In this document: one piece after another, positions 1 to 64,000 of the stretch
Layout: each line of letters begins with the position of its first letter
Position numbering within the stretch: position 1 is the first letter of the stretch
Source of the DNA: Candidatus Zymogenaceae bacterium
GTDB lineage: Bacteria; Desulfobacterota; Zymogenia; Zymogenales; Zymogenaceae
Length of the DNA stretch: 64,000 nucleotides
Direction of reading: 5' to 3'
Assembly: GCA_016933535.1 (NCBI GenBank)
Contig: JAFGAS010000074.1
Coordinates: 62,001 to 126,000 of the forward strand
Program-made: the position numbers and the translations under genes
The notes under the pieces: model-generated
What the model saw: the letters and a program-made list of their open reading frames with translations, nothing else
Told to the model about the DNA's origin: nothing
Database searches by the model: none

Positions 1-1249
1 GGATGCGCTCCTTACCGAAAAGGCGCCCCGGATCGGGGTTATCGTAAACGGCAGGAACACGAACAAATCCACCGAGATCGGCGTTGAGTTCATTTCCGAG
101 ACCACGCTCGGTTCCCACGATATCGTTATCGTCAGGATAGAGAGCTTCGAGGACTTCGAACGATCGGTGACCGATCTCATGACACGCGAAGGGATCAACA
201 ATCCCGCCCCTCGGATAGAGAAGCATCGGGGCGTTGTCTCGGACTACCTTTCGCGCAACATAAATTACTTCGTCTTTGACGTAGTGCATGCCGACGAAAA
301 AAGGGCGGCGACAGACCCCGTGGTGTTACGGTTCAAGACCGATTCCCTCTACGTTCCCCTCGCAATCTCTTCCGGGACATCCGGCATATCGGCGGTCGAT
401 CTCTTCCTGATTGCCCCCGGGGTGCCGAAAAAAGCGGCGATTCCCTATTTCTTTGGTCCCATCACGTACAAGATTCCCGACACGATCGATTTTTCAAAAT
501 ATCCCCATCTCCTCAAGAAGTATAATCCCCTGACCTATCCCAAGGATCATCCGGTTTCGTTTCCCGTCACGATGCCCGACCGCGTGGCGCTGTCGGCCGC
601 CGTGGCACGGGTCGTCCCCGGCTGGGGGACAAAGGCCCGGTTGGCCGCCTTTAGATATCGGGGCGATCTTTCATGTATGACGACGGATATTTCTCTGGCA
701 AGGGATGATTTTGAGGAAGCTGACTTTGAGACGGCAGCCGGGGCCGAGGAAGAGGCCCGTGAATTTGCCGTATCGGTTCCTGATGAAAAGTTCAACATCC
801 TGGCGGCCCTCGGCGCCGGACGCTTTATGACCGGGGGATCTGACCCCTATACGTCCGGGGCGGCGGCCGACGGCGACCCGTCGACCCCCTACATCCTGCC
901 GCGGAACGGGCAGTGGACTATCGACCTTACCAGGGAATTGAAAATAGATGGAATCGAGATAGTAGCCGCCGTCACCAAGCCCGACATCGTACCGTCAAAA
1001 AACAGGCTCTGCCTGTTTGCGTCGGACACCGGGGAGTTTTCCGGAGAAGAAAAACGGATCGATACCTGCGTTGTAAGGAGTTTTACCTCGACGATGGGAA
1101 TCGATGATCCCACCCGATACGCCGAACGGATCGTGCTGACGGACAGGCGGTTTTCGGCGCGATTCCTCAGGATCACATACCCCTACTCGGAGTCGATCTG
1201 CAACATCTACCTTTTTGAGGTGATGCCCTGGGGAAGGGTAGAAGATTGA
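1..1249 (+). CDS. Partial exported-type protein with discoidin-like C-terminus (5 prime end outside window)
   Basis: The reading frame is open from base 2 with no stop, so the GTG at 167 is probably internal and the true start lies upstream of the window. The middle part (around VVLRFKTDSLYVPL) resembles DUF2330-type proteins, where a hydrophobic beta-rich segment follows this kind of motif; that match is from memory and tentative. The last ~150 residues have the look of an F5/8 type C (discoidin-like) carbohydrate-binding fold: a GG..Y.SG..ADGDPST..I segment, then W.IDL, and an F.ARFLRI.Y ending. No catalytic motif is visible. It ends 10 bp from the convergent PHP gene. Function unknown; a surface or periplasmic binding role is a guess. 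Confidence 0.7.
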   Translation, partial: DALLTEKAPRIGVIVNGRNTNKSTEIGVEFISETTLGSHDIVIVRIESFEDFERSVTDLMTREGINNPAPRIEKHRGVVSDYLSRNINYFVFDVVHADEKRAATDPVVLRFKTDSLYVPLAISSGTSGISAVDLFLIAPGVPKKAAIPYFFGPITYKIPDTIDFSKYPHLLKKYNPLTYPKDHPVSFPVTMPDRVALSAAVARVVPGWGTKARLAAFRYRGDLSCMTTDISLARDDFEEADFETAAGAEEEAREFAVSVPDEKFNILAALGAGRFMTGGSDPYTSGAAADGDPSTPYILPRNGQWTIDLTRELKIDGIEIVAAVTKPDIVPSKNRLCLFASDTGEFSGEEKRIDTCVVRSFTSTMGIDDPTRYAERIVLTDRRFSARFLRITYPYSESICNIYLFEVMPWGRVED

Positions 1250-1258
1250 TTCATCCTG

Positions 1259-1921
1259 TTATTCGTCCCGCCTCCTGCCCGGCCGGCACTTCCCTTCTTT
1301 TACAAGACAGATAAGATCCTCGATGTTGGCAATCTCTTGTTCAAACTCTGTATACGCCGCCCCCACCCCCCAGGGAAAGTGCGCGTCGCTCCCTCCCACC
1401 TCCGGAACGCCGTAGGGATTGTAGAAGGCGCCCCGGGCCCCGTTGAACCGCTCGATCGCATGCGGCATCGTCTTCGGATAGGTATGTGGGTGAGCCAGCA
1501 CCGCCAGGGCCCCGAGGCGATCGGCCGCCGCCATCACCTCGTCGACCGTAAAATCCAATCTCCCGAATCCTCCCGGCAGCGCCCCGATGAGGCCCGCGAT
1601 GTCCGGGGGATAGACCAGTACGTCGCCCTCGGTCGTCGAGACCTCCATGCCGACCAGCATCAGGAGCCCCCGTTCGGAAAAGCCCCCCCCAAGGTTATCA
1701 TAGGCGGCAGGTCCAAGCGCGTTTTCGGCCCAGCCGAAGTTATGCTCAGTGATCACGACGCCCGTTAACCCCGCCGCCTGGGCGTACCGCGGGATATCCA
1801 GCGGGTCGTAGAAGGCACATGGAGAGCCGATGGAGGTATGGACGTGGAGGTCGAAACGGAAGGGGCTCGATGCCACAGCCGACGTGCTTATATGTCTCCG
1901 GTCTTTTACCGATTTGCCCAT
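1259..1921 (-). CDS. PHP-domain metal-dependent hydrolase
   Basis: This 220-residue protein carries the PHP (polymerase and histidinol phosphatase) signature: FDLHVHTSIGSPC near residue 23, ITEHNF near 58, a GMEVSTTEGDVL segment near 92, LAHPHTYP near 142, and GGSDAH near 176. These His/Asp motifs are the metal ligands of the family, which hydrolyses phosphoesters. Length fits the compact stand-alone PHP class. It lies 16 bp downstream of the NagB-like gene on the same strand, so the two are probably cotranscribed. The substrate cannot be read from sequence. Confidence 0.85.
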   Translation of the reverse strand: MGKSVKDRRHISTSAVASSPFRFDLHVHTSIGSPCAFYDPLDIPRYAQAAGLTGVVITEHNFGWAENALGPAAYDNLGGGFSERGLLMLVGMEVSTTEGDVLVYPPDIAGLIGALPGGFGRLDFTVDEVMAAADRLGALAVLAHPHTYPKTMPHAIERFNGARGAFYNPYGVPEVGGSDAHFPWGVGAAYTEFEQEIANIEDLICLVKEGKCRPGRRRDE

Positions 1922-1937
1922 GATGTCAATCGCACCT

Positions 1938-2774
1938 TCATAAAAGGGGCCGCTGGGATACTTCCACCGTAATGATCACCGAAAGGTCGGCATGCCCCCG
2001 CAACAGTGAAACCGGAAATCCCACCGTGATCTCCCCGAACAGAAACCTCCTGACCGCCGCCCGCTGCCAGCCCCGGTTCATGAAGACCACGATCCGCCGG
2101 GCCGAGAAGATCTCGGCCATGCCGACCGTGACGGCCCGCCGGGGGACGAGGTCTATAGCGCCGCCCGCCTCCATCGCGGCGTTGACGGTGCGCGTCTCGC
2201 ACGTCAGATCGACGATCCGGGTGGGGAGCTTCGCGTACGCCTCGGCGTCCATTTGGGGCACCGGCTCATTGAAGGCCACGTGCCCGTCGATCCCCACGCC
2301 CGCCAGCACGAGGTCTATCCCCCCCGCATGCTGCATCAAACGGGCGTAGGCCCCAGTATCCTGGGGATCGGGGAAACAGACGCGCCCCGGGTCGAAACCC
2401 GGGCTGCCCGAAAGCGGGCCGATCAGGGCCTCCCGGACGAAGCCCCGAAACGAGAGGGGATTATCCGGAGAAATGTGCCGACCTTCCTCGTCCAGGTACT
2501 CGTCCATGAAAAAGAAGGCCGTCCGGGAAAGGTCGAGCGATTCGTCCCGAACCCCGTCCACGAAGACCGGATACCCTCCCCGCGGCCCGACGGGAAGGAT
2601 GAAGGATGACGGCATGCCGAGCCGGTTGTTGCGTTCGATCAATCCGATCATCTCGGCGGCAAACCGCTCGGAAATCGCGGCGTCATCCGGCACGATCTCC
2701 AGGGGCGTTCCGGCGCCCCGGGCGATCTCCTCCGGGCCGATCGCGAGGATATCGGAAATCTTCATCTCACTCAT
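1938..2774 (-). CDS. Glucosamine-6-phosphate deaminase-like protein (NagB/SugarP isomerase family)
   Basis: The family converts glucosamine-6-phosphate to fructose-6-phosphate and ammonia. Two diagnostic motifs are present: FFMDEYLDEEGRHISPDNPLS and GVGIDGHVAFNEP, the latter holding the active-site Asp/His of NagB. A longer frame reaches 2831, but the ATG at 2774 (MSEMKISDIL) overlaps the stop of the upstream gene by 8 bp and is the better start, giving 278 residues, close to the usual ~265. It is on the same strand as the upstream secreted protein and the PHP gene, and ~11 kb from the nagA operon, whose product it could take further. Some family members act on other amino-sugar phosphates. 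Confidence 0.8.
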   Translation of the reverse strand: MSEMKISDILAIGPEEIARGAGTPLEIVPDDAAISERFAAEMIGLIERNNRLGMPSSFILPVGPRGGYPVFVDGVRDESLDLSRTAFFFMDEYLDEEGRHISPDNPLSFRGFVREALIGPLSGSPGFDPGRVCFPDPQDTGAYARLMQHAGGIDLVLAGVGIDGHVAFNEPVPQMDAEAYAKLPTRIVDLTCETRTVNAAMEAGGAIDLVPRRAVTVGMAEIFSARRIVVFMNRGWQRAAVRRFLFGEITVGFPVSLLRGHADLSVIITVEVSQRPLL

Positions 2775-3642
2775 GCCCGGCCGTACCGCCCGGAGGAATC
2801 TCTTCCGCCGCGCCGCCCGTTTCCTTTTCAAAGAGCGCCCGGGCCTTTTCGTATTCGTCCCGCGCGCCGTATGGTGAGTTCATTGCCGAGAGCGCCCCCG
2901 AATAGACCAGGTGCAGCAACACGGAGTTGGGGCGTTTTTTGATCTCCTTTTGCAGGAGCTGTGTCTCCTCCATATAGAGGCGCGCCGCTTCAAGCGCCAG
3001 GGCATAGATTGCCGTTGCCTCCTCGGTGCCTGAAATCCCCTCACTCTCGCACCACGCGGTCACGGCCGTAAGGTCGCCTGCGACCACCGCTTCCTCGTCC
3101 GCGGACATGATCACGAACGTCGGCCTGAGCGCCGCACGGGACGAAAGGTGCAGGTTGCACCGTTCGACGCACAGCGATATGTCCCACGAATAGACGACAC
3201 CGGGAACGAACGGCGCGTCGTGCTCCGATACGACGGCGCGGCGGGCGTCTCCCATCCCGCGTTTGAAGACCTCGTTGTCTTTCGAATAGGCGTGCAGGAT
3301 GTAGTCCCTTCCCCCATCCGCCCAGTTCCATGAAAAGGTCCGGTTCCAGGCGGAGGCTCGAATCGCCGTATTACGGGGTGAGAGCAGGAACAGCTCGTCG
3401 GACCGAATCTTCTCGGTGGCGGGAGGAAATACGGGGGCTCGTGCGATCCTGTCCTGGAGTATCTTTCTGATGGAATCGAAGGGCCGCCCCTCGGCCCCAT
3501 CGATGCTTTTTATGACCCTGTTGAATACCGGCGTCGACCAGAACTGTTCCGTGGGGTTTTTAGTGGCCGCCGAAAGAGAACCGGTCGCCGTTACGATAAG
3601 GATTATGATAACAAGGAGAGTCCCAACTCGGATGTCTTTCAT
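2767..3642 (-). CDS. Secreted protein of unknown function
   Basis: A 291-residue product with a clear N-terminal Sec signal (basic MKDIR, then a hydrophobic run, cleavage near SLSAATK). The C-terminal ~80 residues are helical with alternating Ala/Leu/Tyr and read like TPR-type helices (AIYALALEAARLYMEE, LLHLVYSGALSAM). The middle contains a WNRTFSWNWADGG segment and two cysteines (CVERC) that could form a disulfide. No enzyme motif is recognised. It is the first gene of a three-gene minus-strand set with the NagB-like and PHP genes, overlapping the NagB start. Confidence 0.75.
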   Translation of the reverse strand: MKDIRVGTLLVIIILIVTATGSLSAATKNPTEQFWSTPVFNRVIKSIDGAEGRPFDSIRKILQDRIARAPVFPPATEKIRSDELFLLSPRNTAIRASAWNRTFSWNWADGGRDYILHAYSKDNEVFKRGMGDARRAVVSEHDAPFVPGVVYSWDISLCVERCNLHLSSRAALRPTFVIMSADEEAVVAGDLTAVTAWCESEGISGTEEATAIYALALEAARLYMEETQLLQKEIKKRPNSVLLHLVYSGALSAMNSPYGARDEYEKARALFEKETGGAAEEIPPGGTAGHE

Positions 3643-3778
3643 GTCGCAGTCCTTTCGGATGTTTTCTGACGTTTGGATGTCCGCAGGAGATGCGGTATCT
3701 CACGCGGTCCGACAGTAATGCAGCGTCCGGCCCTTTTGTTACTATACCGCAACTCCGCCGGTGCGACAACTATTTATC

Positions 3779-3807
3779 TTGAAAAACCATCTCATTCCCC
3801 ATATAGT
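3779..3807 (+). promoter_or_regulatory. Sigma70-type promoter of the MFS gene
   Basis: TTGAAA (3779-3784), a 17-bp spacer and TATAGT (3802-3807), 64 bp ahead of the MFS start codon. The gene itself is preceded by an AGGAGG ribosome site. Confidence 0.55.
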
Positions 3808-3870
3808 AAATATTGATTAGATAAGTTCCTTTATTATGGTTTATCCATTATCCCCATAGGAGGAATACAG

Positions 3871-5148
3871 ATGGACAAGAAGGACTATTCGGTGGGGGGG
3901 ATAGGCGCCCACATGGTGCTGGTGGTGATGTCCCTGCTATATTTAATTAACTTCATGGATCGCCAGGTCCTTTCGGCGGTGCTGGAACCGATGCGGATCG
4001 ATCTGGGGCTGAACGATTTTCAGGCCGGCGCAGTACAGACAGTATTCCTTCTGGGCATCGCCCTCTTCTCCTTTCCGGTTGCCTACCTGGCCGATCGCTG
4101 GAGCCGGCGAAAGGCGGTGGCGCTCATGGCCATCATCTGGAGCGTCTTTACCTTCCTGACGGGGCTGGGAAGGAGTTTTGTCGGGGTGGTCGTCCCCCGG
4201 GCGATCGTGGGCGTCGGGGAAGCGGGCTTTACCGCGGGCGGCACCGCAATGGTTTCTGCCTCCTACCCGAGCCGGTCGAGGGCCGCGGTCCTCGGTATCT
4301 TTTCCCTCTTTTCGGGGCTCGGGGCGGTGCTGGGAGTCGTTCTCGGAGGGGTCTTATCCAAGAAATACGGCGGCTGGCAAACTCCCTTCTTCGTGTTCGC
4401 CGTACCGGGGGTTATCCTGGGCGTGGCGGCGTTCTTCTTGCGCGACTACAAGACGAGTAACGAGGTGGACGCGTCCGGAAACCGGCTCGGCTTCTTTTCC
4501 TCGGCCGTTGCGCTCTTCCGCATCCCGACCCTCAGGTGGCTTTACCTCGGGCACGTTATGCACAACGTCATGGCATTTTCCATGCTCACCTGGCTCTCGG
4601 CCTATTTCATGAGATCGCGCGGCGTTGCCGAGGATAAGGCCGGTATGCTCTTGGGGATTATCAGCCTCATGGCGGTTATCGGCGCTCCCCTCGGCGGAAT
4701 TCTGGCCGACTTTTGGCAGAAGAAAAACCCGCGGGGAAGGATGCTCTGGGCCGCGCTCGCCGATATCGCGGCGGCCCTCTTTATTATCGTCGCGCTATAC
4801 CTGAACGTGGCGGGCGTCGGATTCGGTTTGGCCCTGGTCTGGTGTTTCTTCACGATGTCCGCCCTGCCCGCCCTCGCATCGGTCACCCAGGATGTCGTGA
4901 AACCGGGGCTCAAGAGCATGTCCTGGGGTATGGCGGTCTTCGTGATGTATGTCCTGGGCGGCGGCTGGGCCCCAATGATGGTGGGGGTGATCTCGGATTC
5001 CCTTGGCGGGGGCGCTGAAGGGCTCAGGACCGCGTTGATGATCATGTCTGTCGGCGGTTTCGTCGGGGGAGCGCTATTTCTGCTGGGCTCCCGGCACTAT
5101 CCGGCAGATCAGGAGAAGGTCGGGGACCATGCCCTCGAAAAGGAATAA
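3871..5148 (+). CDS. Major facilitator superfamily transporter, spinster-like
   Basis: A 425-residue, roughly 12-helix inner-membrane protein. Helix 1 has the spinster-type NFMDRQVLSAVLEP sequence. The MFS signature between helices 2 and 3 appears as ADRWSRRK, and a second-half copy as ADFWQKKNPRGR. GVGEAGFTAGG in helix 5 is typical of the spinster/hexuronate branch. Substrate is unknown; relatives move lipids, organic acids or sugars. It has its own promoter and a strong downstream terminator, so it is probably a single-gene transcript between the amino-sugar genes and the acyl-CoA cluster. Confidence 0.88.
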   Translation: MDKKDYSVGGIGAHMVLVVMSLLYLINFMDRQVLSAVLEPMRIDLGLNDFQAGAVQTVFLLGIALFSFPVAYLADRWSRRKAVALMAIIWSVFTFLTGLGRSFVGVVVPRAIVGVGEAGFTAGGTAMVSASYPSRSRAAVLGIFSLFSGLGAVLGVVLGGVLSKKYGGWQTPFFVFAVPGVILGVAAFFLRDYKTSNEVDASGNRLGFFSSAVALFRIPTLRWLYLGHVMHNVMAFSMLTWLSAYFMRSRGVAEDKAGMLLGIISLMAVIGAPLGGILADFWQKKNPRGRMLWAALADIAAALFIIVALYLNVAGVGFGLALVWCFFTMSALPALASVTQDVVKPGLKSMSWGMAVFVMYVLGGGWAPMMVGVISDSLGGGAEGLRTALMIMSVGGFVGGALFLLGSRHYPADQEKVGDHALEKE

Positions 5149-5160
5149 CGACGCCGCAAA

Positions 5161-5190
5161 CGAAACGGGGGCGAGCCCCCTGTTTCGTTT
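5161..5190 (+). terminator. Intrinsic terminator after the MFS gene
   Basis: A hairpin starting 12 bp past the MFS stop pairs CGAAACGGGGGC with a matching right arm (one bulged base) around a short CGAG-type loop, then a TTT tail. Confidence 0.75.
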
Positions 5191-5647
5191 AATACCCCGT
5201 ACACACGTTCGATCCCGATGGGCCTGCCGCGCATCTCAAACCGCTATCGCTTTACACTCGTCGCGCGGTTCGATTACACGGCCCGGATGTCCCTGCCCGT
5301 CGCGGCGTCGCGGCCTCCATCAGCGGTCCTCCGGCGTGAGGGCCGGGGGTCCCCGGTATCTCGTGAGGACTTCTTCGATCCTGGACGCGTGTTGTCCTTC
5401 CCGTTTCCCGCAATCAGATTTACCGTCTTTTCACATCGATAAAGACCGTGTTCGTATCCCCGATCGGGTGCCGTATTCCACACGGCGAACGTGCGGTTTC
5501 CGAATTGCCGCTCTGATTCTTATAACAATACCCGTTCAATCAAGAAAAGGGAGCAGGTTCGTCGGTTTTCACTAAACGGCTTGATATTATTCGGTTTTCC
5601 ATCCTCCGGGGGCCGTCGGGAAAAAATATTCACTCCACTGAATATTG
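5191..5647. other. Intergenic region without a supported gene
   Basis: About 460 bp between the MFS terminator and the next promoter. Open frames here (for example 5218-5442) have no ribosome site, are rich in Arg/Pro/Ser as expected for GC-rich non-coding DNA, and look like no protein. Nothing else was seen. Confidence 0.6.
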
Positions 5648-5676
5648 TTGACACAATCGCCCGCTTCTGCTATAAA
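5648..5676 (+). promoter_or_regulatory. Near-consensus sigma70 promoter of the acyl-CoA/redox cluster
   Basis: TTGACA (5648-5653), a 17-bp spacer and TATAAA (5671-5676). Transcription would begin near 5683, giving a ~115-nt leader before the nitronate monooxygenase-like gene. Confidence 0.75.
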
Positions 5677-5685
5677 TACCTGAAG

Positions 5686-5704
5686 CTTAAAGTTATACTT
5701 TAAG
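5686..5704 (+). promoter_or_regulatory. Perfect 19-bp palindromic operator at the transcription start
   Basis: CTTAAAGT, a TAT spacer and ACTTTAAG form a perfect inverted repeat starting 9 bp after the -10 box. The location suits repression by a dimeric regulator (TetR, GntR or MarR type). No such regulator gene is adjacent. Confidence 0.6.
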
Positions 5705-5796
5705 ACTATTTATCATCGGCGTTCTCGGCTGTAACGTCGGTAAAAAGAAGTCTACTATGGATAAGGACCCGACACAAACCACCTAAGGAGGAACAC

Positions 5797-6789
5797 ATGT
5801 TCAAGACCAGAATAACCGAAATGTTCGGCGTCAAGTACCCCGTCATCTGCGGTGCAATGATGTGGCTGTGTACGCCCAAGCTCTGTGCCGCCATCAGCAA
5901 CGCCGGCGGCATCGGAAACATCACCGCCGGCAACTGGAACACCGAGGACGACTTCAGAAACGCCATCAAGGAAACCAGAAAACTGACCGACAAACCCTTC
6001 TTTGTCGGCATCACCATCCTCCCCTCCGTGCGGATATCGCCGGAACACCACAAGATGTATGTAAAGGTCTGCGCCGAGGAGCAGGTCGCCGGAATCGAGG
6101 TTTCGGGATCTCCCCTGGATAAGGGCATCGGCCCGGAGGCCGTCGAGACGCTCAAGAAAGCGGGCGTCAAGATGTTTCACAAGGTCGGGGCCGTCCGTCA
6201 CGCCGTCCACGCCGAAAAGGCGGGTTATGACGGCATCTACGCCGCCGGTATCGAGGAAGGCGGCCACCCCCTCAACGACGACGTCACCACTATGATACTG
6301 ACCCCCCGGATTACCGAATCCGTGAAGATTCCCGTGGTCACCGTTGGCGGCATCTCCGACGGCAGGTCTGTCGCGGCCGCCCTCACCCTGGGAGCCGAGG
6401 GCGTCATGATGGCCACCCGGTTCATCGCCACCAAGGACTGCGTCTGTCACGATAACATCAAGCAGGAGCTCATTCGCCGCCAAGAGAATGACACCACGCT
6501 GTTCGGAAAGTCGATCGGTCTGCAGGGCCGTGCCCTCAAGAACAAGAATATTGCCGACATCCTGGCCGTGGAGGCCAAGGGCGGGGGCCTGGAGGAGCTC
6601 ATCCCCCTGATGAGCGGCGAGCGCATCAACAAGTCCTGGGAGACCGGGGACGTCGAATACGCACCCCTCATGGTCGGCCAGTCCATTGGTTTCGTTAGGG
6701 ATATCCCCACCATCCAGGAACTGCTGGACCGTATGGCCAAGGAGGCCGTTGAGCAGCTCGAAAAGACGAGCAAGAAACTACACGCATAA
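5797..6789 (+). CDS. Nitronate monooxygenase / FabK-like FMN enzyme
   Basis: A 330-residue TIM-barrel flavoprotein of the 2-nitropropane dioxygenase/FabK family. It starts with the usual FGVKYPVICGAM strand, has AGIEVSG and GIYAAGIEEGGHP (flavin-phosphate and catalytic region), VTVGGISDGRSVAAAL and GAEGVMMATRF. In the family FMN supports oxidation of alkyl nitronates or, in FabK, enoyl-thioester reduction. First gene of a plus-strand cluster with enoyl-CoA hydratase, thioesterase and dienoyl-CoA reductase, so an acyl-CoA substrate is as likely as a nitronate. AAGGAGG precedes the ATG. Confidence 0.85.
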   Translation: MFKTRITEMFGVKYPVICGAMMWLCTPKLCAAISNAGGIGNITAGNWNTEDDFRNAIKETRKLTDKPFFVGITILPSVRISPEHHKMYVKVCAEEQVAGIEVSGSPLDKGIGPEAVETLKKAGVKMFHKVGAVRHAVHAEKAGYDGIYAAGIEEGGHPLNDDVTTMILTPRITESVKIPVVTVGGISDGRSVAAALTLGAEGVMMATRFIATKDCVCHDNIKQELIRRQENDTTLFGKSIGLQGRALKNKNIADILAVEAKGGGLEELIPLMSGERINKSWETGDVEYAPLMVGQSIGFVRDIPTIQELLDRMAKEAVEQLEKTSKKLHA

Positions 6790-6806
6790 CAAACCAAACC
6801 GATACT

Positions 6807-6828
6807 CCCCGGGCCCCCGGGCCCGGGG
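6807..6828 (+). promoter_or_regulatory. GC-only intergenic hairpin
   Basis: CCCCGGGC and GCCCGGGG form a perfect 8-bp stem with a 6-nt loop between the first two genes of the cluster. There is no T-run, so it is more likely an mRNA stability or processing element, or a weak attenuator, than a terminator. Confidence 0.45.
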
Positions 6829-6843
6829 AAGCCGGAGGTTGCC

Positions 6844-7653
6844 ATGACGGATCAAATGGTCCTCGGAGAGAAGAAAGGAAACATCTTCTATATAACCCTC
6901 AACCGGCCCGAAAAGCGTAACGCCATCTCCTTTGAAATGCTGCAACAGATAGCACAGATGGTCGAAGAGCTGATCGTCGATCCCGAGATCCGAGTGATTA
7001 TACTCAAGGGCGAGGGCAAGCTTTTTTCCGCCGGTGTCGATTTTAACTCACTGGGCGCTCTGGTCGGCCGATTCATGCCTGATTCGGCCGCGGGCGGCGC
7101 ACCGATCCGGGCCGACATCAGCCGGTTCCAGCAGGTCTTGAGCCGGCTCGAGGCCACCGAAATTCCCATCATCTGTGCCATGCACAACCGGGCCTTCGGC
7201 CTGGGCGTCGAGTTTTCGTTTGTCTGTGACATCCGCCTGATGAGTGACGACTGCCAGTGGTCCATGCAGGAGCTCAAGTTCGGGCTCATCCCGGACCTCG
7301 GCGGAACCGCGCGTCTTTCGCGCATCGTCGGCCAGGCCCGCGCCATGGAGATTCTCATGACCGGGCGGACCTACACGGCGCAGCAGGCGCTGGACTGGGG
7401 TCTGGTAAACTACATCTACCCGCCGAACCGCCTGCTCGAAGAGGCCGAGAGCATCGCACGCGAAATCATCAAGATGGCGCCCCTGGCGGTTGGAGCCGCT
7501 AAAAGGGTTATCAGACGGGGCGACGGTGTTGACCTGACGACCCACCTGGACATGGAGGTCGGCATGCAGAGCATGTTGCTGCGCACCGACGACTTCAAGG
7601 AAGGGATACAGGCCCTTATGGAAAAACGAGATCCTCAATGGAAACGGAAGTAG
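6844..7653 (+). CDS. Enoyl-CoA hydratase/isomerase (crotonase family)
   Basis: A 269-residue crotonase-fold protein. The ITLNRPEKRNAIS start, the oxyanion-hole segment GEGKLFSAGVDFNSL and the second segment around MHNRAFGLGVEFSFVCDIRLMSDD are present. The first catalytic Glu of mitochondrial hydratase falls in ALxxGxxxE-like GLGVEF; the second region reads QELKFGLIPDLGGTARLSR, which matches hydratases and isomerases alike. It likely hydrates or isomerises a 2-enoyl-CoA. A ribosome site (GGAGG) lies 6 bp before the ATG. It follows the nitronate monooxygenase-like gene and precedes a hotdog thioesterase. Confidence 0.88.
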   Translation: MTDQMVLGEKKGNIFYITLNRPEKRNAISFEMLQQIAQMVEELIVDPEIRVIILKGEGKLFSAGVDFNSLGALVGRFMPDSAAGGAPIRADISRFQQVLSRLEATEIPIICAMHNRAFGLGVEFSFVCDIRLMSDDCQWSMQELKFGLIPDLGGTARLSRIVGQARAMEILMTGRTYTAQQALDWGLVNYIYPPNRLLEEAESIAREIIKMAPLAVGAAKRVIRRGDGVDLTTHLDMEVGMQSMLLRTDDFKEGIQALMEKRDPQWKRK

Positions 7654-7693
7654 GCGTGATGCGTCCTTCCGTCCATGACACACGGAGGTAGTC

Positions 7694-8173
7694 ATGATCG
7701 AACAGAAATATAAGGTCGTTGCCGACTATTGTCAGAACGGCATCCCGGCCATTCAGAGGACCGGACTAACGATTACCGACATAAGCGAGCGATACGCAAA
7801 GGTAAAGATGCCCCTGGAGGGCAACGCCAACCACATCGGGATGATGTACGCCGGCTCCCTTTTTTCCATCGGCGAGATCTCCGGCGGAGTTATCCACGGG
7901 GCGAGCTTCGATACGGAAAAATACGTTCCCATCGTCAAGGAAGTCAGCATACGCTTCAGGCGTCCGGCCCTTACCGACGTAACGCTGGAGGTCACCATAA
8001 CGAAAGAGGAGGCCGATCGGATCCAAAATGAAGCGGCCCAAAACGGCAAGGCTGATTATACGCTTGATCTGGAAATCAAGGACGCCGCCGGTGAGGTGGT
8101 CTCGATCGTCCACGGCATCTGGCAGATCAGAAAACTGCCGGAGGGGTTCGCCAGCCCGTTCCCGAAAATGTAG
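7694..8173 (+). CDS. Hotdog-fold acyl-CoA thioesterase-like protein
   Basis: A 159-residue protein with the PaaI/DUF4442-like hotdog pattern: MPLEGNANHIGMMYAGSLFS (central helix with the HxGxxxAG-like turn), followed by strands VPIVKEVSIRFRRPALTDV and VTLEVTITKEEADRI. Members hydrolyse acyl-CoA thioesters in the cytoplasm. It sits between enoyl-CoA hydratase and the dienoyl-CoA reductase-like gene, consistent with releasing CoA from an intermediate. A GGAGG site precedes the start. Specificity cannot be read. Confidence 0.75.
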   Translation: MIEQKYKVVADYCQNGIPAIQRTGLTITDISERYAKVKMPLEGNANHIGMMYAGSLFSIGEISGGVIHGASFDTEKYVPIVKEVSIRFRRPALTDVTLEVTITKEEADRIQNEAAQNGKADYTLDLEIKDAAGEVVSIVHGIWQIRKLPEGFASPFPKM

Positions 8174-8179
8174 TCGCAC

Positions 8180-8198
8180 GGCGCCGCGTAGCGGCGCC
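8180..8198 (+). promoter_or_regulatory. Perfect GC hairpin between thioesterase and reductase genes
   Basis: GGCGCCGC, GTA loop, GCGGCGCC, 7 bp after the thioesterase stop, with no T-run following. It is the second such element in this operon and may separate expression of the two halves. Confidence 0.45.
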
Positions 8199-8250
8199 CG
8201 CACTCCTATTACCGCCCCCCGCGAGGGATACTTGAGAAAGAAGAACGAAT

Positions 8251-10257
8251 ATGGATTTCATTAAGCTCTTTGAGCCGATTACCATCAATAAGACTCTTGT
8301 CAAGAACCGGATCGTCATGCCGGCGATGGGCCTATTCATGACGGACGATTATTCCTTCAATGAGCGCTACCGCTCGTTTTACCGCGAACGGGGCCGCGGC
8401 GGCGTGGGGCTCATGGTCGTGGGACCGCTGGCCGTCGACCGGGTCGGAAGCGCCCCCTTCATGCCGGGGCTCTTCGAGGACGGGTTCGTAGAGCCGCTGC
8501 GAGCATTTGTCGACGAGATGCATCAAACCACCGACGCCACTATCGGCACCCAGCTTTTTCATATGGGCCGATACGCCTATTCGGCTTTCTCGGGCATGAC
8601 CTCCATCGGGCCCTCGGCCATCCCCAGCCGTCTCACCAAGGAGACGCCCCGGGCCATGACCAAAGACGACATAGAGACGATCAAGGACGCGTTTGCGTCT
8701 GCAGCCCGGCGGGCCAAAGAGGCCGGTTTTGACTATATCGAGATCATCGCCTGCACGGGCTACCTCATCAGTCAGTTTCTCTCTCCGATCACCAACCGGC
8801 GCACCGACGAGTACGGCGGTCCTATCGAAAACCGGATGCGCTTCGGGATCGAGGTCATCCAGGCCGTACGTAAGACGGTCGGCCCGGACGTCGCCGTCGG
8901 GATTCGCATTGCCGGACACGACTTCATGGACGGGGGCCATACAAACAAGGAATCGGCCGCCTTTGCCGCCGCCGCTCAAAAAGCGGGGGTGGATGCCGTC
9001 AATGTCACCGGCGGCTGGCACGAGACCAATGTCCCCCAGCTGACCACCAACGTCCCGCCGGGTGTCTTCGTTTATCTGGCCCGGGGTATCAAGCAGCAGG
9101 TAACCGTTCCCGTGTTCGCCTCAAACCGGTTGGGCGATCCGATCCTGGCAGAAAAGGTGTTGAGGGCGGGATCGGCCGATATGATCTGCTGGGCAAGACC
9201 GCTGATTGCCGATCCCTCCCTTCCCGATAAGGTGCGCCAGCGCCGTTTTGACGAAATCGTCTCGTGTATCTCCTGCAATCAGGGATGTTTCGATTCGATT
9301 TTCTACGGAAGGGCGGTACACTGCGTTCTGAATCCGTCCGTGGGCCGGGAAGACGAGGCCAGGATCACTCGGGCCGAAAAGAAAAAGAAGGTTCTCGTGG
9401 CCGGAGGCGGACCGGGGGGAATGGAATTCGCCCTGACGGCGGCCGCGCGGGGACACGACGTGACGCTCTACGAAAAGGACGAGGACCTCGGCGGCCAGAT
9501 CAACCTTGCCAAGGTGCCGCCCGGAAAGCACGAGCTTCAAAAGATCATCGACTCGATGAAGAACCGAATGGAGCACAACGGGGTCAGGATTAAGGCCGGT
9601 GCGGCCCTCTCGGAAAAAACCGTCCGGGAAGAAAAGCCTGACTACCTTGTCGTGGCCACCGGGGCGCGGCCCATCGATATCAGGGTTCCGGGAATCGACA
9701 AGCCGCACGTCGTGAGCGCCTGGGACGTGCTGTCCGACAGGATCGCGGATATTGGTAAGCGCGTGGTAATCGTCGGCGGGAGCGCCACCGGTTGCGAGAC
9801 CGCACATTACCTCACGTCGATGGGCGTTCCCGATCCGGAAGCGTTCACGTTTCTCATGTATCACAACGCCGAAGATCCCCTCTATGCCATGGAACTCCTC
9901 CACAAGCCCGGAAGGGAGGTTGTCGTGATCGACATGGTGGACCGCATGGCCGACAACGTCAGCAAGACCGCCCGCTGGTCCCTCATGAAGAGCCTTAAGG
10001 TGATGGGCGTAAAGCTCATGCCCGGCACGAAGCTTCTGGAGATCACCGACGACGCGGTTGTCGTTGAAACCGGCAAGGGCAAAGAGACCATCCCGGCCGA
10101 CACCGTGATAATCGCCGTTGGTGCGCGTTCGGTAAACGAGCTTGCGGCCTCAGCCCAAAAGGACGGGGTTTCGGTCATCACCATCGGGGACGCCAAGGCC
10201 CCCCGCAAGATCACCGATGCGGTGCGGGAGGGATTCGAGGAAGCGTTGACAATCTGA
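8251..10257 (+). CDS. 2,4-dienoyl-CoA reductase-like FMN/4Fe-4S/FAD oxidoreductase
   Basis: A 668-residue three-domain enzyme. Residues 1-340 are an Old Yellow Enzyme barrel with FMN (FEPITINKTLVKNRIVMPAM, then FSPITNRRTDEYGG-type sequence). A 4Fe-4S site follows in SCISCNQGCFDS plus a Cys 12 residues later. The second half binds FAD and NAD(P): VLVAGGGPGGMEFALTAAARG near 385 and VVIVGGSATGCETAHYL near 507. The layout equals FadH and related unsaturated acyl-CoA or ring reductases. It would pass electrons from NAD(P)H through FAD and 4Fe-4S to FMN. The neighbouring hydratase and thioesterase favour an unsaturated acyl-CoA substrate. Confidence 0.88.
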   Translation: MDFIKLFEPITINKTLVKNRIVMPAMGLFMTDDYSFNERYRSFYRERGRGGVGLMVVGPLAVDRVGSAPFMPGLFEDGFVEPLRAFVDEMHQTTDATIGTQLFHMGRYAYSAFSGMTSIGPSAIPSRLTKETPRAMTKDDIETIKDAFASAARRAKEAGFDYIEIIACTGYLISQFLSPITNRRTDEYGGPIENRMRFGIEVIQAVRKTVGPDVAVGIRIAGHDFMDGGHTNKESAAFAAAAQKAGVDAVNVTGGWHETNVPQLTTNVPPGVFVYLARGIKQQVTVPVFASNRLGDPILAEKVLRAGSADMICWARPLIADPSLPDKVRQRRFDEIVSCISCNQGCFDSIFYGRAVHCVLNPSVGREDEARITRAEKKKKVLVAGGGPGGMEFALTAAARGHDVTLYEKDEDLGGQINLAKVPPGKHELQKIIDSMKNRMEHNGVRIKAGAALSEKTVREEKPDYLVVATGARPIDIRVPGIDKPHVVSAWDVLSDRIADIGKRVVIVGGSATGCETAHYLTSMGVPDPEAFTFLMYHNAEDPLYAMELLHKPGREVVVIDMVDRMADNVSKTARWSLMKSLKVMGVKLMPGTKLLEITDDAVVVETGKGKETIPADTVIIAVGARSVNELAASAQKDGVSVITIGDAKAPRKITDAVREGFEEALTI

Positions 10258-10569
10258 TGAAATACCGAGGCCCTCGGTCTTCATCGGGGCCCCGGATGTA
10301 CCATACGACAATCAACAGACCTTTACGCTATCTCTCACACGTCGATTTATGGTTGACCACCGCGCCCGGCAATCGGTCGGGAACACCGCGGTTTTCGGGA
10401 TCAGGTACCGTCATATGCTGATAATGAGGTTTAGATTATTTGATCGAATAATGGTTTTTTGACTGTGCGCCCGTATATACGCACGTCGCTCTCTTTCTTC
10501 ATCGCATGTCTCAATATGCGTTCGCGGCGATATCTAACTTTTTATCATTATAACAAAAGGAGTCTTTAG
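10258..10569 (+). promoter_or_regulatory. Intergenic regulatory region before the RetSat-like gene
   Basis: 312 bp without a gene. A small hairpin (ACCGAG/CTCGGT) follows the reductase stop. At 10435-10452 there is a near-perfect palindrome, ATTATT-TGATCG-AATAAT (only the central pair is imperfect), which looks like an operator. A clear -35/-10 pair was not found. AAAAGGAG precedes the next start. Confidence 0.4.
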
Positions 10570-12072
10570 ATGACCAAACACTACGACGCGGTGGTCATCG
10601 GGGCGGGGCTGGGCGGCATGTCTGCGGCCGCATATCTGGCCAAGAACGGGAGGTCCGTTCTCCTGTTGGAGCGCCACAACATCCCCGGCGGCTATGCAAC
10701 CACGTTCTGCCGGGGGCGTTTCGAGTTCGACGTCTCGCTGCACGATCTCTCGGCGATCGGAACCCCCGCGGCCCGCGGAAGCCTTTATAATTACCTCGAC
10801 TATCTGGGCGTAGCCGATAAGCTCACGTTCATCCCGATGACCGATCTCTACCGAATAGCCGACAAGAATATCGATTTTACTATTCCCTCCGGCAGGGATG
10901 AGCTTATGGAATTCCTGATTAGTCACTTCCCGAAGCAGGCCGACGGGCTTGAGCGGTTCTTTGAGACATCAAAGGCCATAATGGACGACTTTGGGACGGT
11001 CATCAAGGCCGCGTCGATGCGCGGCACCGACCTGGACCCCGCCGCGCTGCCCATGTTCGTCAAGTACGGCATGAAGACCTATCAGGAGGTCCTGGACGCC
11101 CTCGTCACCGACGAGGACCTCAAGACCGTCCTATCTCCCTATTGGGGATATCTGGGCCTCCCGCCCTCGAAGGTCCCCTTCCACCTGATGGCGGCCGTGT
11201 GGGAGTCGTTCCTGGATACACCCCCCCACCACATCAGGGGACGCTGCCAGGCCCTCTCCAACGCTTTCATCGAGTCTCTCACTGAGAACGGCGGGGAGGT
11301 GCGGTTTAACTGCGGTGCAAAAAAAATCCTCACGAGCGGCGGGAAGGCCACGGGCGTCATCACCGACGATGACGAAGAGATCACGGCAACCACGGTGATC
11401 TCCAACGCCAACCCGCTGGCCGCCATGATTAACCTGGTAGGAACCGACGCCGTTCCCCGCGAATACATGCGCGACCTCAACAGCCGCATTCCGGGCTTTT
11501 CCCTGGTTAACATCTTCTTTGGGCTGGACTGCCCGGCCGAGACGATCGGCGGTAAGGTCCACGAGAATTACCTCAATTTCAGCGCGAACGCCGATCCGAT
11601 CTGGGAAAAGGCCTTCACCCTGGATCCCCCGGAAGGGATATTCCTGACCTTCTATAACATGACCGATCCCGATATTTCCCCCCCCGGAACAACCCTGGGC
11701 AATATCCTGCTGGCCTCCTACGCCCGGCCCTGGTACCTGGTACCCCCGGACCGCTACGTGGACGCCAAGAACCGATTTGCGGACGCGGCGCTCGATGTAG
11801 CCGAGCAGTTCCATCCGGGACTCCGCGAGCACATCGAGGTCATCGAGGTCTCCACCCCCATCACCAATATGCGCTACACCGGCAACATCGGCGGTGCCAT
11901 ATACGGATTCGACCAGTACCTGTCGGACTCCGGCCTCTTGAGACTTCGGCATAATACACCCATAAAAGGCCTCTTTTTCGCCTCGGCCTGGACGATCCCC
12001 GGGGGCGGCTACCAGCCGTCGATAATGGCCGGATCGATCGCCGGGGCCAGGGCCCTCAAAATGCTTTTGTAA
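10570..12072 (+). CDS. FAD-dependent phytoene desaturase/retinol saturase-like oxidoreductase
   Basis: A 500-residue flavoprotein. The N-terminal dinucleotide fold reads AVVIGAGLGGMSAAAYLAKNG, followed by a Glu-containing strand LLLERHNIPGGYATTF, characteristic of CrtI/RetSat enzymes. The C-terminus has the family ending SAWTIPGGGYQPSIMAGSIAGARAL. These enzymes desaturate, isomerise or saturate polyene or isoprenoid chains. No other carotenoid gene is in the window, so pigment synthesis is not supported. The 2Fe-2S reductase 10 bp downstream suggests electrons are fed in, favouring a saturase (double-bond reduction) role. Confidence 0.8.
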   Translation: MTKHYDAVVIGAGLGGMSAAAYLAKNGRSVLLLERHNIPGGYATTFCRGRFEFDVSLHDLSAIGTPAARGSLYNYLDYLGVADKLTFIPMTDLYRIADKNIDFTIPSGRDELMEFLISHFPKQADGLERFFETSKAIMDDFGTVIKAASMRGTDLDPAALPMFVKYGMKTYQEVLDALVTDEDLKTVLSPYWGYLGLPPSKVPFHLMAAVWESFLDTPPHHIRGRCQALSNAFIESLTENGGEVRFNCGAKKILTSGGKATGVITDDDEEITATTVISNANPLAAMINLVGTDAVPREYMRDLNSRIPGFSLVNIFFGLDCPAETIGGKVHENYLNFSANADPIWEKAFTLDPPEGIFLTFYNMTDPDISPPGTTLGNILLASYARPWYLVPPDRYVDAKNRFADAALDVAEQFHPGLREHIEVIEVSTPITNMRYTGNIGGAIYGFDQYLSDSGLLRLRHNTPIKGLFFASAWTIPGGGYQPSIMAGSIAGARALKMLL

Positions 12073-12082
12073 GGAGAAGACG

Positions 12083-13243
12083 ATGGATATAAAGGAATTC
12101 ATGGGGCAGGTTGATGGATTCACGGAGGCCGTCGGTGAACGAGAGACCCTCAAGCGCGTCTTCGGCGATCTTTCCATCCCGAAGAATTTTGCACAAGACT
12201 ACATCAAGCTGCTCCACCCGAAAAAGACCGCCGTGACGGTAACCGATATTTTTTCGGAGACCGCCTCATCCAAGACCTTCCGTCTTGCACCCCTCGACGG
12301 CTACCTCCCTCCCTTCCGGGCGGGACAATACGTCAACTGGGAGGTTACCATCGGAAACGTGAAGACCGGCCGGGCTCTTTCGATATCGTCGCCCCCCCAC
12401 CAGCGGGGATTTTACGAGCTGACGATCAGGAAGATGGAGCCGGGCTTCGTCTCCCAGTATCTGATAGACACGGTAAAGGTCGGCGACGATTTCTTTATCT
12501 CGGGGCCGGCCGGATTCTTCTATCACGAACCGCTGACCGACGGCAAAGACCTCGTATTCATCGCCGGGGGCTCGGGCGTCACCCCGTTCAGGAGCATCAT
12601 CAGGGAGGTGACGGAGCGGGGGCTTGACATGAGAATCTGGCTCATCTACGGGACGAGGACCACCGACGACGTGATCTTCGGTGAACAACTGTCCGCCGTC
12701 GCCGATCGGCACAAAAACATTCGATATGAACTGGTTGTTTCCGAACCGGATTCCAATTACGCGGGAACGGCCGGTTTCATTACCGGCGACGTTATCAAAA
12801 AGTGCGTGGGAGACGTGAAAGGCAAGACCTTCTATCTCTGCGGGCCCGAGATGATGTACCGCTTCGTCCAACCCGAGTTGATCAAGCTCGGCGTGCCGGG
12901 TCGCCGAATAAAGAAAGAATCGTCCGGACCGCCGCCCGATGTCACCAAGGAACCGGGGTGGCCCACCGGGATCACGGCCGACGCCCTCTTTTCGGTCATC
13001 GTCAACGGAGAACATACTATCAAGGCTCGGGCGGGCGAACCCCTCATGATCGCCCTTGAACGGGCGGGGCTGGTTGTTCCCAACCAGTGCCGGAGCGGAG
13101 AATGCAGCCTCTGCCGGACGAAAATAGTCAGGGGCGATACCTATATGCCCGATCGCGTGCCCGTGCGGGAGGCCGACCGGTGGTACAACTACGTTCACTC
13201 CTGCATGGCGTACCCGATTTCGGACCTCGAAATTAGATATTAG
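12083..13243 (+). CDS. FAD/NAD-dependent reductase with C-terminal 2Fe-2S ferredoxin domain
   Basis: A 386-residue electron-transfer protein. After a ~45-residue N-terminal extension come a ferredoxin-reductase FAD domain (GQYVNWEV, then GRALSISSPP) and an NAD domain (LVFIAGGSGVTPFRSIIRE, FYLCGPEMMYR). The last ~85 residues are a plant-type 2Fe-2S domain with CRSGECSLC and a distal Cys in VHSCMAYP. This is the layout of oxygenase reductases (phenol hydroxylase reductase, HmpX type). No oxygenase is nearby; the partner is most likely the flavoprotein just upstream. Confidence 0.87.
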   Translation: MDIKEFMGQVDGFTEAVGERETLKRVFGDLSIPKNFAQDYIKLLHPKKTAVTVTDIFSETASSKTFRLAPLDGYLPPFRAGQYVNWEVTIGNVKTGRALSISSPPHQRGFYELTIRKMEPGFVSQYLIDTVKVGDDFFISGPAGFFYHEPLTDGKDLVFIAGGSGVTPFRSIIREVTERGLDMRIWLIYGTRTTDDVIFGEQLSAVADRHKNIRYELVVSEPDSNYAGTAGFITGDVIKKCVGDVKGKTFYLCGPEMMYRFVQPELIKLGVPGRRIKKESSGPPPDVTKEPGWPTGITADALFSVIVNGEHTIKARAGEPLMIALERAGLVVPNQCRSGECSLCRTKIVRGDTYMPDRVPVREADRWYNYVHSCMAYPISDLEIRY

Positions 13244-13281
13244 ATAACCCCGGTAAACCCCGTTTTTGCCTGATCACACCC

Positions 13282-13320
13282 GACCGCCCCGTAAGAGGAA
13301 ATCTTCCGGGGCGGTCCTTT
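13282..13320 (+). terminator. Terminator of the acyl-CoA/redox cluster
   Basis: GACCGCCCCG (13282-13291) and CGGGGCGGTC (13307-13316) form a perfect 10-bp stem with a 15-nt loop, followed by CTTT. The T-run is short. It lies between convergent genes. Confidence 0.6.
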
Positions 13321-13435
13321 GACGGCCTGCAAAGGGGCGCTGGGAACTATCGGACCCCCCCTTCTTACCTGCAAAACGCACGTATACCGGCGCGGCGTAG
13401 GGATCGTTTCCTCGGCTGCGGGTTCGCGCGCTCCC

Positions 13436-13630
13436 CTACCCATCAATCCAGCTGATGCATTCCACCGGGCAGGATTCGATCGCCTCCTGGATCTCCTCCT
13501 CACCTGCACCGGCGGGGTCGAATACCTCCGCCACCATATCATCGGTAAGTCTGAACACCCCCGGACAGAGGTCGATACAGGTCTCGCACCCGGTACAGAC
13601 ATCCTGATCTACATACGGTTTCTTTGCCAT
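13436..13630 (-). CDS. Small 4Fe-4S ferredoxin, Desulfovibrio FdI type
   Basis: A 64-residue acidic ferredoxin. The cluster motif is CTGCETCIDLCPG, with the remote ligand in SCPVECI, and the sequence ends in SWIDG. The pattern VDQDVC..C..C then EEEIQEAIESCPVEC closely resembles single-cluster ferredoxins of sulfate reducers. It is a soluble electron carrier. GGAGG lies 7 bp before the ATG. It sits 155 bp downstream of nagA on the same strand and may be the last gene of that transcript or have its own promoter; no specific link to amino-sugar catabolism is evident. Confidence 0.92.
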   Translation of the reverse strand: MAKKPYVDQDVCTGCETCIDLCPGVFRLTDDMVAEVFDPAGAGEEEIQEAIESCPVECISWIDG

Positions 13631-13785
13631 ACGATATCCTCCATGTCACACTCGACACAAGCTCCATTTGAGCAGGAGCCCGCTAAAGACCGATCATGGA
13701 ATTACGGTATCTTCACTCCGATGAGCTATCGCTCCGCAGTTGATCGGGCCACAACAACTAACCAACGGGATAGGCGACCCGGCCG

Positions 13786-14931
13786 TCAGACGATCAACCT
13801 TCCTCCAATCCAGATGTTAAGTATATCCAACTTCTCGTTCAAAAGCAAGAGATCGGCCCGCTTTCCCACGGCAATGCTGCCCACCTCATTATCCCGTCCA
13901 ATGAGGGTTGCCGGGTTAAGCGAAGCCGCGCGGATGATGTGGGCCAGGGGGATCGTCGTGTGTGCGTGGAGGTTTTTCACGCCTGCCATCAGCGGGCTGG
14001 CGCTGCCGGCCAGTATGCCGGTTTCGGGGAAAAAGACCCTGCCTGCCTCCACCCGGGTCGTGGTTCCGAAGAAGTCATAGTCACCTTCCGGTACCCCCGG
14101 GGCCACCGCATCCGATATAAGGATCATACGGTCGGACCCCTTTACTCGGTAAGCGAGCTCGATCATGGGGAGCGCCAGGTGAAAACCGTCGGCAATGAAC
14201 TCGCAGAAGATATCCCGTGCCAGCATAGCCGCCACCGCGATGCCGGGCTCCCGATGGTGTATGGGGCGCATGGCGTTGAAGGTATGGCAGGTCAGCCTCA
14301 GGCCCCGTTCAATCGCCCGGACGGCCTGGTCATAGGTCGCATCGGTGTGGACCGCCGCGGGGACAATCCCCGCGGCGACAAGATCATCGATCAGATCCAT
14401 CCCCGCGGGAAGCTCCGGGGCAAGGCTCATAATTTTCAACAGCCCCCCCGCCGCATCGAGGTAGGACGAGAGTTCCCCCTTCGCATAGTTATGCAGGGCG
14501 TCCGGACGCTGGGCCCCGGCCCGGACGGGATTGAGATAGGGTCCCTCCATGTGGGCGCCGAGGATTCGGGCACCATCGACCGCGCCTGCGGCTTTCCCGA
14601 TTGCCGAAAGCGCCGCAACGGTCATATCCTTCGGGGAGGCACTCACTGTCGGGAGAAACGCGGTCGTCCCGAGGCGTGCCAGGGCCGCCGACATCGTGTT
14701 GATATCCCGCGGCCGTGCCGTGTCGCACAGAACGCCGGCCGCCCCGTGGATGTGTATATCCACCAGACCCGGGGCAAGATAGGCGCCCCCGGCATCCAGG
14801 ACCTCGGCCTCGTTCGGCGCAAATCCGGTACCGACGGCCGCGATAGTATCCCCGGAAATCAGGACATCCCTGGTCTGGGAGATGATATCGGGAAGAATTA
14901 TCCGGGTGTTCTTAATGAGATAGTCTTTCAC
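13786..14931 (-). CDS. nagA: N-acetylglucosamine-6-phosphate deacetylase
   Basis: A 381-residue amidohydrolase. It has the metal-binding VDIHIHGAAG, the Glu ligand in AHMEGPYLNP, HTDATYDQ, the His in TCHTFNAMRP, EFIADGFHLAL and the catalytic Asp in ILISDAVAPGVP. NagA removes acetate from GlcNAc-6-phosphate in the cytoplasm. The start overlaps the stop of the ceramidase-like gene by 4 bp. Together with the upstream kinase it makes a phosphorylate-then-deacetylate route, with a NagB-like gene at 1938-2774. Length matches the family. Confidence 0.9.
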   Translation of the reverse strand: MKDYLIKNTRIILPDIISQTRDVLISGDTIAAVGTGFAPNEAEVLDAGGAYLAPGLVDIHIHGAAGVLCDTARPRDINTMSAALARLGTTAFLPTVSASPKDMTVAALSAIGKAAGAVDGARILGAHMEGPYLNPVRAGAQRPDALHNYAKGELSSYLDAAGGLLKIMSLAPELPAGMDLIDDLVAAGIVPAAVHTDATYDQAVRAIERGLRLTCHTFNAMRPIHHREPGIAVAAMLARDIFCEFIADGFHLALPMIELAYRVKGSDRMILISDAVAPGVPEGDYDFFGTTTRVEAGRVFFPETGILAGSASPLMAGVKNLHAHTTIPLAHIIRAASLNPATLIGRDNEVGSIAVGKRADLLLLNEKLDILNIWIGGRLIV

Positions 14932-16202
14932 CTGCCCTCCGTGACAAGCCGTCGCGCAGCCTCAATTATCTTCTCTATGGAATCGGGCGATAACAGCGCC
15001 ACCGATGATTCATAGTCACCGTTCCCGCGGGCGAGATAACCGAAATAGTCGTTTGCATAGCCGCAGACCGTAATGGTCCCTCGTGCCGCCGCCCTGAGCG
15101 AGATGGCCGTCTCGCTCATCACCTCGCCGGGGAAAAAAATCATGCCCGTTGATCCAATACTGACCAGCGTGATCGGCGCCGTCATGGAGCGTTTACCGAA
15201 TATTTCGTCGAATCCTCCCCCGGACATAAGAAAAAAGGAGACAATCATCCCCTCCCGAATCGATTCCAGCCGTCTGATTTCACCGAACCCTTTACCTTTT
15301 TCACGGCTTTCGGTGATCTCCCGCTCCACTTCAAAAAGCGCCCGCTGTGTTTCCTCTCGATCGGGAAGCTTTCGGTAACTCACCGGAACATGAGTCGTCT
15401 TTACGCTGATTCGGTCCCCGGGAAGCGGAACCGAACCGGTCTGGGCCCGCCCGGCGGCCTTGCAGAATATTGCGGCATATTTCTCTATTTCCTGCGGTCC
15501 TCTGGCCTTTCGGATGAAACGGGTGCTCACGTCACCAGCCGCCCCATTGACAAAAATCGACGTCCCTCCCCGCTGTCGATCGATGTCAGCAAGCCCGCGT
15601 CCAACCCAGTCGGCGGAGAAAAGGAGGTTCTCCGGACCCAGAAGTGTCGGGTGGCAGCCATAGGTGATAATCCGGTAGACGGCGTCCCTGTCCGATCCCC
15701 TGAGCGTCAGGATGGATAACTCGTCATCGACGGGAAGCTCCGGATCGTTTCGATGTGCGCCGAGACCGATAACCCGTGTTGAGCCGAGAAAGGGCTCCAC
15801 GTCCCCGGCCGACGCGAGAAGCCTGCCGGCCGCATCGACAATCTGCCCGGTAACTCCGGAAAAGTAGGCCTCCTCCTGCCGACTCTTCGTGACAAAGGAT
15901 CTGGGGATCTCCGGGCCCGAGTGCGTGTGGGTAGCGGTAATGATAACGCTATTGCCGTCGATTCCCGTCTGCTTTTCCACCGCCTCCTTAACGTCGTGAG
16001 CCCAGCGGCCGTCTATATACACCCAGTCAAGAGAAACCAGAAGCACCATGTCTCGGCCGGTTGTGAGGAAGAGAAGGCGGGCCGTGATTGGGTCAAGGAC
16101 CCCTTCCGAAACGCCGGAACGAGCGATATATCCGCCGAGGGAAAATCCCAGGGGAGGCGTCACGTCGATAATCGAAGCTGATGCACGAAACCGCGCCGTC
16201 AT
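14928..16202 (-). CDS. Neutral/alkaline ceramidase-like metallohydrolase
   Basis: A 424-residue protein with hallmarks of the non-lysosomal ceramidase N-terminal domain: the start RASASIIDVTPPLGFSLGGY, VSLDWVYID, the zinc-binding ITATHTHSGPE, an ITYGCHPTLLG segment, and YANDYFGYLARGNGDYESS. No signal peptide is evident, so it is probably cytoplasmic, unlike secreted ceramidases. It overlaps the kinase and nagA by 4 bp on each side, tying it to amino-sugar use. Deacylation of an N-acyl amino sugar is a reasonable inference; true ceramide cleavage is not supported by context. Confidence 0.75.
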   Translation of the reverse strand: MTARFRASASIIDVTPPLGFSLGGYIARSGVSEGVLDPITARLLFLTTGRDMVLLVSLDWVYIDGRWAHDVKEAVEKQTGIDGNSVIITATHTHSGPEIPRSFVTKSRQEEAYFSGVTGQIVDAAGRLLASAGDVEPFLGSTRVIGLGAHRNDPELPVDDELSILTLRGSDRDAVYRIITYGCHPTLLGPENLLFSADWVGRGLADIDRQRGGTSIFVNGAAGDVSTRFIRKARGPQEIEKYAAIFCKAAGRAQTGSVPLPGDRISVKTTHVPVSYRKLPDREETQRALFEVEREITESREKGKGFGEIRRLESIREGMIVSFFLMSGGGFDEIFGKRSMTAPITLVSIGSTGMIFFPGEVMSETAISLRAAARGTITVCGYANDYFGYLARGNGDYESSVALLSPDSIEKIIEAARRLVTEGR

Positions 16203-17176
16203 GAGAGGCCCCGGATGAGTTTCTCTTTCATTGGCTCAAAATTCCATCCAAGTCTCTCGCACGCAATCCTCACTCCTCCGCCTACCGCGGGCATGAGGGG
16301 CGGCTTGATTACAGCCGCCGGGTATTGATTCATAATCGCCTTCGAAAAGGGCCCGATGATAACATCCCCCGCCAGGAATAGGCTCCCCGACCAGGAGACC
16401 TCCATTCGGCCGGGGGCAAACGCCAGTTTTTGTGCCACCGTAACGACACCCAGGGCAAGCTCGCGTCCCGCCGTCTCCATGATCGACCGGGCAACGGCAT
16501 CCCCCCGATTTGCCTCCTGGGTCACCACACGGGCCGCCTCGGCGATCCTGTCTCGCGTCATGGCCTTATCGACGTAGACCGTAATCGCCACGCCGATCAT
16601 ATCCGATAGTCCGAAGTGTTCTGGAAAGGCATCGGTAAGGGTCGTCGGCGCCCCGCGTCCGTCGTAGGCCCGGGCGGCCGCCCGAAGCCCTCCCACGGCG
16701 ATGTCATAGGCACTCCCCTCATCACCGAGAATATGTCCCCACCCCCCCGCCTGTAGTCCCTCGCCCTGTTCGGTTCTCCCGTAGATCGATGAGCCGGTCC
16801 CGGCTGTCGCCACTACCCCCCACCCATGGGAAAGCGCCCCGAAAAAGCCGGCCACCATATCCCCGACCAGGTATACCGGCACGTCCGGAAAAAAATCGGC
16901 GATAATCCCCTCGACGTAATCGGCGCCCTCCCGCAGATACCCAATACCGGCGGTATCCCCCGCAATGAGCGCCACGTCCGACGGCTTTGCCCCCGCCTCC
17001 CCGAGCGCCCCGGCAACCGCATCCCTGAGCGACGCCTTGACCACCTCGATGGGGGCCAGCACATGGTTTGCCGGCCCTCCCGCCCCCCTGCCGAGGATCT
17101 CCCCCTTTGGGTCAACGGTGATCGCGGTGGTATGGGTGCCGCCGCCATCGATGGAGATGATGAGATCGCGTTTCAT
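16199..17176 (-). CDS. BadF/BadG-type ATPase, probable N-acetylglucosamine (amino-sugar) kinase
   Basis: A 325-residue ASKHA-fold protein. It opens with IISIDGGGTHTTAITVDPKG, the phosphate-1 loop, and has VVATAGTGSSIYGR (phosphate-2) followed by GGWGHILGDEGSAYDIAVGGLRAA, which matches eukaryote-like GlcNAc kinases. The C-terminus has the adenosine-type SGSLFLAG. Operon partners (NagA, GPH transporter, SIS protein) make GlcNAc or a related sugar the best substrate. The benzoyl-CoA reductase activator alternative is unlikely because no BcrBC subunits are present. Confidence 0.82.
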   Translation of the reverse strand: MKRDLIISIDGGGTHTTAITVDPKGEILGRGAGGPANHVLAPIEVVKASLRDAVAGALGEAGAKPSDVALIAGDTAGIGYLREGADYVEGIIADFFPDVPVYLVGDMVAGFFGALSHGWGVVATAGTGSSIYGRTEQGEGLQAGGWGHILGDEGSAYDIAVGGLRAAARAYDGRGAPTTLTDAFPEHFGLSDMIGVAITVYVDKAMTRDRIAEAARVVTQEANRGDAVARSIMETAGRELALGVVTVAQKLAFAPGRMEVSWSGSLFLAGDVIIGPFSKAIMNQYPAAVIKPPLMPAVGGGVRIACERLGWNFEPMKEKLIRGLS

Positions 17177-18522
17177 TACTGTTCACTTATCCCCATGATC
17201 TTGCGGGTCTCTTCGGGGCTGTCCCCGAGCTTATAGCCCAGCAGGATAAAAAAGCCGATCAGCGAGAAAACGCCGAGCATGACCCAGACAAGCCGGATGC
17301 CCAGGGGATTGACCTTGGTGTACCCGAAAGTCTTAAAGAGTACCGGAAGAAGGACCGTGGAAAGCGCGAACCCGAGCTTCCGGGAAAAGCCGAAGACCCC
17401 GTAGTACATAGCCTCGCGCCGCTTGCCCGTCAGCATCTGGTCGTAATCAACGATATCTCCCATCATGGCGTAGACCAGTATCATGAACCCCCCCAACGGC
17501 ACACTCACCAACGGGAAAAAGACGAAGGCCTGGATCATCACTGGAATCCCCGGGATGTCGCCCACGAAGAAGATGATGGGAAAGAAGACCGCCAGCAGCA
17601 GCGATACGACGCGAAGCATGCTCCGCTTGCCGTACCGGTGGGAAAGCCACATCCAGAGGGGCACGGAAGCCACCATGCACAGGATGAACTCGGCTTGATA
17701 ATACATGACGAATGCCTCCTCTTTCCCCACGATGACGGTAACAAAATAGGGGATGACCACCAGGAGCACCTCGTAACACATATAGAGGGCGATGATGGCA
17801 ATACCGAAGAAGAGGAACTGCGTGTTTTTGAAAGTGGCCGAAAAGGCGTCCCAAAAACCGATCTTCACGTCGGCACGGGAAAATTCCAGGGGCAGCTCCT
17901 TGATGCCCGGCAGGCAAAGATACATGGTCACGAGACCCACGGCCGCCGTCACCAGGGCCATCTTGAAGGCCCCCAGGTTCTGGAAAAGGCCGGGGGCGAT
18001 GAGCGCCACCAGCAGGAATCCGATGATGGCATAAATCAGCTTCCATGAACTAAGCTTGACCCGGTCTTGGGAAGTAAGGGCAATCTCGGCCAGTACCGCG
18101 TCATAGGGAATACCGATGATCGTATAAAAAAGAAAGTAGAAAAAGAAGATCACCATGAGATATACCACGTTTACCATCGAAACCCCGGACACCGGCGGGA
18201 GCCAGAGAAGGAGGAAAAAGAGGATCATGAAGGGCGTACCGAAAATAATAAAGGGTTTCCTGCGGCCCCAGCGGGTCTTCGTGTTGTCGGAAAGGTGACC
18301 GATAAGTGGATCGGTGATCGCGTCAAACACCCTGCCGATCGTAAGGATTATACCCACCGCAATGATCGGGATAAACGCCGGCCTCCCCGAATCCGGGGGA
18401 GGAGCATAGAAATACATGATCCAGGTAAACAGGACCCCCTCGACGAAATTCAGCGAGATCGATCCCCAGTTATAGAAGAAGACCTCCTTATTGGTGAGAC
18501 GTTTGACGACATTTTCTTTCAT
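17176..18522 (-). CDS. GPH-type sugar:cation symporter (MFS)
   Basis: A ~448-residue, 12-helix membrane protein of the glycoside-pentoside-hexuronide family. LTNKEVFFYNWGSISLNFVEG at the N-terminus and DAITDPLIGHLSDNTKTRWGRRKPFI in the helix 2-3 loop are typical, as is VGDIPGIPVM and the DYDQMLTGKRREAMYYG loop. A longer frame begins at 18549, but the ATG at 18522 (MKENVVKR) follows a GGAGAG site. It would import the amino sugar or glycoside handled by the adjoining kinase and NagA. Confidence 0.87.
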   Translation of the reverse strand: MKENVVKRLTNKEVFFYNWGSISLNFVEGVLFTWIMYFYAPPPDSGRPAFIPIIAVGIILTIGRVFDAITDPLIGHLSDNTKTRWGRRKPFIIFGTPFMILFFLLLWLPPVSGVSMVNVVYLMVIFFFYFLFYTIIGIPYDAVLAEIALTSQDRVKLSSWKLIYAIIGFLLVALIAPGLFQNLGAFKMALVTAAVGLVTMYLCLPGIKELPLEFSRADVKIGFWDAFSATFKNTQFLFFGIAIIALYMCYEVLLVVIPYFVTVIVGKEEAFVMYYQAEFILCMVASVPLWMWLSHRYGKRSMLRVVSLLLAVFFPIIFFVGDIPGIPVMIQAFVFFPLVSVPLGGFMILVYAMMGDIVDYDQMLTGKRREAMYYGVFGFSRKLGFALSTVLLPVLFKTFGYTKVNPLGIRLVWVMLGVFSLIGFFILLGYKLGDSPEETRKIMGISEQ

Positions 18523-18545
18523 GATTCTCTCCATAAAGGGGATTA

Positions 18546-19418
18546 TCAATCAATGATGACCGTAATCGACCACGTCCTCTTTTGACCCGGCATCACGCAG
18601 AGGTAATAGAACGGCTCTACGGAAAAGACGCGGCGCTCGTACCAGAGCCGGGCAAAAGCCAGCGGAAAGTCCCCCACGACCACCAGCTTCTTCTCGTGGT
18701 CGACATTACCCACCTCGAACCGGTTAACGAGCCCGTGATCGGCGGGGACAAATTCGAGAAGCTGTATGGGGAGATCCGAAAAATCGTCCGGCATACGGAT
18801 CCTTCCCCGGTCGTCAACGACGGGAGGCTTGACAAAATCATAGGCCGGCACGAGGGTGTCGGGAAGTTTCACAAAACAGCGTCCCCCCATCCCCCCCGGG
18901 GCGACAAAGGGGTGCCAGTACCAGAGGGTTTGTATAGGACGGCTGACACAGCGGTTCGTGAGCCCCCACGAAACGGTAAACCCCGGACGGTCGCCCAGGA
19001 GACGGATCTCCTTGTCGAGTAGATAACCGACCGGGCCCGCGGCAGCCTCCTGAATGAATCGCACCGAGGCATCGGTCCTTTCTATCTTCCAGTCAAGGAC
19101 CTGTCGCACCCCCGGCTCCTCACAGAAACGGTACCCGCCGGGCCTCATCAGGCCGATGAATCCAACCCCTATCTTAAGAGCGGTATCGGAAAGTGCCGGC
19201 CGGTCACCGATAAAAAGGGGCGTAATAAATTCGTCCGGGTATCCGAAGCCGACGATTCGGTCGCTCGGAAAATCCGGGGCACGAAAGGTATACCCGTCGG
19301 ACGCCGCGATATCATCAATCCACCCCCCGAGGACGAAGCGCGCCGAGAGTCCCGCCGGATCGTCGGGGATCGGGACAAAAGAGAGATCGATGCGGCTGTC
19401 TGTAATCCGTTCGGCCAT
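18546..19418 (-). CDS. Conserved-looking protein of unknown function, possibly aldose-epimerase-like fold
   Basis: A 290-residue protein with many short beta strands, aromatic residues and no signal or membrane segment. Segments such as LIGLMRPGGYRF-like IGLMRPGGYRFCEEPGV and TLWYWHPFVAPGGMGGRCFVKLP suggest a beta-sandwich carbohydrate-active fold of the galactose-mutarotase type. That is a structural guess; no catalytic residues were identified. It overlaps the SIS gene by 1 bp at its start and the transporter frame at its end, so it is embedded in the amino-sugar operon. Confidence 0.7.
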   Translation of the reverse strand: MAERITDSRIDLSFVPIPDDPAGLSARFVLGGWIDDIAASDGYTFRAPDFPSDRIVGFGYPDEFITPLFIGDRPALSDTALKIGVGFIGLMRPGGYRFCEEPGVRQVLDWKIERTDASVRFIQEAAAGPVGYLLDKEIRLLGDRPGFTVSWGLTNRCVSRPIQTLWYWHPFVAPGGMGGRCFVKLPDTLVPAYDFVKPPVVDDRGRIRMPDDFSDLPIQLLEFVPADHGLVNRFEVGNVDHEKKLVVVGDFPLAFARLWYERRVFSVEPFYYLCVMPGQKRTWSITVIID

Positions 19419-20152
19419 CAGAAGTGCCTGATCCTCCCCCGGTACTTCATGTACTCCCTGCTGAGCTCCTCGAGGTTGGATACCTCCATATTTACCGAGA
19501 CGAAGATTGCCGGCGCTTTCCCTTTTTTTGCCAGGAGAGCGACGGCATCTATGATGATGGACTGGACAATGAGCGATCCCATGATGGTGGAGGTCGGGCC
19601 GACGAGCGCCTTTACTCCCGGCACGCTGATCGATGCGTCGCCGGTGTTCGCATGGTTATCGACGGTCACGTCGGCCACCTCGAAGAGACGCTTTCCCGAG
19701 GGATGGCTCGGCTTGACGCTCTGGGTGTGCTTCATGCTCGTAATCGCGATAATCTTGACGCCCAGCTCCTTGAGTTTGAGGGCCATCTCGACGGGGGCCT
19801 GATTTTTCCCCGAATTCGATATAATAATGGCCGCATCCCCGCTCCTTATTTGATGACCCGCCAGCGATATGGAGGCGGCCCCGGGCAACCGCTCCATATT
19901 GGTGCTGCGCATTGCGCCGTCTGAGAGCAGGAAAGACGGATCGAGGATCGCGTTAATCGGGACAATCCCCCCCGCCCGACAGAAAATCTCCTGGGCAATA
20001 AGTGCCGAATGACCGCTGCCGAAGGTATGGATAATTCCGTCCATTTCAATAGCCCCGGCCACGACGGCCGCCGCACTTTTGATCGCCGCACCCTCGGAAT
20101 CGACCATTTCTCTGATCTGTCTGTTGACCTCTTCTATAAACGACTCCCACAT
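19418..20152 (-). CDS. SIS-domain phosphosugar-binding protein
   Basis: A 244-residue protein with a single sugar isomerase (SIS) fold. FGSGHSALIAQEIFCRAGG near residue 40 and AAIIISNSGKNQAPVEMALKLKELGVKIIAITS near 105 hold the phosphate-binding Ser/Thr clusters. It resembles YfeU/MurQ-like and YckF-like SIS proteins that isomerise phosphosugars or act as etherases. A helical N-terminal ~30 residues (FIEEVNRQIREMVD) probably dimerises. Position second in the amino-sugar operon supports handling of a phosphorylated amino sugar. Confidence 0.85.
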   Translation of the reverse strand: MWESFIEEVNRQIREMVDSEGAAIKSAAAVVAGAIEMDGIIHTFGSGHSALIAQEIFCRAGGIVPINAILDPSFLLSDGAMRSTNMERLPGAASISLAGHQIRSGDAAIIISNSGKNQAPVEMALKLKELGVKIIAITSMKHTQSVKPSHPSGKRLFEVADVTVDNHANTGDASISVPGVKALVGPTSTIMGSLIVQSIIIDAVALLAKKGKAPAIFVSVNMEVSNLEELSREYMKYRGRIRHF

Positions 20153-20169
20153 ATTTATCGTACCTCCCC

Positions 20170-20976
20170 TTATTGAGTATTTTTATATGAGCTCTTTACG
20201 TTCGGACAAAACGGACAGAGGTCCCATGAGCAGAGAAGAAAAAGGGGGTTGCTTGAAAGCATCCTCGGAAGTACCTCGAGGAGCCCCCTTCCTGATATTC
20301 GCTGAGCAAGGACGTTACCCTCCCGATGGTAGGCAATGAAACCGTGTTGTTTGAGGGGCTGCTCAACGGCCGTAAAATTTATACTGCATCCGGGATTTTC
20401 TTTCGGCTCAAATTCCCTGATCGAGCCGTCGGAAAGACGGGCCCGAAGCGGCCGGGCGTATTGATCGCTGTAGGGGATATCCAGGTAGGGTACCCGTGCG
20501 ATCGCCTCGGCCACATGCACGGCGGAGTTCGCCCAATGTCCTACACCCAGGAGGATGATATCTCCTCCTTCGTCGAGGATCAGATGCACCGGGGACCCGA
20601 TGCCCAGGGCGGTGGCGGTCTCGTGGCCTGCGGCCAGCCGATCCTTTTCGGCTCCCCAGACCGATACCGAGTGCGTGGGGTGAACGCTCCTGGTCACGTC
20701 CGGCCGTTTTCGGAAGGCCTCCGAGATCGCTCCCATGGTCGTCGGGGTGTTGGCCGGATCGAATACCTCGACGGGGGGAAATGTAAACGCAGGCATCATG
20801 ACGGTTCCCGATTCTTCGACGGTCCCAAGGATCGCGTCGATAACGGCATCCGCCCCGCCTTCCACCCATCCCAGGAGCTTCAGGCTCGAATGGACGAGGA
20901 GTCTGGCCCCCCGCTTTATTCCGAGGCGCCTTAGTGTGTGTGCGGTATCAAACGGTATGCTTTGGTTCCGGCTCAT
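20170..20976 (-). CDS. AAC(3)-family N-acetyltransferase-like protein
   Basis: A 268-residue protein of the aminoglycoside 3-N-acetyltransferase (antibiotic_NAT) family: LLVHSSLKLLGWVEGGADAVI, GTVMMPAFTFPP and the acetyl-CoA/His region SVHPTHSVSVWGAEKD, then LLGVGHWANSAVHVAE. The ATG at 20976 (MSRNQS) is preceded by GGAGG; an ATG at 20997 would add 7 residues. First gene of an amino-sugar operon, so acetylation of an amino sugar is more plausible than drug resistance. The C-terminus is unusual in ending with a Cys-rich CSWDLCPFCPNVK tail, not usual in the family as I know it. Confidence 0.8.
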   Translation of the reverse strand: MSRNQSIPFDTAHTLRRLGIKRGARLLVHSSLKLLGWVEGGADAVIDAILGTVEESGTVMMPAFTFPPVEVFDPANTPTTMGAISEAFRKRPDVTRSVHPTHSVSVWGAEKDRLAAGHETATALGIGSPVHLILDEGGDIILLGVGHWANSAVHVAEAIARVPYLDIPYSDQYARPLRARLSDGSIREFEPKENPGCSINFTAVEQPLKQHGFIAYHREGNVLAQRISGRGLLEVLPRMLSSNPLFLLCSWDLCPFCPNVKSSYKNTQ

Positions 20977-20997
20977 GATGAGAGAATCCTCCATCAC

Positions 20998-21357
20998 GGC
21001 AATCGGCCGAACAGGTGTCTCAGGTCCGGTAACGTCCGGGCGTCCCCCCTATGTTTCACCCGCTATCGTAGATCACCCTTTCAAATGATAGCAACTGTCT
21101 GCAGTTCTTATCCGGTCGTAACAGCACGGCCGGCGCCTTTCCATCGGGTCCCGATGCGGGTATTTCTCGGCTGCCAAAGACGTGGGATAGACTCCGCACA
21201 ACTCGGAATGTCCGCTCATTTTATTCCTTTTCTTTGAACATTTCCAAGACTTTTTTCAATTTATGACGATTCGGGCGTTTTTTTTATCCTTGAAAAGGGC
21301 CCGACGAACTGATAGAATAATTAGTAATATTTACTATTCGAACGAAGGAACCCACCT
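20998..21357. promoter_or_regulatory. Divergent control region with promoter and start-site palindrome for the MoxR gene
   Basis: About 360 bp separates divergent genes. On the plus strand, TTGAAA (21290-21295), 17 bp and TAGAAT (21313-21318) form a promoter; TAGTAA-TAT-TTACTA at 21322-21336 is a perfect inverted repeat at the expected start site. No convincing promoter was found for the minus-strand amino-sugar operon. Confidence 0.5.
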
Positions 21358-22206
21358 ATGAACACGTACGTCGGAACCGGGACTTACATCGCATCGTCTG
21401 AACTCATGGATTCCGTAAATGTCGCCATCGCACTTTCACGGCCGCTGCTCGTCAAGGGAGAGCCGGGAACGGGTAAGACCCTGCTGGCCCACTCCGTCGC
21501 CGAGAACCTGAATAAAGAGATGATCGTCTGGAACATCAAGTCCACCACCAAGGCCAAAGACGGGCTCTATGTCTACGATACCGTCCAGCGTCTCAACGAC
21601 GCCCGATTTGGTGAGGGCGACGTCTCCGACATTAAACAATATATAAAGCTGGGTAAGCTCGGACGGGTCTTCACCTCCGATGTGCAGGTAGTATTGCTCA
21701 TCGACGAGATCGACAAGGCCGACCTCGAATTCCCCAACGATCTCCTGAACGAAATGGACGTAATGACCTTCCATATCCCGGAGACCGACGAAACGATTAC
21801 CGCCAGACACCGTCCCATCGTCATCATTACCTCAAACGCCGAAAAGGAGCTCCCGGACGCCTTCCTTCGCCGCTGTGTCTTTCACTACATAGAGTTCCCC
21901 GACGAGGCGCTGATGATCGACATTATTCGGGTTCACTACCCGGATATTAAGGACGAGCTGTTGGCGGCCGTCCTCAAGAAGTTCTACTGGATTCGAACCC
22001 TTGATTCGCTCCGCAAGAAGCCTTCTACCTCCGAGCTCGTCGACTGGGTCCGCGCCCTTATCGTTGGGGGGATTTCTCCCCAACAGATAGAGGAGACAAT
22101 GCCGTTTTTGGGCGCCCTGCTCAAGAAACGGGAGGACTACGAAATCATAGGTCGCCAAAAGGAAAACCAGAAAATCTACGACAAGTACCGCTCCCAGTAT
22201 CGATAG
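21358..22206 (+). CDS. MoxR-type AAA+ ATPase
   Basis: A 282-residue AAA+ protein. Walker A is GEPGTGKT (residues ~38-45), Walker B is VVLLIDEIDKAD (~115), sensor 1 is VIITSN and the arginine finger region is ELPDAFLRRCVFHYIEFPD. MoxR proteins act as chaperones that load cofactors or mature complexes, usually with a von Willebrand A partner. That partner follows 82 bp downstream. GAAGGA precedes the ATG. The client is not identifiable from the neighbourhood. Confidence 0.9.
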   Translation: MNTYVGTGTYIASSELMDSVNVAIALSRPLLVKGEPGTGKTLLAHSVAENLNKEMIVWNIKSTTKAKDGLYVYDTVQRLNDARFGEGDVSDIKQYIKLGKLGRVFTSDVQVVLLIDEIDKADLEFPNDLLNEMDVMTFHIPETDETITARHRPIVIITSNAEKELPDAFLRRCVFHYIEFPDEALMIDIIRVHYPDIKDELLAAVLKKFYWIRTLDSLRKKPSTSELVDWVRALIVGGISPQQIEETMPFLGALLKKREDYEIIGRQKENQKIYDKYRSQYR

Positions 22207-22288
22207 GGAGATTTTCCGGCACCGTCCGGCCCGCAATGGGACCTGGAGACGGCAATCGGTGACGGCCGCCGGCCACCAAGGGTGATCG

Positions 22289-23455
22289 ATGTTTACCGAC
22301 TTTTTCTTTGAGCTCAAGGCGCACGGCGTCCCGGTGACGCTCCATGAATGGATAGCACTGCACGAGGCGCTGGCCAAAAACCTTGCCGCTGCCAGTCTGG
22401 ACCGCTTCTACTCCGTCGCCCGGTCTATCCTCGTGAAGGACGAGTCCCAGTTCGACAAATATGACCTTGCATTCGCCTCATATTTCAAAGGAATCCAAAC
22501 GCCCGAACAAATAATAGACGAAATACTTAAGGGCCTCAAGAAGGTCGAGGCGCTGGCGCTTACCGCCGAGGAGATGGCCGCCATCGAGGCGCTCGACCTG
22601 GAAACGGTCAGGAGAAACTTCGAGCGCCAGTGGCGGGAGGGTCACTATAACGAGCATACCGGGGGAAACCGTGCCGTCGGGACCGGCGGCAGGTCCACCC
22701 AGGGGGCCTTTGGCTTCCACCCCACCGGGGTCAGGATCGGCCAGGGACAATCACGGCACAAGCGGGCCATCCAGATAGCCGAGGAGCGGCGCTTCAAGAA
22801 TTACGACTCGGACGTCATCCTGGACACCCGTAACATCCGCGTCGCCCTCTCACGCCTCAGGACGCTGCTGCCCGAGGGGCCCGAGGACGAGCTTTCGCTG
22901 GAAAAGACAATCGACAAGACCGCCCGGGACGGAGGTGAGATAGACCTCGTCTTCGTCAAGAGTATTACCAATGCCGCCAAGGTGCTGCTGCTGATGGATG
23001 CCGGGGGCTCCATGGACCCCTATGTGGAGCTCGTATCCCGGCTCTTTTCGTCCGCCAAGGCCCAGATCAGGAACCTCCACTATTTCTATTTTCACAACTG
23101 CGTCTATCAGGACATCTATACCGATATGCGTCGGCGATCGGGCTTCCCCACCTGGGAATTTCTGAAGAAATTCGGGCCCGATTACAAGTGTATTATCGTG
23201 GGAGACGCCGATATGGCCCCCACGGAACTGCTGAACCGTAACGGGGCGATCCACTATTTCTACTATAATGATGTCCCGGGCATCGAGTGGCTCGCCCGCA
23301 TTCGAGACCATTTCAAAAAGACAGTCTGGCTCAACCCCCGCCCCGCCTACGTATGGCCCCGCACCGATACGGTAGATATGGTAAAGGAGGTCTTCCCGAT
23401 GTACGAGCTGACGGTGGACGGGCTCACCGAGGGAATACGCAGGCTCATGCGTTAG
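22289..23455 (+). CDS. VWA-domain protein (CoxE-like), MoxR partner
   Basis: A 388-residue protein with a helical N-terminal half and a C-terminal von Willebrand A domain starting at VLLLMDAGGSMDPYVELVS. The metal site reads D-A-G-G-S where the classic motif is DxSxS; a Gly in the first Ser position is common in CoxE-type proteins as I recall them. A second site residue lies in IIVGDADMAP. It probably binds the AAA+ protein and a client during maturation. Cytoplasmic: no signal or membrane segment. Confidence 0.85.
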   Translation: MFTDFFFELKAHGVPVTLHEWIALHEALAKNLAAASLDRFYSVARSILVKDESQFDKYDLAFASYFKGIQTPEQIIDEILKGLKKVEALALTAEEMAAIEALDLETVRRNFERQWREGHYNEHTGGNRAVGTGGRSTQGAFGFHPTGVRIGQGQSRHKRAIQIAEERRFKNYDSDVILDTRNIRVALSRLRTLLPEGPEDELSLEKTIDKTARDGGEIDLVFVKSITNAAKVLLLMDAGGSMDPYVELVSRLFSSAKAQIRNLHYFYFHNCVYQDIYTDMRRRSGFPTWEFLKKFGPDYKCIIVGDADMAPTELLNRNGAIHYFYYNDVPGIEWLARIRDHFKKTVWLNPRPAYVWPRTDTVDMVKEVFPMYELTVDGLTEGIRRLMR

Positions 23456-23619
23456 CCTCCTGCCGAACGATGACATCCCGGCCCGTCAAAAATATCTGTC
23501 CATCCAGAACCCACGATGTTCCCCCACGAGCCGACCCGCATCCGACCGCCCCGCTCTTATGCATTCAATCACACCCTCCCTTATCGTCGATATCCGTCCC
23601 ACAGAACGTGAGAAAAGAC

Positions 23620-23658
23620 TTGACAGGCTGCATTAATTAGGTATACTGATACCTAATT
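23620..23658 (+). promoter_or_regulatory. Promoter with embedded 24-bp perfect inverted repeat (Rrf2 operator)
   Basis: TTGACA (23620-23625), 16 bp and TATACT (23642-23647). The arms AATTAGGTAT (23635-23644) and ATACCTAATT (23649-23658) around ACTG form a perfect 10-bp inverted repeat that covers the -10 box. The Rrf2 gene starts 32 bp downstream, so negative autoregulation is expected. Confidence 0.75.
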
Positions 23659-23689
23659 ACCGATTTAAGTCACGTGAGGAGGATCATTA

Positions 23690-24130
23690 ATGACTACCGT
23701 GCTCAAGGTCTCTCAGGCCGCGTCCCTGGCCGTCCACACAATGGCGCTCCTGGCCGGGGACCATGAGAAACCGCTGTCCGCAAGACAGATCGCGGAAACC
23801 CTCCATGTCTCCGAGGCCCACCTTGCCAAAGTACTCGGAAGGCTTGCCCGGGAAGGGCTCGTCCAATCGACCCGCGGGCCGAGGGGCGGTTTTGTCCTGA
23901 CCGAGGGCGCCGACCGCGCCCCCCTCCTGACGGTATTCGAGGCGATAGAGGGTAAATTCGCCCCCCACGATTGCCTCTTCGAGACCCCCCTCTGTGACGA
24001 GGGAAAGTGCATCTTCGGCGATCTGGTTAAAAAGATAAACGAGCAGATGAGGCGGTACCTGAGCGAAACCCTGATTTCCGACACCACCGTTGCCTTTGGA
24101 GGCAACCATGACAAAAAGAAAGATCATTGA
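23690..24130 (+). CDS. Rrf2-family Fe-S transcriptional regulator (NsrR/IscR-like)
   Basis: A 146-residue winged-helix regulator: LSARQIAETLHVSEAHLAKVLGRLAREGLVQSTRGPRGGFVLT is the DNA-binding part. Three cysteines in CLFETPLCDEGKC (spacing 6 and 4) match the cluster-binding loop of IscR/NsrR proteins. It probably senses nitric oxide, oxygen or Fe-S status. The gene is followed by an HD protein and a hemerythrin-PAS protein, a NO/O2-response context. A perfect operator overlaps its own promoter. AGGAGG lies upstream of the ATG. Confidence 0.9.
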   Translation: MTTVLKVSQAASLAVHTMALLAGDHEKPLSARQIAETLHVSEAHLAKVLGRLAREGLVQSTRGPRGGFVLTEGADRAPLLTVFEAIEGKFAPHDCLFETPLCDEGKCIFGDLVKKINEQMRRYLSETLISDTTVAFGGNHDKKKDH

Positions 24131-24680
24131 GATAGACCGGGAGAGCTGCAACGGCTGCGGAGGCTGTGTCGCCGACGGCGCGGCACGGACGTCGCTGCGG
24201 GAGCAACTTATTGCGGCGATGTTCGAACAATTTGGCGACGACAAGAAACGGATTGATCACGCCCTGGCGGTCTTCTCCTATGCCGATCAGATACGCAACA
24301 TCGAGGGGGGAAACACGCCGGTTGTTACCGCCGCCGCCCTGCTCCATGACATCGGGATTCAGGAAGGCGAGCGGATATACGGATCGAACGCGCCGCGGTA
24401 CCAGGAGCTGCTCGGGCCTCCGATTGCACGCCGCATCATGGAGGACCTTTCTATGGACGAGGCAACCGTCCAACACGTGACGCGCATCGTCGGCAGCCAC
24501 CACAGCGCCGGAGATATCGATACGATCGAGTTTCGGATCATCTGGGACGCCGATGCGCTGGTCAATCTCACGGACGAAGGGCCGCCCCGCTCCACGGATC
24601 AGTGGGAGAAGACCATCGAAAAGGTATTCCGAACCGGGGCGGGAAAAAACCTGGCCCGGCGGTTGTTTATTAGAAGGTGA
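24108..24680 (+). CDS. HD-domain phosphohydrolase with a truncated ferredoxin N-terminus
   Basis: Start chosen at 24108 because TTGGAGG lies just upstream; it overlaps the regulator by 23 bp. Residues 1-20 (TKRKIIEIDRESCNGCGGC) look like the opening of a ferredoxin of the type often found beside hemerythrins, but the remaining cysteines are absent and the chain goes straight into an HD domain: His in RIDHALAVF (~51), the HD pair in AALLHDIG (80-81), HH in GSHHSAGD and the Asp in WDADALVNL. HD proteins hydrolyse phosphate esters or nucleotides. Whether the three-Cys stub binds iron is unknown. It looks like a gene fusion by internal deletion. Confidence 0.82.
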   Translation: MTKRKIIEIDRESCNGCGGCVADGAARTSLREQLIAAMFEQFGDDKKRIDHALAVFSYADQIRNIEGGNTPVVTAAALLHDIGIQEGERIYGSNAPRYQELLGPPIARRIMEDLSMDEATVQHVTRIVGSHHSAGDIDTIEFRIIWDADALVNLTDEGPPRSTDQWEKTIEKVFRTGAGKNLARRLFIRR

Positions 24681-24751
24681 CCGATCCAGACGGCACGCGT
24701 GCGTGATCTTGGTATCGTCAATAGCGCGGCCGTGACCGAAAGGAGGATATC

Positions 24752-25771
24752 ATGACCGACGTTAATGCCGATAACCGGACCGGGGCAAAGGGGCCCGCCG
24801 TTCCCAAGGGACATCCCATCCAGATACTTATGAAAGAGCACGAGTTGATGCTCGACTTTTCAGAGCGGCTCGTCAAAATCGCCGGGGCGCTGACCGGACT
24901 GCGAGACCTGTGGGCGGCCGAACCCCACAGAGAGGAGATCGCCCACCTCGTTGACCACCTTATCGAATCGGAGAGTCACTACGTCAGGGAGGAAAACGTC
25001 CTGTTTCCGGTTATCGAAAAGCACGGAATAACCGGGCCTCCCCAGATGATGTGGACGGAACACACGGAGATCCGCAAACTAAAAAAAGAGCTTTCCTCAA
25101 TCATTGAGAAGCCCGACGCAACCCCGTTTGATCAGTTTGCCCATCGGCTCCACGAAACGGCCTCGGAGCTGGCCGACCTGCTCGCCTCCCATTTCAACAA
25201 GGAAAACTCGATCCTCTTTCCCGCGGCACTGCGGGTCATACCAGAACGGGAGTGGCCCGAGATCAGGCGGCAGTTTGACGAGTTGGGCTATTGCTGTTTC
25301 ACGCCGCCGGTCCCGGCGGCCCCCGACAGCGCCTATAAGGACACCCCTTCCCCCGCCGCCAAGACGGCCGACGGCTCCGTCACATTCGAGACGGGAACCC
25401 TGTCGATCGCCGAGCTTCACGCGCTTCTGGACTCTCTGCCGATCGACGTTACCTTCGTGGACAAGGACGATACCGTCCGTTATTTCAACCAGGCCGCCGA
25501 CCGAATATTTCCGCGGGCCAAAGCGATCATCGGCCGTACCGTCGGTAATTGCCATCCCGCCAAGAGCATTGACAAGGTCCAGGCCATCCTTGACGGGTTT
25601 AGAGACGGCACTCTTCCCAAGGCCGAATTCTGGATCCCCATGGACGAAAAGCTCATCTACATCCGCTATCTTCCCGTCCGGGACTCCGCGGGCGCCTATC
25701 TCGGGTGCCTCGAGGTGACCCAGGATATCACCCCGATCAAGAAGATAGAAGGAGCCAAACGGCTGCTGTAG
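24752..25771 (+). CDS. Hemerythrin-HHE plus PAS sensor protein (DUF438-like)
   Basis: A 339-residue cytoplasmic protein. The first ~180 residues form a hemerythrin-like four-helix bundle with HPIQILMKEHELML, HYVREENVLFPVIEKHG, MWTEHTEIRKLKKE and SHFNKENSILFPAALRVIP supplying His/Glu iron ligands. The last ~120 residues are a PAS domain (SLPIDVTFVDKDDTVRYFNQAADRIFPR through CLEVTQDIT) of the PAS_10 type, with NCHP typical of this group. There is no output domain. It probably senses O2 or NO through a di-iron centre; the adjacent Rrf2 gene fits that role. AAAGGAGG precedes the start. Confidence 0.88.
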   Translation: MTDVNADNRTGAKGPAVPKGHPIQILMKEHELMLDFSERLVKIAGALTGLRDLWAAEPHREEIAHLVDHLIESESHYVREENVLFPVIEKHGITGPPQMMWTEHTEIRKLKKELSSIIEKPDATPFDQFAHRLHETASELADLLASHFNKENSILFPAALRVIPEREWPEIRRQFDELGYCCFTPPVPAAPDSAYKDTPSPAAKTADGSVTFETGTLSIAELHALLDSLPIDVTFVDKDDTVRYFNQAADRIFPRAKAIIGRTVGNCHPAKSIDKVQAILDGFRDGTLPKAEFWIPMDEKLIYIRYLPVRDSAGAYLGCLEVTQDITPIKKIEGAKRLL

Positions 25772-25993
25772 CAGATACCATCCGACAGGAAGCATACGGG
25801 CAGCCGGGTATGGGCAATGGGACAATGGACCGCCCGAGGTTTTGACATTCGGGCGTTACTGCGGTATGATAGCCGCGATGGAATGGTTTGTTACAGAGCG
25901 GTTCGGCTTGCCCGTGCCTGTTGGCGGGCCGTTCCGGGCGGTCTTATCGATGGAAGAGACGGCCCGGTGGGCGTATCTCTTTGGGGAGGAGAG

Positions 25994-26758
25994 ATGATGA
26001 AAAAGCTTCTCGTGGTCGCGGCGGCTATTGGTCTTACAGGTCTTACGGTTCTGCTTGCCTGTATGGCTTGTCTCGCCGCGCCGAAGGGACTGTCGGCCGA
26101 TAACGTCCGGGAGATATTTTCAACCGTAAGGAACTCCGAAGGAGAGGGAGTTTTTTTTGCGATCGATTCCAATACGGTGACGCTGGCCGAAGGCTCCTTC
26201 ACCCGGCCCGGAGCGACGGAGGCCGTTGTCGCCTTCGTTGACGGAAATCAGCCCCACGTGGGACTCCCCGGGGAGCTCTGGCTGCTCGGCTATGGCACGA
26301 AATGGGCGCCGATCCTCATGATCGACCAGTCCGATGAGGCGACCTTTATAATCGTCGACATCGCCCGTGATGGAACCTCCGAGGTACTCTATACCCTCAA
26401 ACGCTGGCTTACCGGCGGCATTCTCCTGAAAAGGCAAACCCTGGTTAGCCTGAGGGGAACACAGGTCAAGACGATCTACAGCGCCGACGGGACAAGTTAC
26501 GCCTTTCACGAGGTATGGAAACAATTCAGGGATAAAGATCCGATCACCGATCATGAGATACATCTCGAGGACGTCAACGGCGACGGGGCGGTCGAACTCA
26601 TCGATACCGAGTTGTCCGGAACATTCGTTCACACGGGTGCCGGAGATGACGACGGCTGGAAGATCCGGTACTCCCCCGTGGGGAGCACGACCTACCGCTT
26701 CCTCATTGATAACGATAAGCATATCCTCGGGGTCGAGAAGCTCCCCGATACGCCGTAG
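25994..26758 (+). CDS. Exported protein of unknown function
   Basis: The frame is open from 25817, but the ATG at 25994 follows GGGGAGGAG and begins a signal peptide (MMKKLLVVAAAIGLTGLTVLLAC). The signal end has Cys residues (LLACMACLAAPKG) that could be a lipobox or just part of a Sec signal. The ~225-residue mature part has beta-rich segments and an Asp-rich EDVNGDGAVELIDTE stretch, reminiscent of FG-GAP/EF-hand-like calcium loops. No family recognised. It converges on the ACR3 gene. Confidence 0.7.
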   Translation: MMKKLLVVAAAIGLTGLTVLLACMACLAAPKGLSADNVREIFSTVRNSEGEGVFFAIDSNTVTLAEGSFTRPGATEAVVAFVDGNQPHVGLPGELWLLGYGTKWAPILMIDQSDEATFIIVDIARDGTSEVLYTLKRWLTGGILLKRQTLVSLRGTQVKTIYSADGTSYAFHEVWKQFRDKDPITDHEIHLEDVNGDGAVELIDTELSGTFVHTGAGDDDGWKIRYSPVGSTTYRFLIDNDKHILGVEKLPDTP

Positions 26759-26843
26759 CGCGAAGCGGCGGCCGAAGTATCCGTCCGGAGACGTCGACCG
26801 AATTCCGCCTTCCGAAAGACCCTGCTCCTCCGGCGGCCCCCCG

Positions 26844-27902
26844 TCACGCCCGGGCAAAAAAGCGCGCCCTGAACCTGAAGGCCACATTGACCAGTGCAAT
26901 TAGGATCGGCACCTCCAGAAGCGGCCCGATAACCGTGGCAAAGGCCTCGTTTGACGATATCCCGAAGATCGCCACGGCTACCGCGATGGCCAGCTCAAAG
27001 TCGTTGCTGGCCGCCGTAAACGAAACAGCGGTCGATTGCCCGTAATTTGCGCCGACCCTGTACGCAACGAAATAAGTCACGAACCACATCACCAGGAAGT
27101 AGATGACCAGCGGCACGGAAATGATCAAAACGTCAAATGGCCGCTGGATAATATAGGCACCCTTCAGAGAGAACATTACGATAATCGTAAACAACAGGGC
27201 AACAAGGGTAATCGGGCTGATCCGGGGGGCGAAGACCTCCTCATACCATTGTTTTCCCTTGACCCTCAGCAGGGAAAACCTCGTGGCGATACCGGCAATA
27301 AACGGGATCCCCAGATAGACAAAGACGGTCTTTGCGGCATCCCAGAACGAGATGTTTGTCTCAATCCCTTCGGCCAATCCCAGCCAATTGAGCCCCACCG
27401 TGATGAAAAGGTATATGTAGACGGCGTAAAAGAGGACCTGGAAGACGGCGTTGAACGCCACCAGGCCCACGGCCAGCTCTCGGTCGCCTTCGGCCAGTTC
27501 GTTCCAGACAATGACCATGGCGATACAGCGGGCAAGTCCGACAAGGATCACCCCGACCATGTAATGGGGATGGTTGTGGAGAAACAGAATCGCCAGTCCG
27601 AACATGAGAAGCGGCCCGACGATCCAGTTCTGCACCAGCGAGAGGGCAAGGAGCTTCTTGTGCTGAAAGATCCTGCCCATCTCCTCGTATTTGACCTTGG
27701 CCAGCGGCGGGTACATCATCAGGATGAGACCCACCGCGATGGGTATGGACGTCGTCCCGACCTGGAGCCCGGAGATGAAATCGGTCACCAAGGGCCAGAA
27801 GGTGCCGATCGCGATACCCAGGCCCATGGCGATGAATATCCAGAGCGTCAGGTAGCGATCGACAAACGATAGCCGCTTTTCCTCTGTCTGAGTCTTTTTC
27901 AT
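26844..27902 (-). CDS. ACR3-family arsenite efflux transporter
   Basis: A 352-residue, ten-helix inner-membrane protein of the Acr3 family. [21 protein letters not shown] carries the conserved Cys that binds As(III) and its typical surroundings; [23 protein letters not shown] is the second hallmark. It exports arsenite or antimonite using the proton gradient. It is the last gene of a long minus-strand island that begins with an ArsR regulator and includes ArsG-like and ArsF-like genes directly upstream. Confidence 0.93.
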
Positions 27903-27951
27903 GCCGTTCTCCTATTATCGAGACAAACCGCACAATTATCCATATATTATT

Positions 27952-28644
27952 TTACCCGTATATCCGGAATATGTATATCAGGCAATAGTATATCCCCACG
28001 AGGATAAAGATAATCCCGGTTACCCGTCTGACCCATATCTCGTACCGGGTGACCCTATTGAAGATCGAGTTCATCTGCTTAACACCCGCGGCCAGCAGCA
28101 CCGCAAAGGCCAGCACCGGCAGGCCGGTCGCCACTCCGTAGGCGGACGGGACGACCAGGCCGGACCCGGACGCGAGGGCGATCGGGATGAGGCTTCCGAA
28201 AAAGAGTGCCGCCGATACCGGGCAAAACGACAGCGCAAAGACCGCCCCTAAAAGAAACGCCCCGCCCAGCCCAAGCACGTCGACCGCCCGTTCAAGCCGC
28301 TTGCCCGCCCCGAATCCCGGCGCGTAGATCTTTATCAACTCCAGAAGTACCATCCCTACGATAATGAGGACGGGCCCGAGGAGTTTGTTCATATACGTCT
28401 GAAGAAACAGCGATATTCCCGGTGCCGAAAGAAGGCTTTCGACGAGGATCATGCCAAGACCCATATAAACAATCATCCTACCTAGGGTATACAGGAGTCC
28501 GGAGAGGAACACCTTCCACGGGCTCGCGACGTTCTTCCCTACGTAGGAAACGGCGGCGATATTGGTCGCCAGCGGGCAGGGGGACACCGAAGTCAGGATA
28601 CCCAGCCAGAACGCAGAGCCAACGACAACGATAAGGTCGGTCAT
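27952..28644 (-). CDS. CcdA/DsbD-like membrane protein, ArsG type
   Basis: A 230-residue six-helix protein related to CcdA. The first helix holds SVSPCPLATNIAAVSYVGKNV and a later one FALSFCPVSAALFFG, giving the paired membrane cysteines. In arsenic operons such proteins are named ArsG, described as efflux permeases for aromatic arsenicals; they could also pass reducing power across the membrane to a periplasmic thiol protein. The ArsF-like gene lies 2 bp upstream on the same strand, supporting the arsenic assignment. Confidence 0.8.
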   Translation of the reverse strand: MTDLIVVVGSAFWLGILTSVSPCPLATNIAAVSYVGKNVASPWKVFLSGLLYTLGRMIVYMGLGMILVESLLSAPGISLFLQTYMNKLLGPVLIIVGMVLLELIKIYAPGFGAGKRLERAVDVLGLGGAFLLGAVFALSFCPVSAALFFGSLIPIALASGSGLVVPSAYGVATGLPVLAFAVLLAAGVKQMNSIFNRVTRYEIWVRRVTGIIFILVGIYYCLIYIFRIYG

Positions 28645-28646
28645 TG

Positions 28647-29198
28647 CTAAATTCCTTTCAGGTAGTTACGCGTCTCGCCAATAACATATTTCTTGAACGC
28701 GGGCTTATCGTTGTAGAGGTCCCACACGCCCTCCAGCTTCTTCCATTCGACGCGCTTTCCGTCCACTACCTTTTCCAGCACGACGATGTAGTACTCCAGA
28801 GTAAAGTCGTCTATATACGCCTCGTTTTTCGGGTCCTGCATGTTGAGGACTTTCAGATGGAGGCTACCGTCGCCCATCTCTGTGAGGAACGCCTCGTTGA
28901 CGGCCTCCCGCGTGTACATCTCGATCGTGCGGCAGGAGATGCAGCGGTAGTTTCCGTGAAAGTAGTAGACATTGACGTACGTATCCGGCGAGGCTTTTTC
29001 GGCGGGAAGCGCGGTAGTCAGCGTCTCGCCCGGAGGGGCGGACGAATCGGGAGCGCCTGCCGTAGGTTCGTCGGGCATTACGACCGCCGGTGTGAGCTCA
29101 GCGTCCCGTTTGCCGCCGATCTCGCCGAGGACGAGATAGACAACGCTGGCCGCGACGAACAGCAGCAGGATGCTGGTGATTATAGTTTTCGGTTTCAT
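28647..29198 (-). CDS. ArsF-like thioredoxin-fold protein with membrane anchor
   Basis: A 183-residue protein with an N-terminal transmembrane anchor (residues ~5-25), a Pro/Ala-rich linker and a periplasmic domain with VYYFHGNYRCISCRTIEMYT. This YFHG..RC..C signature matches the ArsF-type nitroreductase subunit described with ArsE and ArsG for aromatic nitroarsenicals. The CxxC could exchange electrons with the CcdA-like partner encoded 2 bp downstream. Confidence 0.8.
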   Translation of the reverse strand: MKPKTIITSILLLFVAASVVYLVLGEIGGKRDAELTPAVVMPDEPTAGAPDSSAPPGETLTTALPAEKASPDTYVNVYYFHGNYRCISCRTIEMYTREAVNEAFLTEMGDGSLHLKVLNMQDPKNEAYIDDFTLEYYIVVLEKVVDGKRVEWKKLEGVWDLYNDKPAFKKYVIGETRNYLKGI

Positions 29199-29292
29199 CG
29201 GTCGATACTACTCCTTGGATAATTATGACGCGTGGGCGCAGTTAGGGGACCTCAGGTTCGAGTAAAGGCTTTCACTTACGGAAAACGCCGTT

Positions 29293-29751
29293 TTACTGAA
29301 AATCATAACCGAGTTCTTTCCATTTGCCGAGGATTTGTTCTTTTGAGAAATAGCCCGCGTGACGATACAGCTCCTTCCCGTTTTCGTCGAGAAAGATCTG
29401 CGTCGGTATCCCGCGTATTCTGTATTTCTCGGCCGGTGCGGGGTCTTTCCACACGTCGTAAAAGACAATATCAAATTTCCCCTTGTATTCCTTCTTGAGC
29501 TGCTCTAGAATCGGCGCCATCATCTTGCAGGGCACGCACCGGTCGGCACCCAGGTCGATGAGGACGGGAAGCGAGTCTCCGGCGACGGCGGTGTTACCGC
29601 CAAGCATGTCGTTATTCAAGGCCCCACCCGGCCGTATTGTGGAGAGGTATAACGCGCCTGCCGCCGCAAATACAATCACTACGAACAGGATTATCTTTAC
29701 TACTGAAGGAACTCGAAGCCGTGCTTTCTTAGGTTGAGATTTCTTTACCAT
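29293..29751 (-). CDS. Membrane-anchored thioredoxin-like protein
   Basis: A 152-residue protein with one N-terminal transmembrane segment (~19-40) and a periplasmic thioredoxin domain. The active site is DRCVPCKMMAPIL, the cis-Pro is in RGIPTQIFLDENG. It could serve as the ArsE-like partner of the ArsF and ArsG proteins downstream or reduce cytochrome apoprotein thiols for the tetrahaem protein upstream. A 94-bp gap separates it from the ArsF-like gene. Confidence 0.88.
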   Translation of the reverse strand: MVKKSQPKKARLRVPSVVKIILFVVIVFAAAGALYLSTIRPGGALNNDMLGGNTAVAGDSLPVLIDLGADRCVPCKMMAPILEQLKKEYKGKFDIVFYDVWKDPAPAEKYRIRGIPTQIFLDENGKELYRHAGYFSKEQILGKWKELGYDFQ

Positions 29752-29920
29752 GCACTTTCTCCCATGTCATGCTTATCGTATTCTCTCATGTTGAGCCAAT
29801 TACCAGGCGTTGAGTATATCAACAATTCCAAGGCGCAAAAACTTCATATTTTATTTTCGTTTCTCTCGTTAAGTTTCTGAATGAGGGCCTGATTCATCAC
29901 CTCTCGATCCTCGCGTTATC

Positions 29921-31534
29921 TTAATTATCCTCCGGGCATCGTATTATCGCTAAATCCCTTTCATACTGAAAATCGTCGTCGTTTTCCCGGTCGTGGCACG
30001 AAAGACACGTGCTCTCGACGAAAAGCTTCTGGGGGGTGACTCCCTTGGATATATGGAGGCTCCCCGGACCGTGGCAGGTCTCGCACTGAACGCCCAGGAG
30101 GTCTTTTGCCGTCAGGATATCCTTAAAACCTCCGAACTTCCTGAAACCCGTCGTATGGCACCTGATGCAGTCGGACTCGAACTGTCTCTCATCTTTTACG
30201 AGCGTTTCGAATGCGACCGCATGCTTCGTATCTTCCCAGAAGTTGTAGTGGCCCTTGTGGCAGCTCTTGCAGCTTTCCGCGCCCACGTAATGGGGCTCGC
30301 GCGAAAGTTCCCGGGGATCCCGCTCGCCCTTCTCCAGCTTCTCCATCTTCGCATTATTCACGTACTTCACGAGGTTCATCTTGTAGTGATCCTCGATCTT
30401 TTTTATCCCGGGGTCTTCGGCAAAGCGCCGGTCAAGCTCCACGGTAGACGACCGTATCGTGTTGTTCTGCCCATCTCCCAAGGCCCCCTCGATTTCGGCA
30501 ATTTCCTTTTTTGCTTTTTCGATCTCGGCAAGGAGTATCGCCTCGGAGTCTCCGGAGTCCTTACCGTCCCTCTTGGTCTTCTGGATGTCCTCATAGAGCC
30601 TCTCAAGCTGTTGGAGCCGCAGCTTCTTATTATGGTATTCAGCCGACCTTGTATCCGATCCGCCTTCGACGGTAATCATGTAGGGGCGCTGTGGGTTCTG
30701 TATCGAGATGTCGAGCCGATGAATATACTGTCCCCTCGGCAGGCCTTGAACGAGCAATGAAGAGCCGAGCTTTGAAGGCCGATTGTGCGAATAATCGGGC
30801 AGGTGGCCGACGATAAAGAGGTCGACGCCGTCAAACTTCTGCGCGAGCTTTTCGGCCTCCCTGAAGCCGGTATGCGACAGGACGATGATGAAGTCGGACT
30901 TCCCTTCGAGTTCCCTGAGCACCTTCTTGAGGGCCGCGGTCTCGCTCTCGAGGTAGATGCCGTCTTCGCCCATGTCCTTTCGAAACCCGGTATCCCCGCC
31001 GATCACCGCCGTGATCCCCACTCGAAATCCCGAGAGGTTCTTGACAACGTAGGGCGTAAAGACGTAGGAACCGTCCTTATCGTAAAGGACATTTGCCGAC
31101 AGGAACGGGAAATCCGCCATGTCTTCGAGGTCTTTCAGGTAATCGAGACCGAGGGCGAATTCATTCTCCCCCAGGCCCAGCGCGGTCCACCCCATTGCGT
31201 TCAGGCTGTCGATGATCCTTCTCCCCTGGATATCGAGGCTGGCGTCCGGGTTCTGACCGTAGTTTGCACCGCTGTACAGGAGATCTCCCGCATCCAGGAG
31301 GAGGATATCGTTCCTTTCTGCCATTACTTCGCTGATATAGGTCGCTTTCCTGGCAAGACCGCCAAGCTGGTGGCTGTGTCACCCGCAGGGCTCGGCTTCA
31401 CCGTACGTATCGTTTGAGAATATAATGGTGAAATCCGCGGTGCTCGTCGATATCGATCTTTTACAGCATATAATGACAATCAGCACCGCTAAGATGAGGA
31501 CAAAGATTATCACGCCCTTTTTCCGCATGTCCAT
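29921..31534 (-). CDS. Candidate selenoprotein: degenerate metallophosphatase with tetrahaem cytochrome domain
   Basis: The frame 29921-31324 looks 5 prime truncated, starting inside a metallophosphatase fold at MAERNDILLLDAGDLL. Upstream it stays open except for one TGA at 31379-31381, back to an ATG at 31534 with a GAGGAG site 7 bp before it. Read through, it gives 537 residues: an N-terminal membrane anchor (~8-24), then FSNDTYGEAEPCG, Sec52, HSHQLGGLARKATYI. From memory, UshA-like relatives have Cys at this place (Pro-Cys-Gly-Cys). Metal motifs are altered (SNDTYG, GENEF, GHLPDY), so phosphatase activity is doubtful. The C-terminal ~160 residues carry four CxxCH haem sites (CKSCH, CIRCH, CETCH, CLSCH), resembling cytochrome c554. 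Likely periplasmic redox protein. Confidence 0.82.
31349..31381 (-). promoter_or_regulatory. UGA codon with bacterial SECIS-like hairpin
   Basis: After the TGA (31381-31379), CTTGGC (31366-31361) and GCCAGG (31354-31349) pair as a 6-bp stem with the loop GGTCTT. The GGU is the seventh codon after UGA, the same offset as the functional GGU loop of E. coli fdhF. The protein reading through it (HSHQLGGLARK) is conserved-looking. Confidence 0.78.
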
Positions 31535-31627
31535 GGAAATTCTCCTCAACTCGCCCTAGTGTTTCGTATGGGGTAGCCACTTCTCGACCGCCGCCTTTAT
31601 GTATGTCTCCCGCCTTTTGGTTCTGTT

Positions 31628-32035
31628 TCACGAACAGCACGAGCCGCCCCCGGCCGCACCTCCGTTGAGCTTCCTTCGCCCCTCCTCCACCACCTGCGAG
31701 ATCGGGTCATCGCCAACCGGGGTGCTCCCTTTGTTCATCCCGAGGTCTGAGAGCCTGAGGTGCTCAAAAGCTGAAATCTCCGCCTTTTCCAGCGTTTTCC
31801 TGGCGCAGTCGATGGGGCAGCTGTCAATGGCTAGGATACCTGCGGCGGCCTTCGTCGATTCGATCATCCCGGAGATGCCCCCGCCGATCCCCGCAAGGCA
31901 AAACATATTGCCGACGCCTTCACGGGTCAGTTTCCGCGCAGCCTGGTCCGCGACCGCCCCGACATCGGATGCGCCGGAACAGGAGAAGATCAGCGTCGGG
32001 GCCTTTGAGCATTGACAATCATCTTTCGCACTCAT
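31628..32035 (-). CDS. Cys-rich putative zinc-binding protein (DGC-domain family)
   Basis: A 135-residue small protein with a CQCS start, FSCSGASDVGAVADQAARKL, MFCLAGIGGGISGM, ILAIDSCPIDCARKTLE and a CC near the end (GGGSCCS). This Cys pattern matches the DGC or 'putative zinc-binding' family that often accompanies arsenic permeases and small thioredoxins. Metal or persulfide handling is the usual suggestion. It lies between the small thioredoxin and the selenoprotein candidate on the same strand. Confidence 0.8.
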   Translation of the reverse strand: MSAKDDCQCSKAPTLIFSCSGASDVGAVADQAARKLTREGVGNMFCLAGIGGGISGMIESTKAAAGILAIDSCPIDCARKTLEKAEISAFEHLRLSDLGMNKGSTPVGDDPISQVVEEGRRKLNGGAAGGGSCCS

Positions 32036-32114
32036 TCGAATTATCCTCCAACAATAAAATCCGCTGGTATTTTAACACGTCCTTCAGGTACGGGAGGTAT
32101 CACGTACTGATCGC

Positions 32115-32351
32115 CTACTTCAAGAACTCCTTTATCTCGTCGGCCGTCAGGAGCTTTCCCGCCGAAACGACCTTCCCGTCGACGGCCAGCGCCGGCGTCG
32201 ACATGACGCCGAAAGACATGATCTTGTCGATGTCACTAACCTTCTCGACCTCGTAGTCGATGCCGAGCGCTTTGGCCGCGGCCTCGGCGTTTTCCTGGAG
32301 GCGGTTGCACTTCATGCAGCCCGTTCCCAGGATCTGAATTTTCTTAGTCAT
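32115..32351 (-). CDS. Small thioredoxin/glutaredoxin-like thiol protein
   Basis: A 78-residue single thioredoxin fold of the MTH895 type. The site is LGTGCMKCNRLQENAEAAAK and the cis-Pro region is GVMSTPALAVDGKVVSAG. Such minimal thioredoxins are frequently found next to ArsP-like permeases and DGC proteins, as here. It likely delivers electrons to a neighbour in the island. The cytoplasmic location is inferred from the lack of a signal. Confidence 0.9.
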   Translation of the reverse strand: MTKKIQILGTGCMKCNRLQENAEAAAKALGIDYEVEKVSDIDKIMSFGVMSTPALAVDGKVVSAGKLLTADEIKEFLK

Positions 32352-32572
32352 TTTTGTTCCTTATATGTATTGTCACCAAGTAACTACTCATTCAAATCGA
32401 GCACCATTAGCTGAAATACATGTATACGTTATATTCGCCTACCAGTTCGATGCTTACATCGGGATATGGTGGTAGATTGTGTACCGCCACATCCCAACGT
32501 ACGCAACGTTACCCGGGTTTTCCTTACCCGAGTCTCATTAATCTGTCGTACGATCTCATCAGTCGGCTACAA

Positions 32573-33346
32573 TTAGATCTGGATACCGAAGTAGATGAAG
32601 ATGTACTTCAGCGAGACGTAGAAAAAAAGGAGCCCGAAAAGCGTCTTCAAAATATGCGGTTTGAATTTAGCCACGAGTTTCGCCCCGAATACAGCCCCGA
32701 TCAACGCCCCGATTCCGAGGGTGACGGCAACGGGGATATTGACCACCTGCTGGTATATTTTAAAGGCCGCCCCGACAAGCGCCATCCAGAAAAACGCGGC
32801 CATGGAAGTCCCGATAGCCAGCTTTACCGGCGCCTTAAAAAGATAGATAAAGGATGGCACCAGGGCGTATCCGCCACCCAGCCCGATGATCCCGGTAAGG
32901 AATCCTACAGCAGATCCAAGCGCTGATTTTGAAGCAAATGTTCCCGGCATATCAGGTCCTTGAGATGCCGGGACTTTTTTCAGGAGACCTTCATAGAGCA
33001 TCCTCACGGAGACAAGAACGAAAGCGATCCCAATAATGAGGTCTATCAGGTCCCCATAGGGTTTGATATAGCCGAAGACGATCGAGCCAATGATGACCCC
33101 GATAATCCCGCTCAATCCCGTTTGCAGCGCGGTCGTCTTGTCGACGTTTTTCATTCGCATATGCTGTATCGCGCCCGAACCCGCGGTAAAGACCACGGCT
33201 GTTAGCGTCGTTCCCACCGCAAAGGCGGGGTCAAAATGAAAACCGAACCGGATCACCGGCATCATGAGGGCGCATCCGCCGGTCCCGAGCAGGCCGCCGA
33301 CTACACCCGCCACGAGACCCGTAACGAGATAAATGATATACATCAT
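32573..33346 (-). CDS. TauE/SafE-family sulfite/organic anion exporter
   Basis: A 257-residue, 7-8 helix membrane protein of the TauE family: GLVAGVVGGLLGTGGCALMMPV in the first half and GFLTGIIGLGGGYALVPSFIYL in the second are the duplicated signature. The family moves sulfite, sulfoacetate or similar anions. In this island it may export a sulfur or arsenic oxyanion, or supply sulfur; neither can be settled from sequence. It lies between the ArsP-like permease and the thiol proteins. Confidence 0.87.
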   Translation of the reverse strand: MMYIIYLVTGLVAGVVGGLLGTGGCALMMPVIRFGFHFDPAFAVGTTLTAVVFTAGSGAIQHMRMKNVDKTTALQTGLSGIIGVIIGSIVFGYIKPYGDLIDLIIGIAFVLVSVRMLYEGLLKKVPASQGPDMPGTFASKSALGSAVGFLTGIIGLGGGYALVPSFIYLFKAPVKLAIGTSMAAFFWMALVGAAFKIYQQVVNIPVAVTLGIGALIGAVFGAKLVAKFKPHILKTLFGLLFFYVSLKYIFIYFGIQI

Positions 33347-33448
33347 GACTCATTCCTCCCTTACTCTATTCCGGAGATGGAAACCTCTATTTCTGTAAAG
33401 TCGCCGTGTCCACGCACAAGGATACAAATTCTTATTCGTCGTATTAGT

Positions 33449-34750
33449 CTACGAAAAAAAGGTACCATAGATCAGTCCGCTGATCGTAGACATCACGACC
33501 ACCAGAGTCACGTATACGACGGTCTTTTTCGTCCCCAAAACGCTCCTGATCACCAGCATCGACGGCAGCGACAGCGCCGGGCCCGCCAGCAGCAGCGCCA
33601 GCGCGGGGCCTTTACCCATCCCCGCGCCGATGAGCCCCTGCAGGATTGGCACCTCCGTGAGCGTGGCGAAGTACATGAAGCCCCCCGCCACCGAGGCAAA
33701 GAGGTTTGCCCAAAGCGAGTTTCCTCCCACGGCCCAGGCAACCCACGCCGAAGGGATGATCCCCTCGTGGCCGGGGCGCCCGAGGAGGAAGCCCGCGATC
33801 AGGACGCCGAACAACAGCAGCGGAAGGATCAGCTTGGCGAAGTCCCACGTGGAGGAAAACCATCCGCTGGCCTCACCCTTGTCCAACGCGGTGACAATAG
33901 ACAGACCGGTCACCCCGACAGCGAACGGGACCAATGGATAGCCGGGCGCTATCAGCGCCGCCACCACGACGCCGGCGGCAACAAGCACGACCCGGAGCCA
34001 TTTCACGCCGAACCAGCCGATAAGAATGAGGCCGAGCCCTGCCGCAAAAAGCGAGACCAGTATCCACTTGGCCGCATAGACGAGGGCAAAGAGGCCCGTC
34101 GAGCCCTCGGGGCTGCCCCAGGTGGCGAATATGAGGATAGCCACGAGGACGAAAAAGAAAAGGGCATTCTGCCACAACGTCCTCTTTGGGTCGGAGGTCG
34201 GCACGGCCGCAAGCACGGCCGCCCTGCCGACTTCTTCTTTCCTGAAAAACAGGTGCATGAGAAGCCCAATAACGATAGAGAAAATAATTGCCCCCACCGC
34301 GCGGGCAATGCCCAGTTCCAGGCCGAGTATCCGCGCCGTGAGGATGATGGCCAGGACGTTAATCGCCGGTCCCGAGTAGAGAAACGCCGAGGCCGGCCCC
34401 AGCCCCGCGCCCATCCGGTAGATGCCGGCAAAGAGCGGCATCACCGTGCATGAGCATACCGCCAGCACCGAGCCGGATACCGACGCCACGCCGTAGGCCA
34501 GGACCTTGTTGGCCCCCGCGCCGAGATATTTCATGACCGAATCCTGGGCCACGAACACGGCGATCGCCCCGGCGATGAAAAAGGCGGGGATCAGGCACAG
34601 CAGGACGTGCTCCCGGGTATACCATTTTGCCAGGGCAAGGGCCTCAAAGATCGCGTTGTCAAACCGGGGCGCGCCCAGCGGCATAAAATAGAGGCCGAGA
34701 AAGGCCCCGATTATGAGAAGCAGTATCTTATATTCTTGTTTCCAGTTCAT
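33449..34750 (-). CDS. Permease of the ArsP/UPF0718 (DUF318) family
   Basis: A ~433-residue protein with about ten transmembrane helices. VASVSGSVLAVCSCTVMPLFAGIYRMGAGLGPASAFLYSGPAINVLA is diagnostic (Cys pair CSC followed by PLF and the GP.N motif). ArsP members export trivalent organoarsenicals; others move unknown substrates. The ATG at 34750 (MNWKQEY) is preferred; a TTG at 34783 would add 11 residues. It directly follows the ArsR gene, so it is the first structural gene of the island. Confidence 0.87.
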   Translation of the reverse strand: MNWKQEYKILLLIIGAFLGLYFMPLGAPRFDNAIFEALALAKWYTREHVLLCLIPAFFIAGAIAVFVAQDSVMKYLGAGANKVLAYGVASVSGSVLAVCSCTVMPLFAGIYRMGAGLGPASAFLYSGPAINVLAIILTARILGLELGIARAVGAIIFSIVIGLLMHLFFRKEEVGRAAVLAAVPTSDPKRTLWQNALFFFVLVAILIFATWGSPEGSTGLFALVYAAKWILVSLFAAGLGLILIGWFGVKWLRVVLVAAGVVVAALIAPGYPLVPFAVGVTGLSIVTALDKGEASGWFSSTWDFAKLILPLLLFGVLIAGFLLGRPGHEGIIPSAWVAWAVGGNSLWANLFASVAGGFMYFATLTEVPILQGLIGAGMGKGPALALLLAGPALSLPSMLVIRSVLGTKKTVVYVTLVVVMSTISGLIYGTFFS

Positions 34751-34893
34751 CCTAAACCCTATCGGACTTGGCCGCTTTCCCAAGTAGCCATTGATAATCG
34801 TAAAAAAAAGATTCTATGTGAGAAAATACAGTACGTAACTCGCGTTCTTTCTCTTCACGAACCGTCTCCTCCGGATACGTATCCGGCGATTCT

Positions 34894-35235
34894 CTACTTC
34901 GCGTCCCCTTTCATCTGGCCCAGGGCGCTTCGACTGTCCTCGATAACCGATTCCTGCACGTCGGCAACGCAGGTAAAGAAGTTCAGGACGCACGGTATTT
35001 TCAGGGTGTAGAAGACCTGCGTCCCCCGTTTTTCATCGTCGATAATACCGGCGCCCTTCAGGATGGAGAGGTGCTTGGAAACCGTGGACATATCCGCGCC
35101 GATCATCTCGGTCAAATCCAGTACGCACCGTTCCCGCCGGGCCAGTTCATCCACGATAAAAAGCCTTGTCGGGTGGGCCAACGCCTTAAAGATACGGGAT
35201 TTGGCCTCGTAGTATGTCCGTGTCGTTGGATCCAT
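34894..35235 (-). CDS. ArsR-family transcriptional repressor
   Basis: A 113-residue winged-helix protein: FKALAHPTRLFIVDELARRERCVLDLTEMIGADMSTVSKHLSILKGAGII. A Cys in RRERCVLDL matches the first Cys of the ELCVCD-type metal box but the second is absent; two more cysteines near the C-terminus (CVLNFFTCVAD) could complete an As(III) site. It probably represses the island and is released by arsenite. AGGAGCCAAGG precedes the ATG. Confidence 0.9.
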   Translation of the reverse strand: MDPTTRTYYEAKSRIFKALAHPTRLFIVDELARRERCVLDLTEMIGADMSTVSKHLSILKGAGIIDDEKRGTQVFYTLKIPCVLNFFTCVADVQESVIEDSRSALGQMKGDAK

Positions 35236-35328
35236 CCTTGGCTCCTCCGCCGTAGTTATTTTATGGGCTTACCTGCATCGGCCGTTTTCTATTGCCGTGG
35301 CAAGCGGCCCGGTACTTTCCTGTTTGGC

Positions 35329-35357
35329 AATATAGCAAAATAATGGGGCCGTGTCAA
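35329..35357 (-). promoter_or_regulatory. Promoter of the arsenic island
   Basis: On the minus strand TTGACA (35357-35352), 17 bp, TATATT (35334-35329). A partial inverted repeat TTTG...CAAA spans the -10 region and could be the ArsR operator. The leader to ArsR is ~90 nt. Confidence 0.7.
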
Positions 35358-35477
35358 CTAAATTCTTACCTGTCTCCCCAAGAACGGTCCGCCGCCCGGG
35401 CGGCCCCATCGACGTTCTGATGAAGCCATATGGTTTCGATCCTTGATCGGCCGGACCGGCCTATAAGGATGGTTATA

Positions 35478-37046
35478 TTATCCAAGGATATTCCTGATCT
35501 TTTTCAGGAGGTCGCGTATGACAAACGGCTTACCGATAAATCCCGCGGCACCCATGCCCATAAGGTCGCGGTGTCGATCCTGTTGGCTGAAACCGCTGAC
35601 CAGGAGGATCTTGGCATCGGGGCGCAGCGAGAGGAGCCGGCTCATCACCTCTTTGCCTCCCATCCCGGGCATCATGATGTCCAACAGGACCAGGTTGATC
35701 TCCTTGCCCTTCTCCTCAAAGATGCGGACCCCTTCGGCACCGGAATCCGAATAAAGGACCCGATAGCCGGAGTCCGCCAGAATCCGCCGGAGCATTTTGA
35801 CTATCTGGGTCTCGTCGTCGACAACGAGGATCGTCTCGGACCCTCCCTCAACCGCGCCCGATTCCGTTATCGGCGCATCCTGATTATTCTCGGACGCCGG
35901 CAGCAGTATGACAAACTGTGTCCCGGCACCGACCTCACTCTTGACATCGATCCAGCCGCCGTGTGCCTTTACGATATCATTTACGACCGAGAGACCGGGC
36001 CCCGCTGTCCCCCTCCCCTTGTTTTTCGAGAAATGGGGCCCACGTATCTGCCGTCCGGTCCGCTCATCCATACCTGACCCGGTGTCGGAGATACCCACAG
36101 CGACGTATGCGCCCGGCGGTATGTCTTTACCCGTCCCGGTCCGATCATCGGGAACGCGCGACATGAATGTTTTAATAGTCAATACCCCACCCCCTGGCAT
36201 GATGTCCCGGGCATTGATGGAAAGGCTCAGCACAATTTGCTTCATCTGTGCCGTATCGGCTTTTATCATACTGATGTGCTCGTCCAGGTCAAGCACAATA
36301 CGAATCGATTTATCGAAGGTCTTCTTTATTAGCTTGTAGACATCCCCGATGACCTGGTTAATGGACAGCGTCTTGATCTCTGCCTTCCCGCCCCGCAACT
36401 GGGACATGATCTGGGAGGTGAGATCGGAGGCGCGCACGGCCGAGTCCTCGATGGCCGCCAGTCCGTTGAAAAAGACATCCTCTTGGGTCGCCTTGCCCTT
36501 GAGAAAGGAGGCGTATCCGAGAATAGTCGCAAGGATGTTGTTAAAATCGTGGGCAATGCCTCCGGCCAGCATGCCGATCACCTCGTTCTTTTGGGACATA
36601 AGGAGCCGCTCCTCGGTCTCCCTGAGGATCTTCTCGATTTCACGCTTCTGCCTGATGCGTGTTTGCGGATATGAGAGTCGTTCGATGAGGCGGGGCAGCA
36701 TGTCAAGGTATCGGCCGTCGGCATCCCGGACAATAAAGCAGATCGGTCCCAGATCGTTATACTTTCCCGCGTCTGCCGCTGTCTCGGGACTCGTTATCAT
36801 GATCATGGGGGGAACGTTGTTTCCTCCGATGAGTTTGTGCAGATCATGAAAAGAGTCCCGATTTATCGCCGTAATGTCGGCGCAAAGCACATCATAGGCG
36901 TCTCTATCGCGTATAGCCGCATGCGCTTGTCTGTCCCCAACGGCATTAACCGCAATACCGTGTCGGACAAGCCGTTCCTCCACATAACGGCCGATGTCTT
37001 TGTCGTCCCGAATATAGAGGACCTTGATGGGCAATTCTTTTACCAT
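35478..37046 (-). CDS. Hybrid histidine kinase with N- and C-terminal receiver domains
   Basis: A 522-residue soluble protein. Residues ~8-125 form a receiver-like domain (RDDKD acidic pocket, CADITAI as possible phospho-site) of low quality. Then HisKA with GMLAGGIAHDFNNILATILGYASF, an HATPase domain with SINARDIMPGGG (N-box), DTGSGMDE (G1) and a changed G2 (GTAGPGLSVV). The last ~115 residues are a full receiver (VVDDETQ, LVLLDIMMPGMGG, SGFSQ, GKPF). There is no membrane segment. It stands alone between ArsR and the dehydratase. The output is probably phosphotransfer to a separate regulator. Confidence 0.85.
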   Translation of the reverse strand: MVKELPIKVLYIRDDKDIGRYVEERLVRHGIAVNAVGDRQAHAAIRDRDAYDVLCADITAINRDSFHDLHKLIGGNNVPPMIMITSPETAADAGKYNDLGPICFIVRDADGRYLDMLPRLIERLSYPQTRIRQKREIEKILRETEERLLMSQKNEVIGMLAGGIAHDFNNILATILGYASFLKGKATQEDVFFNGLAAIEDSAVRASDLTSQIMSQLRGGKAEIKTLSINQVIGDVYKLIKKTFDKSIRIVLDLDEHISMIKADTAQMKQIVLSLSINARDIMPGGGVLTIKTFMSRVPDDRTGTGKDIPPGAYVAVGISDTGSGMDERTGRQIRGPHFSKNKGRGTAGPGLSVVNDIVKAHGGWIDVKSEVGAGTQFVILLPASENNQDAPITESGAVEGGSETILVVDDETQIVKMLRRILADSGYRVLYSDSGAEGVRIFEEKGKEINLVLLDIMMPGMGGKEVMSRLLSLRPDAKILLVSGFSQQDRHRDLMGMGAAGFIGKPFVIRDLLKKIRNILG

Positions 37047-37151
37047 GCGTCTTTCCTTATCGGCCGCCGCTTACGTAAAATATCCAGGGTGAGTAGGGCT
37101 GCCGCCGCGGCCCGGGAAACCCGCGCCGTCTCCATCTCGCTCCGACCGAAA

Positions 37152-38582
37152 TCAGTCCTTTATGCCGGCCAGTCTTTTGACGATCCCCTTCTTTTCTTCG
37201 ACGTTATAGGTGCCCATGATAGCGATCGCCTCCATAACGGGCGACCCGCCCCCGTGAACACCTGCATACTGGAGCACTCCCCCAACGGCCGATACGCTAA
37301 TATCAGAAATGAGGCGAAAACAACGGTACTGGTTTTCGGCGGATATATCGTCGACCCGCTTGATATATTTCTGGACAAACACACCCACCTCGGGGCTGAG
37401 GTACTCCTCGTCATAGGGCAGCGTCGCGAGAAGCCCCCCCGCCAGATCGCACAGGATCTCGTATTCACGATAAATATGCAGCCCCGCGTGCCGCCGGCCG
37501 ACGTTGCAGTAGACGACGTTGGGAATCCGCGTTCCGGATGGGTGTGCCTGGCTTTCGGTCGCCGCCGCTATCCCCGCCCCGTATGTGAGCTCGGCCACGC
37601 TCACGAGATCTGCCAGCTTGTCCCTGACGTGGGTCGACTTGCCGATACCGTTATACTCGGCCACGAGGGCCGCGGCGCCCATCATGAGGTCGGTGACGGC
37701 GGGTTTGCACCCCGTGTAGCTGTGGCGGTGGTAGAGGGCAAACAGGAGCGCGAGCTGTCCGCCGTAGGCCGTTTCGCCCGCCAGGAAAACCCGTTCGTTG
37801 GGGATAAAGACGTCATCGAAGATCGTCAGGGAATCGGCCGCCCCGAACCGGGCCATCGGGGCGTCGAGCTCCGGCCTGCGCGGCCTGACCTGCGTTGCGC
37901 GGGTCACCAGCCTGATGCCCGGGGTGTCGGCCGGCACGGCAAAGGCCACCGCCCAGTCCGACTCGCTGGCGGTTAGAAACCGGGTCGGAATCGCAATAAT
38001 CTCTTCGGCGTAGGGTGCCATGGTGTTGTGTGCCTTGGCGCCCCGCACCACGATGCCGTCTTTCCTGCGCTCAACGATCCTGAGGTAGAGATCGGGATCG
38101 GTCTGTTCGTGGGGCCGTTTTGTACGGTCGCCCTTAGCGTCGCTCTGGGCGCAGCAGCCGACCATGTTTTTTTCCTGAAACGTTTTCAGAAACTCAATAA
38201 ACCGCCCGTTGTAGTCGGTCTTGTTTTCCTGGTCGCAGGCATACGTAATGACCGAAAGGGCGTTGACGGCATCGATCCCCATGCACCGCTGAATACACCC
38301 CCCGCATCGCTGGCACAGCAGGCGGGTCATCTTCTGTTTCTTCAACAGATCGTCACTTGTCTGGTGGACGTGGGTAAAGCGGTTGATCTTATTTTTTGTG
38401 AGGTGCGATTCGGCAAAGATAACGTCGGCAAGCGCGGGATCTTCCTGGGCGTCAAACGTGATACCGACGATGTTCTTGCCCGCCGCCAGCCTCGGATCGT
38501 CCCGCCCGACTACCTCCCCGCCGATATAGACGTTCGGCCTCAAACGCGCCAGGTCCTCGAAATAGTCCTCTTTTGTCCTCAT
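37152..38582 (-). CDS. 4-Hydroxybutyryl-CoA dehydratase-like FAD/4Fe-4S enzyme
   Basis: A 476-residue member of the 4-hydroxybutyryl-CoA dehydratase / 4-hydroxyphenylacetate hydroxylase family. The cluster ligands of the dehydratase (C99-X3-C103, H292-X6-C299 in the Clostridium enzyme) have counterparts: CIQRC near 111 and HRHSYTGC near 305. The flavin region with RPNVYIGGE at the start is typical. The reaction is ketyl-radical dehydration to crotonyl-CoA, cytoplasmic and oxygen-sensitive. No CoA-transferase or hydroxybutyrate dehydrogenase lies next to it. A related vinylacetyl-CoA isomerase or hydroxyacyl-CoA dehydratase role is possible. Confidence 0.85.
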   Translation of the reverse strand: MRTKEDYFEDLARLRPNVYIGGEVVGRDDPRLAAGKNIVGITFDAQEDPALADVIFAESHLTKNKINRFTHVHQTSDDLLKKQKMTRLLCQRCGGCIQRCMGIDAVNALSVITYACDQENKTDYNGRFIEFLKTFQEKNMVGCCAQSDAKGDRTKRPHEQTDPDLYLRIVERRKDGIVVRGAKAHNTMAPYAEEIIAIPTRFLTASESDWAVAFAVPADTPGIRLVTRATQVRPRRPELDAPMARFGAADSLTIFDDVFIPNERVFLAGETAYGGQLALLFALYHRHSYTGCKPAVTDLMMGAAALVAEYNGIGKSTHVRDKLADLVSVAELTYGAGIAAATESQAHPSGTRIPNVVYCNVGRRHAGLHIYREYEILCDLAGGLLATLPYDEEYLSPEVGVFVQKYIKRVDDISAENQYRCFRLISDISVSAVGGVLQYAGVHGGGSPVMEAIAIMGTYNVEEKKGIVKRLAGIKD

Positions 38583-39022
38583 AATCGGCTCCTCCCAATG
38601 ATCTCACCGTGTTTTTAGCTCCTGCCGTATTAAGGAAACGTCAACCGATCCGTTCGGATCGGTCTTATCCCGGACCCGGAGCTAGAAAGCATCTGTACGG
38701 TCATTCATTTCGTACGCCGGCGCAGACGGACATCAGGACGGGTGATGTGTCGCAGAAGACGGCGCACACGGGATACCCCCCTCCCGCGTGCGTCCGAAAG
38801 TTGATAGAATAAGTGCATTATATGAAATTGAATCGAAAAAGGGACATGCCTGCTGCCCTATAACAGCCCGGTATAGACCGGCCTTTATGAATCATTATTT
38901 CTATTGTAGCATTTTTGTTTTATAAGACAAGCCATTTATATTTGAACAGGAGAGCCCCGTTGGCCCGAAGAGGACGACGGACTGCCGATATCATGGGAAT
39001 CGCCCTTGGCTTCATAATTTTT
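38583..39022. promoter_or_regulatory. Intergenic region with perfect palindrome before the dehydratase gene
   Basis: 440 bp between copA and the dehydratase, both on the minus strand. ACCGATCC-GTTC-GGATCGGT at 38644-38663 is a perfect inverted repeat ~60 bp ahead of the dehydratase start. A TATAAT-like box lies near 38820 (minus) but without a good -35. A CCGGT/ACCGG hairpin near 38870 may be the copA terminator. No gene seen. Confidence 0.45.
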
Positions 39023-41194
39023 TCACAGTTTTTTGAACTTCAATAGGAGCGAGTTTGTCACCACCGACACCGAGCTCATGGCCATCGCCCCACCGGCGAT
39101 GATCGGGTTGAGGAGACCCAGCGCCGCGATCGGGATGCCGACGGTATTGTAGATGAGCGCCCAGAACATATTCTGCCTGATTTTGGCCATAGTGGCCTTG
39201 GAGAGCTGGATAGATCGCGGGATATCGGCAAGCTCGTCTTTCATGATGACGATATTGCCGGCCTCCATCGCCACATCGGTTCCGCTGCGCATGGCGATCC
39301 CGATGTCGGCCTGGGCCAGCGCCGGGGCGTCGTTGATCCCGTCGCCGACCATACCCACCGTCCCTTTCTTCTGAAGCTCCTTCACGTGAGCGGCCTTATC
39401 GGCCGGCAGCACGCCGGCAAAAACGTGATCGATGCCTGCCTGTCCGGCGATAGCCGCGGCGGTCGCCTCGTTGTCGCCGGTTATCAGGTAGGTCTCTATC
39501 CCCATCCGCTTGAGGGTCGCCACCGCAGCCGGAGCGGTCTCTTTGATGGTATCTGCCACCGCAACGATACCTTGCACACGGCCGCCACGGGCCAGCACCA
39601 TGGCCGTCTTTCCCTCGCGCTGGAGGGTAGATATCCTTTCGGCAACCGCCGACAGGTTGACTCGCTGTTGTTCCATGAGCCCGGCGTTGCCCAGGCGATA
39701 GGTCTTGCCGTCTATTTTGCCGGTAACACCGGCCCCCGCAACGGCGGCAAAATCCGTGACGCCGACCGTCCGCAGCCCCCGCTCCTTGGCCAGCGCCACG
39801 ATAGGCTCGGCTAACGGGTGTTCGGAATTTATTTCGAGAGATGCCGCCAGAGACAGTACGTCGGCCTCCGATTGGGAGTCTACGGGAATAATATCGGTAA
39901 CGGAGGGCTTGCCAGTGGTGATCGTGCCGGTCTTGTCAAACACGATGTATTTCAATTTATGCACGGTCTCCAGTACGTCTCCTCCCTTGATGAGGATCCC
40001 CTCCCGGGCTCCCCGCCCGGTTCCAACCATGATCGCGGTGGGGGTGGCAAGGCCCAGCGCGCAGGGACACGAGATGACCAATACCGCGATGGCCGCCATC
40101 AGGGCAAAGGCAAACTCCCGCCCGACCACGAAATACCAGACGAGAAACGTCAGTATAGCCGTCCCGATGACAAAGGGAACGAACCAGGCCGACACCACGT
40201 CGGCAAACCGCTGGATCGGCGCCTTGGCGGTCTGGGCGTCCTCGATGAGCCGGATGATCCGGGCCAGCGTCGTGTCACCGCCGACCTTACCGGCGACAAA
40301 GGTAAAGGCCCCGCTTTTATTCATCGTTCCCCCGATGACGATGTCTCCCGCCGTCTTATCGACCGGGATGCTTTCACCGGTAATCATGCTCTCGTCGACG
40401 GCCGACTCCCCCCGAACGATCGCACCGTCTACGGGGACGGACTCCCCGGGCCGCACAATGATATGATCCCCCACGCGGACCTGCTCGATGGGTATTTTGA
40501 CCTCTGCACCGTCCCGAACGACGGCGGCAATCTTCGGGGAGAGCTCCATCAGCTTCTTTATGGCGTCCGACGTCCTGCCCTTGGCTGCGGCTTCGAGGTA
40601 TTTGCCGAGTATTACGAACGTGATGAGGATCGTGGACGTCTCGAAATACTGGTGGGACGCTGGATTGAACAGCAAGACCCAGACGCTGTATAGATACGCC
40701 GCGCTGGTGCCCGTGGCCACCAGCGTATCCATATTGGCGCTCCAGTTCCTGAGGGCTCCCCACATCCCGCGATAGAACCGGGCGCCGACGATAAACTGCA
40801 CCGGCGTGGCCAACAGCCACAGGATATAGCCCTGATAGGGAATAACGATTCCCAGTCCCATGAGGACCATGGAGATGATAAAGGAGGGGACGGCGAAAAA
40901 GAGGCTCATAATAAAGAGACGCCGAACCTTGGCAATCTCGCGCCGCTGGCCCTCTTGCTGTTTGGCAAGGTCGGCGCCGGGATCGTAGACCGTCGCCCCG
41001 TACCCCCTGTCCTTGACGATGGAGATCAGGTTGTCGGCGTCGATTTTCTTCTCATCGAAAGCGACGGTGGCCTTTTCCGTCGCGAAGTTTACGTTGACCT
41101 CGGCCACCCCGTCGGTCTTTGCCAGCGCCTTGGTGACCGTATTGACACAGTTGGCGCAGGTCATACCCGTTATTGTGAGAATCGTCTTTTCCAT
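39023..41194 (-). CDS. copA: Copper-exporting P1B-type ATPase
   Basis: A 723-residue protein. One N-terminal HMA domain with GMTCANCVNTV, eight predicted helices, the copper-path motif ISCPCALGLATPTA, phosphorylation site FDKTGTITTGKPSVTD, ATP-binding HP (EHPLAEP) and the hinge VGDGINDAPALAQADIG. This is the Cu(I) exporter pattern (CPC, single HMA). It pumps Cu(I) from cytoplasm to periplasm. ATG at 41194 is the better start (GGAGG upstream); a TTG at 41212 would add 6 residues. Divergent from the IscR-like gene, with its own promoter. Confidence 0.93.
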   Translation of the reverse strand: MEKTILTITGMTCANCVNTVTKALAKTDGVAEVNVNFATEKATVAFDEKKIDADNLISIVKDRGYGATVYDPGADLAKQQEGQRREIAKVRRLFIMSLFFAVPSFIISMVLMGLGIVIPYQGYILWLLATPVQFIVGARFYRGMWGALRNWSANMDTLVATGTSAAYLYSVWVLLFNPASHQYFETSTILITFVILGKYLEAAAKGRTSDAIKKLMELSPKIAAVVRDGAEVKIPIEQVRVGDHIIVRPGESVPVDGAIVRGESAVDESMITGESIPVDKTAGDIVIGGTMNKSGAFTFVAGKVGGDTTLARIIRLIEDAQTAKAPIQRFADVVSAWFVPFVIGTAILTFLVWYFVVGREFAFALMAAIAVLVISCPCALGLATPTAIMVGTGRGAREGILIKGGDVLETVHKLKYIVFDKTGTITTGKPSVTDIIPVDSQSEADVLSLAASLEINSEHPLAEPIVALAKERGLRTVGVTDFAAVAGAGVTGKIDGKTYRLGNAGLMEQQRVNLSAVAERISTLQREGKTAMVLARGGRVQGIVAVADTIKETAPAAVATLKRMGIETYLITGDNEATAAAIAGQAGIDHVFAGVLPADKAAHVKELQKKGTVGMVGDGINDAPALAQADIGIAMRSGTDVAMEAGNIVIMKDELADIPRSIQLSKATMAKIRQNMFWALIYNTVGIPIAALGLLNPIIAGGAMAMSSVSVVTNSLLLKFKKL

Positions 41195-41411
41195 CTCAAT
41201 CTTTTCCTCCAATCATCCTCAACGGACCGTGCATCGGCCGGCCGAGGCGGGTCATGTCCATCTGAGCACCTGTCTTGCATATGTCCTGATCCGTCAACAG
41301 TCGGCTGCGATCCATGCGTCCCAATCCCGATCAACCACCCGTCACCGCCCGATACCCCTGCCGCAACATCCGCCTCGGGGGCTATAGTGACCATACAATC
41401 TAATTACTACT

Positions 41412-41440
41412 AATTTAATATGCTTTTCTCCTGTTGTCAA
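41412..41440 (-). promoter_or_regulatory. copA promoter
   Basis: Minus strand TTGACA (41440-41435), 17 bp, TAAATT (41417-41412). The leader is ~210 nt, long for a simple promoter. Short repeats (CTAATTA, CTAATTT) lie just downstream at about 41399-41416 and could bind a copper regulator. Confidence 0.55.
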
Positions 41441-41486
41441 ACAATAAATAGGCCCAAAACCTTCGAAAGACATCAGGACATTTCGC

Positions 41487-41515
41487 TTGACAAAACGGTC
41501 CGTGATGAGTATTAT
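41487..41515 (+). promoter_or_regulatory. Promoter of the isc-like series
   Basis: TTGACA (41487-41492), 17 bp, TATTAT (41510-41515), with AT-rich imperfect dyad sequence (CTAT...ATAG) running to ~41545, where an Rrf2 protein could bind to repress its own gene. Confidence 0.55.
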
Positions 41516-41554
41516 ACTATTATATCTATTGAATTGATAGTATATAGGTTTGTT

Positions 41555-41995
41555 ATGAGACTGTCTACAAGGGTCAGGTATGGTGTTCGTTTAATGCTTT
41601 CGCTTGCCGAAAACTGGGGCAAGGGTCCGATGATGCTCAGCGACATCGCCCGCCGGCAAGAGATATCCGAAAAGTATCTCTCTCTCATTGTGATACCGCT
41701 CAGGACCAAGGGGCTGATTAATTCTACCCGCGGGGCTCACGGCGGATACGAGCTTTCCAGCCCCCCCGAACAAATAACCGTGGAGCAGATCCTGGAGGCG
41801 ATCGAGGGAAGGCCCTCTCTGGTAGATTGTATCGACAACGGCACCCGGTGCCCCCGGGCCGGCCAATGCGTTACCCGGGATATCTGGTCGGCCCTCGGAG
41901 ATACGATTACTCAAGCGCTTGATTCGGTCAGTCTTGATCAGCTCATCGAGATGAAACGAAACAAATCCGAAAAGGCCGTTACCTATGCCATCTGA
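41555..41995 (+). CDS. IscR-like Rrf2-family regulator
   Basis: 146 residues starting MRLSTRVRYGVRLMLSLAENWG; the frame is open from 41420 but the ATG at 41555 gives the standard Rrf2 start. The wing and recognition helix are MLSDIARRQEISEKYLSLIVIPLRTKGLINSTRGAHGGYEL. Cysteines in CIDNGTRCPRAGQC (spacing 6 and 5) fit the 2Fe-2S loop of IscR. It leads nifS-nifU-mnmA, so it likely adjusts Fe-S assembly to cluster demand. No clear Shine-Dalgarno is visible. Confidence 0.88.
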   Translation: MRLSTRVRYGVRLMLSLAENWGKGPMMLSDIARRQEISEKYLSLIVIPLRTKGLINSTRGAHGGYELSSPPEQITVEQILEAIEGRPSLVDCIDNGTRCPRAGQCVTRDIWSALGDTITQALDSVSLDQLIEMKRNKSEKAVTYAI

Positions 41996-42065
41996 CTGAC
42001 CGGACAATACGGCCGTCGAAAAACCGATGCTCCCAAAAAAGCACCGTGCATCAATGAGGCGAGCG

Positions 42066-43253
42066 ATGAAGCGTATATATCTGGACTATGCGGCAACCAC
42101 CCCGGCCGATCCACGGGTGATCGACGAGATGCTTCCCTTTTTCACCGAACACTTCGGTAATCCATCGAGCGTTCACTCGTTCGGTCAGGAGACAAAGAGC
42201 GCTGTAGAGGCCGCCCGAGAAACCGTTTCAGGACTCCTCGGCGCCGCACCCGATGAGATCGTTTTCGTCTCGGGGGCAACCGAGGCTAACAACACGGCCC
42301 TGAAGGGAACGGCATTTGCCAAACGGGACAAGGGAAACCATATCATTACGTCAGCTATCGAGCACCACAGCGTTTCAGAAACGGTTGCCGCCCTCAAGAA
42401 GGAGGGGTTTCGCATTACGAACCTCCCCGTCGACCGGTACGGCATGGTCGATCCCGACGACGTGAAAAAAGCGATAGACGAAAAGACTATTCTTATTTCT
42501 ATCATGCACGCCAATAACGAGATCGGAACGATCCAGCCGATCGCCGAGATCGGTAAGATAGCCCGGGAGCGGTCGATTACCTTTCACACCGACGCCGTGC
42601 AGAGCCTCGGTCACATCCCTGTTAACGTCGACGATCTTGACGTCGATCTCCTGTCCGGTTCGTCTCACAAATTCTACGGGCCCAAGGGCGTCGGTTTTCT
42701 CTATGTGCGCAAGGGGACGAAGCTCACTGCGCTCCTTTTCGGCGGCGACCAGGAAAAACGGCGGCGCGCCGGTACCCATAACACGCCCGGAATCGTCGGG
42801 ACGGCAGCGGCCGCCCGAATTGCCCATGAATCGATGGCCGAAGAGTCCGTCCGCGAGGCCGTCCTTCGCGATAGGCTTATCAAAGGAATCACCGGTGCCG
42901 TACAGGACGCGAGTCTCAACGGCCACCCGACTATGAGGCTTCCCAACAATGCCAACATCTCTTTTCATTTCATCGAAGGGGAATCGATCCTCCTGTCCCT
43001 GGACATGGAAGGAATCGCCGCCTCGTCCGGGTCGGCCTGCACGTCATCGACGCTGGAGCCTTCCCACGTGCTGCTGGCCATTGGGCTTTCCCATGAAGTG
43101 GCCCACGGGTCGATCAGGTTTTCTCTCGGTCGGTGGACGACCGATGAGGATGTGGCCCGGGTTATCGAAGTGCTTCCCGGGATTGTCTCGAGGCTGCGCG
43201 TGATGTCACCACTTTTCGCGGAAAGGACAAGCCATGGAATCGTACAGCGATAA
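42066..43253 (+). CDS. Cysteine desulfurase (NifS/IscS)
   Basis: 395 residues from the ATG at 42066 (MKRIYLDYAATTPADP), which has GAGG upstream and matches family starts; an ATG at 42027 is less likely. The PLP lysine lies in LLSGSSHKFYGPKGVGFLY, the substrate region in SITFHTDAVQSLGH, and the mobile catalytic loop in SSGSACTSSTLEPSHVL. It releases sulfur from Cys as a persulfide for Fe-S clusters and tRNA thiolation. The stop overlaps the NifU start by 20 bp. Confidence 0.93.
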   Translation: MKRIYLDYAATTPADPRVIDEMLPFFTEHFGNPSSVHSFGQETKSAVEAARETVSGLLGAAPDEIVFVSGATEANNTALKGTAFAKRDKGNHIITSAIEHHSVSETVAALKKEGFRITNLPVDRYGMVDPDDVKKAIDEKTILISIMHANNEIGTIQPIAEIGKIARERSITFHTDAVQSLGHIPVNVDDLDVDLLSGSSHKFYGPKGVGFLYVRKGTKLTALLFGGDQEKRRRAGTHNTPGIVGTAAAARIAHESMAEESVREAVLRDRLIKGITGAVQDASLNGHPTMRLPNNANISFHFIEGESILLSLDMEGIAASSGSACTSSTLEPSHVLLAIGLSHEVAHGSIRFSLGRWTTDEDVARVIEVLPGIVSRLRVMSPLFAERTSHGIVQR

Positions 43254-43614
43254 GGTAATGGATCATTTTAGAAAACCCCGAAACGTCGGGGCGATCGACG
43301 ACGCCGACGGCGTGGGCAAAGAAGGCAACCCCATGTGCGGCGACATCATGGAGCTCTCCATCAAGGTCAAGGACGACACGATCATCGACGCAAAATTTCG
43401 CACCTTCGGCTGCGGTGCGGCCATTGCCACCAGCTCCATGATCACCGAGATGATCAAGGGAAAGTCGATCCAGGACGCCCTTAAAATTTCAAACAGGGCA
43501 GTCGCCGAAGCCCTTGATGGCTTACCCGCAAAAAAAATGCACTGCTCGGTACTGGCCGCCGATGCCCTCAAAAAGGCGGTCGACGATTACCGGGAGCATC
43601 GGAAAGCCCTATGA
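43234..43614 (+). CDS. NifU/IscU-type Fe-S scaffold
   Basis: 126 residues of the IscU fold. Three cluster cysteines are in GNPMCGDIMEL, TFGCGAAIATSSM and KMHCSVLAADAL. Length corresponds to the N-terminal scaffold only; the extra ferredoxin and C-terminal domains of full NifU are absent. It receives sulfur from the desulfurase encoded just upstream. It overlaps both neighbours by a few bases, so is translationally coupled to mnmA. Confidence 0.93.
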   Translation: MESYSDKVMDHFRKPRNVGAIDDADGVGKEGNPMCGDIMELSIKVKDDTIIDAKFRTFGCGAAIATSSMITEMIKGKSIQDALKISNRAVAEALDGLPAKKMHCSVLAADALKKAVDDYREHRKAL

Positions 43615-44720
43615 ATCGCGTCCTCGTGGCGATGAGCGGCGGGGTCGACTCATCGGTCGCAGCCTTTCTTCTCAGAGAAGCCGGATACGACGTGGTCGGG
43701 GTCACGATGTGCCTCGGCATAAGAGAAAGTGCGGACGCCCGACGGCCCGCCTGCTGCGGACCGGACGCGGTCCTGGATGCCGAGAGGGTCGCCGGGGCGC
43801 TGTCGATCCCCCATTATGTCCTTGATTTTGCAGCGGAATTCCAGGCAAACGTCGTCGATAAATTCGTTGGCGAGTACCGGTCGGGACGCACCCCCAATCC
43901 CTGTGTCGACTGTAACCGGTTCCTGAAGTTCGATACCCTACTGGCCCGGGCGCTCGGCCTCGGATTTACGGCGCTGGCCACCGGACATTACGCCGGGATA
44001 CGACAAAGGGACGGCCGGTATCTCCTGACGAGGCCGAAAGATCACAGAAAGGACCAGACCTATTTTCTGGCAGGCATCCCACGGGAGGCCCTTTCACATA
44101 TCATTTTTCCCCTCGCGCCCGTGGACAAGGATGGGGTGAGGAAAATCGCCAAGAAGGCCGGCCTCCCGGTCGCCGAAAAACCCGAGAGCCAGGATATCTG
44201 CTTTATCCCGGATGGGGACTACGGCGCGTTTATCGCCAAACGGACGATAGAGATCAGTCCCGGCCCGATCGTCGATACCGACGGCAGGACGCTCGGAACA
44301 CACAGGGGTATACCGTTTTACACCGTTGGGCAGCGGGGGGGATTGGGGATCGCCGCACGCACGCCCCTCTACGTGATACGGATAGAGACCGAGGATAACA
44401 CGGTCGTCATCGGCAGTCGGGAGCATCTCTTGACTCCGGGATTGATCTGCAGCAACGTCAACGTGTTGGTTGACGATCTGCCCGAGGCCGCCTCGGTCAA
44501 GATCCGCTCCACGAAACCCGATACGCCCTGCAGGATAATCCAAAACGACGATGGAACCGTCAGGGTTATCTTTGACCGTCCACAGGAAGCGGTCACCCCG
44601 GGGCAGGCCGCCGTATTCTATTCGGACGATGTCGTCCTGGGAGGGGGAACCATCGACAGAGTCATAAATGAGGACGACGAGGATCTCCAACGCAAAGACC
44701 GCCTCCCTCTCCATCAATGA
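43611..44720 (+). CDS. mnmA: tRNA 2-thiouridylase MnmA
   Basis: 369 residues. PP-loop VAMSGGVDSSVAAFLL binds ATP; catalytic cysteines are in NPCVDCNRFLKF and SQDICFIPDGDY; the C-terminal beta domain has PFYTVGQRGGLGIA. MnmA puts the 2-thio group on U34 of Glu, Gln and Lys tRNAs, using sulfur from the desulfurase encoded two genes upstream. The start overlaps the scaffold gene by 4 bp. Confidence 0.95.
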   Translation: MNRVLVAMSGGVDSSVAAFLLREAGYDVVGVTMCLGIRESADARRPACCGPDAVLDAERVAGALSIPHYVLDFAAEFQANVVDKFVGEYRSGRTPNPCVDCNRFLKFDTLLARALGLGFTALATGHYAGIRQRDGRYLLTRPKDHRKDQTYFLAGIPREALSHIIFPLAPVDKDGVRKIAKKAGLPVAEKPESQDICFIPDGDYGAFIAKRTIEISPGPIVDTDGRTLGTHRGIPFYTVGQRGGLGIAARTPLYVIRIETEDNTVVIGSREHLLTPGLICSNVNVLVDDLPEAASVKIRSTKPDTPCRIIQNDDGTVRVIFDRPQEAVTPGQAAVFYSDDVVLGGGTIDRVINEDDEDLQRKDRLPLHQ

Positions 44721-44761
44721 ATGGGCCCGGGTTTAGGCTACATACATAATTCCGGTAATAT

Positions 44762-45583
44762 ATGGAAACCTTTGATATTTCGCAGATCACCAAAGACGGG
44801 ATCGAGGAGAAGCGAGACGCCGTCACCGAGGAAATCCCGCTCACGATCCAGGTCAACGGGGAAGAAATCGCCACGCTGCTGACCAGCCCCGGCGATCTTA
44901 AGGACCTCGTCATGGGTTTTCTCTTCACGGCAGGGTTGATTCGGGACGCGGCATCGGTGCGGGCCGTCACCATCGACGAGCAGCGGTGGAAGGCCGATGT
45001 AATCACGACCGATCAGGGAATCGGCTCCGATCTGGCTTTTAAGCGGATATACACCTCGGGTTGCGGCAGGGGAGTTGTTTTCTCCACGAGCCTCGATCTC
45101 ATAAACAGGGTAAAACTCCCCTCGGGATTTGCAATTGAGGCCGTCGCGATAATCGCGCTCATGAAGACCCTCCTGACCGGATCGCAGGAGCACCGCGCTA
45201 CCGGCGGGGTTCACAGCGCGGCCCTCGCCGACGGGAACGGCCTGTGGATATTCATGGATGACATCGGCAGGCATAATGCCGTCGACAAGGCCGTCGGCCG
45301 GGCGCTTTCGGACCGAATTGGATTTTCCCAAACTGTGCTGCTGACCAGCGGGAGGGTATCATCGGAGATCCTTGGTAAAGTCCTGGCGTGCCGCATCCCG
45401 ATCATCGTCTCGGCCGGGGCCCCCACCAACCAGGCGGTCAAGCTCGCCCGCGAAACGAACGTGACAATGGTCGCCCACGTCCGTGGGACACGGATGAACG
45501 TATACAGTGGCTTGGATCGGATCAAGACAGACACGCCACGCGCCGTGGACGGCGTATCGGGAGGTATCGATGACCTCCGATAA
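44762..45583 (+). CDS. fdhD: FdhD sulfurtransferase for formate dehydrogenase
   Basis: 273 residues. [78 protein letters not shown] and [15 protein letters not shown] are family hallmarks. FdhD passes sulfur from IscS to the molybdenum/tungsten cofactor of formate dehydrogenase. Its place after a desulfurase set fits. The catalytic loop shows one Cys (GCGRG) rather than a CxxC pair. Formate dehydrogenases in such organisms are often selenoproteins. Confidence 0.93.
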
Positions 45584-45780
45584 CGGAGAGACAAACAAGG
45601 GAAACGATTGTTCCCTCCCGGCCGCCCGGCTTGATTCCAACGGGGGAGTATGCGGGTGTTCTCAAGCCGCCGAAAGGCCATTCCCACCTTCCGATCCTGC
45701 CGGGCGGTGTGTCAGTCCGTCACGATCCCACGAAAGCATCCATAATTATCACTTGTCAATCCTATAGTGATGAGGATAGC

Positions 45781-46725
45781 ATGACACGAATATTTGAGGA
45801 CATTACCGAGACCGTCGGACGGACACCCCTGGTCAGGATCAACCGGATGGCGGCCGATACTTCCGCGACGGTACTGGTTAAGCTTGAATCCTTTAACCCC
45901 CTTTCGAGCGTCAAGGACCGGATCGGTGTCTCGATGATCCAGGCCGCCGAACGCGACGGCCGCATCACCAAGGACACCGTTATCATTGAGCCGACGTCGG
46001 GCAACACCGGCATCGCCCTGGCCTTCGTCTGTGCCGCCAAGGGATACCGGTTGATCCTGACGATGCCGGAGACGATGAGCGCCGAGCGCCGCCAGCTTTT
46101 AAAGATCCTTGGGGCCCGGCTTGTCCTAACCGAAGGGGCAAAGGGGATGACCGGCGCGGTTCAAAAGGCGGAGGAACTGGCCGAAGAAATCACAAATGGC
46201 CTCGTCCTGCAGCAGTTTAAGAATCCGGCCAATCCCGAGATCCACCGGAAGACCACCGCCGACGAGATCTGGACGGATACCGGCGGCTCCGTCGACTATT
46301 TCGTGTCGGGTATCGGCACCGGCGGGACGATCACCGGCGTCGGCGAGGCAATCAAGAAGAAAAAACCGGCCGTCAAGATAGTCGCGGTCGAGCCGGCGGA
46401 CTCGCCAGTCCTTTCCGGTGGCAAGCCCGGCCCCCACAAGATCCAGGGAATCGGGGCGGGATTCGTTCCGGACATCCTCAACCGGGACATTATCGACGAA
46501 ATTATCACCGTCAAAAACGAGGACGCGGGGGTCACCGCCCGACGCCTGGCGCACGAGGAGGGTATCCTGGCCGGAATATCGTCCGGGGCGGCGCTCTGGG
46601 CGGCCCTCGATATCGCAAAACGAGCCGACGTCCGAGACAAGGTCATCGTCGTACTTCTTCCCGATACCGGGGAGCGCTATCTTTCCACGTGGCTCTTCGC
46701 CGAAAATACGTCCTCGGAAAAGTAG
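45781..46725 (+). CDS. cysK: Cysteine synthase (O-acetylserine sulfhydrylase)
   Basis: 314 residues from the ATG at 45781 ([19 protein letters not shown]); the open frame upstream to 45631 has no ribosome site. PLP Lys is in [11 protein letters not shown], the substrate loop is [10 protein letters not shown], and [12 protein letters not shown] binds PLP phosphate. It makes cysteine from O-acetylserine and sulfide. It is followed by metX and metW. A 6-bp inverted repeat (ATCACT...AGTGAT) at about 45749-45772 may be a regulatory site. Confidence 0.93.
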
Positions 46726-46740
46726 GGACGATGGAGCAAC

Positions 46741-47889
46741 ATGAAACAGGCTGCGCCTGACACGACATCGACGGGAGTTGGTCTCGTAGAGACCCATTCG
46801 GTAACCTTCGCCCATCCGCCCGACGAGCTTACTCTCGAATCGGGCAGGAAGCTCGGACCGATTACCCTTGCCTACGAGACCTACGGGCGGCTCAACCGCG
46901 AGAAATCAAATGCGGTCCTGATTCTCCACGCCCTATCCGGCGACGCCCATGCGGCAGGCTATCACGATCCAGATAAGGATCCGGGCTGGTGGGACGTTAT
47001 GATCGGGCCGGGCAGGGCGTTTGATACCGAAAAATATTTTATCATCTGCTCCAACGTCATCGGCGGGTGCAAGGGGAGCACCGGCCCCTCATCGACCAAT
47101 CCGGCCACCGGCAGGCCCTACGGTCCCGACTTCCCGATCATCACGGTCGCCGACATGGTAAACGCGCAATCCCTGCTCATCGATCATCTGGGTATCGAAA
47201 AACTCCTTGCTGTTGCGGGAGGCTCCATGGGGGGGATGCAGGCCCTTCAGTGGGCGGCGGGCCATCCTCATCGGGTAAGGGCGGCGATCCCCATCGCCAC
47301 CGCGTTGAAGCACTCTCCCCAGCAGATCGCATTTGACGAGGTCATCCGTCAGTCGATCATGGCCGATCCCGACTGGCGGAAGGGCAATTACTACGACCAT
47401 GGTCAGCCCAACAGGGGACTTGCCGTCGCCCGGATGATCGGCCACATCACCTTCATGAGCGACACCTCGATGGAGGAGAAATTCTCACGCCGTCTCAAGA
47501 ACGGCGTATACGGCTACTCCTTCGCCGAAGACTTCGAGGTGGAGGGATATCTACGTTACCGGGGAGACAGCTTCGTCAAACGATTTGATGCCAATTCGTA
47601 CCTCTATATCACCAAGGCAATGGACTACTTCGACCTCTCGGGCGGGCGGCTCATCCATGCCGATAGAGAGATCGAAACGCGGTTCCTGGTCATCTCGTTC
47701 AAGTCCGACTGGCTCTACCCTTCCCATCAATCACGGGAGATCGTCAGGGAGATCAAACGGGGTCGTGTAGATGCGACTTATTGCGAGCTTGACTCGACCT
47801 ACGGTCACGACGCCTTCTTGCTGGAGACCGATGCCCAGACCGGCCTGATCACCCACTTCCTCGACAATCTGGGGCATCGCCATGCCTGA
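46741..47889 (+). CDS. metX: Homoserine O-acetyltransferase
   Basis: 382 residues of the alpha/beta-hydrolase MetX family: [31 protein letters not shown], nucleophile Ser in [17 protein letters not shown], Asp in [12 protein letters not shown] and His in STYGHDAFL. It acetylates homoserine for methionine synthesis. The gene overlaps metW by 8 bp, the usual metX-metW coupling. GGAGC precedes the start. Confidence 0.95.
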
Positions 47890-48481
47890 TACGACCAGAC
47901 CGGATCATCGCATCATCGTCGACATCATTGAAAACGGGTCCCGGGTGCTTGACCTCGGGTGCGGCGACGGCGACCTTATCGCCCTCCTGAAGACGATAAA
48001 AAATGTTCGCGCGCAGGGAATCGAGTTGGATAACGACGCGGTCAGTCGCTGCATTATGCGGGGGCTTTCGGTCTTTCACGGAGACGTCGAGAGCGGGCTG
48101 ATGGACTACCCCGACCGGTCGTTCGATTGGGTGATTCTCAACCAGAGCATGCAGGAAACCCGAAAAATCGATTATGTGATAGAGGAATGCCTGAGAGTTG
48201 GCCGACGCGTGATCGTGGGATTTCCTAATTTCGCCCATATCAGGGCTCGGTCGACGGTCTTCTTCTGCGGGAGGACTCCCATTACATCATCGCTCCCCCA
48301 TTCCTGGTTCGATACCCCTAATGTCCGCTTCCTCTCAATCAAGGATTTTGTCGCCTTTTGCCGTCGAAAGTCAATAGCCGTGGTTGACGTCAGATACCTG
48401 GGAAAGATAAAACCGGTACACGTCTTGCCCAACCTCCTGGCAATAAACGCGATATTTGTTTTGACCAGGAGGCCTAAATGA
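47882..48481 (+). CDS. metW: MetW methyltransferase-like protein
   Basis: 199 residues with a SAM-binding fold: [16 protein letters not shown], then [17 protein letters not shown] and [13 protein letters not shown]. The C-terminal [21 protein letters not shown] is typical of MetW. MetW forms a complex with MetX and supports homoserine acetylation in many bacteria. Start overlaps metX; last gene of the sulfur series. Confidence 0.93.
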
Positions 48482-48650
48482 TTGGCCCCAATATTGACGA
48501 CATCGGGATGGATATAAAAATAAAGCCGTTGGCACCGGCGGCAACGGCAAAAAAGGCGATCTTATGTTCTTGCTTCGTACGACTACTACTTGAGCTCTGC
48601 TTACCCCCGGGCACCGAAACGTTACGTCCGGCCTTCACTCATTAAAACAA

Positions 48651-48833
48651 CTAGTCTTCGTTTAAATCCCGGAAACTGCCGAGGGCGAGGCTCGCGAAGA
48701 CGACCACCGCACCAGAAAGAAAAACCACGAGAGACAGGAAGTTCCCCCCCACTAAATCGGCGTACGATTCGGGAAATAGTGCTGCCATGATTGTTAATAT
48801 GCCGCAGACTATTGTTAATATATGCCAAATCAT
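48651..48833 (-). CDS. Small membrane protein, 60 residues
   Basis: MIWHILTIVCGILTIMAALF begins the first hydrophobic helix; NFLSLVVFLSGAVVVFASLAL is a second. A GAAGGAG site lies ~9 bp before the ATG, which supports real translation. Two-helix hairpin topology with a short acidic C-terminus (RDLNED). No family recognised. It follows the 43-codon ORF closely on the same strand. Confidence 0.6.
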   Translation of the reverse strand: MIWHILTIVCGILTIMAALFPESYADLVGGNFLSLVVFLSGAVVVFASLALGSFRDLNED

Positions 48834-48850
48834 CGTTTAGTCTCCTTCAC

Positions 48851-48982
48851 TCAAAATAAGACCAATACAAACGGGCGAGACACCTTCTGCAAATAGACGG
48901 TATTTCGCGCAATACGGTCTGACGACAGTATTACCGTTCGGAAGGCCCAAACCGAGCGCCGCAAGACATCATTGTCGGTCAT
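48851..48982 (-). CDS. Possible 43-residue small ORF
   Basis: A short frame from ATG at 48982 with a strong AAGGAGG 6 bp upstream, encoding MTDNDVLRRSVWAFRTVILS and 23 more residues, ending 17 bp before the 60-residue membrane protein. A TTGTCT-17-TATGGT promoter lies ~70 bp upstream (about 49042-49070). No homology recognised. It could be a leader or partner peptide. Confidence 0.45.
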   Translation of the reverse strand: MTDNDVLRRSVWAFRTVILSSDRIARNTVYLQKVSRPFVLVLF

Positions 48983-49376
48983 GGCGGCCTCCTTCGATGG
49001 GCCCGTCACCACCCCCCGCGCCGTTATGTATGTGTTGTGTAATATACCATAGCATCGGGATTATATCCAGACAAAATCCCTTTCTGCAAATCTATTTAAT
49101 ACCAAATAGGCCGTTTTATAGCAAAAAAGTCACGCTTGAGCGAAAAGCGTAAAATAATCTCGCACACACATTATCGGCTCGATCATCGTTACGGTAGACC
49201 GCAATCTATCCGAATCAAAACGGCGCTTGCCTTTCATGAGTGATCCCTTGATTATAGCCGAATGAGAGAAATCGAAAAAGCATTGAAAGATCGTACAGCC
49301 CTGTTACGCAAACACAGATAAGCGTAGAGACATTCTTTTTTTCTTTATTTTTATGCATAATGCGATATAGTGATAA
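48983..49376. other. Divergent intergenic region
   Basis: 394 bp of AT-rich DNA between the small minus-strand ORFs and the repeat protein. Apart from the minus-strand promoter near 49042-49070 and AT-rich boxes (CATAAT, GATATAGT) ahead of 49377, nothing is supported. No clear ribosome site precedes the ATG at 49377. Confidence 0.5.
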
Positions 49377-51419
49377 ATGATCAAGACCAGCTTCGAGGAA
49401 CGATTGATGTGTGAGTATGTTTCGACCTATCTTAATCTTAAAGACAATTCCCGTGTCTCCTATTCATGTCCCCACCCGCCCCGAAAAAAATCGGACCGGG
49501 CCGCAAAACGGCTCTGTATTTTTCACGATCCGCGTGAAGACAAAGACGCCGAACGCTTCTATCTCGAATTTGTCAAGCTCTACCAATCCGGCCGGCATAT
49601 CTTCTGCGGTTTTGTCTTTCCAAAGGCCTTTGATTTTCCGCGACTAAAAAAGGAAATGGGCTCCCTCGTCTTCAATAACGCAGTATTTACCGATACGCTT
49701 TTTGCGTGTAATACCGACTTCTCGGGTTCCCTCTTTACCGGAGAAAGCGGCGTTAGCTTCATAGAAGCCACATTTCAGCCCCCCGGGACTACGTCCTTTG
49801 GCGGTGCGCGATTCGAGGGAGAGGGAGGGGCAAACTTCAGGATGGCAAACTTCTCCGGAAGCGGCATAACGAATTTTTCCCGTGTAGTCTTTTCCGGAGG
49901 GCTCGTCGACTATACCTGGGCTAAGTTTACAGCCGACGGCGGTGTTGACTTCAAGTTGTCCGAGTTTACCGGTGCCGGAAATGCGGACTTTCATTTTGCC
50001 GAATTCACCGGAAAGGTCGCCAATTTCACCGGATGCAGTTTCGGCAAAGACGAAGGAGCCAATTTCTCTCTTATCCAGTTTTCCGGCGGCGACGGAGCCA
50101 ATTTTTCGAGCACGAAATTTACCGGCGGTGGACAGGCCAATTTTTCGACCACCAACTTCTCCGGCAGGGGGGGGGCCAACTTCAATAAGGCCCAGTTTTC
50201 CTGTGACGGAGGGGCCAACTTCTCGCTGGCGCAGCTGACCGGAAAGAGCAAGGCCAACTTCGTGGAAGCGCGATTCATATGTAACGGACCCGTCAACTTC
50301 TCCCGGGCGCGGTTCTCGGGCGGAAGCGGCGCCGATTTCAGGGACGCACGGTTCGGTTCCCCGGGCGGCGTGGTCTTTTCCGGTGCAACATTTGCAGGGG
50401 AAGGGAGGATTTACTTCGGGGGGAGAACCTTTCTCCCCGGGACGTCCGTTGATTTCACGGACATCTCCTTTGAATTTCCCGAGCGGGTGATATTCGATGC
50501 CGTCGATCTTTCCCGCGCCCGGTTCCTCCTGACAGACGTCACAAAGATTAACTTCGTCAGGGTCGCGTGGTGCGGGAGACGATATAATTCCTCCCTTTTC
50601 TCCGGGAGGGTCAAAGTCTTCGACGAGTTGTTTCAGGAACGGGGCAGGATGTTCCGCTGGTTCAACCGTCTCTCATACGCTCTCAAGATAGGTACCGCCC
50701 TTCTCCGGGTAGTCGAAAAAGCGGTCCCCCGGCAACGGGATGGGAAAACCCGACCCGATTCTTTCCTAAAGCGGTATTTTATCTCCCTGGTTGCCCGGCT
50801 GCAGGTGTGGGCCGCCAAAAAGGAAAAAAATCACTGGGAGGTCTATCGCCTCTACAATCAGCTTATGGTCAACTACACCAACGCCTATCGATATCACGAG
50901 GCGGGAGATTTCTTTGCCGGCCGGATGGAAATGAGGCGGCGGGAGGACTTCGAAAACCCCTTTGTTCGGATCGGCCTCTGGTTCTACCGGCTCTTTTCAC
51001 TCTTCGGCGAGCGGCCTGCCTACGCGCTGGGCTGGCTCATCCTTGTCATCGCCCTCTCGGGCCTACTCAACCTCAAGATAGGGATAAGTCAGGCTCCTTC
51101 AGGGCTGGTTCCGATAGCAGTCGAAGAGACGGCCGTTTCCTCCCCCGCGCCGCAGTCGATTATTGACCGGTCGGGCGTTATCAGGTACGGCTCGATTTCT
51201 CCGAGCGATTTTGCCAGCCCGGCGTTTCGCAATGACTATATTCGGGCGCTGTCCGTGACACTGGATATCTTCCTGCCGGACCAGGGACAGGAAAGACCCG
51301 TCTTGGCTACCGTTCTCTACGCGCCCTTCGTGGCCTTTGCCGAAGTGCTGCTGTGCCTTCTCTTCTTTTTTCTCTTTGTGGTCGGCATATGGCGGAAGTT
51401 CGGCAGGAGGACCGGATAG
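49377..51419 (+). CDS. Pentapeptide-like repeat protein with C-terminal membrane domain
   Basis: 680 residues. The N-terminal ~95 residues hold Cys/His spots (CPHPPRKKSDRAAKRLCIFHD). Residues ~99-350 are ~19 tandem repeats, mostly 13 residues long, of the form A-N/D-F-x5-F-x-G-x-G-G. A long helical segment follows, with WEVYRLYNQLMVNYTNAYRYHEAGDFFAGRMEMRRRE, known from pentapeptide/ion-channel-like proteins. Two transmembrane helices (about 545-565 and 646-672) flank a ~80-residue loop; the arrangement resembles two-helix channel proteins. Likely an inner-membrane protein with a large beta-helix sensor. No obvious operon partner. Confidence 0.8.
   Translation: MIKTSFEERLMCEYVSTYLNLKDNSRVSYSCPHPPRKKSDRAAKRLCIFHDPREDKDAERFYLEFVKLYQSGRHIFCGFVFPKAFDFPRLKKEMGSLVFNNAVFTDTLFACNTDFSGSLFTGESGVSFIEATFQPPGTTSFGGARFEGEGGANFRMANFSGSGITNFSRVVFSGGLVDYTWAKFTADGGVDFKLSEFTGAGNADFHFAEFTGKVANFTGCSFGKDEGANFSLIQFSGGDGANFSSTKFTGGGQANFSTTNFSGRGGANFNKAQFSCDGGANFSLAQLTGKSKANFVEARFICNGPVNFSRARFSGGSGADFRDARFGSPGGVVFSGATFAGEGRIYFGGRTFLPGTSVDFTDISFEFPERVIFDAVDLSRARFLLTDVTKINFVRVAWCGRRYNSSLFSGRVKVFDELFQERGRMFRWFNRLSYALKIGTALLRVVEKAVPRQRDGKTRPDSFLKRYFISLVARLQVWAAKKEKNHWEVYRLYNQLMVNYTNAYRYHEAGDFFAGRMEMRRREDFENPFVRIGLWFYRLFSLFGERPAYALGWLILVIALSGLLNLKIGISQAPSGLVPIAVEETAVSSPAPQSIIDRSGVIRYGSISPSDFASPAFRNDYIRALSVTLDIFLPDQGQERPVLATVLYAPFVAFAEVLLCLLFFFLFVVGIWRKFGRRTG
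49671..50426 (+). repeat. Tandem 13-codon repeat array
   Basis: About 19 units of 36-39 bp inside the repeat protein. Examples: ANFSSTKFTGGGQ, ANFSTTNFSGRGG, ANFNKAQFSCDGG, ADFRDARFGSPGG. Consecutive conserved Phe are spaced 5 then 8, not 5 and 5 as in a regular pentapeptide helix. The DNA is diverged between units, so the array is old. Confidence 0.85.
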
Positions 51420-51483
51420 ATCGTTGCTTATGACGGGCTACGCCTTCCGGCCGTTCTCAAGGACCGTATAGAGTGTTGATCCG

Positions 51484-52245
51484 TTAAACCTTCCCGTAGG
51501 ATAAATCGAGCCCCCCCTCGATTACCTTCCTGACTTTGTCCGAGAGCCTATCCCGATCTTCAACCGTAAGCCCCGCCACGTCCACGATATCATGGATGAT
51601 CATCTGGATATGTCCGGGCCTGAGCGAAAAGAGCCCGCCCTTCGGCAGGCAGAATCGGCTGCCGTTGATGGTAACCGGCAGAATCGGGGTCTTGGTCTGA
51701 AGCGCCATAATGAACCCGCCCTTTTTAAACTCGAGGAGCCTACCGTCTTCGCTCCTGGTCCCCTCGGGCAGGATGATGACCGAGAGACCCGACTTGATTT
51801 TTTCATCGGCGGCCTTCATGCTCTCACGGGCCTTTTCGGGGTCCTCTCTGTCGATGAAGATCATCCCCATTCTCTTTATGGCGAACCCGAAGATCGGGAC
51901 ATTGAGGAGTTCCCGTTTTGCCACCCAGCGCAGCTGAAGCGGGAGCCGGGTAGCCAGCGCCAGGACGTCGAAGTTGCTCTGGTGGTTGGACATGACGATG
52001 TAGGACTTCTTCCGATCAACCTTCTCTTTTCCGACGACCTGGACGCGAACGCCCGACGAGATCAGGTTGATCCTGGCCCAGAGCAGCGCGAAATAACGGT
52101 ACGTGAACCGCGCCCCCCGGTCGAGATAAGGGATAAACAGGACGAGAATTATGATTGACCCGATGACGATGGTCGAGAGGGAGAGCAAAAGAACCCAGAC
52201 CGGTATATAGAGGGGATAGATAAAATTATAAAGGATTTTTTTCAT
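51484..52245 (-). CDS. 1-Acyl-sn-glycerol-3-phosphate acyltransferase (PlsC family)
   Basis: 253 residues, two N-terminal membrane helices, then the acyltransferase motifs: VMSNHQSNFDVLAL (NHxxxxD), RMGMIFIDREDPEKA, IILPEGTRSEDG (PEGTR) and PILPVTINGS. It adds the second acyl chain in phosphatidic acid synthesis at the inner membrane. Single gene, convergent with the repeat protein. Confidence 0.92.
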   Translation of the reverse strand: MKKILYNFIYPLYIPVWVLLLSLSTIVIGSIIILVLFIPYLDRGARFTYRYFALLWARINLISSGVRVQVVGKEKVDRKKSYIVMSNHQSNFDVLALATRLPLQLRWVAKRELLNVPIFGFAIKRMGMIFIDREDPEKARESMKAADEKIKSGLSVIILPEGTRSEDGRLLEFKKGGFIMALQTKTPILPVTINGSRFCLPKGGLFSLRPGHIQMIIHDIVDVAGLTVEDRDRLSDKVRKVIEGGLDLSYGKV

Positions 52246-52548
52246 GCGTTCCTCCGGAGTCGCTAAACAGGAGATGACCGGTGATGCCCCCGCTCAGATC
52301 GGTTCCGTTGCCGAAGCGGGGAAGCCGGGCAGGAGGTATTTTCTCTGACTATATTTTTAGGCCGGGAAAGGGATTTGTCAAGAAAATAGTCGTAGAGACG
52401 ACTATCGGGTATGTTTCTTTACGGAAGATTTGAAATTACAGAGAGAAAAGGGACAAATGGGTGGGACTCTACGAAAACAACCCAACAATGCTGCCATGGG
52501 AAGATGGATCGTACGGAACGTCCTTGACCTTTACATTATAGAGCAACT

Positions 52549-52713
52549 ATGAGCCTTTTGACTATCGCGCTCATAGTCAAGAGGGAAGTGTTCAGCAACA
52601 AGGAAGACAAGTACACACAGATAAATATGATCGAGCGGTTCGTAATTAATGTGGCGATCCTCGATAAGGGGCTGGAGTATCTGAAAGAAATCTGGGAAAA
52701 AAGAAAGAGCTAA
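52549..52713 (+). CDS. Possible 54-residue small protein
   Basis: ATG to TAA frame encoding MSLLTIALIVKREVFSNKED and 34 further residues rich in Ile, Glu and Lys, ending YLKEIWEKRKS. Composition is protein-like and unlike the GC-rich shadow frames. It ends 26 bp before a strong terminator. Against it: no ribosome site and an inverted repeat over the start. A regulatory RNA is the alternative. Confidence 0.38.
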   Translation: MSLLTIALIVKREVFSNKEDKYTQINMIERFVINVAILDKGLEYLKEIWEKRKS

Positions 52714-52738
52714 TTATCAGGACAGCGCTCTTTTTGAG

Positions 52739-52762
52739 ACGGGCTTCGGCCCGCTTTTTTAT
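52739..52762 (+). terminator. Strong intrinsic terminator
   Basis: CGGGC-TTCG-GCCCG with a stable UUCG-type tetraloop, then C and six T. Confidence 0.85.
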
Positions 52763-52914
52763 TTTCAGAAGGAATATATGTGTGGCGAACCAGTATACAC
52801 GAAGTGCGGATCGGTCAACTGGATATTATCCGAGAGGGACGAGGGGACCGCAACTGAACCGGCTTTCTCAGTCAGCCTGCATGCCGCCCACGGCTGGCCG
52901 CACGGTTGATCCGT

Positions 52915-53829
52915 CTACCACCCCTTTCGCCGCCAGAGGAGGATTATCCCGAGGACGGAGGTAGCCGCCAGCCCAAGGATAATCCAGAAGGCATACGAAA
53001 GATTAGACAGGGGAATCCTCACGTTCATCGAAAAGGCGCTCACCACAAAGGTCGGCACCATGATCGTGATCGTGATAAGGGTGAGCGTTTTCATAAGGAC
53101 ATTGAGGTTGTTGGAGACAATGGAGGCCCGGGCGTCCATGAGGCTTGCCAGGATGTTTGAATAGATCTCCGCCTGGCGGTAACATTGGTTATTCTCGATG
53201 AGGGTATCGTCCAGGAGTTCAAGTTCCTCCGTCGAAAAGCCGATCTTTTTGGCGTTGATTTTTAGTTTTTCCAGTACCACACCGTTGGAATTGATAAAGT
53301 TGAGATAATAGACGAGGCTCTTCTGCAAGGAGAAGAGATTGATGAGGTAACGGTTCTCCATGGCCCGGTTGATCTTGTCCTGCAGCTCGTCGGAGATGGC
53401 CGAGATTACCTTGACGTGTCCGAGGAAATGGTGGATCGAGCGGTAAATGAGCCGAAGCAGTAGATATCCCGGGGTTGCCATTTTTATATGCTGTATGCCG
53501 TCAAACAGGGGAACGTCTTCCGAGATAACGATCACGAGCCGGTCCTTGAAGAGATAGGCGCCGGTGGAGGCGATTTTGAAGAGAAATTCGTCCTTGTGGC
53601 TGTAAGGCTCAGGCCGTTTGAAGATAATGGCGGCATGTTTCGGCTCGAATTCAAGCCGCGCCAGTTCGTCGGGGTCGAGCGCCGAACCAAGGGTATGGTC
53701 GTCGAGCTTGAGATCATCGACAAGGTGCTTCTTTTCGCCCTCATCGGGATTTATGAAAATGAATAGCAGAGCGTCTTCTTGTTCTGTCTCCACCAACTTG
53801 CCGCCGATTACGTTATATTTCTTGAGCAT
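52915..53829 (-). CDS. CorA-family divalent metal transporter
   Basis: 304 residues with a large cytoplasmic N-terminal domain (long helices in 120-240) and two C-terminal transmembrane helices (TLITITIMVPTFVVSAFSMNV and FWIILGLAATSVLGIILLW). The pore motif reads S-M-N instead of the usual G-M-N. CorA forms pentameric Mg2+/Co2+ channels. A promoter (53916-53944) and a leader terminator (53845-53867) precede it, suggesting transcription attenuation. Confidence 0.88.
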   Translation of the reverse strand: MLKKYNVIGGKLVETEQEDALLFIFINPDEGEKKHLVDDLKLDDHTLGSALDPDELARLEFEPKHAAIIFKRPEPYSHKDEFLFKIASTGAYLFKDRLVIVISEDVPLFDGIQHIKMATPGYLLLRLIYRSIHHFLGHVKVISAISDELQDKINRAMENRYLINLFSLQKSLVYYLNFINSNGVVLEKLKINAKKIGFSTEELELLDDTLIENNQCYRQAEIYSNILASLMDARASIVSNNLNVLMKTLTLITITIMVPTFVVSAFSMNVRIPLSNLSYAFWIILGLAATSVLGIILLWRRKGW

Positions 53830-53844
53830 GAGACAACCTTACGA

Positions 53845-53867
53845 GAAAAAGCCCCTCGTCAAGGGGC
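53845..53867 (-). terminator. Leader terminator (probable attenuator) before corA
   Basis: On the minus strand GCCCCT-TGACG-AGGGGC followed by five T, ending ~16 nt before the start codon. No minus-strand gene lies just upstream for it to terminate, so it most likely controls read-through into the transporter gene. Confidence 0.7.
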
Positions 53868-53915
53868 ATAAATAGAAAACCTGAATGTCAGTACGAAAAA
53901 CTAACGGATTGATAC

Positions 53916-53944
53916 TATATATACCCGTTTCTAGTGCTTTGCAA
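53916..53944 (-). promoter_or_regulatory. corA promoter
   Basis: Minus strand TTGCAA (53944-53939), 17 bp, TATATA (53921-53916). The start near 53909 gives an ~80-nt leader containing the terminator hairpin and a small CTGA-CAT-TCAG hairpin. Confidence 0.55.
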
Positions 53945-54139
53945 TAGCCTGCCACGAGAAAAGAAAGGATATTAGAAATACTTAATCGTCTGAGCCTACA
54001 TCACCTCACCCGGTACGATCGTCCCCTGTCTCCATTTGGCTTGACACAGACCGGCCACTTATCTATACTTACCTATATTTGAATGACACTTGGCAAGACC
54101 TCACGATATATTCGAACCCTGATACCCAAGGAGGACCCC

Positions 54140-54862
54140 ATGTCCGTAGTAGAATGGAAAAAAGAAGGAACTGTTGCCGTCGTCACAATGACCAACGGCG
54201 AAAATCGGCACAACGCCGTATTCGTCGCCGATATGTCGGCGGCGCTGGATGCAATTGAAAAGGATAAGGAAATTTCGTCAGTTGTCATTACCAGTAGCGA
54301 CCAGAAGAACTGGTCTCAGGGCATCGACCTTACCTGGCTGACGGAGCGAATGGGGAAAAACGAAACGAAACAGATGAAGGATTTCCTGTATGGAATCAAC
54401 GGGATCTTCAAACGGCTCCTCACCTACCCGATGCCCGTGATCGCGGCCATTAACGGACACGCAGTAGCCAATGGGGCGATCCTGTCGTGCGCCTGTGATT
54501 TTCGTTTCATGCGCGCCGATAAGGGCTTTTTCTTCTTCCCCGAGGTCGATATCGGTATTCCGTTTCTACCGGGAATGATTGCCTTTTGCAGGAAGGCCGT
54601 TCCCGAGTATAAATTCAATGAAATGCTTCTCTCCGGCAAGCGTTACGGCGCGGCGGAACTCGCACTCCATAACATCATCGTCAAGGCCTGTGAGAATCCG
54701 GAAACGCTGCTAGCCGAGGCGATGGCCTTTGCCGGAACCTATCAAAAGAAACGGGGTATTTTCGCCGAAATGAAAAAGCGGATGTATAAGGAAATGGTTC
54801 GGGTAATCGAAACGGAGGACCCGCCGATCATAGAAAAGCTCACCCTCATGGTCGGGGATTGA
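54140..54862 (+). CDS. Enoyl-CoA hydratase/isomerase family protein
   Basis: 240 residues from the ATG at 54140, which has AAGGAGG upstream; a frame from 54083 is open but unlikely. Crotonase fold: VVTMTNGENRHNAVF, SDQKNWSQGIDLTWL (oxyanion hole), INGHAVANGAILSCACDFRFMRAD, VDIGIPFLPGM. The catalytic Glu positions of hydratases are replaced (ANGAIL), so isomerase activity like the peroxisomal delta3,delta2-enoyl-CoA isomerase (PECI-like) group is more plausible. Single gene, next to the prophage end. Confidence 0.88.
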   Translation: MSVVEWKKEGTVAVVTMTNGENRHNAVFVADMSAALDAIEKDKEISSVVITSSDQKNWSQGIDLTWLTERMGKNETKQMKDFLYGINGIFKRLLTYPMPVIAAINGHAVANGAILSCACDFRFMRADKGFFFFPEVDIGIPFLPGMIAFCRKAVPEYKFNEMLLSGKRYGAAELALHNIIVKACENPETLLAEAMAFAGTYQKKRGIFAEMKKRMYKEMVRVIETEDPPIIEKLTLMVGD

Positions 54863-54918
54863 TGCACATCAAGGAACAGAAGGCAGAGAAGCCTATTCCT
54901 ATCACTGCCCCAGTTTTA

Positions 54919-54945
54919 CGGCGCGGCATTAGCCGCGCCGATTTT
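54919..54945. terminator. Hairpin terminator between enoyl-CoA gene and prophage
   Basis: CGGCGCGGC-ATTA-GCCGCGCCG, a perfect 9-bp stem, followed by ATTTTAG on the plus strand. It can serve the plus-strand gene and, less well, the convergent phage transcript. Confidence 0.7.
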
Positions 54946-55375
54946 AGTATAACAAACCACCAAGGATTCCGAGAAGAAGAATAACAACCCCGGCTGTCCC
55001 CATATCTTTCCGGAGCGAACCCGTAAAGGTTTCGGGACGATAGTCACCGAGAAATTCTCTGATTTTATTATCCTGGATTCTCCGAATAATTCCATCCTTG
55101 ATCGCTTTTTTGTAGGCATCCGGCGTAAATTCATATCGGTCCGCGGTTTTGTTATAGAGTATAGCATCCGGATCTTTCGGCGGTGCCAACGATAACTCAT
55201 CAATCATCGCATCCACGTCTGCCTCGGTAATGATGAGATCGTCTGCTGTTGTGTTATGATGAATAATCCATGAAGCCGTGGAACAACCGTTAACTACGAT
55301 TAAGAGACAAACAACAATACTCCATACCCCAATGGGACTAAGCCTAAGGTTAATCCTTCGGTTTATTCTCCCCAT
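54944..55375 (-). CDS. Possible outer spanin-like lipoprotein
   Basis: 143 residues. A hydrophobic segment ends in LLIVVNGCSTASW, a lipobox-like site with Cys31. The middle is charged and helical; the C-terminus has another hydrophobic stretch (GTAGVVILLLGILGGLLY). Last gene of the phage lysis set, overlapping the putative inner spanin by 13 bp. A C-terminal membrane helix is unusual for an outer spanin, so the role is tentative. Confidence 0.6.
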   Translation of the reverse strand: MGRINRRINLRLSPIGVWSIVVCLLIVVNGCSTASWIIHHNTTADDLIITEADVDAMIDELSLAPPKDPDAILYNKTADRYEFTPDAYKKAIKDGIIRRIQDNKIREFLGDYRPETFTGSLRKDMGTAGVVILLLGILGGLLY

Positions 55376-55596
55376 AGATTCGCCCCCATCCTTAATAGCT
55401 CATCGGAGTGCTTTTCCTTCAGTTTCATAGGAATATACTCCCGTTCTACTCTTTTCTGTATCAGTAGTCTTTGGCATAAGGCCCGTTCAGCAGTCAGAGA
55501 GTCTGTCCGGCGTTTTTGAATACCCCAAAGCACCACCATCACAAGGAGGGCCACAATAATGGCAATAAAGATATATTCCTTATAAGTGAGTTTCAT
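55363..55596 (-). CDS. Small membrane protein, possible inner spanin
   Basis: 77 residues: one N-terminal transmembrane helix (YIFIAIIVALLVMVVLWGI) followed by a charged, helical region rich in Arg, Glu and Lys (ALCQRLLIQKRVEREY). This single-anchor plus coiled-coil layout and its place after holin and endolysin suit an Rz-type inner spanin. Confidence 0.55.
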   Translation of the reverse strand: MKLTYKEYIFIAIIVALLVMVVLWGIQKRRTDSLTAERALCQRLLIQKRVEREYIPMKLKEKHSDELLRMGANLWGE

Positions 55597-55777
55597 GTTT
55601 CAGATCGACCTCCTTTTCATTTTTTCCGCTAATCAATTTCGTTAAAACGTTCGCACCCATATACGCGGCAAAGATAAGCGCAAGGTTAAAGTCAAACGTT
55701 CCCGTGAGGCTATAGACTATGCACGCTAAAACGAGGCCAAGAAATTTCCGACCTCCGATCGCTTCCCAAATTTTCAT
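55580..55777 (-). CDS. Holin-like small membrane protein
   Basis: 65 residues with two hydrophobic helices (KFLGLVLACIVYSLTG and LALIFAAYMGANVLTKLI) and a charged C-terminal tail. Size, topology and place next to the M15 endolysin indicate a phage holin. Overlaps the endolysin stop by 4 bp. Confidence 0.7.
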   Translation of the reverse strand: MKIWEAIGGRKFLGLVLACIVYSLTGTFDFNLALIFAAYMGANVLTKLISGKNEKEVDLKHETHL

Positions 55778-56217
55778 CCAATCGCCTCGTATGCCTCATC
55801 CCATGATACATAGACCTGTCTTCCATTCCGTACTATCGCACCCCATCGTGCGAACTCTCCCCGAGTATCGAGGTGGAAGCCGGGCGACGTCCAGTGTGGA
55901 TAGATTCCAAGCCCTATCTTTCCACAGACTCCCGTCCCTCCCGGTGGGGATCCTATTACGTCAACCATAAGATCAACCGCATTTCTAAAGGGTAATCCTA
56001 CAACATGAAAATCGGCCGCTTTTCCGGTATAATGCTGTGAGTCAGGCATGTGGCCGGACCGCTCATAGCCGCAATGGACAACAAAAGGAGATTTGAATAA
56101 TCCCCTTAATGTATCGAGGAGAAAAACCGTTTCTCTATCCATGAGCAGAGGCTCGCCCCAGTTTTCCTTAGGCGAGAAGTATTTTATTTCAGACCAGTCC
56201 TTTTCTCTCATCTTCAT
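55774..56217 (-). CDS. Phage endolysin, peptidase M15 family
   Basis: 147 residues. Zinc site residues: SQHYTGKAADFHVVG (H and D) and PGFHLDTRG (distal H), with FVVHCGYERSGHMPD before them. This is the D-Ala-D-Ala carboxypeptidase/L-Ala-D-Glu peptidase fold used by phage endolysins. No signal peptide, so release needs the holin encoded next to it. Confidence 0.88.
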   Translation of the reverse strand: MKMREKDWSEIKYFSPKENWGEPLLMDRETVFLLDTLRGLFKSPFVVHCGYERSGHMPDSQHYTGKAADFHVVGLPFRNAVDLMVDVIGSPPGGTGVCGKIGLGIYPHWTSPGFHLDTRGEFARWGAIVRNGRQVYVSWDEAYEAIG

Positions 56218-56480
56218 TTGAAGTAACTCCCTATATATCCGAGTATCCCACCACCCACGGTTGCTATCGTCGTAAAGATACTCATCCTGGTTCGGAGATT
56301 GCCTAATTGCTCTGTGCAGTTCCCGCAGTTCGTTTGTATTGCAACAACATCGTTTTGTGTCTTACGAAGCCCCCCGTTTATCCTTCCGGTATAATCCTTG
56401 ATCTCCTTCACGTCTTCCTTGATATCTTTCATCTCCGTCATCAGTGCTATCAGCATATCCCGGTTCGTCATCTCACTCAT
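56214..56480 (-). CDS. XhlA-like hemolysin/holin-associated protein
   Basis: 88 residues: an N-terminal coiled coil (LIALMTEMKDIKEDVKEIKD) and one C-terminal membrane helix (IFTTIATVGGGILGYIGSYF). This is the XhlA layout found in phage lysis modules. Overlaps the endolysin start by 4 bp. Confidence 0.7.
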   Translation of the reverse strand: MSEMTNRDMLIALMTEMKDIKEDVKEIKDYTGRINGGLRKTQNDVVAIQTNCGNCTEQLGNLRTRMSIFTTIATVGGGILGYIGSYFK

Positions 56481-56749
56481 CTCGACACCCGCTTGATTGA
56501 TGTTGCTAACCTCCGCGTACTTTTACCTACTATCTCTGCCTGTCTCTTATCCTTTGAATTATATCTAATGCTCACCGTATCGCCGGGGTTGTAGTTTTCT
56601 CCCGTAGCCGAAAAGACCATGATTCGTTTACCACCGTCAAGCTCTACCGTGTGTCTGCCGTTCTTGTCTCTGGTAATGACCCTCCCGACTCCGGTATTAT
56701 TGACCTGGGCGGCGCGGGCGCGCTTTTCTATGTATTCCTTGACCTTCAC
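56477..56749 (-). CDS. Small phage protein, probable baseplate or tail-tip component
   Basis: 90 residues, basic. GVGRVITRDKNGRHTVELDGGKRIMVFSATGENYNPGDTVSIRYN reads as a small OB-like beta barrel of the kind seen in phage baseplate spike-associated proteins. No specific family recognised. Overlaps neighbours by 4 bp on each side. Confidence 0.6.
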   Translation of the reverse strand: MKVKEYIEKRARAAQVNNTGVGRVITRDKNGRHTVELDGGKRIMVFSATGENYNPGDTVSIRYNSKDKRQAEIVGKSTRRLATSIKRVSR

Positions 56750-57072
56750 TCGAAGTCCTCATACTTTTCAAGGGTCAGTCGTATAGTCGTCCCCGTATTC
56801 TTTCCGCTTATCGAAACACCGGCGATATAGAGAACCTGGTTGACAAGACCAACTTCGGGACAGGTCAGTTTGATATGACTTCCGACTTCGAGCAGATACC
56901 CGTCATCCGGATACGGCATCGTTACCGTGTAGGTGTCTATGATCTTCCATGCCTTGTTGAGTTCGGCGTATCCCCTATTGATCGCATCGGCCTCAGTAAT
57001 GATGAGGGAATCCACCACCGCATCAAGGGGCCTCGAACCGTCGCCATATTCACAATTTACTGTTATTGCCAT
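56746..57072 (-). CDS. Small phage tail/baseplate protein
   Basis: 108 residues. ADAINRGYAELNKAWKIIDTYTVTMPYPDDGYLLEVGSHIKLTCPEVGL and ISGKNTGTTIRLTLEKYED resemble the C-terminal part of phage tail hub proteins that set the tail channel. It may complete the long hub-like protein encoded immediately upstream, to which it is joined by a 1-bp overlap. Confidence 0.6.
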   Translation of the reverse strand: MAITVNCEYGDGSRPLDAVVDSLIITEADAINRGYAELNKAWKIIDTYTVTMPYPDDGYLLEVGSHIKLTCPEVGLVNQVLYIAGVSISGKNTGTTIRLTLEKYEDFE

Positions 57073-60000
57073 TAGCTTATTATGTTATACACCGGCACTT
57101 TGATATCGAACGTGCAGGTGTCGTAAACCGACGTGGCGGCGTTGGCCGCGTATACATCGCCGGGTATGGTTATCGTGCTGGTCAGGTCGTCATAGCCTGA
57201 TTTGGTGATCTTGATGGTGTGTGTCTCTCCTGCCTTCCCTTTTTGGAAATAGAATATCCCGTCGGCCCCGGTATAGAGAGGCCCCTCGTCGGCAGCCTCG
57301 GTATAGGTCGTTTCTCCCGACCAGGCAATATTGACTACTGCGTTGGATATCGGCTGCCTCGTATCCTCATCTATCACGAGACGTTTCCCCGAAACATTGC
57401 CGAAAGTATCCTGGCTGTCGTATGAATAGAATATCGTATTGGCCTGGACAAATAGCTCTACAAGAGTCGGACCCGAATTGCTGAATTTGGTCACGCCCCA
57501 CCCGGCAATAGCTCCTTTTTCAATATGTACTATCGCCTGATTGGTCTTTACGTCCGGTTCCACGTTATTGGCTATCCAGTGTATTTCTTTCGTGTAACGC
57601 TTCTGCCCGTTTGAATTTCCGTTCGGCGTGAACGTATCGGCAAACCCGATGAGATATATCTGGTTTGACCCGCTACCCTGGTCCTCGCTGTTATTCCCCT
57701 GCGGTCCCCTGATCTCCACTCGACAACTTCCATATTCTCCACAGAACCCCCGGACGTGATTAAACCTACCCTCTAATGGAAAGTCGTTAGATGAGGGATA
57801 GATATATTCTGCCGTTGCCATTCCAGCCGAGGTATACTCTATGACGAGGGGAGTATCCGGGTAAGGCAAGGGAGTGGCAAGGGTGATCGTATTGCCGTCA
57901 AAGGTCGCGTCGGTTGCGTAGTTTGTACCGGTATAGACCGCCCCCCCGTCGATACGATATACCGATGTCAATGCGGTTATCGGGAATTCCGTTGTTACCG
58001 TTACCTCGTTCGTTGAGTAGGTCGGGCTTTCAAGAGACCCGTCGGTAATATCCTCGGTGGTGGTCGTGACCTGTTCAGGGTCTATATTTCCCGTATAACC
58101 GGCGACATCGTACTGGTCAGATACGGATAATTCGACCACGAGGCCATTCGGCGCGGCGTATCCCTGAGAATCGACTACGGCAATTTTTATTGTGGAAGTC
58201 CCGCCGACGTTGACCGTTGAGGGATCGGCGCTCATCTTTATAGAGCCAACGCGGGGATCTGAAATCTGGACGTTTACCTTTGCCGTCTGTGCGTCGAGGA
58301 AATCAGCAGAACACACGGCCCACCCCCCGCCTCCCGCCGAGGCCCTGAGCGTCGTCTGCGCCTTACCATCTTTTACCAGCACCTCTCGAGGAGAAACGTC
58401 GGCATAGTTTTCTACACCAAAAGTAACGGTCTCCCCTCCCCAATAGGTGACAAGATAGTCCGTATCGTCCATCGCTGTCGTTATTCTGATGGTCCTGTTG
58501 TCGTCGAGGATTTCATAGGGCCCCGCCACCACGGACGAATCAGATTTCTTCTTGATCTCGACCACCCCCCCGCCTTCGGTGTCGATCATTGAGGAAACCG
58601 ATATCTCGTAGTGGTCATTTCTCGCGGGGGTCCGTTCCTCCTCCTCGATAAGCTCCACGTCCGGGATGCTGTTGTCCTCGTTCCAGCATCTTGCGGTTAG
58701 GATGCAGGAGTCGTACCCGTTGGACTTGAGCTTGCTTTTAGAAGATGCAAGCGTTACCGTGGCCCAGCCGCCGGTTACGGCGACATCCTCATATCCAGAA
58801 ACGGATATGGAGTTCTCCCCTCCCGGGACGGTCCTCGACCGGGACACGGATACTACGTCGTCCGATGTCAAAGACATGATCGGCGTCTTTCCGGTGGTCT
58901 CGTAGTCCTTGTAGGCGCAGACAAGATTATTTTCCCGGTCGGTGTAGACCAATCCCCCGCCGGCTTCGACGAGTTTCATGATGACCGATATCGGGGGCTC
59001 ATCATCACACGTCAGGGCGCCGGCTGGAAGGACGGAATCGGGGATACCCCACAGGACGGATATACTCTTTTCGCCGGCAAGGTCACCCACGACGGCAATC
59101 TTCGTCGTCGCTTCGTCGTAGAGATCCTGGAGTTTACCTGAAAACGGGATGTCGAGCAGAGCGGTCACGGAGCGACCGGTCAACGCACACGCGTATGATT
59201 CCGATTCCATTTCATCGGACTTATCTTCGATCAAAAACAGTCCGAGCGAATACCCCTCGTGATCGATGATTTCAATGGTTGCGTCGTCAAAGGTGGAGTC
59301 GTCGTAATTCTTCGTCTTTATCGATTCAGCGAACGCCCGGTCTTTTATGGTTATAGAGACGGTCATTGCCACCATCTGGTCATCATAATCTATCGACCAA
59401 TCAACGAGCTTGTCCGAAACGTCATCCCCGTTGATCAATACGGTCGCTTTATTCGTGAGCTGCTTTCCCAGGATGTTGAGGTTTTGCCACGACCCATCGA
59501 GATAGACCAGTTGACCGGGGACGCCGATGTTATTCAGGAGGGTAAACCGGTCTCGATACGGCTCATAATCGAGGAGGTTGTTCTTGAAAGTAAACGAATT
59601 CCGGTGGCGGGTGGTGAGGTTGTTGATAATGGTGAAAAACGGGGATTTGCGCCACGCACTGGTCAGGGAGTTGCGGAGGGTGAACCGGTTACGATAGGAG
59701 ATGTCCTCGACATAGATATAATCGAGGAGAAGCTGGCCATACCATGATGCCGTATCATTATCCCCCAAATGCCAGTAGTAATCATCGGAGGTTCTATACA
59801 ATGCGCCCGTAGTTGCAGATTCAGAACCATCATGTGCAAAACCAACGGTATTAGAATCGGGATGATAGGTTAATGTTGCCGTATACCATGTAGCGAGATT
59901 GATATTTCTAACAGTCTGGCCTCCGGCGGCCCATGCGTTCGTTGTGCCATTATAGCTATATTCGTTTCCGGCAGAATCCTTGTAAAGCCATCGCTCGGTA

Positions 60001-60347
60001 TATGTTCCGGCATTATTATATAGACCTATCTGAAACCGCCTCGTGGTATCTGCAATACCTGGTTCTGGGACTGTAGCGCTTTGACAGACAATAAATAAGT
60101 GAATCCAGTCAGATGCGGGTAAAGATGTCAGTTGATACCTGATCTGAACCTTAAATCCGCCATTTGCCATCTCTTCAATGGTCAGGGCGTTAGATACAAT
60201 CATCCCTGCATCGGCATTGGCATACGTCTTTACATACCCATACGTCCCGTCCTGATAGATAGAACCATTGGCCGCAGTATCGATATTGATGCCGTCCTGG
60301 AAGGCTCCGCTTGGGAGGTTGAAATTCTCTTTGAGGAAAAACGACAT
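57072..60347 (-). CDS. Large tail hub/fibre-like protein, 1091 residues
   Basis: N-terminal ~215 residues look like a LamG/concanavalin-like beta sandwich (YHPDSNTVGFAHDGSE). Residues 218-274 carry four short repeats of the xRxxFTxxNNL type. Residues ~280-560 resemble a tail hub (GYSLGLFLIEDKSDEMESES, YTDRENNLVCAYKDYETTG). Ig-like segments follow (SADPSTVNVGGTSTIKIAVVD), then a carboxypeptidase-regulatory-like domain near the end (GADGIFYFQKGKAGETHTIKITKSGY). It combines hub and adhesion modules in one chain, which suggests tail-tip host contact. Confidence 0.75.
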   Translation of the reverse strand: MSFFLKENFNLPSGAFQDGINIDTAANGSIYQDGTYGYVKTYANADAGMIVSNALTIEEMANGGFKVQIRYQLTSLPASDWIHLFIVCQSATVPEPGIADTTRRFQIGLYNNAGTYTERWLYKDSAGNEYSYNGTTNAWAAGGQTVRNINLATWYTATLTYHPDSNTVGFAHDGSESATTGALYRTSDDYYWHLGDNDTASWYGQLLLDYIYVEDISYRNRFTLRNSLTSAWRKSPFFTIINNLTTRHRNSFTFKNNLLDYEPYRDRFTLLNNIGVPGQLVYLDGSWQNLNILGKQLTNKATVLINGDDVSDKLVDWSIDYDDQMVAMTVSITIKDRAFAESIKTKNYDDSTFDDATIEIIDHEGYSLGLFLIEDKSDEMESESYACALTGRSVTALLDIPFSGKLQDLYDEATTKIAVVGDLAGEKSISVLWGIPDSVLPAGALTCDDEPPISVIMKLVEAGGGLVYTDRENNLVCAYKDYETTGKTPIMSLTSDDVVSVSRSRTVPGGENSISVSGYEDVAVTGGWATVTLASSKSKLKSNGYDSCILTARCWNEDNSIPDVELIEEEERTPARNDHYEISVSSMIDTEGGGVVEIKKKSDSSVVAGPYEILDDNRTIRITTAMDDTDYLVTYWGGETVTFGVENYADVSPREVLVKDGKAQTTLRASAGGGGWAVCSADFLDAQTAKVNVQISDPRVGSIKMSADPSTVNVGGTSTIKIAVVDSQGYAAPNGLVVELSVSDQYDVAGYTGNIDPEQVTTTTEDITDGSLESPTYSTNEVTVTTEFPITALTSVYRIDGGAVYTGTNYATDATFDGNTITLATPLPYPDTPLVIEYTSAGMATAEYIYPSSNDFPLEGRFNHVRGFCGEYGSCRVEIRGPQGNNSEDQGSGSNQIYLIGFADTFTPNGNSNGQKRYTKEIHWIANNVEPDVKTNQAIVHIEKGAIAGWGVTKFSNSGPTLVELFVQANTIFYSYDSQDTFGNVSGKRLVIDEDTRQPISNAVVNIAWSGETTYTEAADEGPLYTGADGIFYFQKGKAGETHTIKITKSGYDDLTSTITIPGDVYAANAATSVYDTCTFDIKVPVYNIIS
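59526..59696 (-). repeat. Four short protein repeats in the hub/fibre-like protein
   Basis: YRNRFTLRNSL, WRKSPFFTIINNL, HRNSFTFKNNL and YRDRFTLLNNI occur within 57 residues at unequal spacing. They resemble beta-turn repeats linking a fibre to a hub. Confidence 0.7.
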
Positions 60348-60355
60348 TTACAATC

Positions 60356-60907
60356 CTATGCCGAAAGATAAAGTTGGAGCGTTACATAGTCCTGGCAGCT
60401 TGTCGGGGTCGGGTCGTAATATCCAAAGACGAATTGTCTCGACGCACTCAACTCTACAATAGCCGACGACCCTATCCAGTCAGCCGAGGCCGAGGCCGAT
60501 GCTCCGTAGGTAGTCCCGGAACCGGCAAGATTCGCATCAATCATAGACTTTAACCACAGGGACCCGACATACATTCCGCTGCTATTTCTCCAATATCCGG
60601 CAGTACCGACAATCCGTGCATAATTATACCCGGCTGGGGCCGTATAAATACCGTATGCCCCGGTAAAGCTTCCGGGAGAGTTATTCCATGATGCACTCGG
60701 CATTGCAGGACCGCCCCATTGGATTGTTGAGAGATACGGTATCCAACTGTACGTGACACCACCACCGCCGCCCGGCGCTCCCTCTTCCACAAGCGTACTA
60801 TCGATCCTTGTCATGTAGTACGTTCCCTCCCCCCCGGTGGTCTTGGTCATGTAGTAGATACCTGACCCACCGTCAAGTTTGGTCATATAGTAGATTTCAC
60901 CTGTCAC
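60356..60907 (-). CDS. Phage structural protein, tail-associated
   Basis: 183 residues. The start has three near-repeats of G-x-x-Y-Y-M-T-K/R (GEIYYMTKLDGGSG, GIYYMTKTTGGEG, GTYYMTRID), then a Gly linker and a beta-rich C-terminal domain (VTYSWIPYLSTIQWGG, FVFGYYDPTPTSCQDY) like a fibre tip or receptor-binding head. No family recognised. Confidence 0.65.
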   Translation of the reverse strand: MTGEIYYMTKLDGGSGIYYMTKTTGGEGTYYMTRIDSTLVEEGAPGGGGGVTYSWIPYLSTIQWGGPAMPSASWNNSPGSFTGAYGIYTAPAGYNYARIVGTAGYWRNSSGMYVGSLWLKSMIDANLAGSGTTYGASASASADWIGSSAIVELSASRQFVFGYYDPTPTSCQDYVTLQLYLSA

Positions 60908-62385
60908 GATTCTCCATCGAGCGTGAACGTCGCCTGATTTCCGCTATACGCATCTGTCAGGGCCGGTACAACTTCCTTGAACCAAATTCCCCGTGCCGAG
61001 GGATAGGTCGTGAATGTCACGGTATCTGCTGAGGCCCACGTTCCACCCCAGCATGAGGTCGGAATGGCGAAGTAATAACTTCCCCAATGTGCTACTGCGA
61101 AGGCCGAGGTTATTACCCCTGACCCGATTGTCCCTGATGAAGCCCCGGCCACCGTAAACTCTGTCGCAGACGAGAAGGTAACGGTGAACGTATCATACGT
61201 CGCGCCGAGGTCGTAATCGGTGATGTTATCCGTAAACGTCCCCAGGGCAGAAGATTTTACCGGCGTGCTGTGATCTGCCGCGACGGTGCCGAGTTCCAAA
61301 ACCCCCGCCACTACGGTTCCGGTAGTTCCATAATGAACCGAGTTATCAAGACCTAACTCCGTGTCTGCGGTGGAATCTGAAACGACTTGGATTGAGTTTT
61401 CGGCATAATAATCGTCGGTCTCTATCGAAACCTTGTCAGTATCGTAGACCGCTGCCGTCGCCCCTACCAATGTCGCGTTGATCGTAGCAACAACCTCGGC
61501 GGCCGTTTGCCCGTCTGCCGCAAAGGTGATAGTTTGTGAATCACCACCGTTGACCTTAATGATAAGCGTCAGCCCGTCGAGGTCGAATGTTTCCCCCTCG
61601 GTCCCCTCAACAATGCCCTGTGTCTTTACGGCATGATTCGAGACGATCGCCGAGGACACGGTGATGGTCGCCTCCTCGGAAGCCCACGAAACGGCGGTGA
61701 CAAGGCAGTATTCTATCAAGGGGAGCCCGTCACCATCGAGCACGTCCCAGTCTACCAGGGCTACGTACATCCCCACGTACACCCCCGATGCCGCCTCGTA
61801 GTCTGCAACGATGGTTGTTGATACCCCCCCGGTCAGCGCCGTATGGAGGTCGCCCGATCCGATCCAGAACGTCCGCGCATGGTCGGTATTGGCCGGGTCG
61901 CTGCCCCTGATCATGGTCGATATGGTGAAATTCTGCGTATCGATGTATGACGCTACGGTGGCGAGCCCCCGGAAGGCCCCGGCCGAGGTCGTAAAGAGAA
62001 CCAGCGTCCCGACGGCAAGCTCCGGGTGCGTCGCGGCCATCGTCACCTTGCGGGTCCCGGACGTCCACGTGATGTTCGTGTCCTCCCAGCCGATATCGTC
62101 TGCCGTCTCCTGGGTATCGTCATAACCCCCGCGGGTGATCTGCATGTAATCACCGGCGGTAGAAAGGCGGTCGGCCATGAATTTAGCTTCGGTCAGGGTT
62201 CCGGAGAGTTTCTTGATATGTGCTTTGCGATATCTCGTCTGCCCGGCAGTCCGTTCCGATTCCGGGACGTGAGGGAACAGGTTAGCGGCGGCGTTATCAA
62301 TCACGGCATTGTTGGTAATAATTCCACCATTACCCGTTGCATCTGATATTACCGATGATTTAAAAAGACCCGTTGAAGCGGTCAT
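60904..62385 (-). CDS. Phage structural protein, 493 residues
   Basis: N-terminal NLFPHVPESERTAGQTRYRKAHIKKLSGTLTEAKFMADRLS recalls structural proteins of Mu-like prophages of Desulfobacterota. The remainder is Thr/Ala/Val-rich beta sequence with many short turns, typical of tail or decoration proteins. It overlaps the next gene by 4 bp. Assignment to a particular virion part is not possible here. Confidence 0.7.
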   Translation of the reverse strand: MTASTGLFKSSVISDATGNGGIITNNAVIDNAAANLFPHVPESERTAGQTRYRKAHIKKLSGTLTEAKFMADRLSTAGDYMQITRGGYDDTQETADDIGWEDTNITWTSGTRKVTMAATHPELAVGTLVLFTTSAGAFRGLATVASYIDTQNFTISTMIRGSDPANTDHARTFWIGSGDLHTALTGGVSTTIVADYEAASGVYVGMYVALVDWDVLDGDGLPLIEYCLVTAVSWASEEATITVSSAIVSNHAVKTQGIVEGTEGETFDLDGLTLIIKVNGGDSQTITFAADGQTAAEVVATINATLVGATAAVYDTDKVSIETDDYYAENSIQVVSDSTADTELGLDNSVHYGTTGTVVAGVLELGTVAADHSTPVKSSALGTFTDNITDYDLGATYDTFTVTFSSATEFTVAGASSGTIGSGVITSAFAVAHWGSYYFAIPTSCWGGTWASADTVTFTTYPSARGIWFKEVVPALTDAYSGNQATFTLDGES

Positions 62386-62458
62386 GTTATGCCCCGTTTT
62401 AAGGAATCGACTATCTATTACTAGTCTGTGTCGTACGTATAAAAATCATGGGAAGAAG

Positions 62459-62848
62459 TCATCCAACACACATAAGATAGATAGTACCTATCCACCATGT
62501 ATTATCGTCTGGATTTGAATGGATCGTTAATGTCTCCATTTGTATCGCTCCGCCTAATTCTTCATTACAAAAACGAACGGTATAGTACATTCCATTGAGT
62601 ATGAGCGTATAGTAGGCCCCAACAACCTTAGATAGTGTTCGAAGTGCATCCACTGTGGAGCCTTTGAGCCAACCGGTTTCCCGTATCGATTCAAGGGTGA
62701 TGGGAAAATGCCGTCCCCGAGTATGAGTTAGGACAATTTCTGTACCATCAATTGCTATGGCTGTCTCGGTTATTGAGTCATGGTATCGATTCATATCAAC
62801 CCACAGAGGGGTATGATCGAGGACAATACCACCGATAGTACAGCCCAT
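62459..62848 (-). CDS. Phage tail-type protein, 129 residues
   Basis: GGGAG precedes the ATG. MGCTIGGIVLDHTPLWVDMN then HFPITLESIRETGWLKGSTVDALRTLSKVVGAYYTLILNGMYYTVRF is the small beta-barrel-plus-helix pattern seen in phage tail-tip adaptor proteins that read a position into a supplied grid. No family named. Follows the 634-bp gap on the same strand. Confidence 0.65.
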   Translation of the reverse strand: MGCTIGGIVLDHTPLWVDMNRYHDSITETAIAIDGTEIVLTHTRGRHFPITLESIRETGWLKGSTVDALRTLSKVVGAYYTLILNGMYYTVRFCNEELGGAIQMETLTIHSNPDDNTWWIGTIYLMCVG

Positions 62849-63482
62849 TATTGACTCCCTTTTCGAACTTGGATATCGTAATATTTCATTGAACCGTTTT
62901 CCACTCCCTTCTAAAGTTTTGGCCCCTTCATCTTCACTTTCCGAAGATTATGACACAAGATGATAATCTTAATTTAGTTTATGAATCGACAAATGGACGT
63001 ATACAAATCGAATCATAACGATGGTGGGAACTACTCGTCTATTCTCTTGTTCTGTCTGGTCACACATATTTGTTTATGGACACATTAATAGCGGGATTCC
63101 ATTTGTAACATTTCGACATGGTTCGTAATATGTGAAGACCTCTCCACATATATTAGACGATGGCACCTTTAGTATTAGGCACTCTTAGCGCACCTCAGAC
63201 ACCAAGAAAATTATAGAAACCTATTTTCGATTATCCTATTCACCTAAGTTGAAAGACGTGTGTTTCTCTTCAAAGGTCAACGACACACAACTCGTTTCTC
63301 TTCTGGAAATTCGAAAGGGAAACTTGGGGCACACGACTAATATGGGCACTTCTTAAATCTCGTTGATCTCAGAAAAAAGTCGATACTCGCGTTTCTATCA
63401 CAAACGTTCCTCTCCTCGTAGAGCCTATACCTATAACCGTTACCGATTGAGCATAAAACCTATCCGCTACATAAGGAAATGA
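62849..63482. other. 634-bp non-coding gap inside the phage tail operon
   Basis: All six frames have frequent stops; no frame of 60 codons. Longest visible fragments are ~35 codons without ribosome sites. AAGATTAT and ATAATCTT form an inverted repeat at about 62944-62970. The sequence is more AT-rich than the flanking genes. Just upstream of 62848 on the minus strand a short frame encodes KGVENGSMKYYDIQVRKGSQ, possibly a gene end. Confidence 0.5.
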
Positions 63483-64000
63483 CTATGGCGTATATATCTC
63501 CCAACCCCCATATGTGCCGTAGACTCCATCGCTGTCTCTCAAAAATTTGATTTTACTGGTTACCCCTGCCCACGCACCTCCTTCTCCGGGTTTCAAAGGA
63601 AGCTCTGCCTCAGAGGAGAAATTGACCTTACTATGGGAAATTCGCAAATAATCGCCACTAACCATAGGTTTGGTGAGCCGTATGGAGTAATCGATTGGTG
63701 ATGAATCCTCGAAAATCTTGAAAGATTTACCCACACAGGTGTTATAAGTGTAATCAACGTGAACCATTTGGCTGTCTCCAATTGATCCGCCTGTGATTCG
63801 CTTCAGATGCCCACCTTTACGGTCCAGGTAGTAATCGTTCCCCTCGGAATATGTAACACTGCCCTCTTCGTTGGTAACTTTCACTGGAGTATTAAATGTG
63901 AAATCTGCCGCATGGGTAAGTGCAATCCAATCTATACCCTTCATAATCACTTCTTCATTCATTACCGTTTGAGTCCCGGCCGCCGAAGTAGTTATGCTCC
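63483..64000 (-). CDS. Phage structural protein, partial (5 prime end outside window)
   Basis: The frame is open to the window edge: upstream of the ATG at 63962 it continues (SITTSAAGTQTV), so the ATG is probably internal. KGIDWIALTHAADFTFNTPVKVTNEEGSVTYSEGNDYYLD and MVHVDYTYNTCVG read as Ig-like or tail-tube beta domains. The end is GVYGTYGGWEIYTP. Common in phage tail-tube/major structural proteins, but no family can be fixed. Confidence 0.65.
   Translation of the reverse strand, partial: SITTSAAGTQTVMNEEVIMKGIDWIALTHAADFTFNTPVKVTNEEGSVTYSEGNDYYLDRKGGHLKRITGGSIGDSQMVHVDYTYNTCVGKSFKIFEDSSPIDYSIRLTKPMVSGDYLRISHSKVNFSSEAELPLKPGEGGAWAGVTSKIKFLRDSDGVYGTYGGWEIYTP

Follow-up and report, generated by a model that had tools for sequence, protein, structure and literature searches.

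A predicted UshA-like tetrahaem selenoprotein encoded among arsenic genes in a Candidatus Zymogenaceae bacterium

A gene on the minus strand of a 64,000-nucleotide stretch of Candidatus Zymogenaceae DNA (the window) encodes a UshA-like protein with four haem sites, and the UGA at its residue 52 is almost certainly decoded as selenocysteine (Sec) by SelB and tRNA-Sec, helped by an overlapping SECIS hairpin. A preliminary description of the sequence had proposed Sec at this TGA, and the reading is now based on membership in a protein family, the pattern of Sec and Cys among homologues, a codon-level SECIS signature, and the sel genes of the genome. The gene is a further member of a selenoprotein family that has already been catalogued in NCBIfam and in papers since 2008. 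As the best overall explanation, we regard it as fairly probable that the product is a Sec-decoded, metal-site-degenerate periplasmic relay of electrons from thiols or selenols to haem, and that the window copy is a paralogue in an arsenic (ars) operon. Three points are new here: the ars-operon context of the window copy, the SECIS test at codon level, and the loss of most metal ligands.

Reading frame, family and selenocysteine codon

The reading frame starts at an ATG (31534-31532, minus strand) and is open past a single in-frame TGA (31381-31379) to a TAA at 29921. The read-through protein consists of an N-terminal helix, a 5'-nucleotidase-like domain, the segment EPCG-U52-HSHQLGGLARK, and four CxxCH haem sites. 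The features of the gene are as follows.

31542-31547, minus strand: ribosome-binding site GAGGAG, 7 bases before the ATG (sequence)
29921-31534, minus strand: UshA-like tetrahaem selenoprotein gene, 537 aa, TGA read as Sec (translation; NF041198, 453.4 bits)
31466-31528, minus strand: N-terminal membrane helix, residues 3-23 (AlphaFold/DSSP helix 3-23; hydrophobic sequence)
31379-31381, minus strand: in-frame TGA, Sec codon, residue 52, EPCG-U (sequence; Sec/Cys column in homologues)
31349-31366, minus strand: bacterial SECIS-like hairpin CUUGGC-GGUCUU-GCCAGG, with GGU (31360-31358) in the loop as codon +7 (comparative codon data)
30257-30271, minus strand: haem c site 1, CKSCH, residues 422-426 (motif; PF13435)
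30155-30169, minus strand: haem c site 2, CIRCH, residues 456-460 (motif)
30071-30085, minus strand: haem c site 3, CETCH, residues 484-488 (motif)
29993-30007, minus strand: haem c site 4, CLSCH, residues 510-514 (motif)

Under translation table 11, the ORF begins at 31324 and encodes 467 aa. The preliminary description held that this ORF starts inside a fold, and 31324 does fall within a conserved domain; its upstream extension through one TGA to an ATG with a ribosome site has exact coordinates, its membrane anchor corresponds to the helix of residues 3-23, and its 6-bp hairpin with a GGTCTT loop and GGU as codon +7 was recovered at 31366-31349. Without read-through of TGA, annotation tools would cut such genes short, in this case to the 467-aa ORF.

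The read-through protein matches the NCBIfam profile NF041198, "UshA-like (seleno)protein", with 453.4 bits against a cut-off of 275. The match covers profile positions 3-519 of 519 and protein residues 14-525, flanking the TGA on both sides. The NF041198 motif, PCG[U/C] followed by GGLA[RK], is present as EPCGUHSHQLGGLARK, and the C-terminal multihaem cytochrome region of the family is represented by the four CxxCH sites (PF13435, 2e-15). Pfam matches comprise a calcineurin-like phosphoesterase region and Cytochrome_C554. Whether the family had been listed before was left open in the preliminary description and can now be answered: a 2008 ocean metagenome survey names "COG0737, UshA-like, CxU" (PMC2398784), a "UshA-like protein" is included in a 2022 review (PMC9312934), and a 2026 review names NF041198 in a table of known and predicted selenoprotein families (PMC13188914). 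Literature searches on the NF041198 family found no functional study and no experiment on any member. The window protein resembles NF041198 UshA_like_PCGU (COG0737 UshA-like, CxU) in its whole-length profile match, EPCGU motif, and four haem sites, but differs from other members in being encoded in an arsenic operon beside a thioredoxin gene. A related N-terminal domain with Sec defines NF049981, UshA-like (seleno)protein family 2 (CxxU); this family differs in having a 262-position profile without the cytochrome part, to which the window protein scores 52 bits against a cut-off of 140. Six shorter relatives with the CxxU spacing (CPTU, CPSU, or CHAU in L033, L035, L039, L040, L042, and L045) are similar to NF049981 and keep the same GGU apex downstream.

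A scan of genome contigs with the single protein gave no match, and an alignment-based scan gave 80 loci. In a set of 118 relatives, most of the strong matches have a single TGA, which lies in the EPCGU motif. The preliminary description placed Cys at the Sec position in relatives, and the homologue alignment does give Sec or Cys at position 52 across many phyla, with EPCGU or EPCGC aligned in about 100 homologues. In a wider scan of named genomes, EPCGU is found in, for example, Desulfobacterota, and EPCGC in Scalindua, Brocadiaceae, Planctomycetes, Poribacteria, Nitrospirae, and myxobacteria. Two further TGA-bearing NF041198-family members are present in the same genome. In a wider alignment, the Sec/Cys52 column is invariant and Cys50 is not, so Sec, and not the CxU pair, is the element that is kept; Sec occurs without Cys50 as ASGU in L036 and DSGU in L038, and a Cys-Sec pair therefore cannot be general. 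One near full-length member (L021/L152, G111:C168) has PSGR in place of PCGU, having lost both the Cys and the Sec while the remaining profile is kept. At another locus (L080), two members are adjacent in tandem (6639-8519 and 8488-10299), one with Sec (ATCGU) and one with Cys (DVCGC).

The comparison of codons was made on 48 Sec genes and 27 Cys genes obtained by a motif search, many more being found by profile. Codon +7, which encodes the second Gly of GGLA, is GGU in 45/48 Sec versus 4/27 Cys genes (Fisher p = 3e-12, a value that overstates the contrast because related genes are not independent), and a hairpin with GGU in its loop is present in 45/48 versus 2/27. Since the Gly residue is kept in both groups, the GGU bias points to selection on the RNA, as expected of a SECIS element. 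Distantly related bacteria share one GGC-GGU-CU(U/G) apex. When the window gene is taken by itself, GGU at +7 together with an equally stable hairpin arises in 2.8% of 20,000 synonymous re-draws, which is weak evidence on its own; folding of a 72-nt segment gives a minimum-energy structure other than the SECIS hairpin (z = 0.35), and the hairpins of some homologues are weak (about -5 kcal/mol). The SECIS case is a strong one that rests on the comparative codon result and not on the hairpin of the window gene alone.

It is very improbable that the TGA results from a sequencing error or truly ends translation, with the functional gene starting at 31324, where a table-11 ORF does exist, because the equivalent codon is the same TGA in 47 other genes from many genomes (which rules out sequencing error), the profile matches on either side of it, Cys substitutes for it elsewhere, it is followed by the GGU codon bias, and a start at 31324 would drop the membrane helix and the first strand. 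When codon bias on either side of a TGA was used to look for further Sec genes across the whole window, no other convincing case emerged.

The four sel genes, whose presence had been proposed earlier as a check on the Sec reading, are represented in the genome by selA (586 bits), the tRNA-Sec gene selC (75.6 bits, also found by ARAGORN), and selD (360.6 bits). The fourth, selB, was not found in this assembly, which is 89% complete in 86 contigs and in which EF-Tu is present only as fragments at contig ends; selB is present in 3/3 same-family genomes. The gap could not be placed through gene neighbours, and the neighbours of selB differ between relatives. Loss of the Sec system is unlikely, since the genome retains the other three sel genes along with several TGA genes. 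The selD gene (L013, G000:C78:16036-16968) has one in-frame TGA of its own and likely encodes a selenoprotein itself. FdhD, which the earlier reading placed at 44.8 kb, lies at 44762-45583 (TIGR00129, above cut-off).

The probable arsenic operon of the window copy

The selenoprotein gene lies within a one-strand series of genes in the order arsR-arsP-TauE-arsE-DGC-[selenoprotein gene-trx]-arsF-arsG-acr3. Strand and spacing suggest that the genes from arsR to acr3 form one operon, whose members, apart from the selenoprotein gene, are listed below.

34894-35235, minus strand: ArsR-type repressor, probable operon head (PF01022)
33449-34783, minus strand: ArsP-type permease (PF03773)
32573-33346, minus strand: TauE/SafE permease (PF01925)
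32115-32351, minus strand: ArsE/MTH895 thioredoxin-like protein, 78 aa (TIGR00412, 111 bits, cut-off 62)
31628-32035, minus strand: DGC-domain protein (PF08859, 2e-28)
29293-29751, minus strand: membrane-anchored thioredoxin-like protein, CVPC (PF00085, 1.8e-14)
28647-29198, minus strand: ArsF family protein (NF040494, 95.9 bits, cut-off 60)
27952-28644, minus strand: ArsG family membrane protein, DsbD/CcdA-like (NF040495, 288 bits, cut-off 200)
26844-27902, minus strand: ACR3 arsenite efflux transporter (TIGR00832, 444 bits, cut-off 282.8)

The content of arsP, arsE, DGC, arsF, arsG, and acr3 is common to the arsEFG-acr3 type operons of the phylum, arranged there as arsP-arsE-(DGC)-arsF-arsG-acr3, from which the window operon differs in having the selenoprotein and thioredoxin genes inserted between DGC and arsF. 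From the arsenic island, the preliminary description had suggested an electron-transfer job on As, Se, or S species. The location holds, but the ars gene set is found beside no other sampled copy: it is absent from the flanks of about 90 other family copies, where a few single hits are isolated, and no selenoprotein gene was found in flanks of about 1.5 kb around 30 other arsF loci of the phylum. Recurrent ars linkage is thus not observed for the family, and the position of the window copy is a poor guide to what the family itself acts on.

The window copy shares 43-48% identity with the copies in three same-family genomes and with the second copy in its own genome, and its tree position among same-family copies is poorly resolved. 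An aldehyde-oxidoreductase-like gene lies downstream of the second copy and of the copies in the three same-family genomes; with 200.8 bits, where the equivalog cut-off is 868, it is only family-like. In the simplest reading, the window copy seems to be a divergent paralogue that came to lie in the ars operon. No conserved family-wide partner was found by gene neighbourhood, and the recurrences seen are weak, namely the aldehyde-oxidoreductase-like gene in four other same-family copies and a multihaem protein of about 740 aa near six other loci. The same-family copies that precede an aldehyde:ferredoxin-oxidoreductase-like gene are L131-L134. The protein of about 740 aa has an NrfH-like multihaem part and is encoded on the opposite strand (L142:2577-4823; similar in L051, L098, L113, L130, and L137).

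Three ArsF-family proteins from other genomes (L193 in G101, L194 in G180, and L195 in G031) have a TGA at the first Cys of CxxC, giving QUVTC, RUPTC, and EUKVC, and two of these genes have 8-bp hairpins just downstream of the TGA. A check of the 2026 review on selenoproteins of prokaryotes did not find ArsF/NF040494, so the UxxC form of ArsF may be an unlisted selenoprotein.

Proposed function

In the proposed mechanism, the N-terminal helix would anchor the protein in the membrane and its body would lie in the periplasm, a placement suggested by the four CxxCH motifs because haem c is attached on that side. The Cys50-Gly-Sec52 loop would be the redox-active site, forming and breaking a selenenylsulfide, and electrons would pass between thiol carriers and the four haems by way of this loop. 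The chances that the protein is such a thiol/selenol-to-cytochrome adaptor are about even. The Sec loop has a pLDDT below 50 in the AlphaFold model, so the position of Sec with respect to the haems cannot be read from it. The thioredoxin-like protein and the DsbD-like ArsG, both encoded just downstream, are tentatively put forward as the thiol partners in the window operon, and the window copy would presumably serve redox steps that accompany arsenical handling. As part of an operon with named redox partners, the window copy offers a concrete assay system for the family.

Alternatively, the chief role of Sec52 and Cys50 could be to bind a soft metal(loid), for instance As(III), Hg, or Se species, which the haems would sense or reduce, and the window copy would have been recruited to the ars operon for this reason. 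Such a function is consistent with the location within the ars operon and with the remark that metal or metalloid binding may apply to many predicted selenoproteins (PMC13188914), but we consider it unlikely. No other sampled member adjoins an ars set and 30 ars operons of the phylum have no such gene nearby, so As binding is not evidently the function of the family, and the absence of Cys50 in some Sec homologues also argues against it. Also unlikely is that the selenoprotein and the adjoining thioredoxin form a periplasmic selenol/haem redox module added to arsEFG-acr3 and acting directly on arsenicals or on the ArsEF reductant; if true, this module would be a Sec-dependent, cytochrome-linked branch of arsenic detoxification that has not been described before.

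The 5'-nucleotidase-like domain and the haem stretch

The protein had been described as tetrahaem and phosphatase-derived, which agrees with the four CxxCH motifs, present in 17/17 aligned members, and with the fold of the first domain, which matches CD73/UshA. Most of the metal ligands, however, are not conserved. The ligands of UshA, given in UshA residue numbering, were mapped through the profile alignment, and the equivalents are kept in 0/17 members for N116, 0/17 for H117, 1/17 for H43, 7/17 for H217, and 9/17 for H252. With most of its metal ligands lost, the domain is probably not a working phosphatase. An active metallophosphoesterase or a SoxB-like thiosulfohydrolase, in which Sec would be a substitute metal ligand or the nucleophile, is accordingly an improbable reading: the 5'-nucleotidase fold, the position of Sec in a loop that follows the first metal motif, and the rank of SoxB as the second-best family would suit it, but the SoxB score of 85.9 bits is far below the cut-off of 550, none of the 17 members has UshA-type N116 or H117, and the other ligands are variable.

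The fold of the first domain is common to the UshA and CD73 5'-nucleotidases, SoxB, and the window protein. Unlike these enzymes, the window protein is without the UshA-type nucleotidase C-terminal domain and has an added Sec loop and a tetrahaem domain. Its C-terminal four-haem stretch matches cytochrome c554 (PF13435), from which it differs in being fused to the UshA-like domain.
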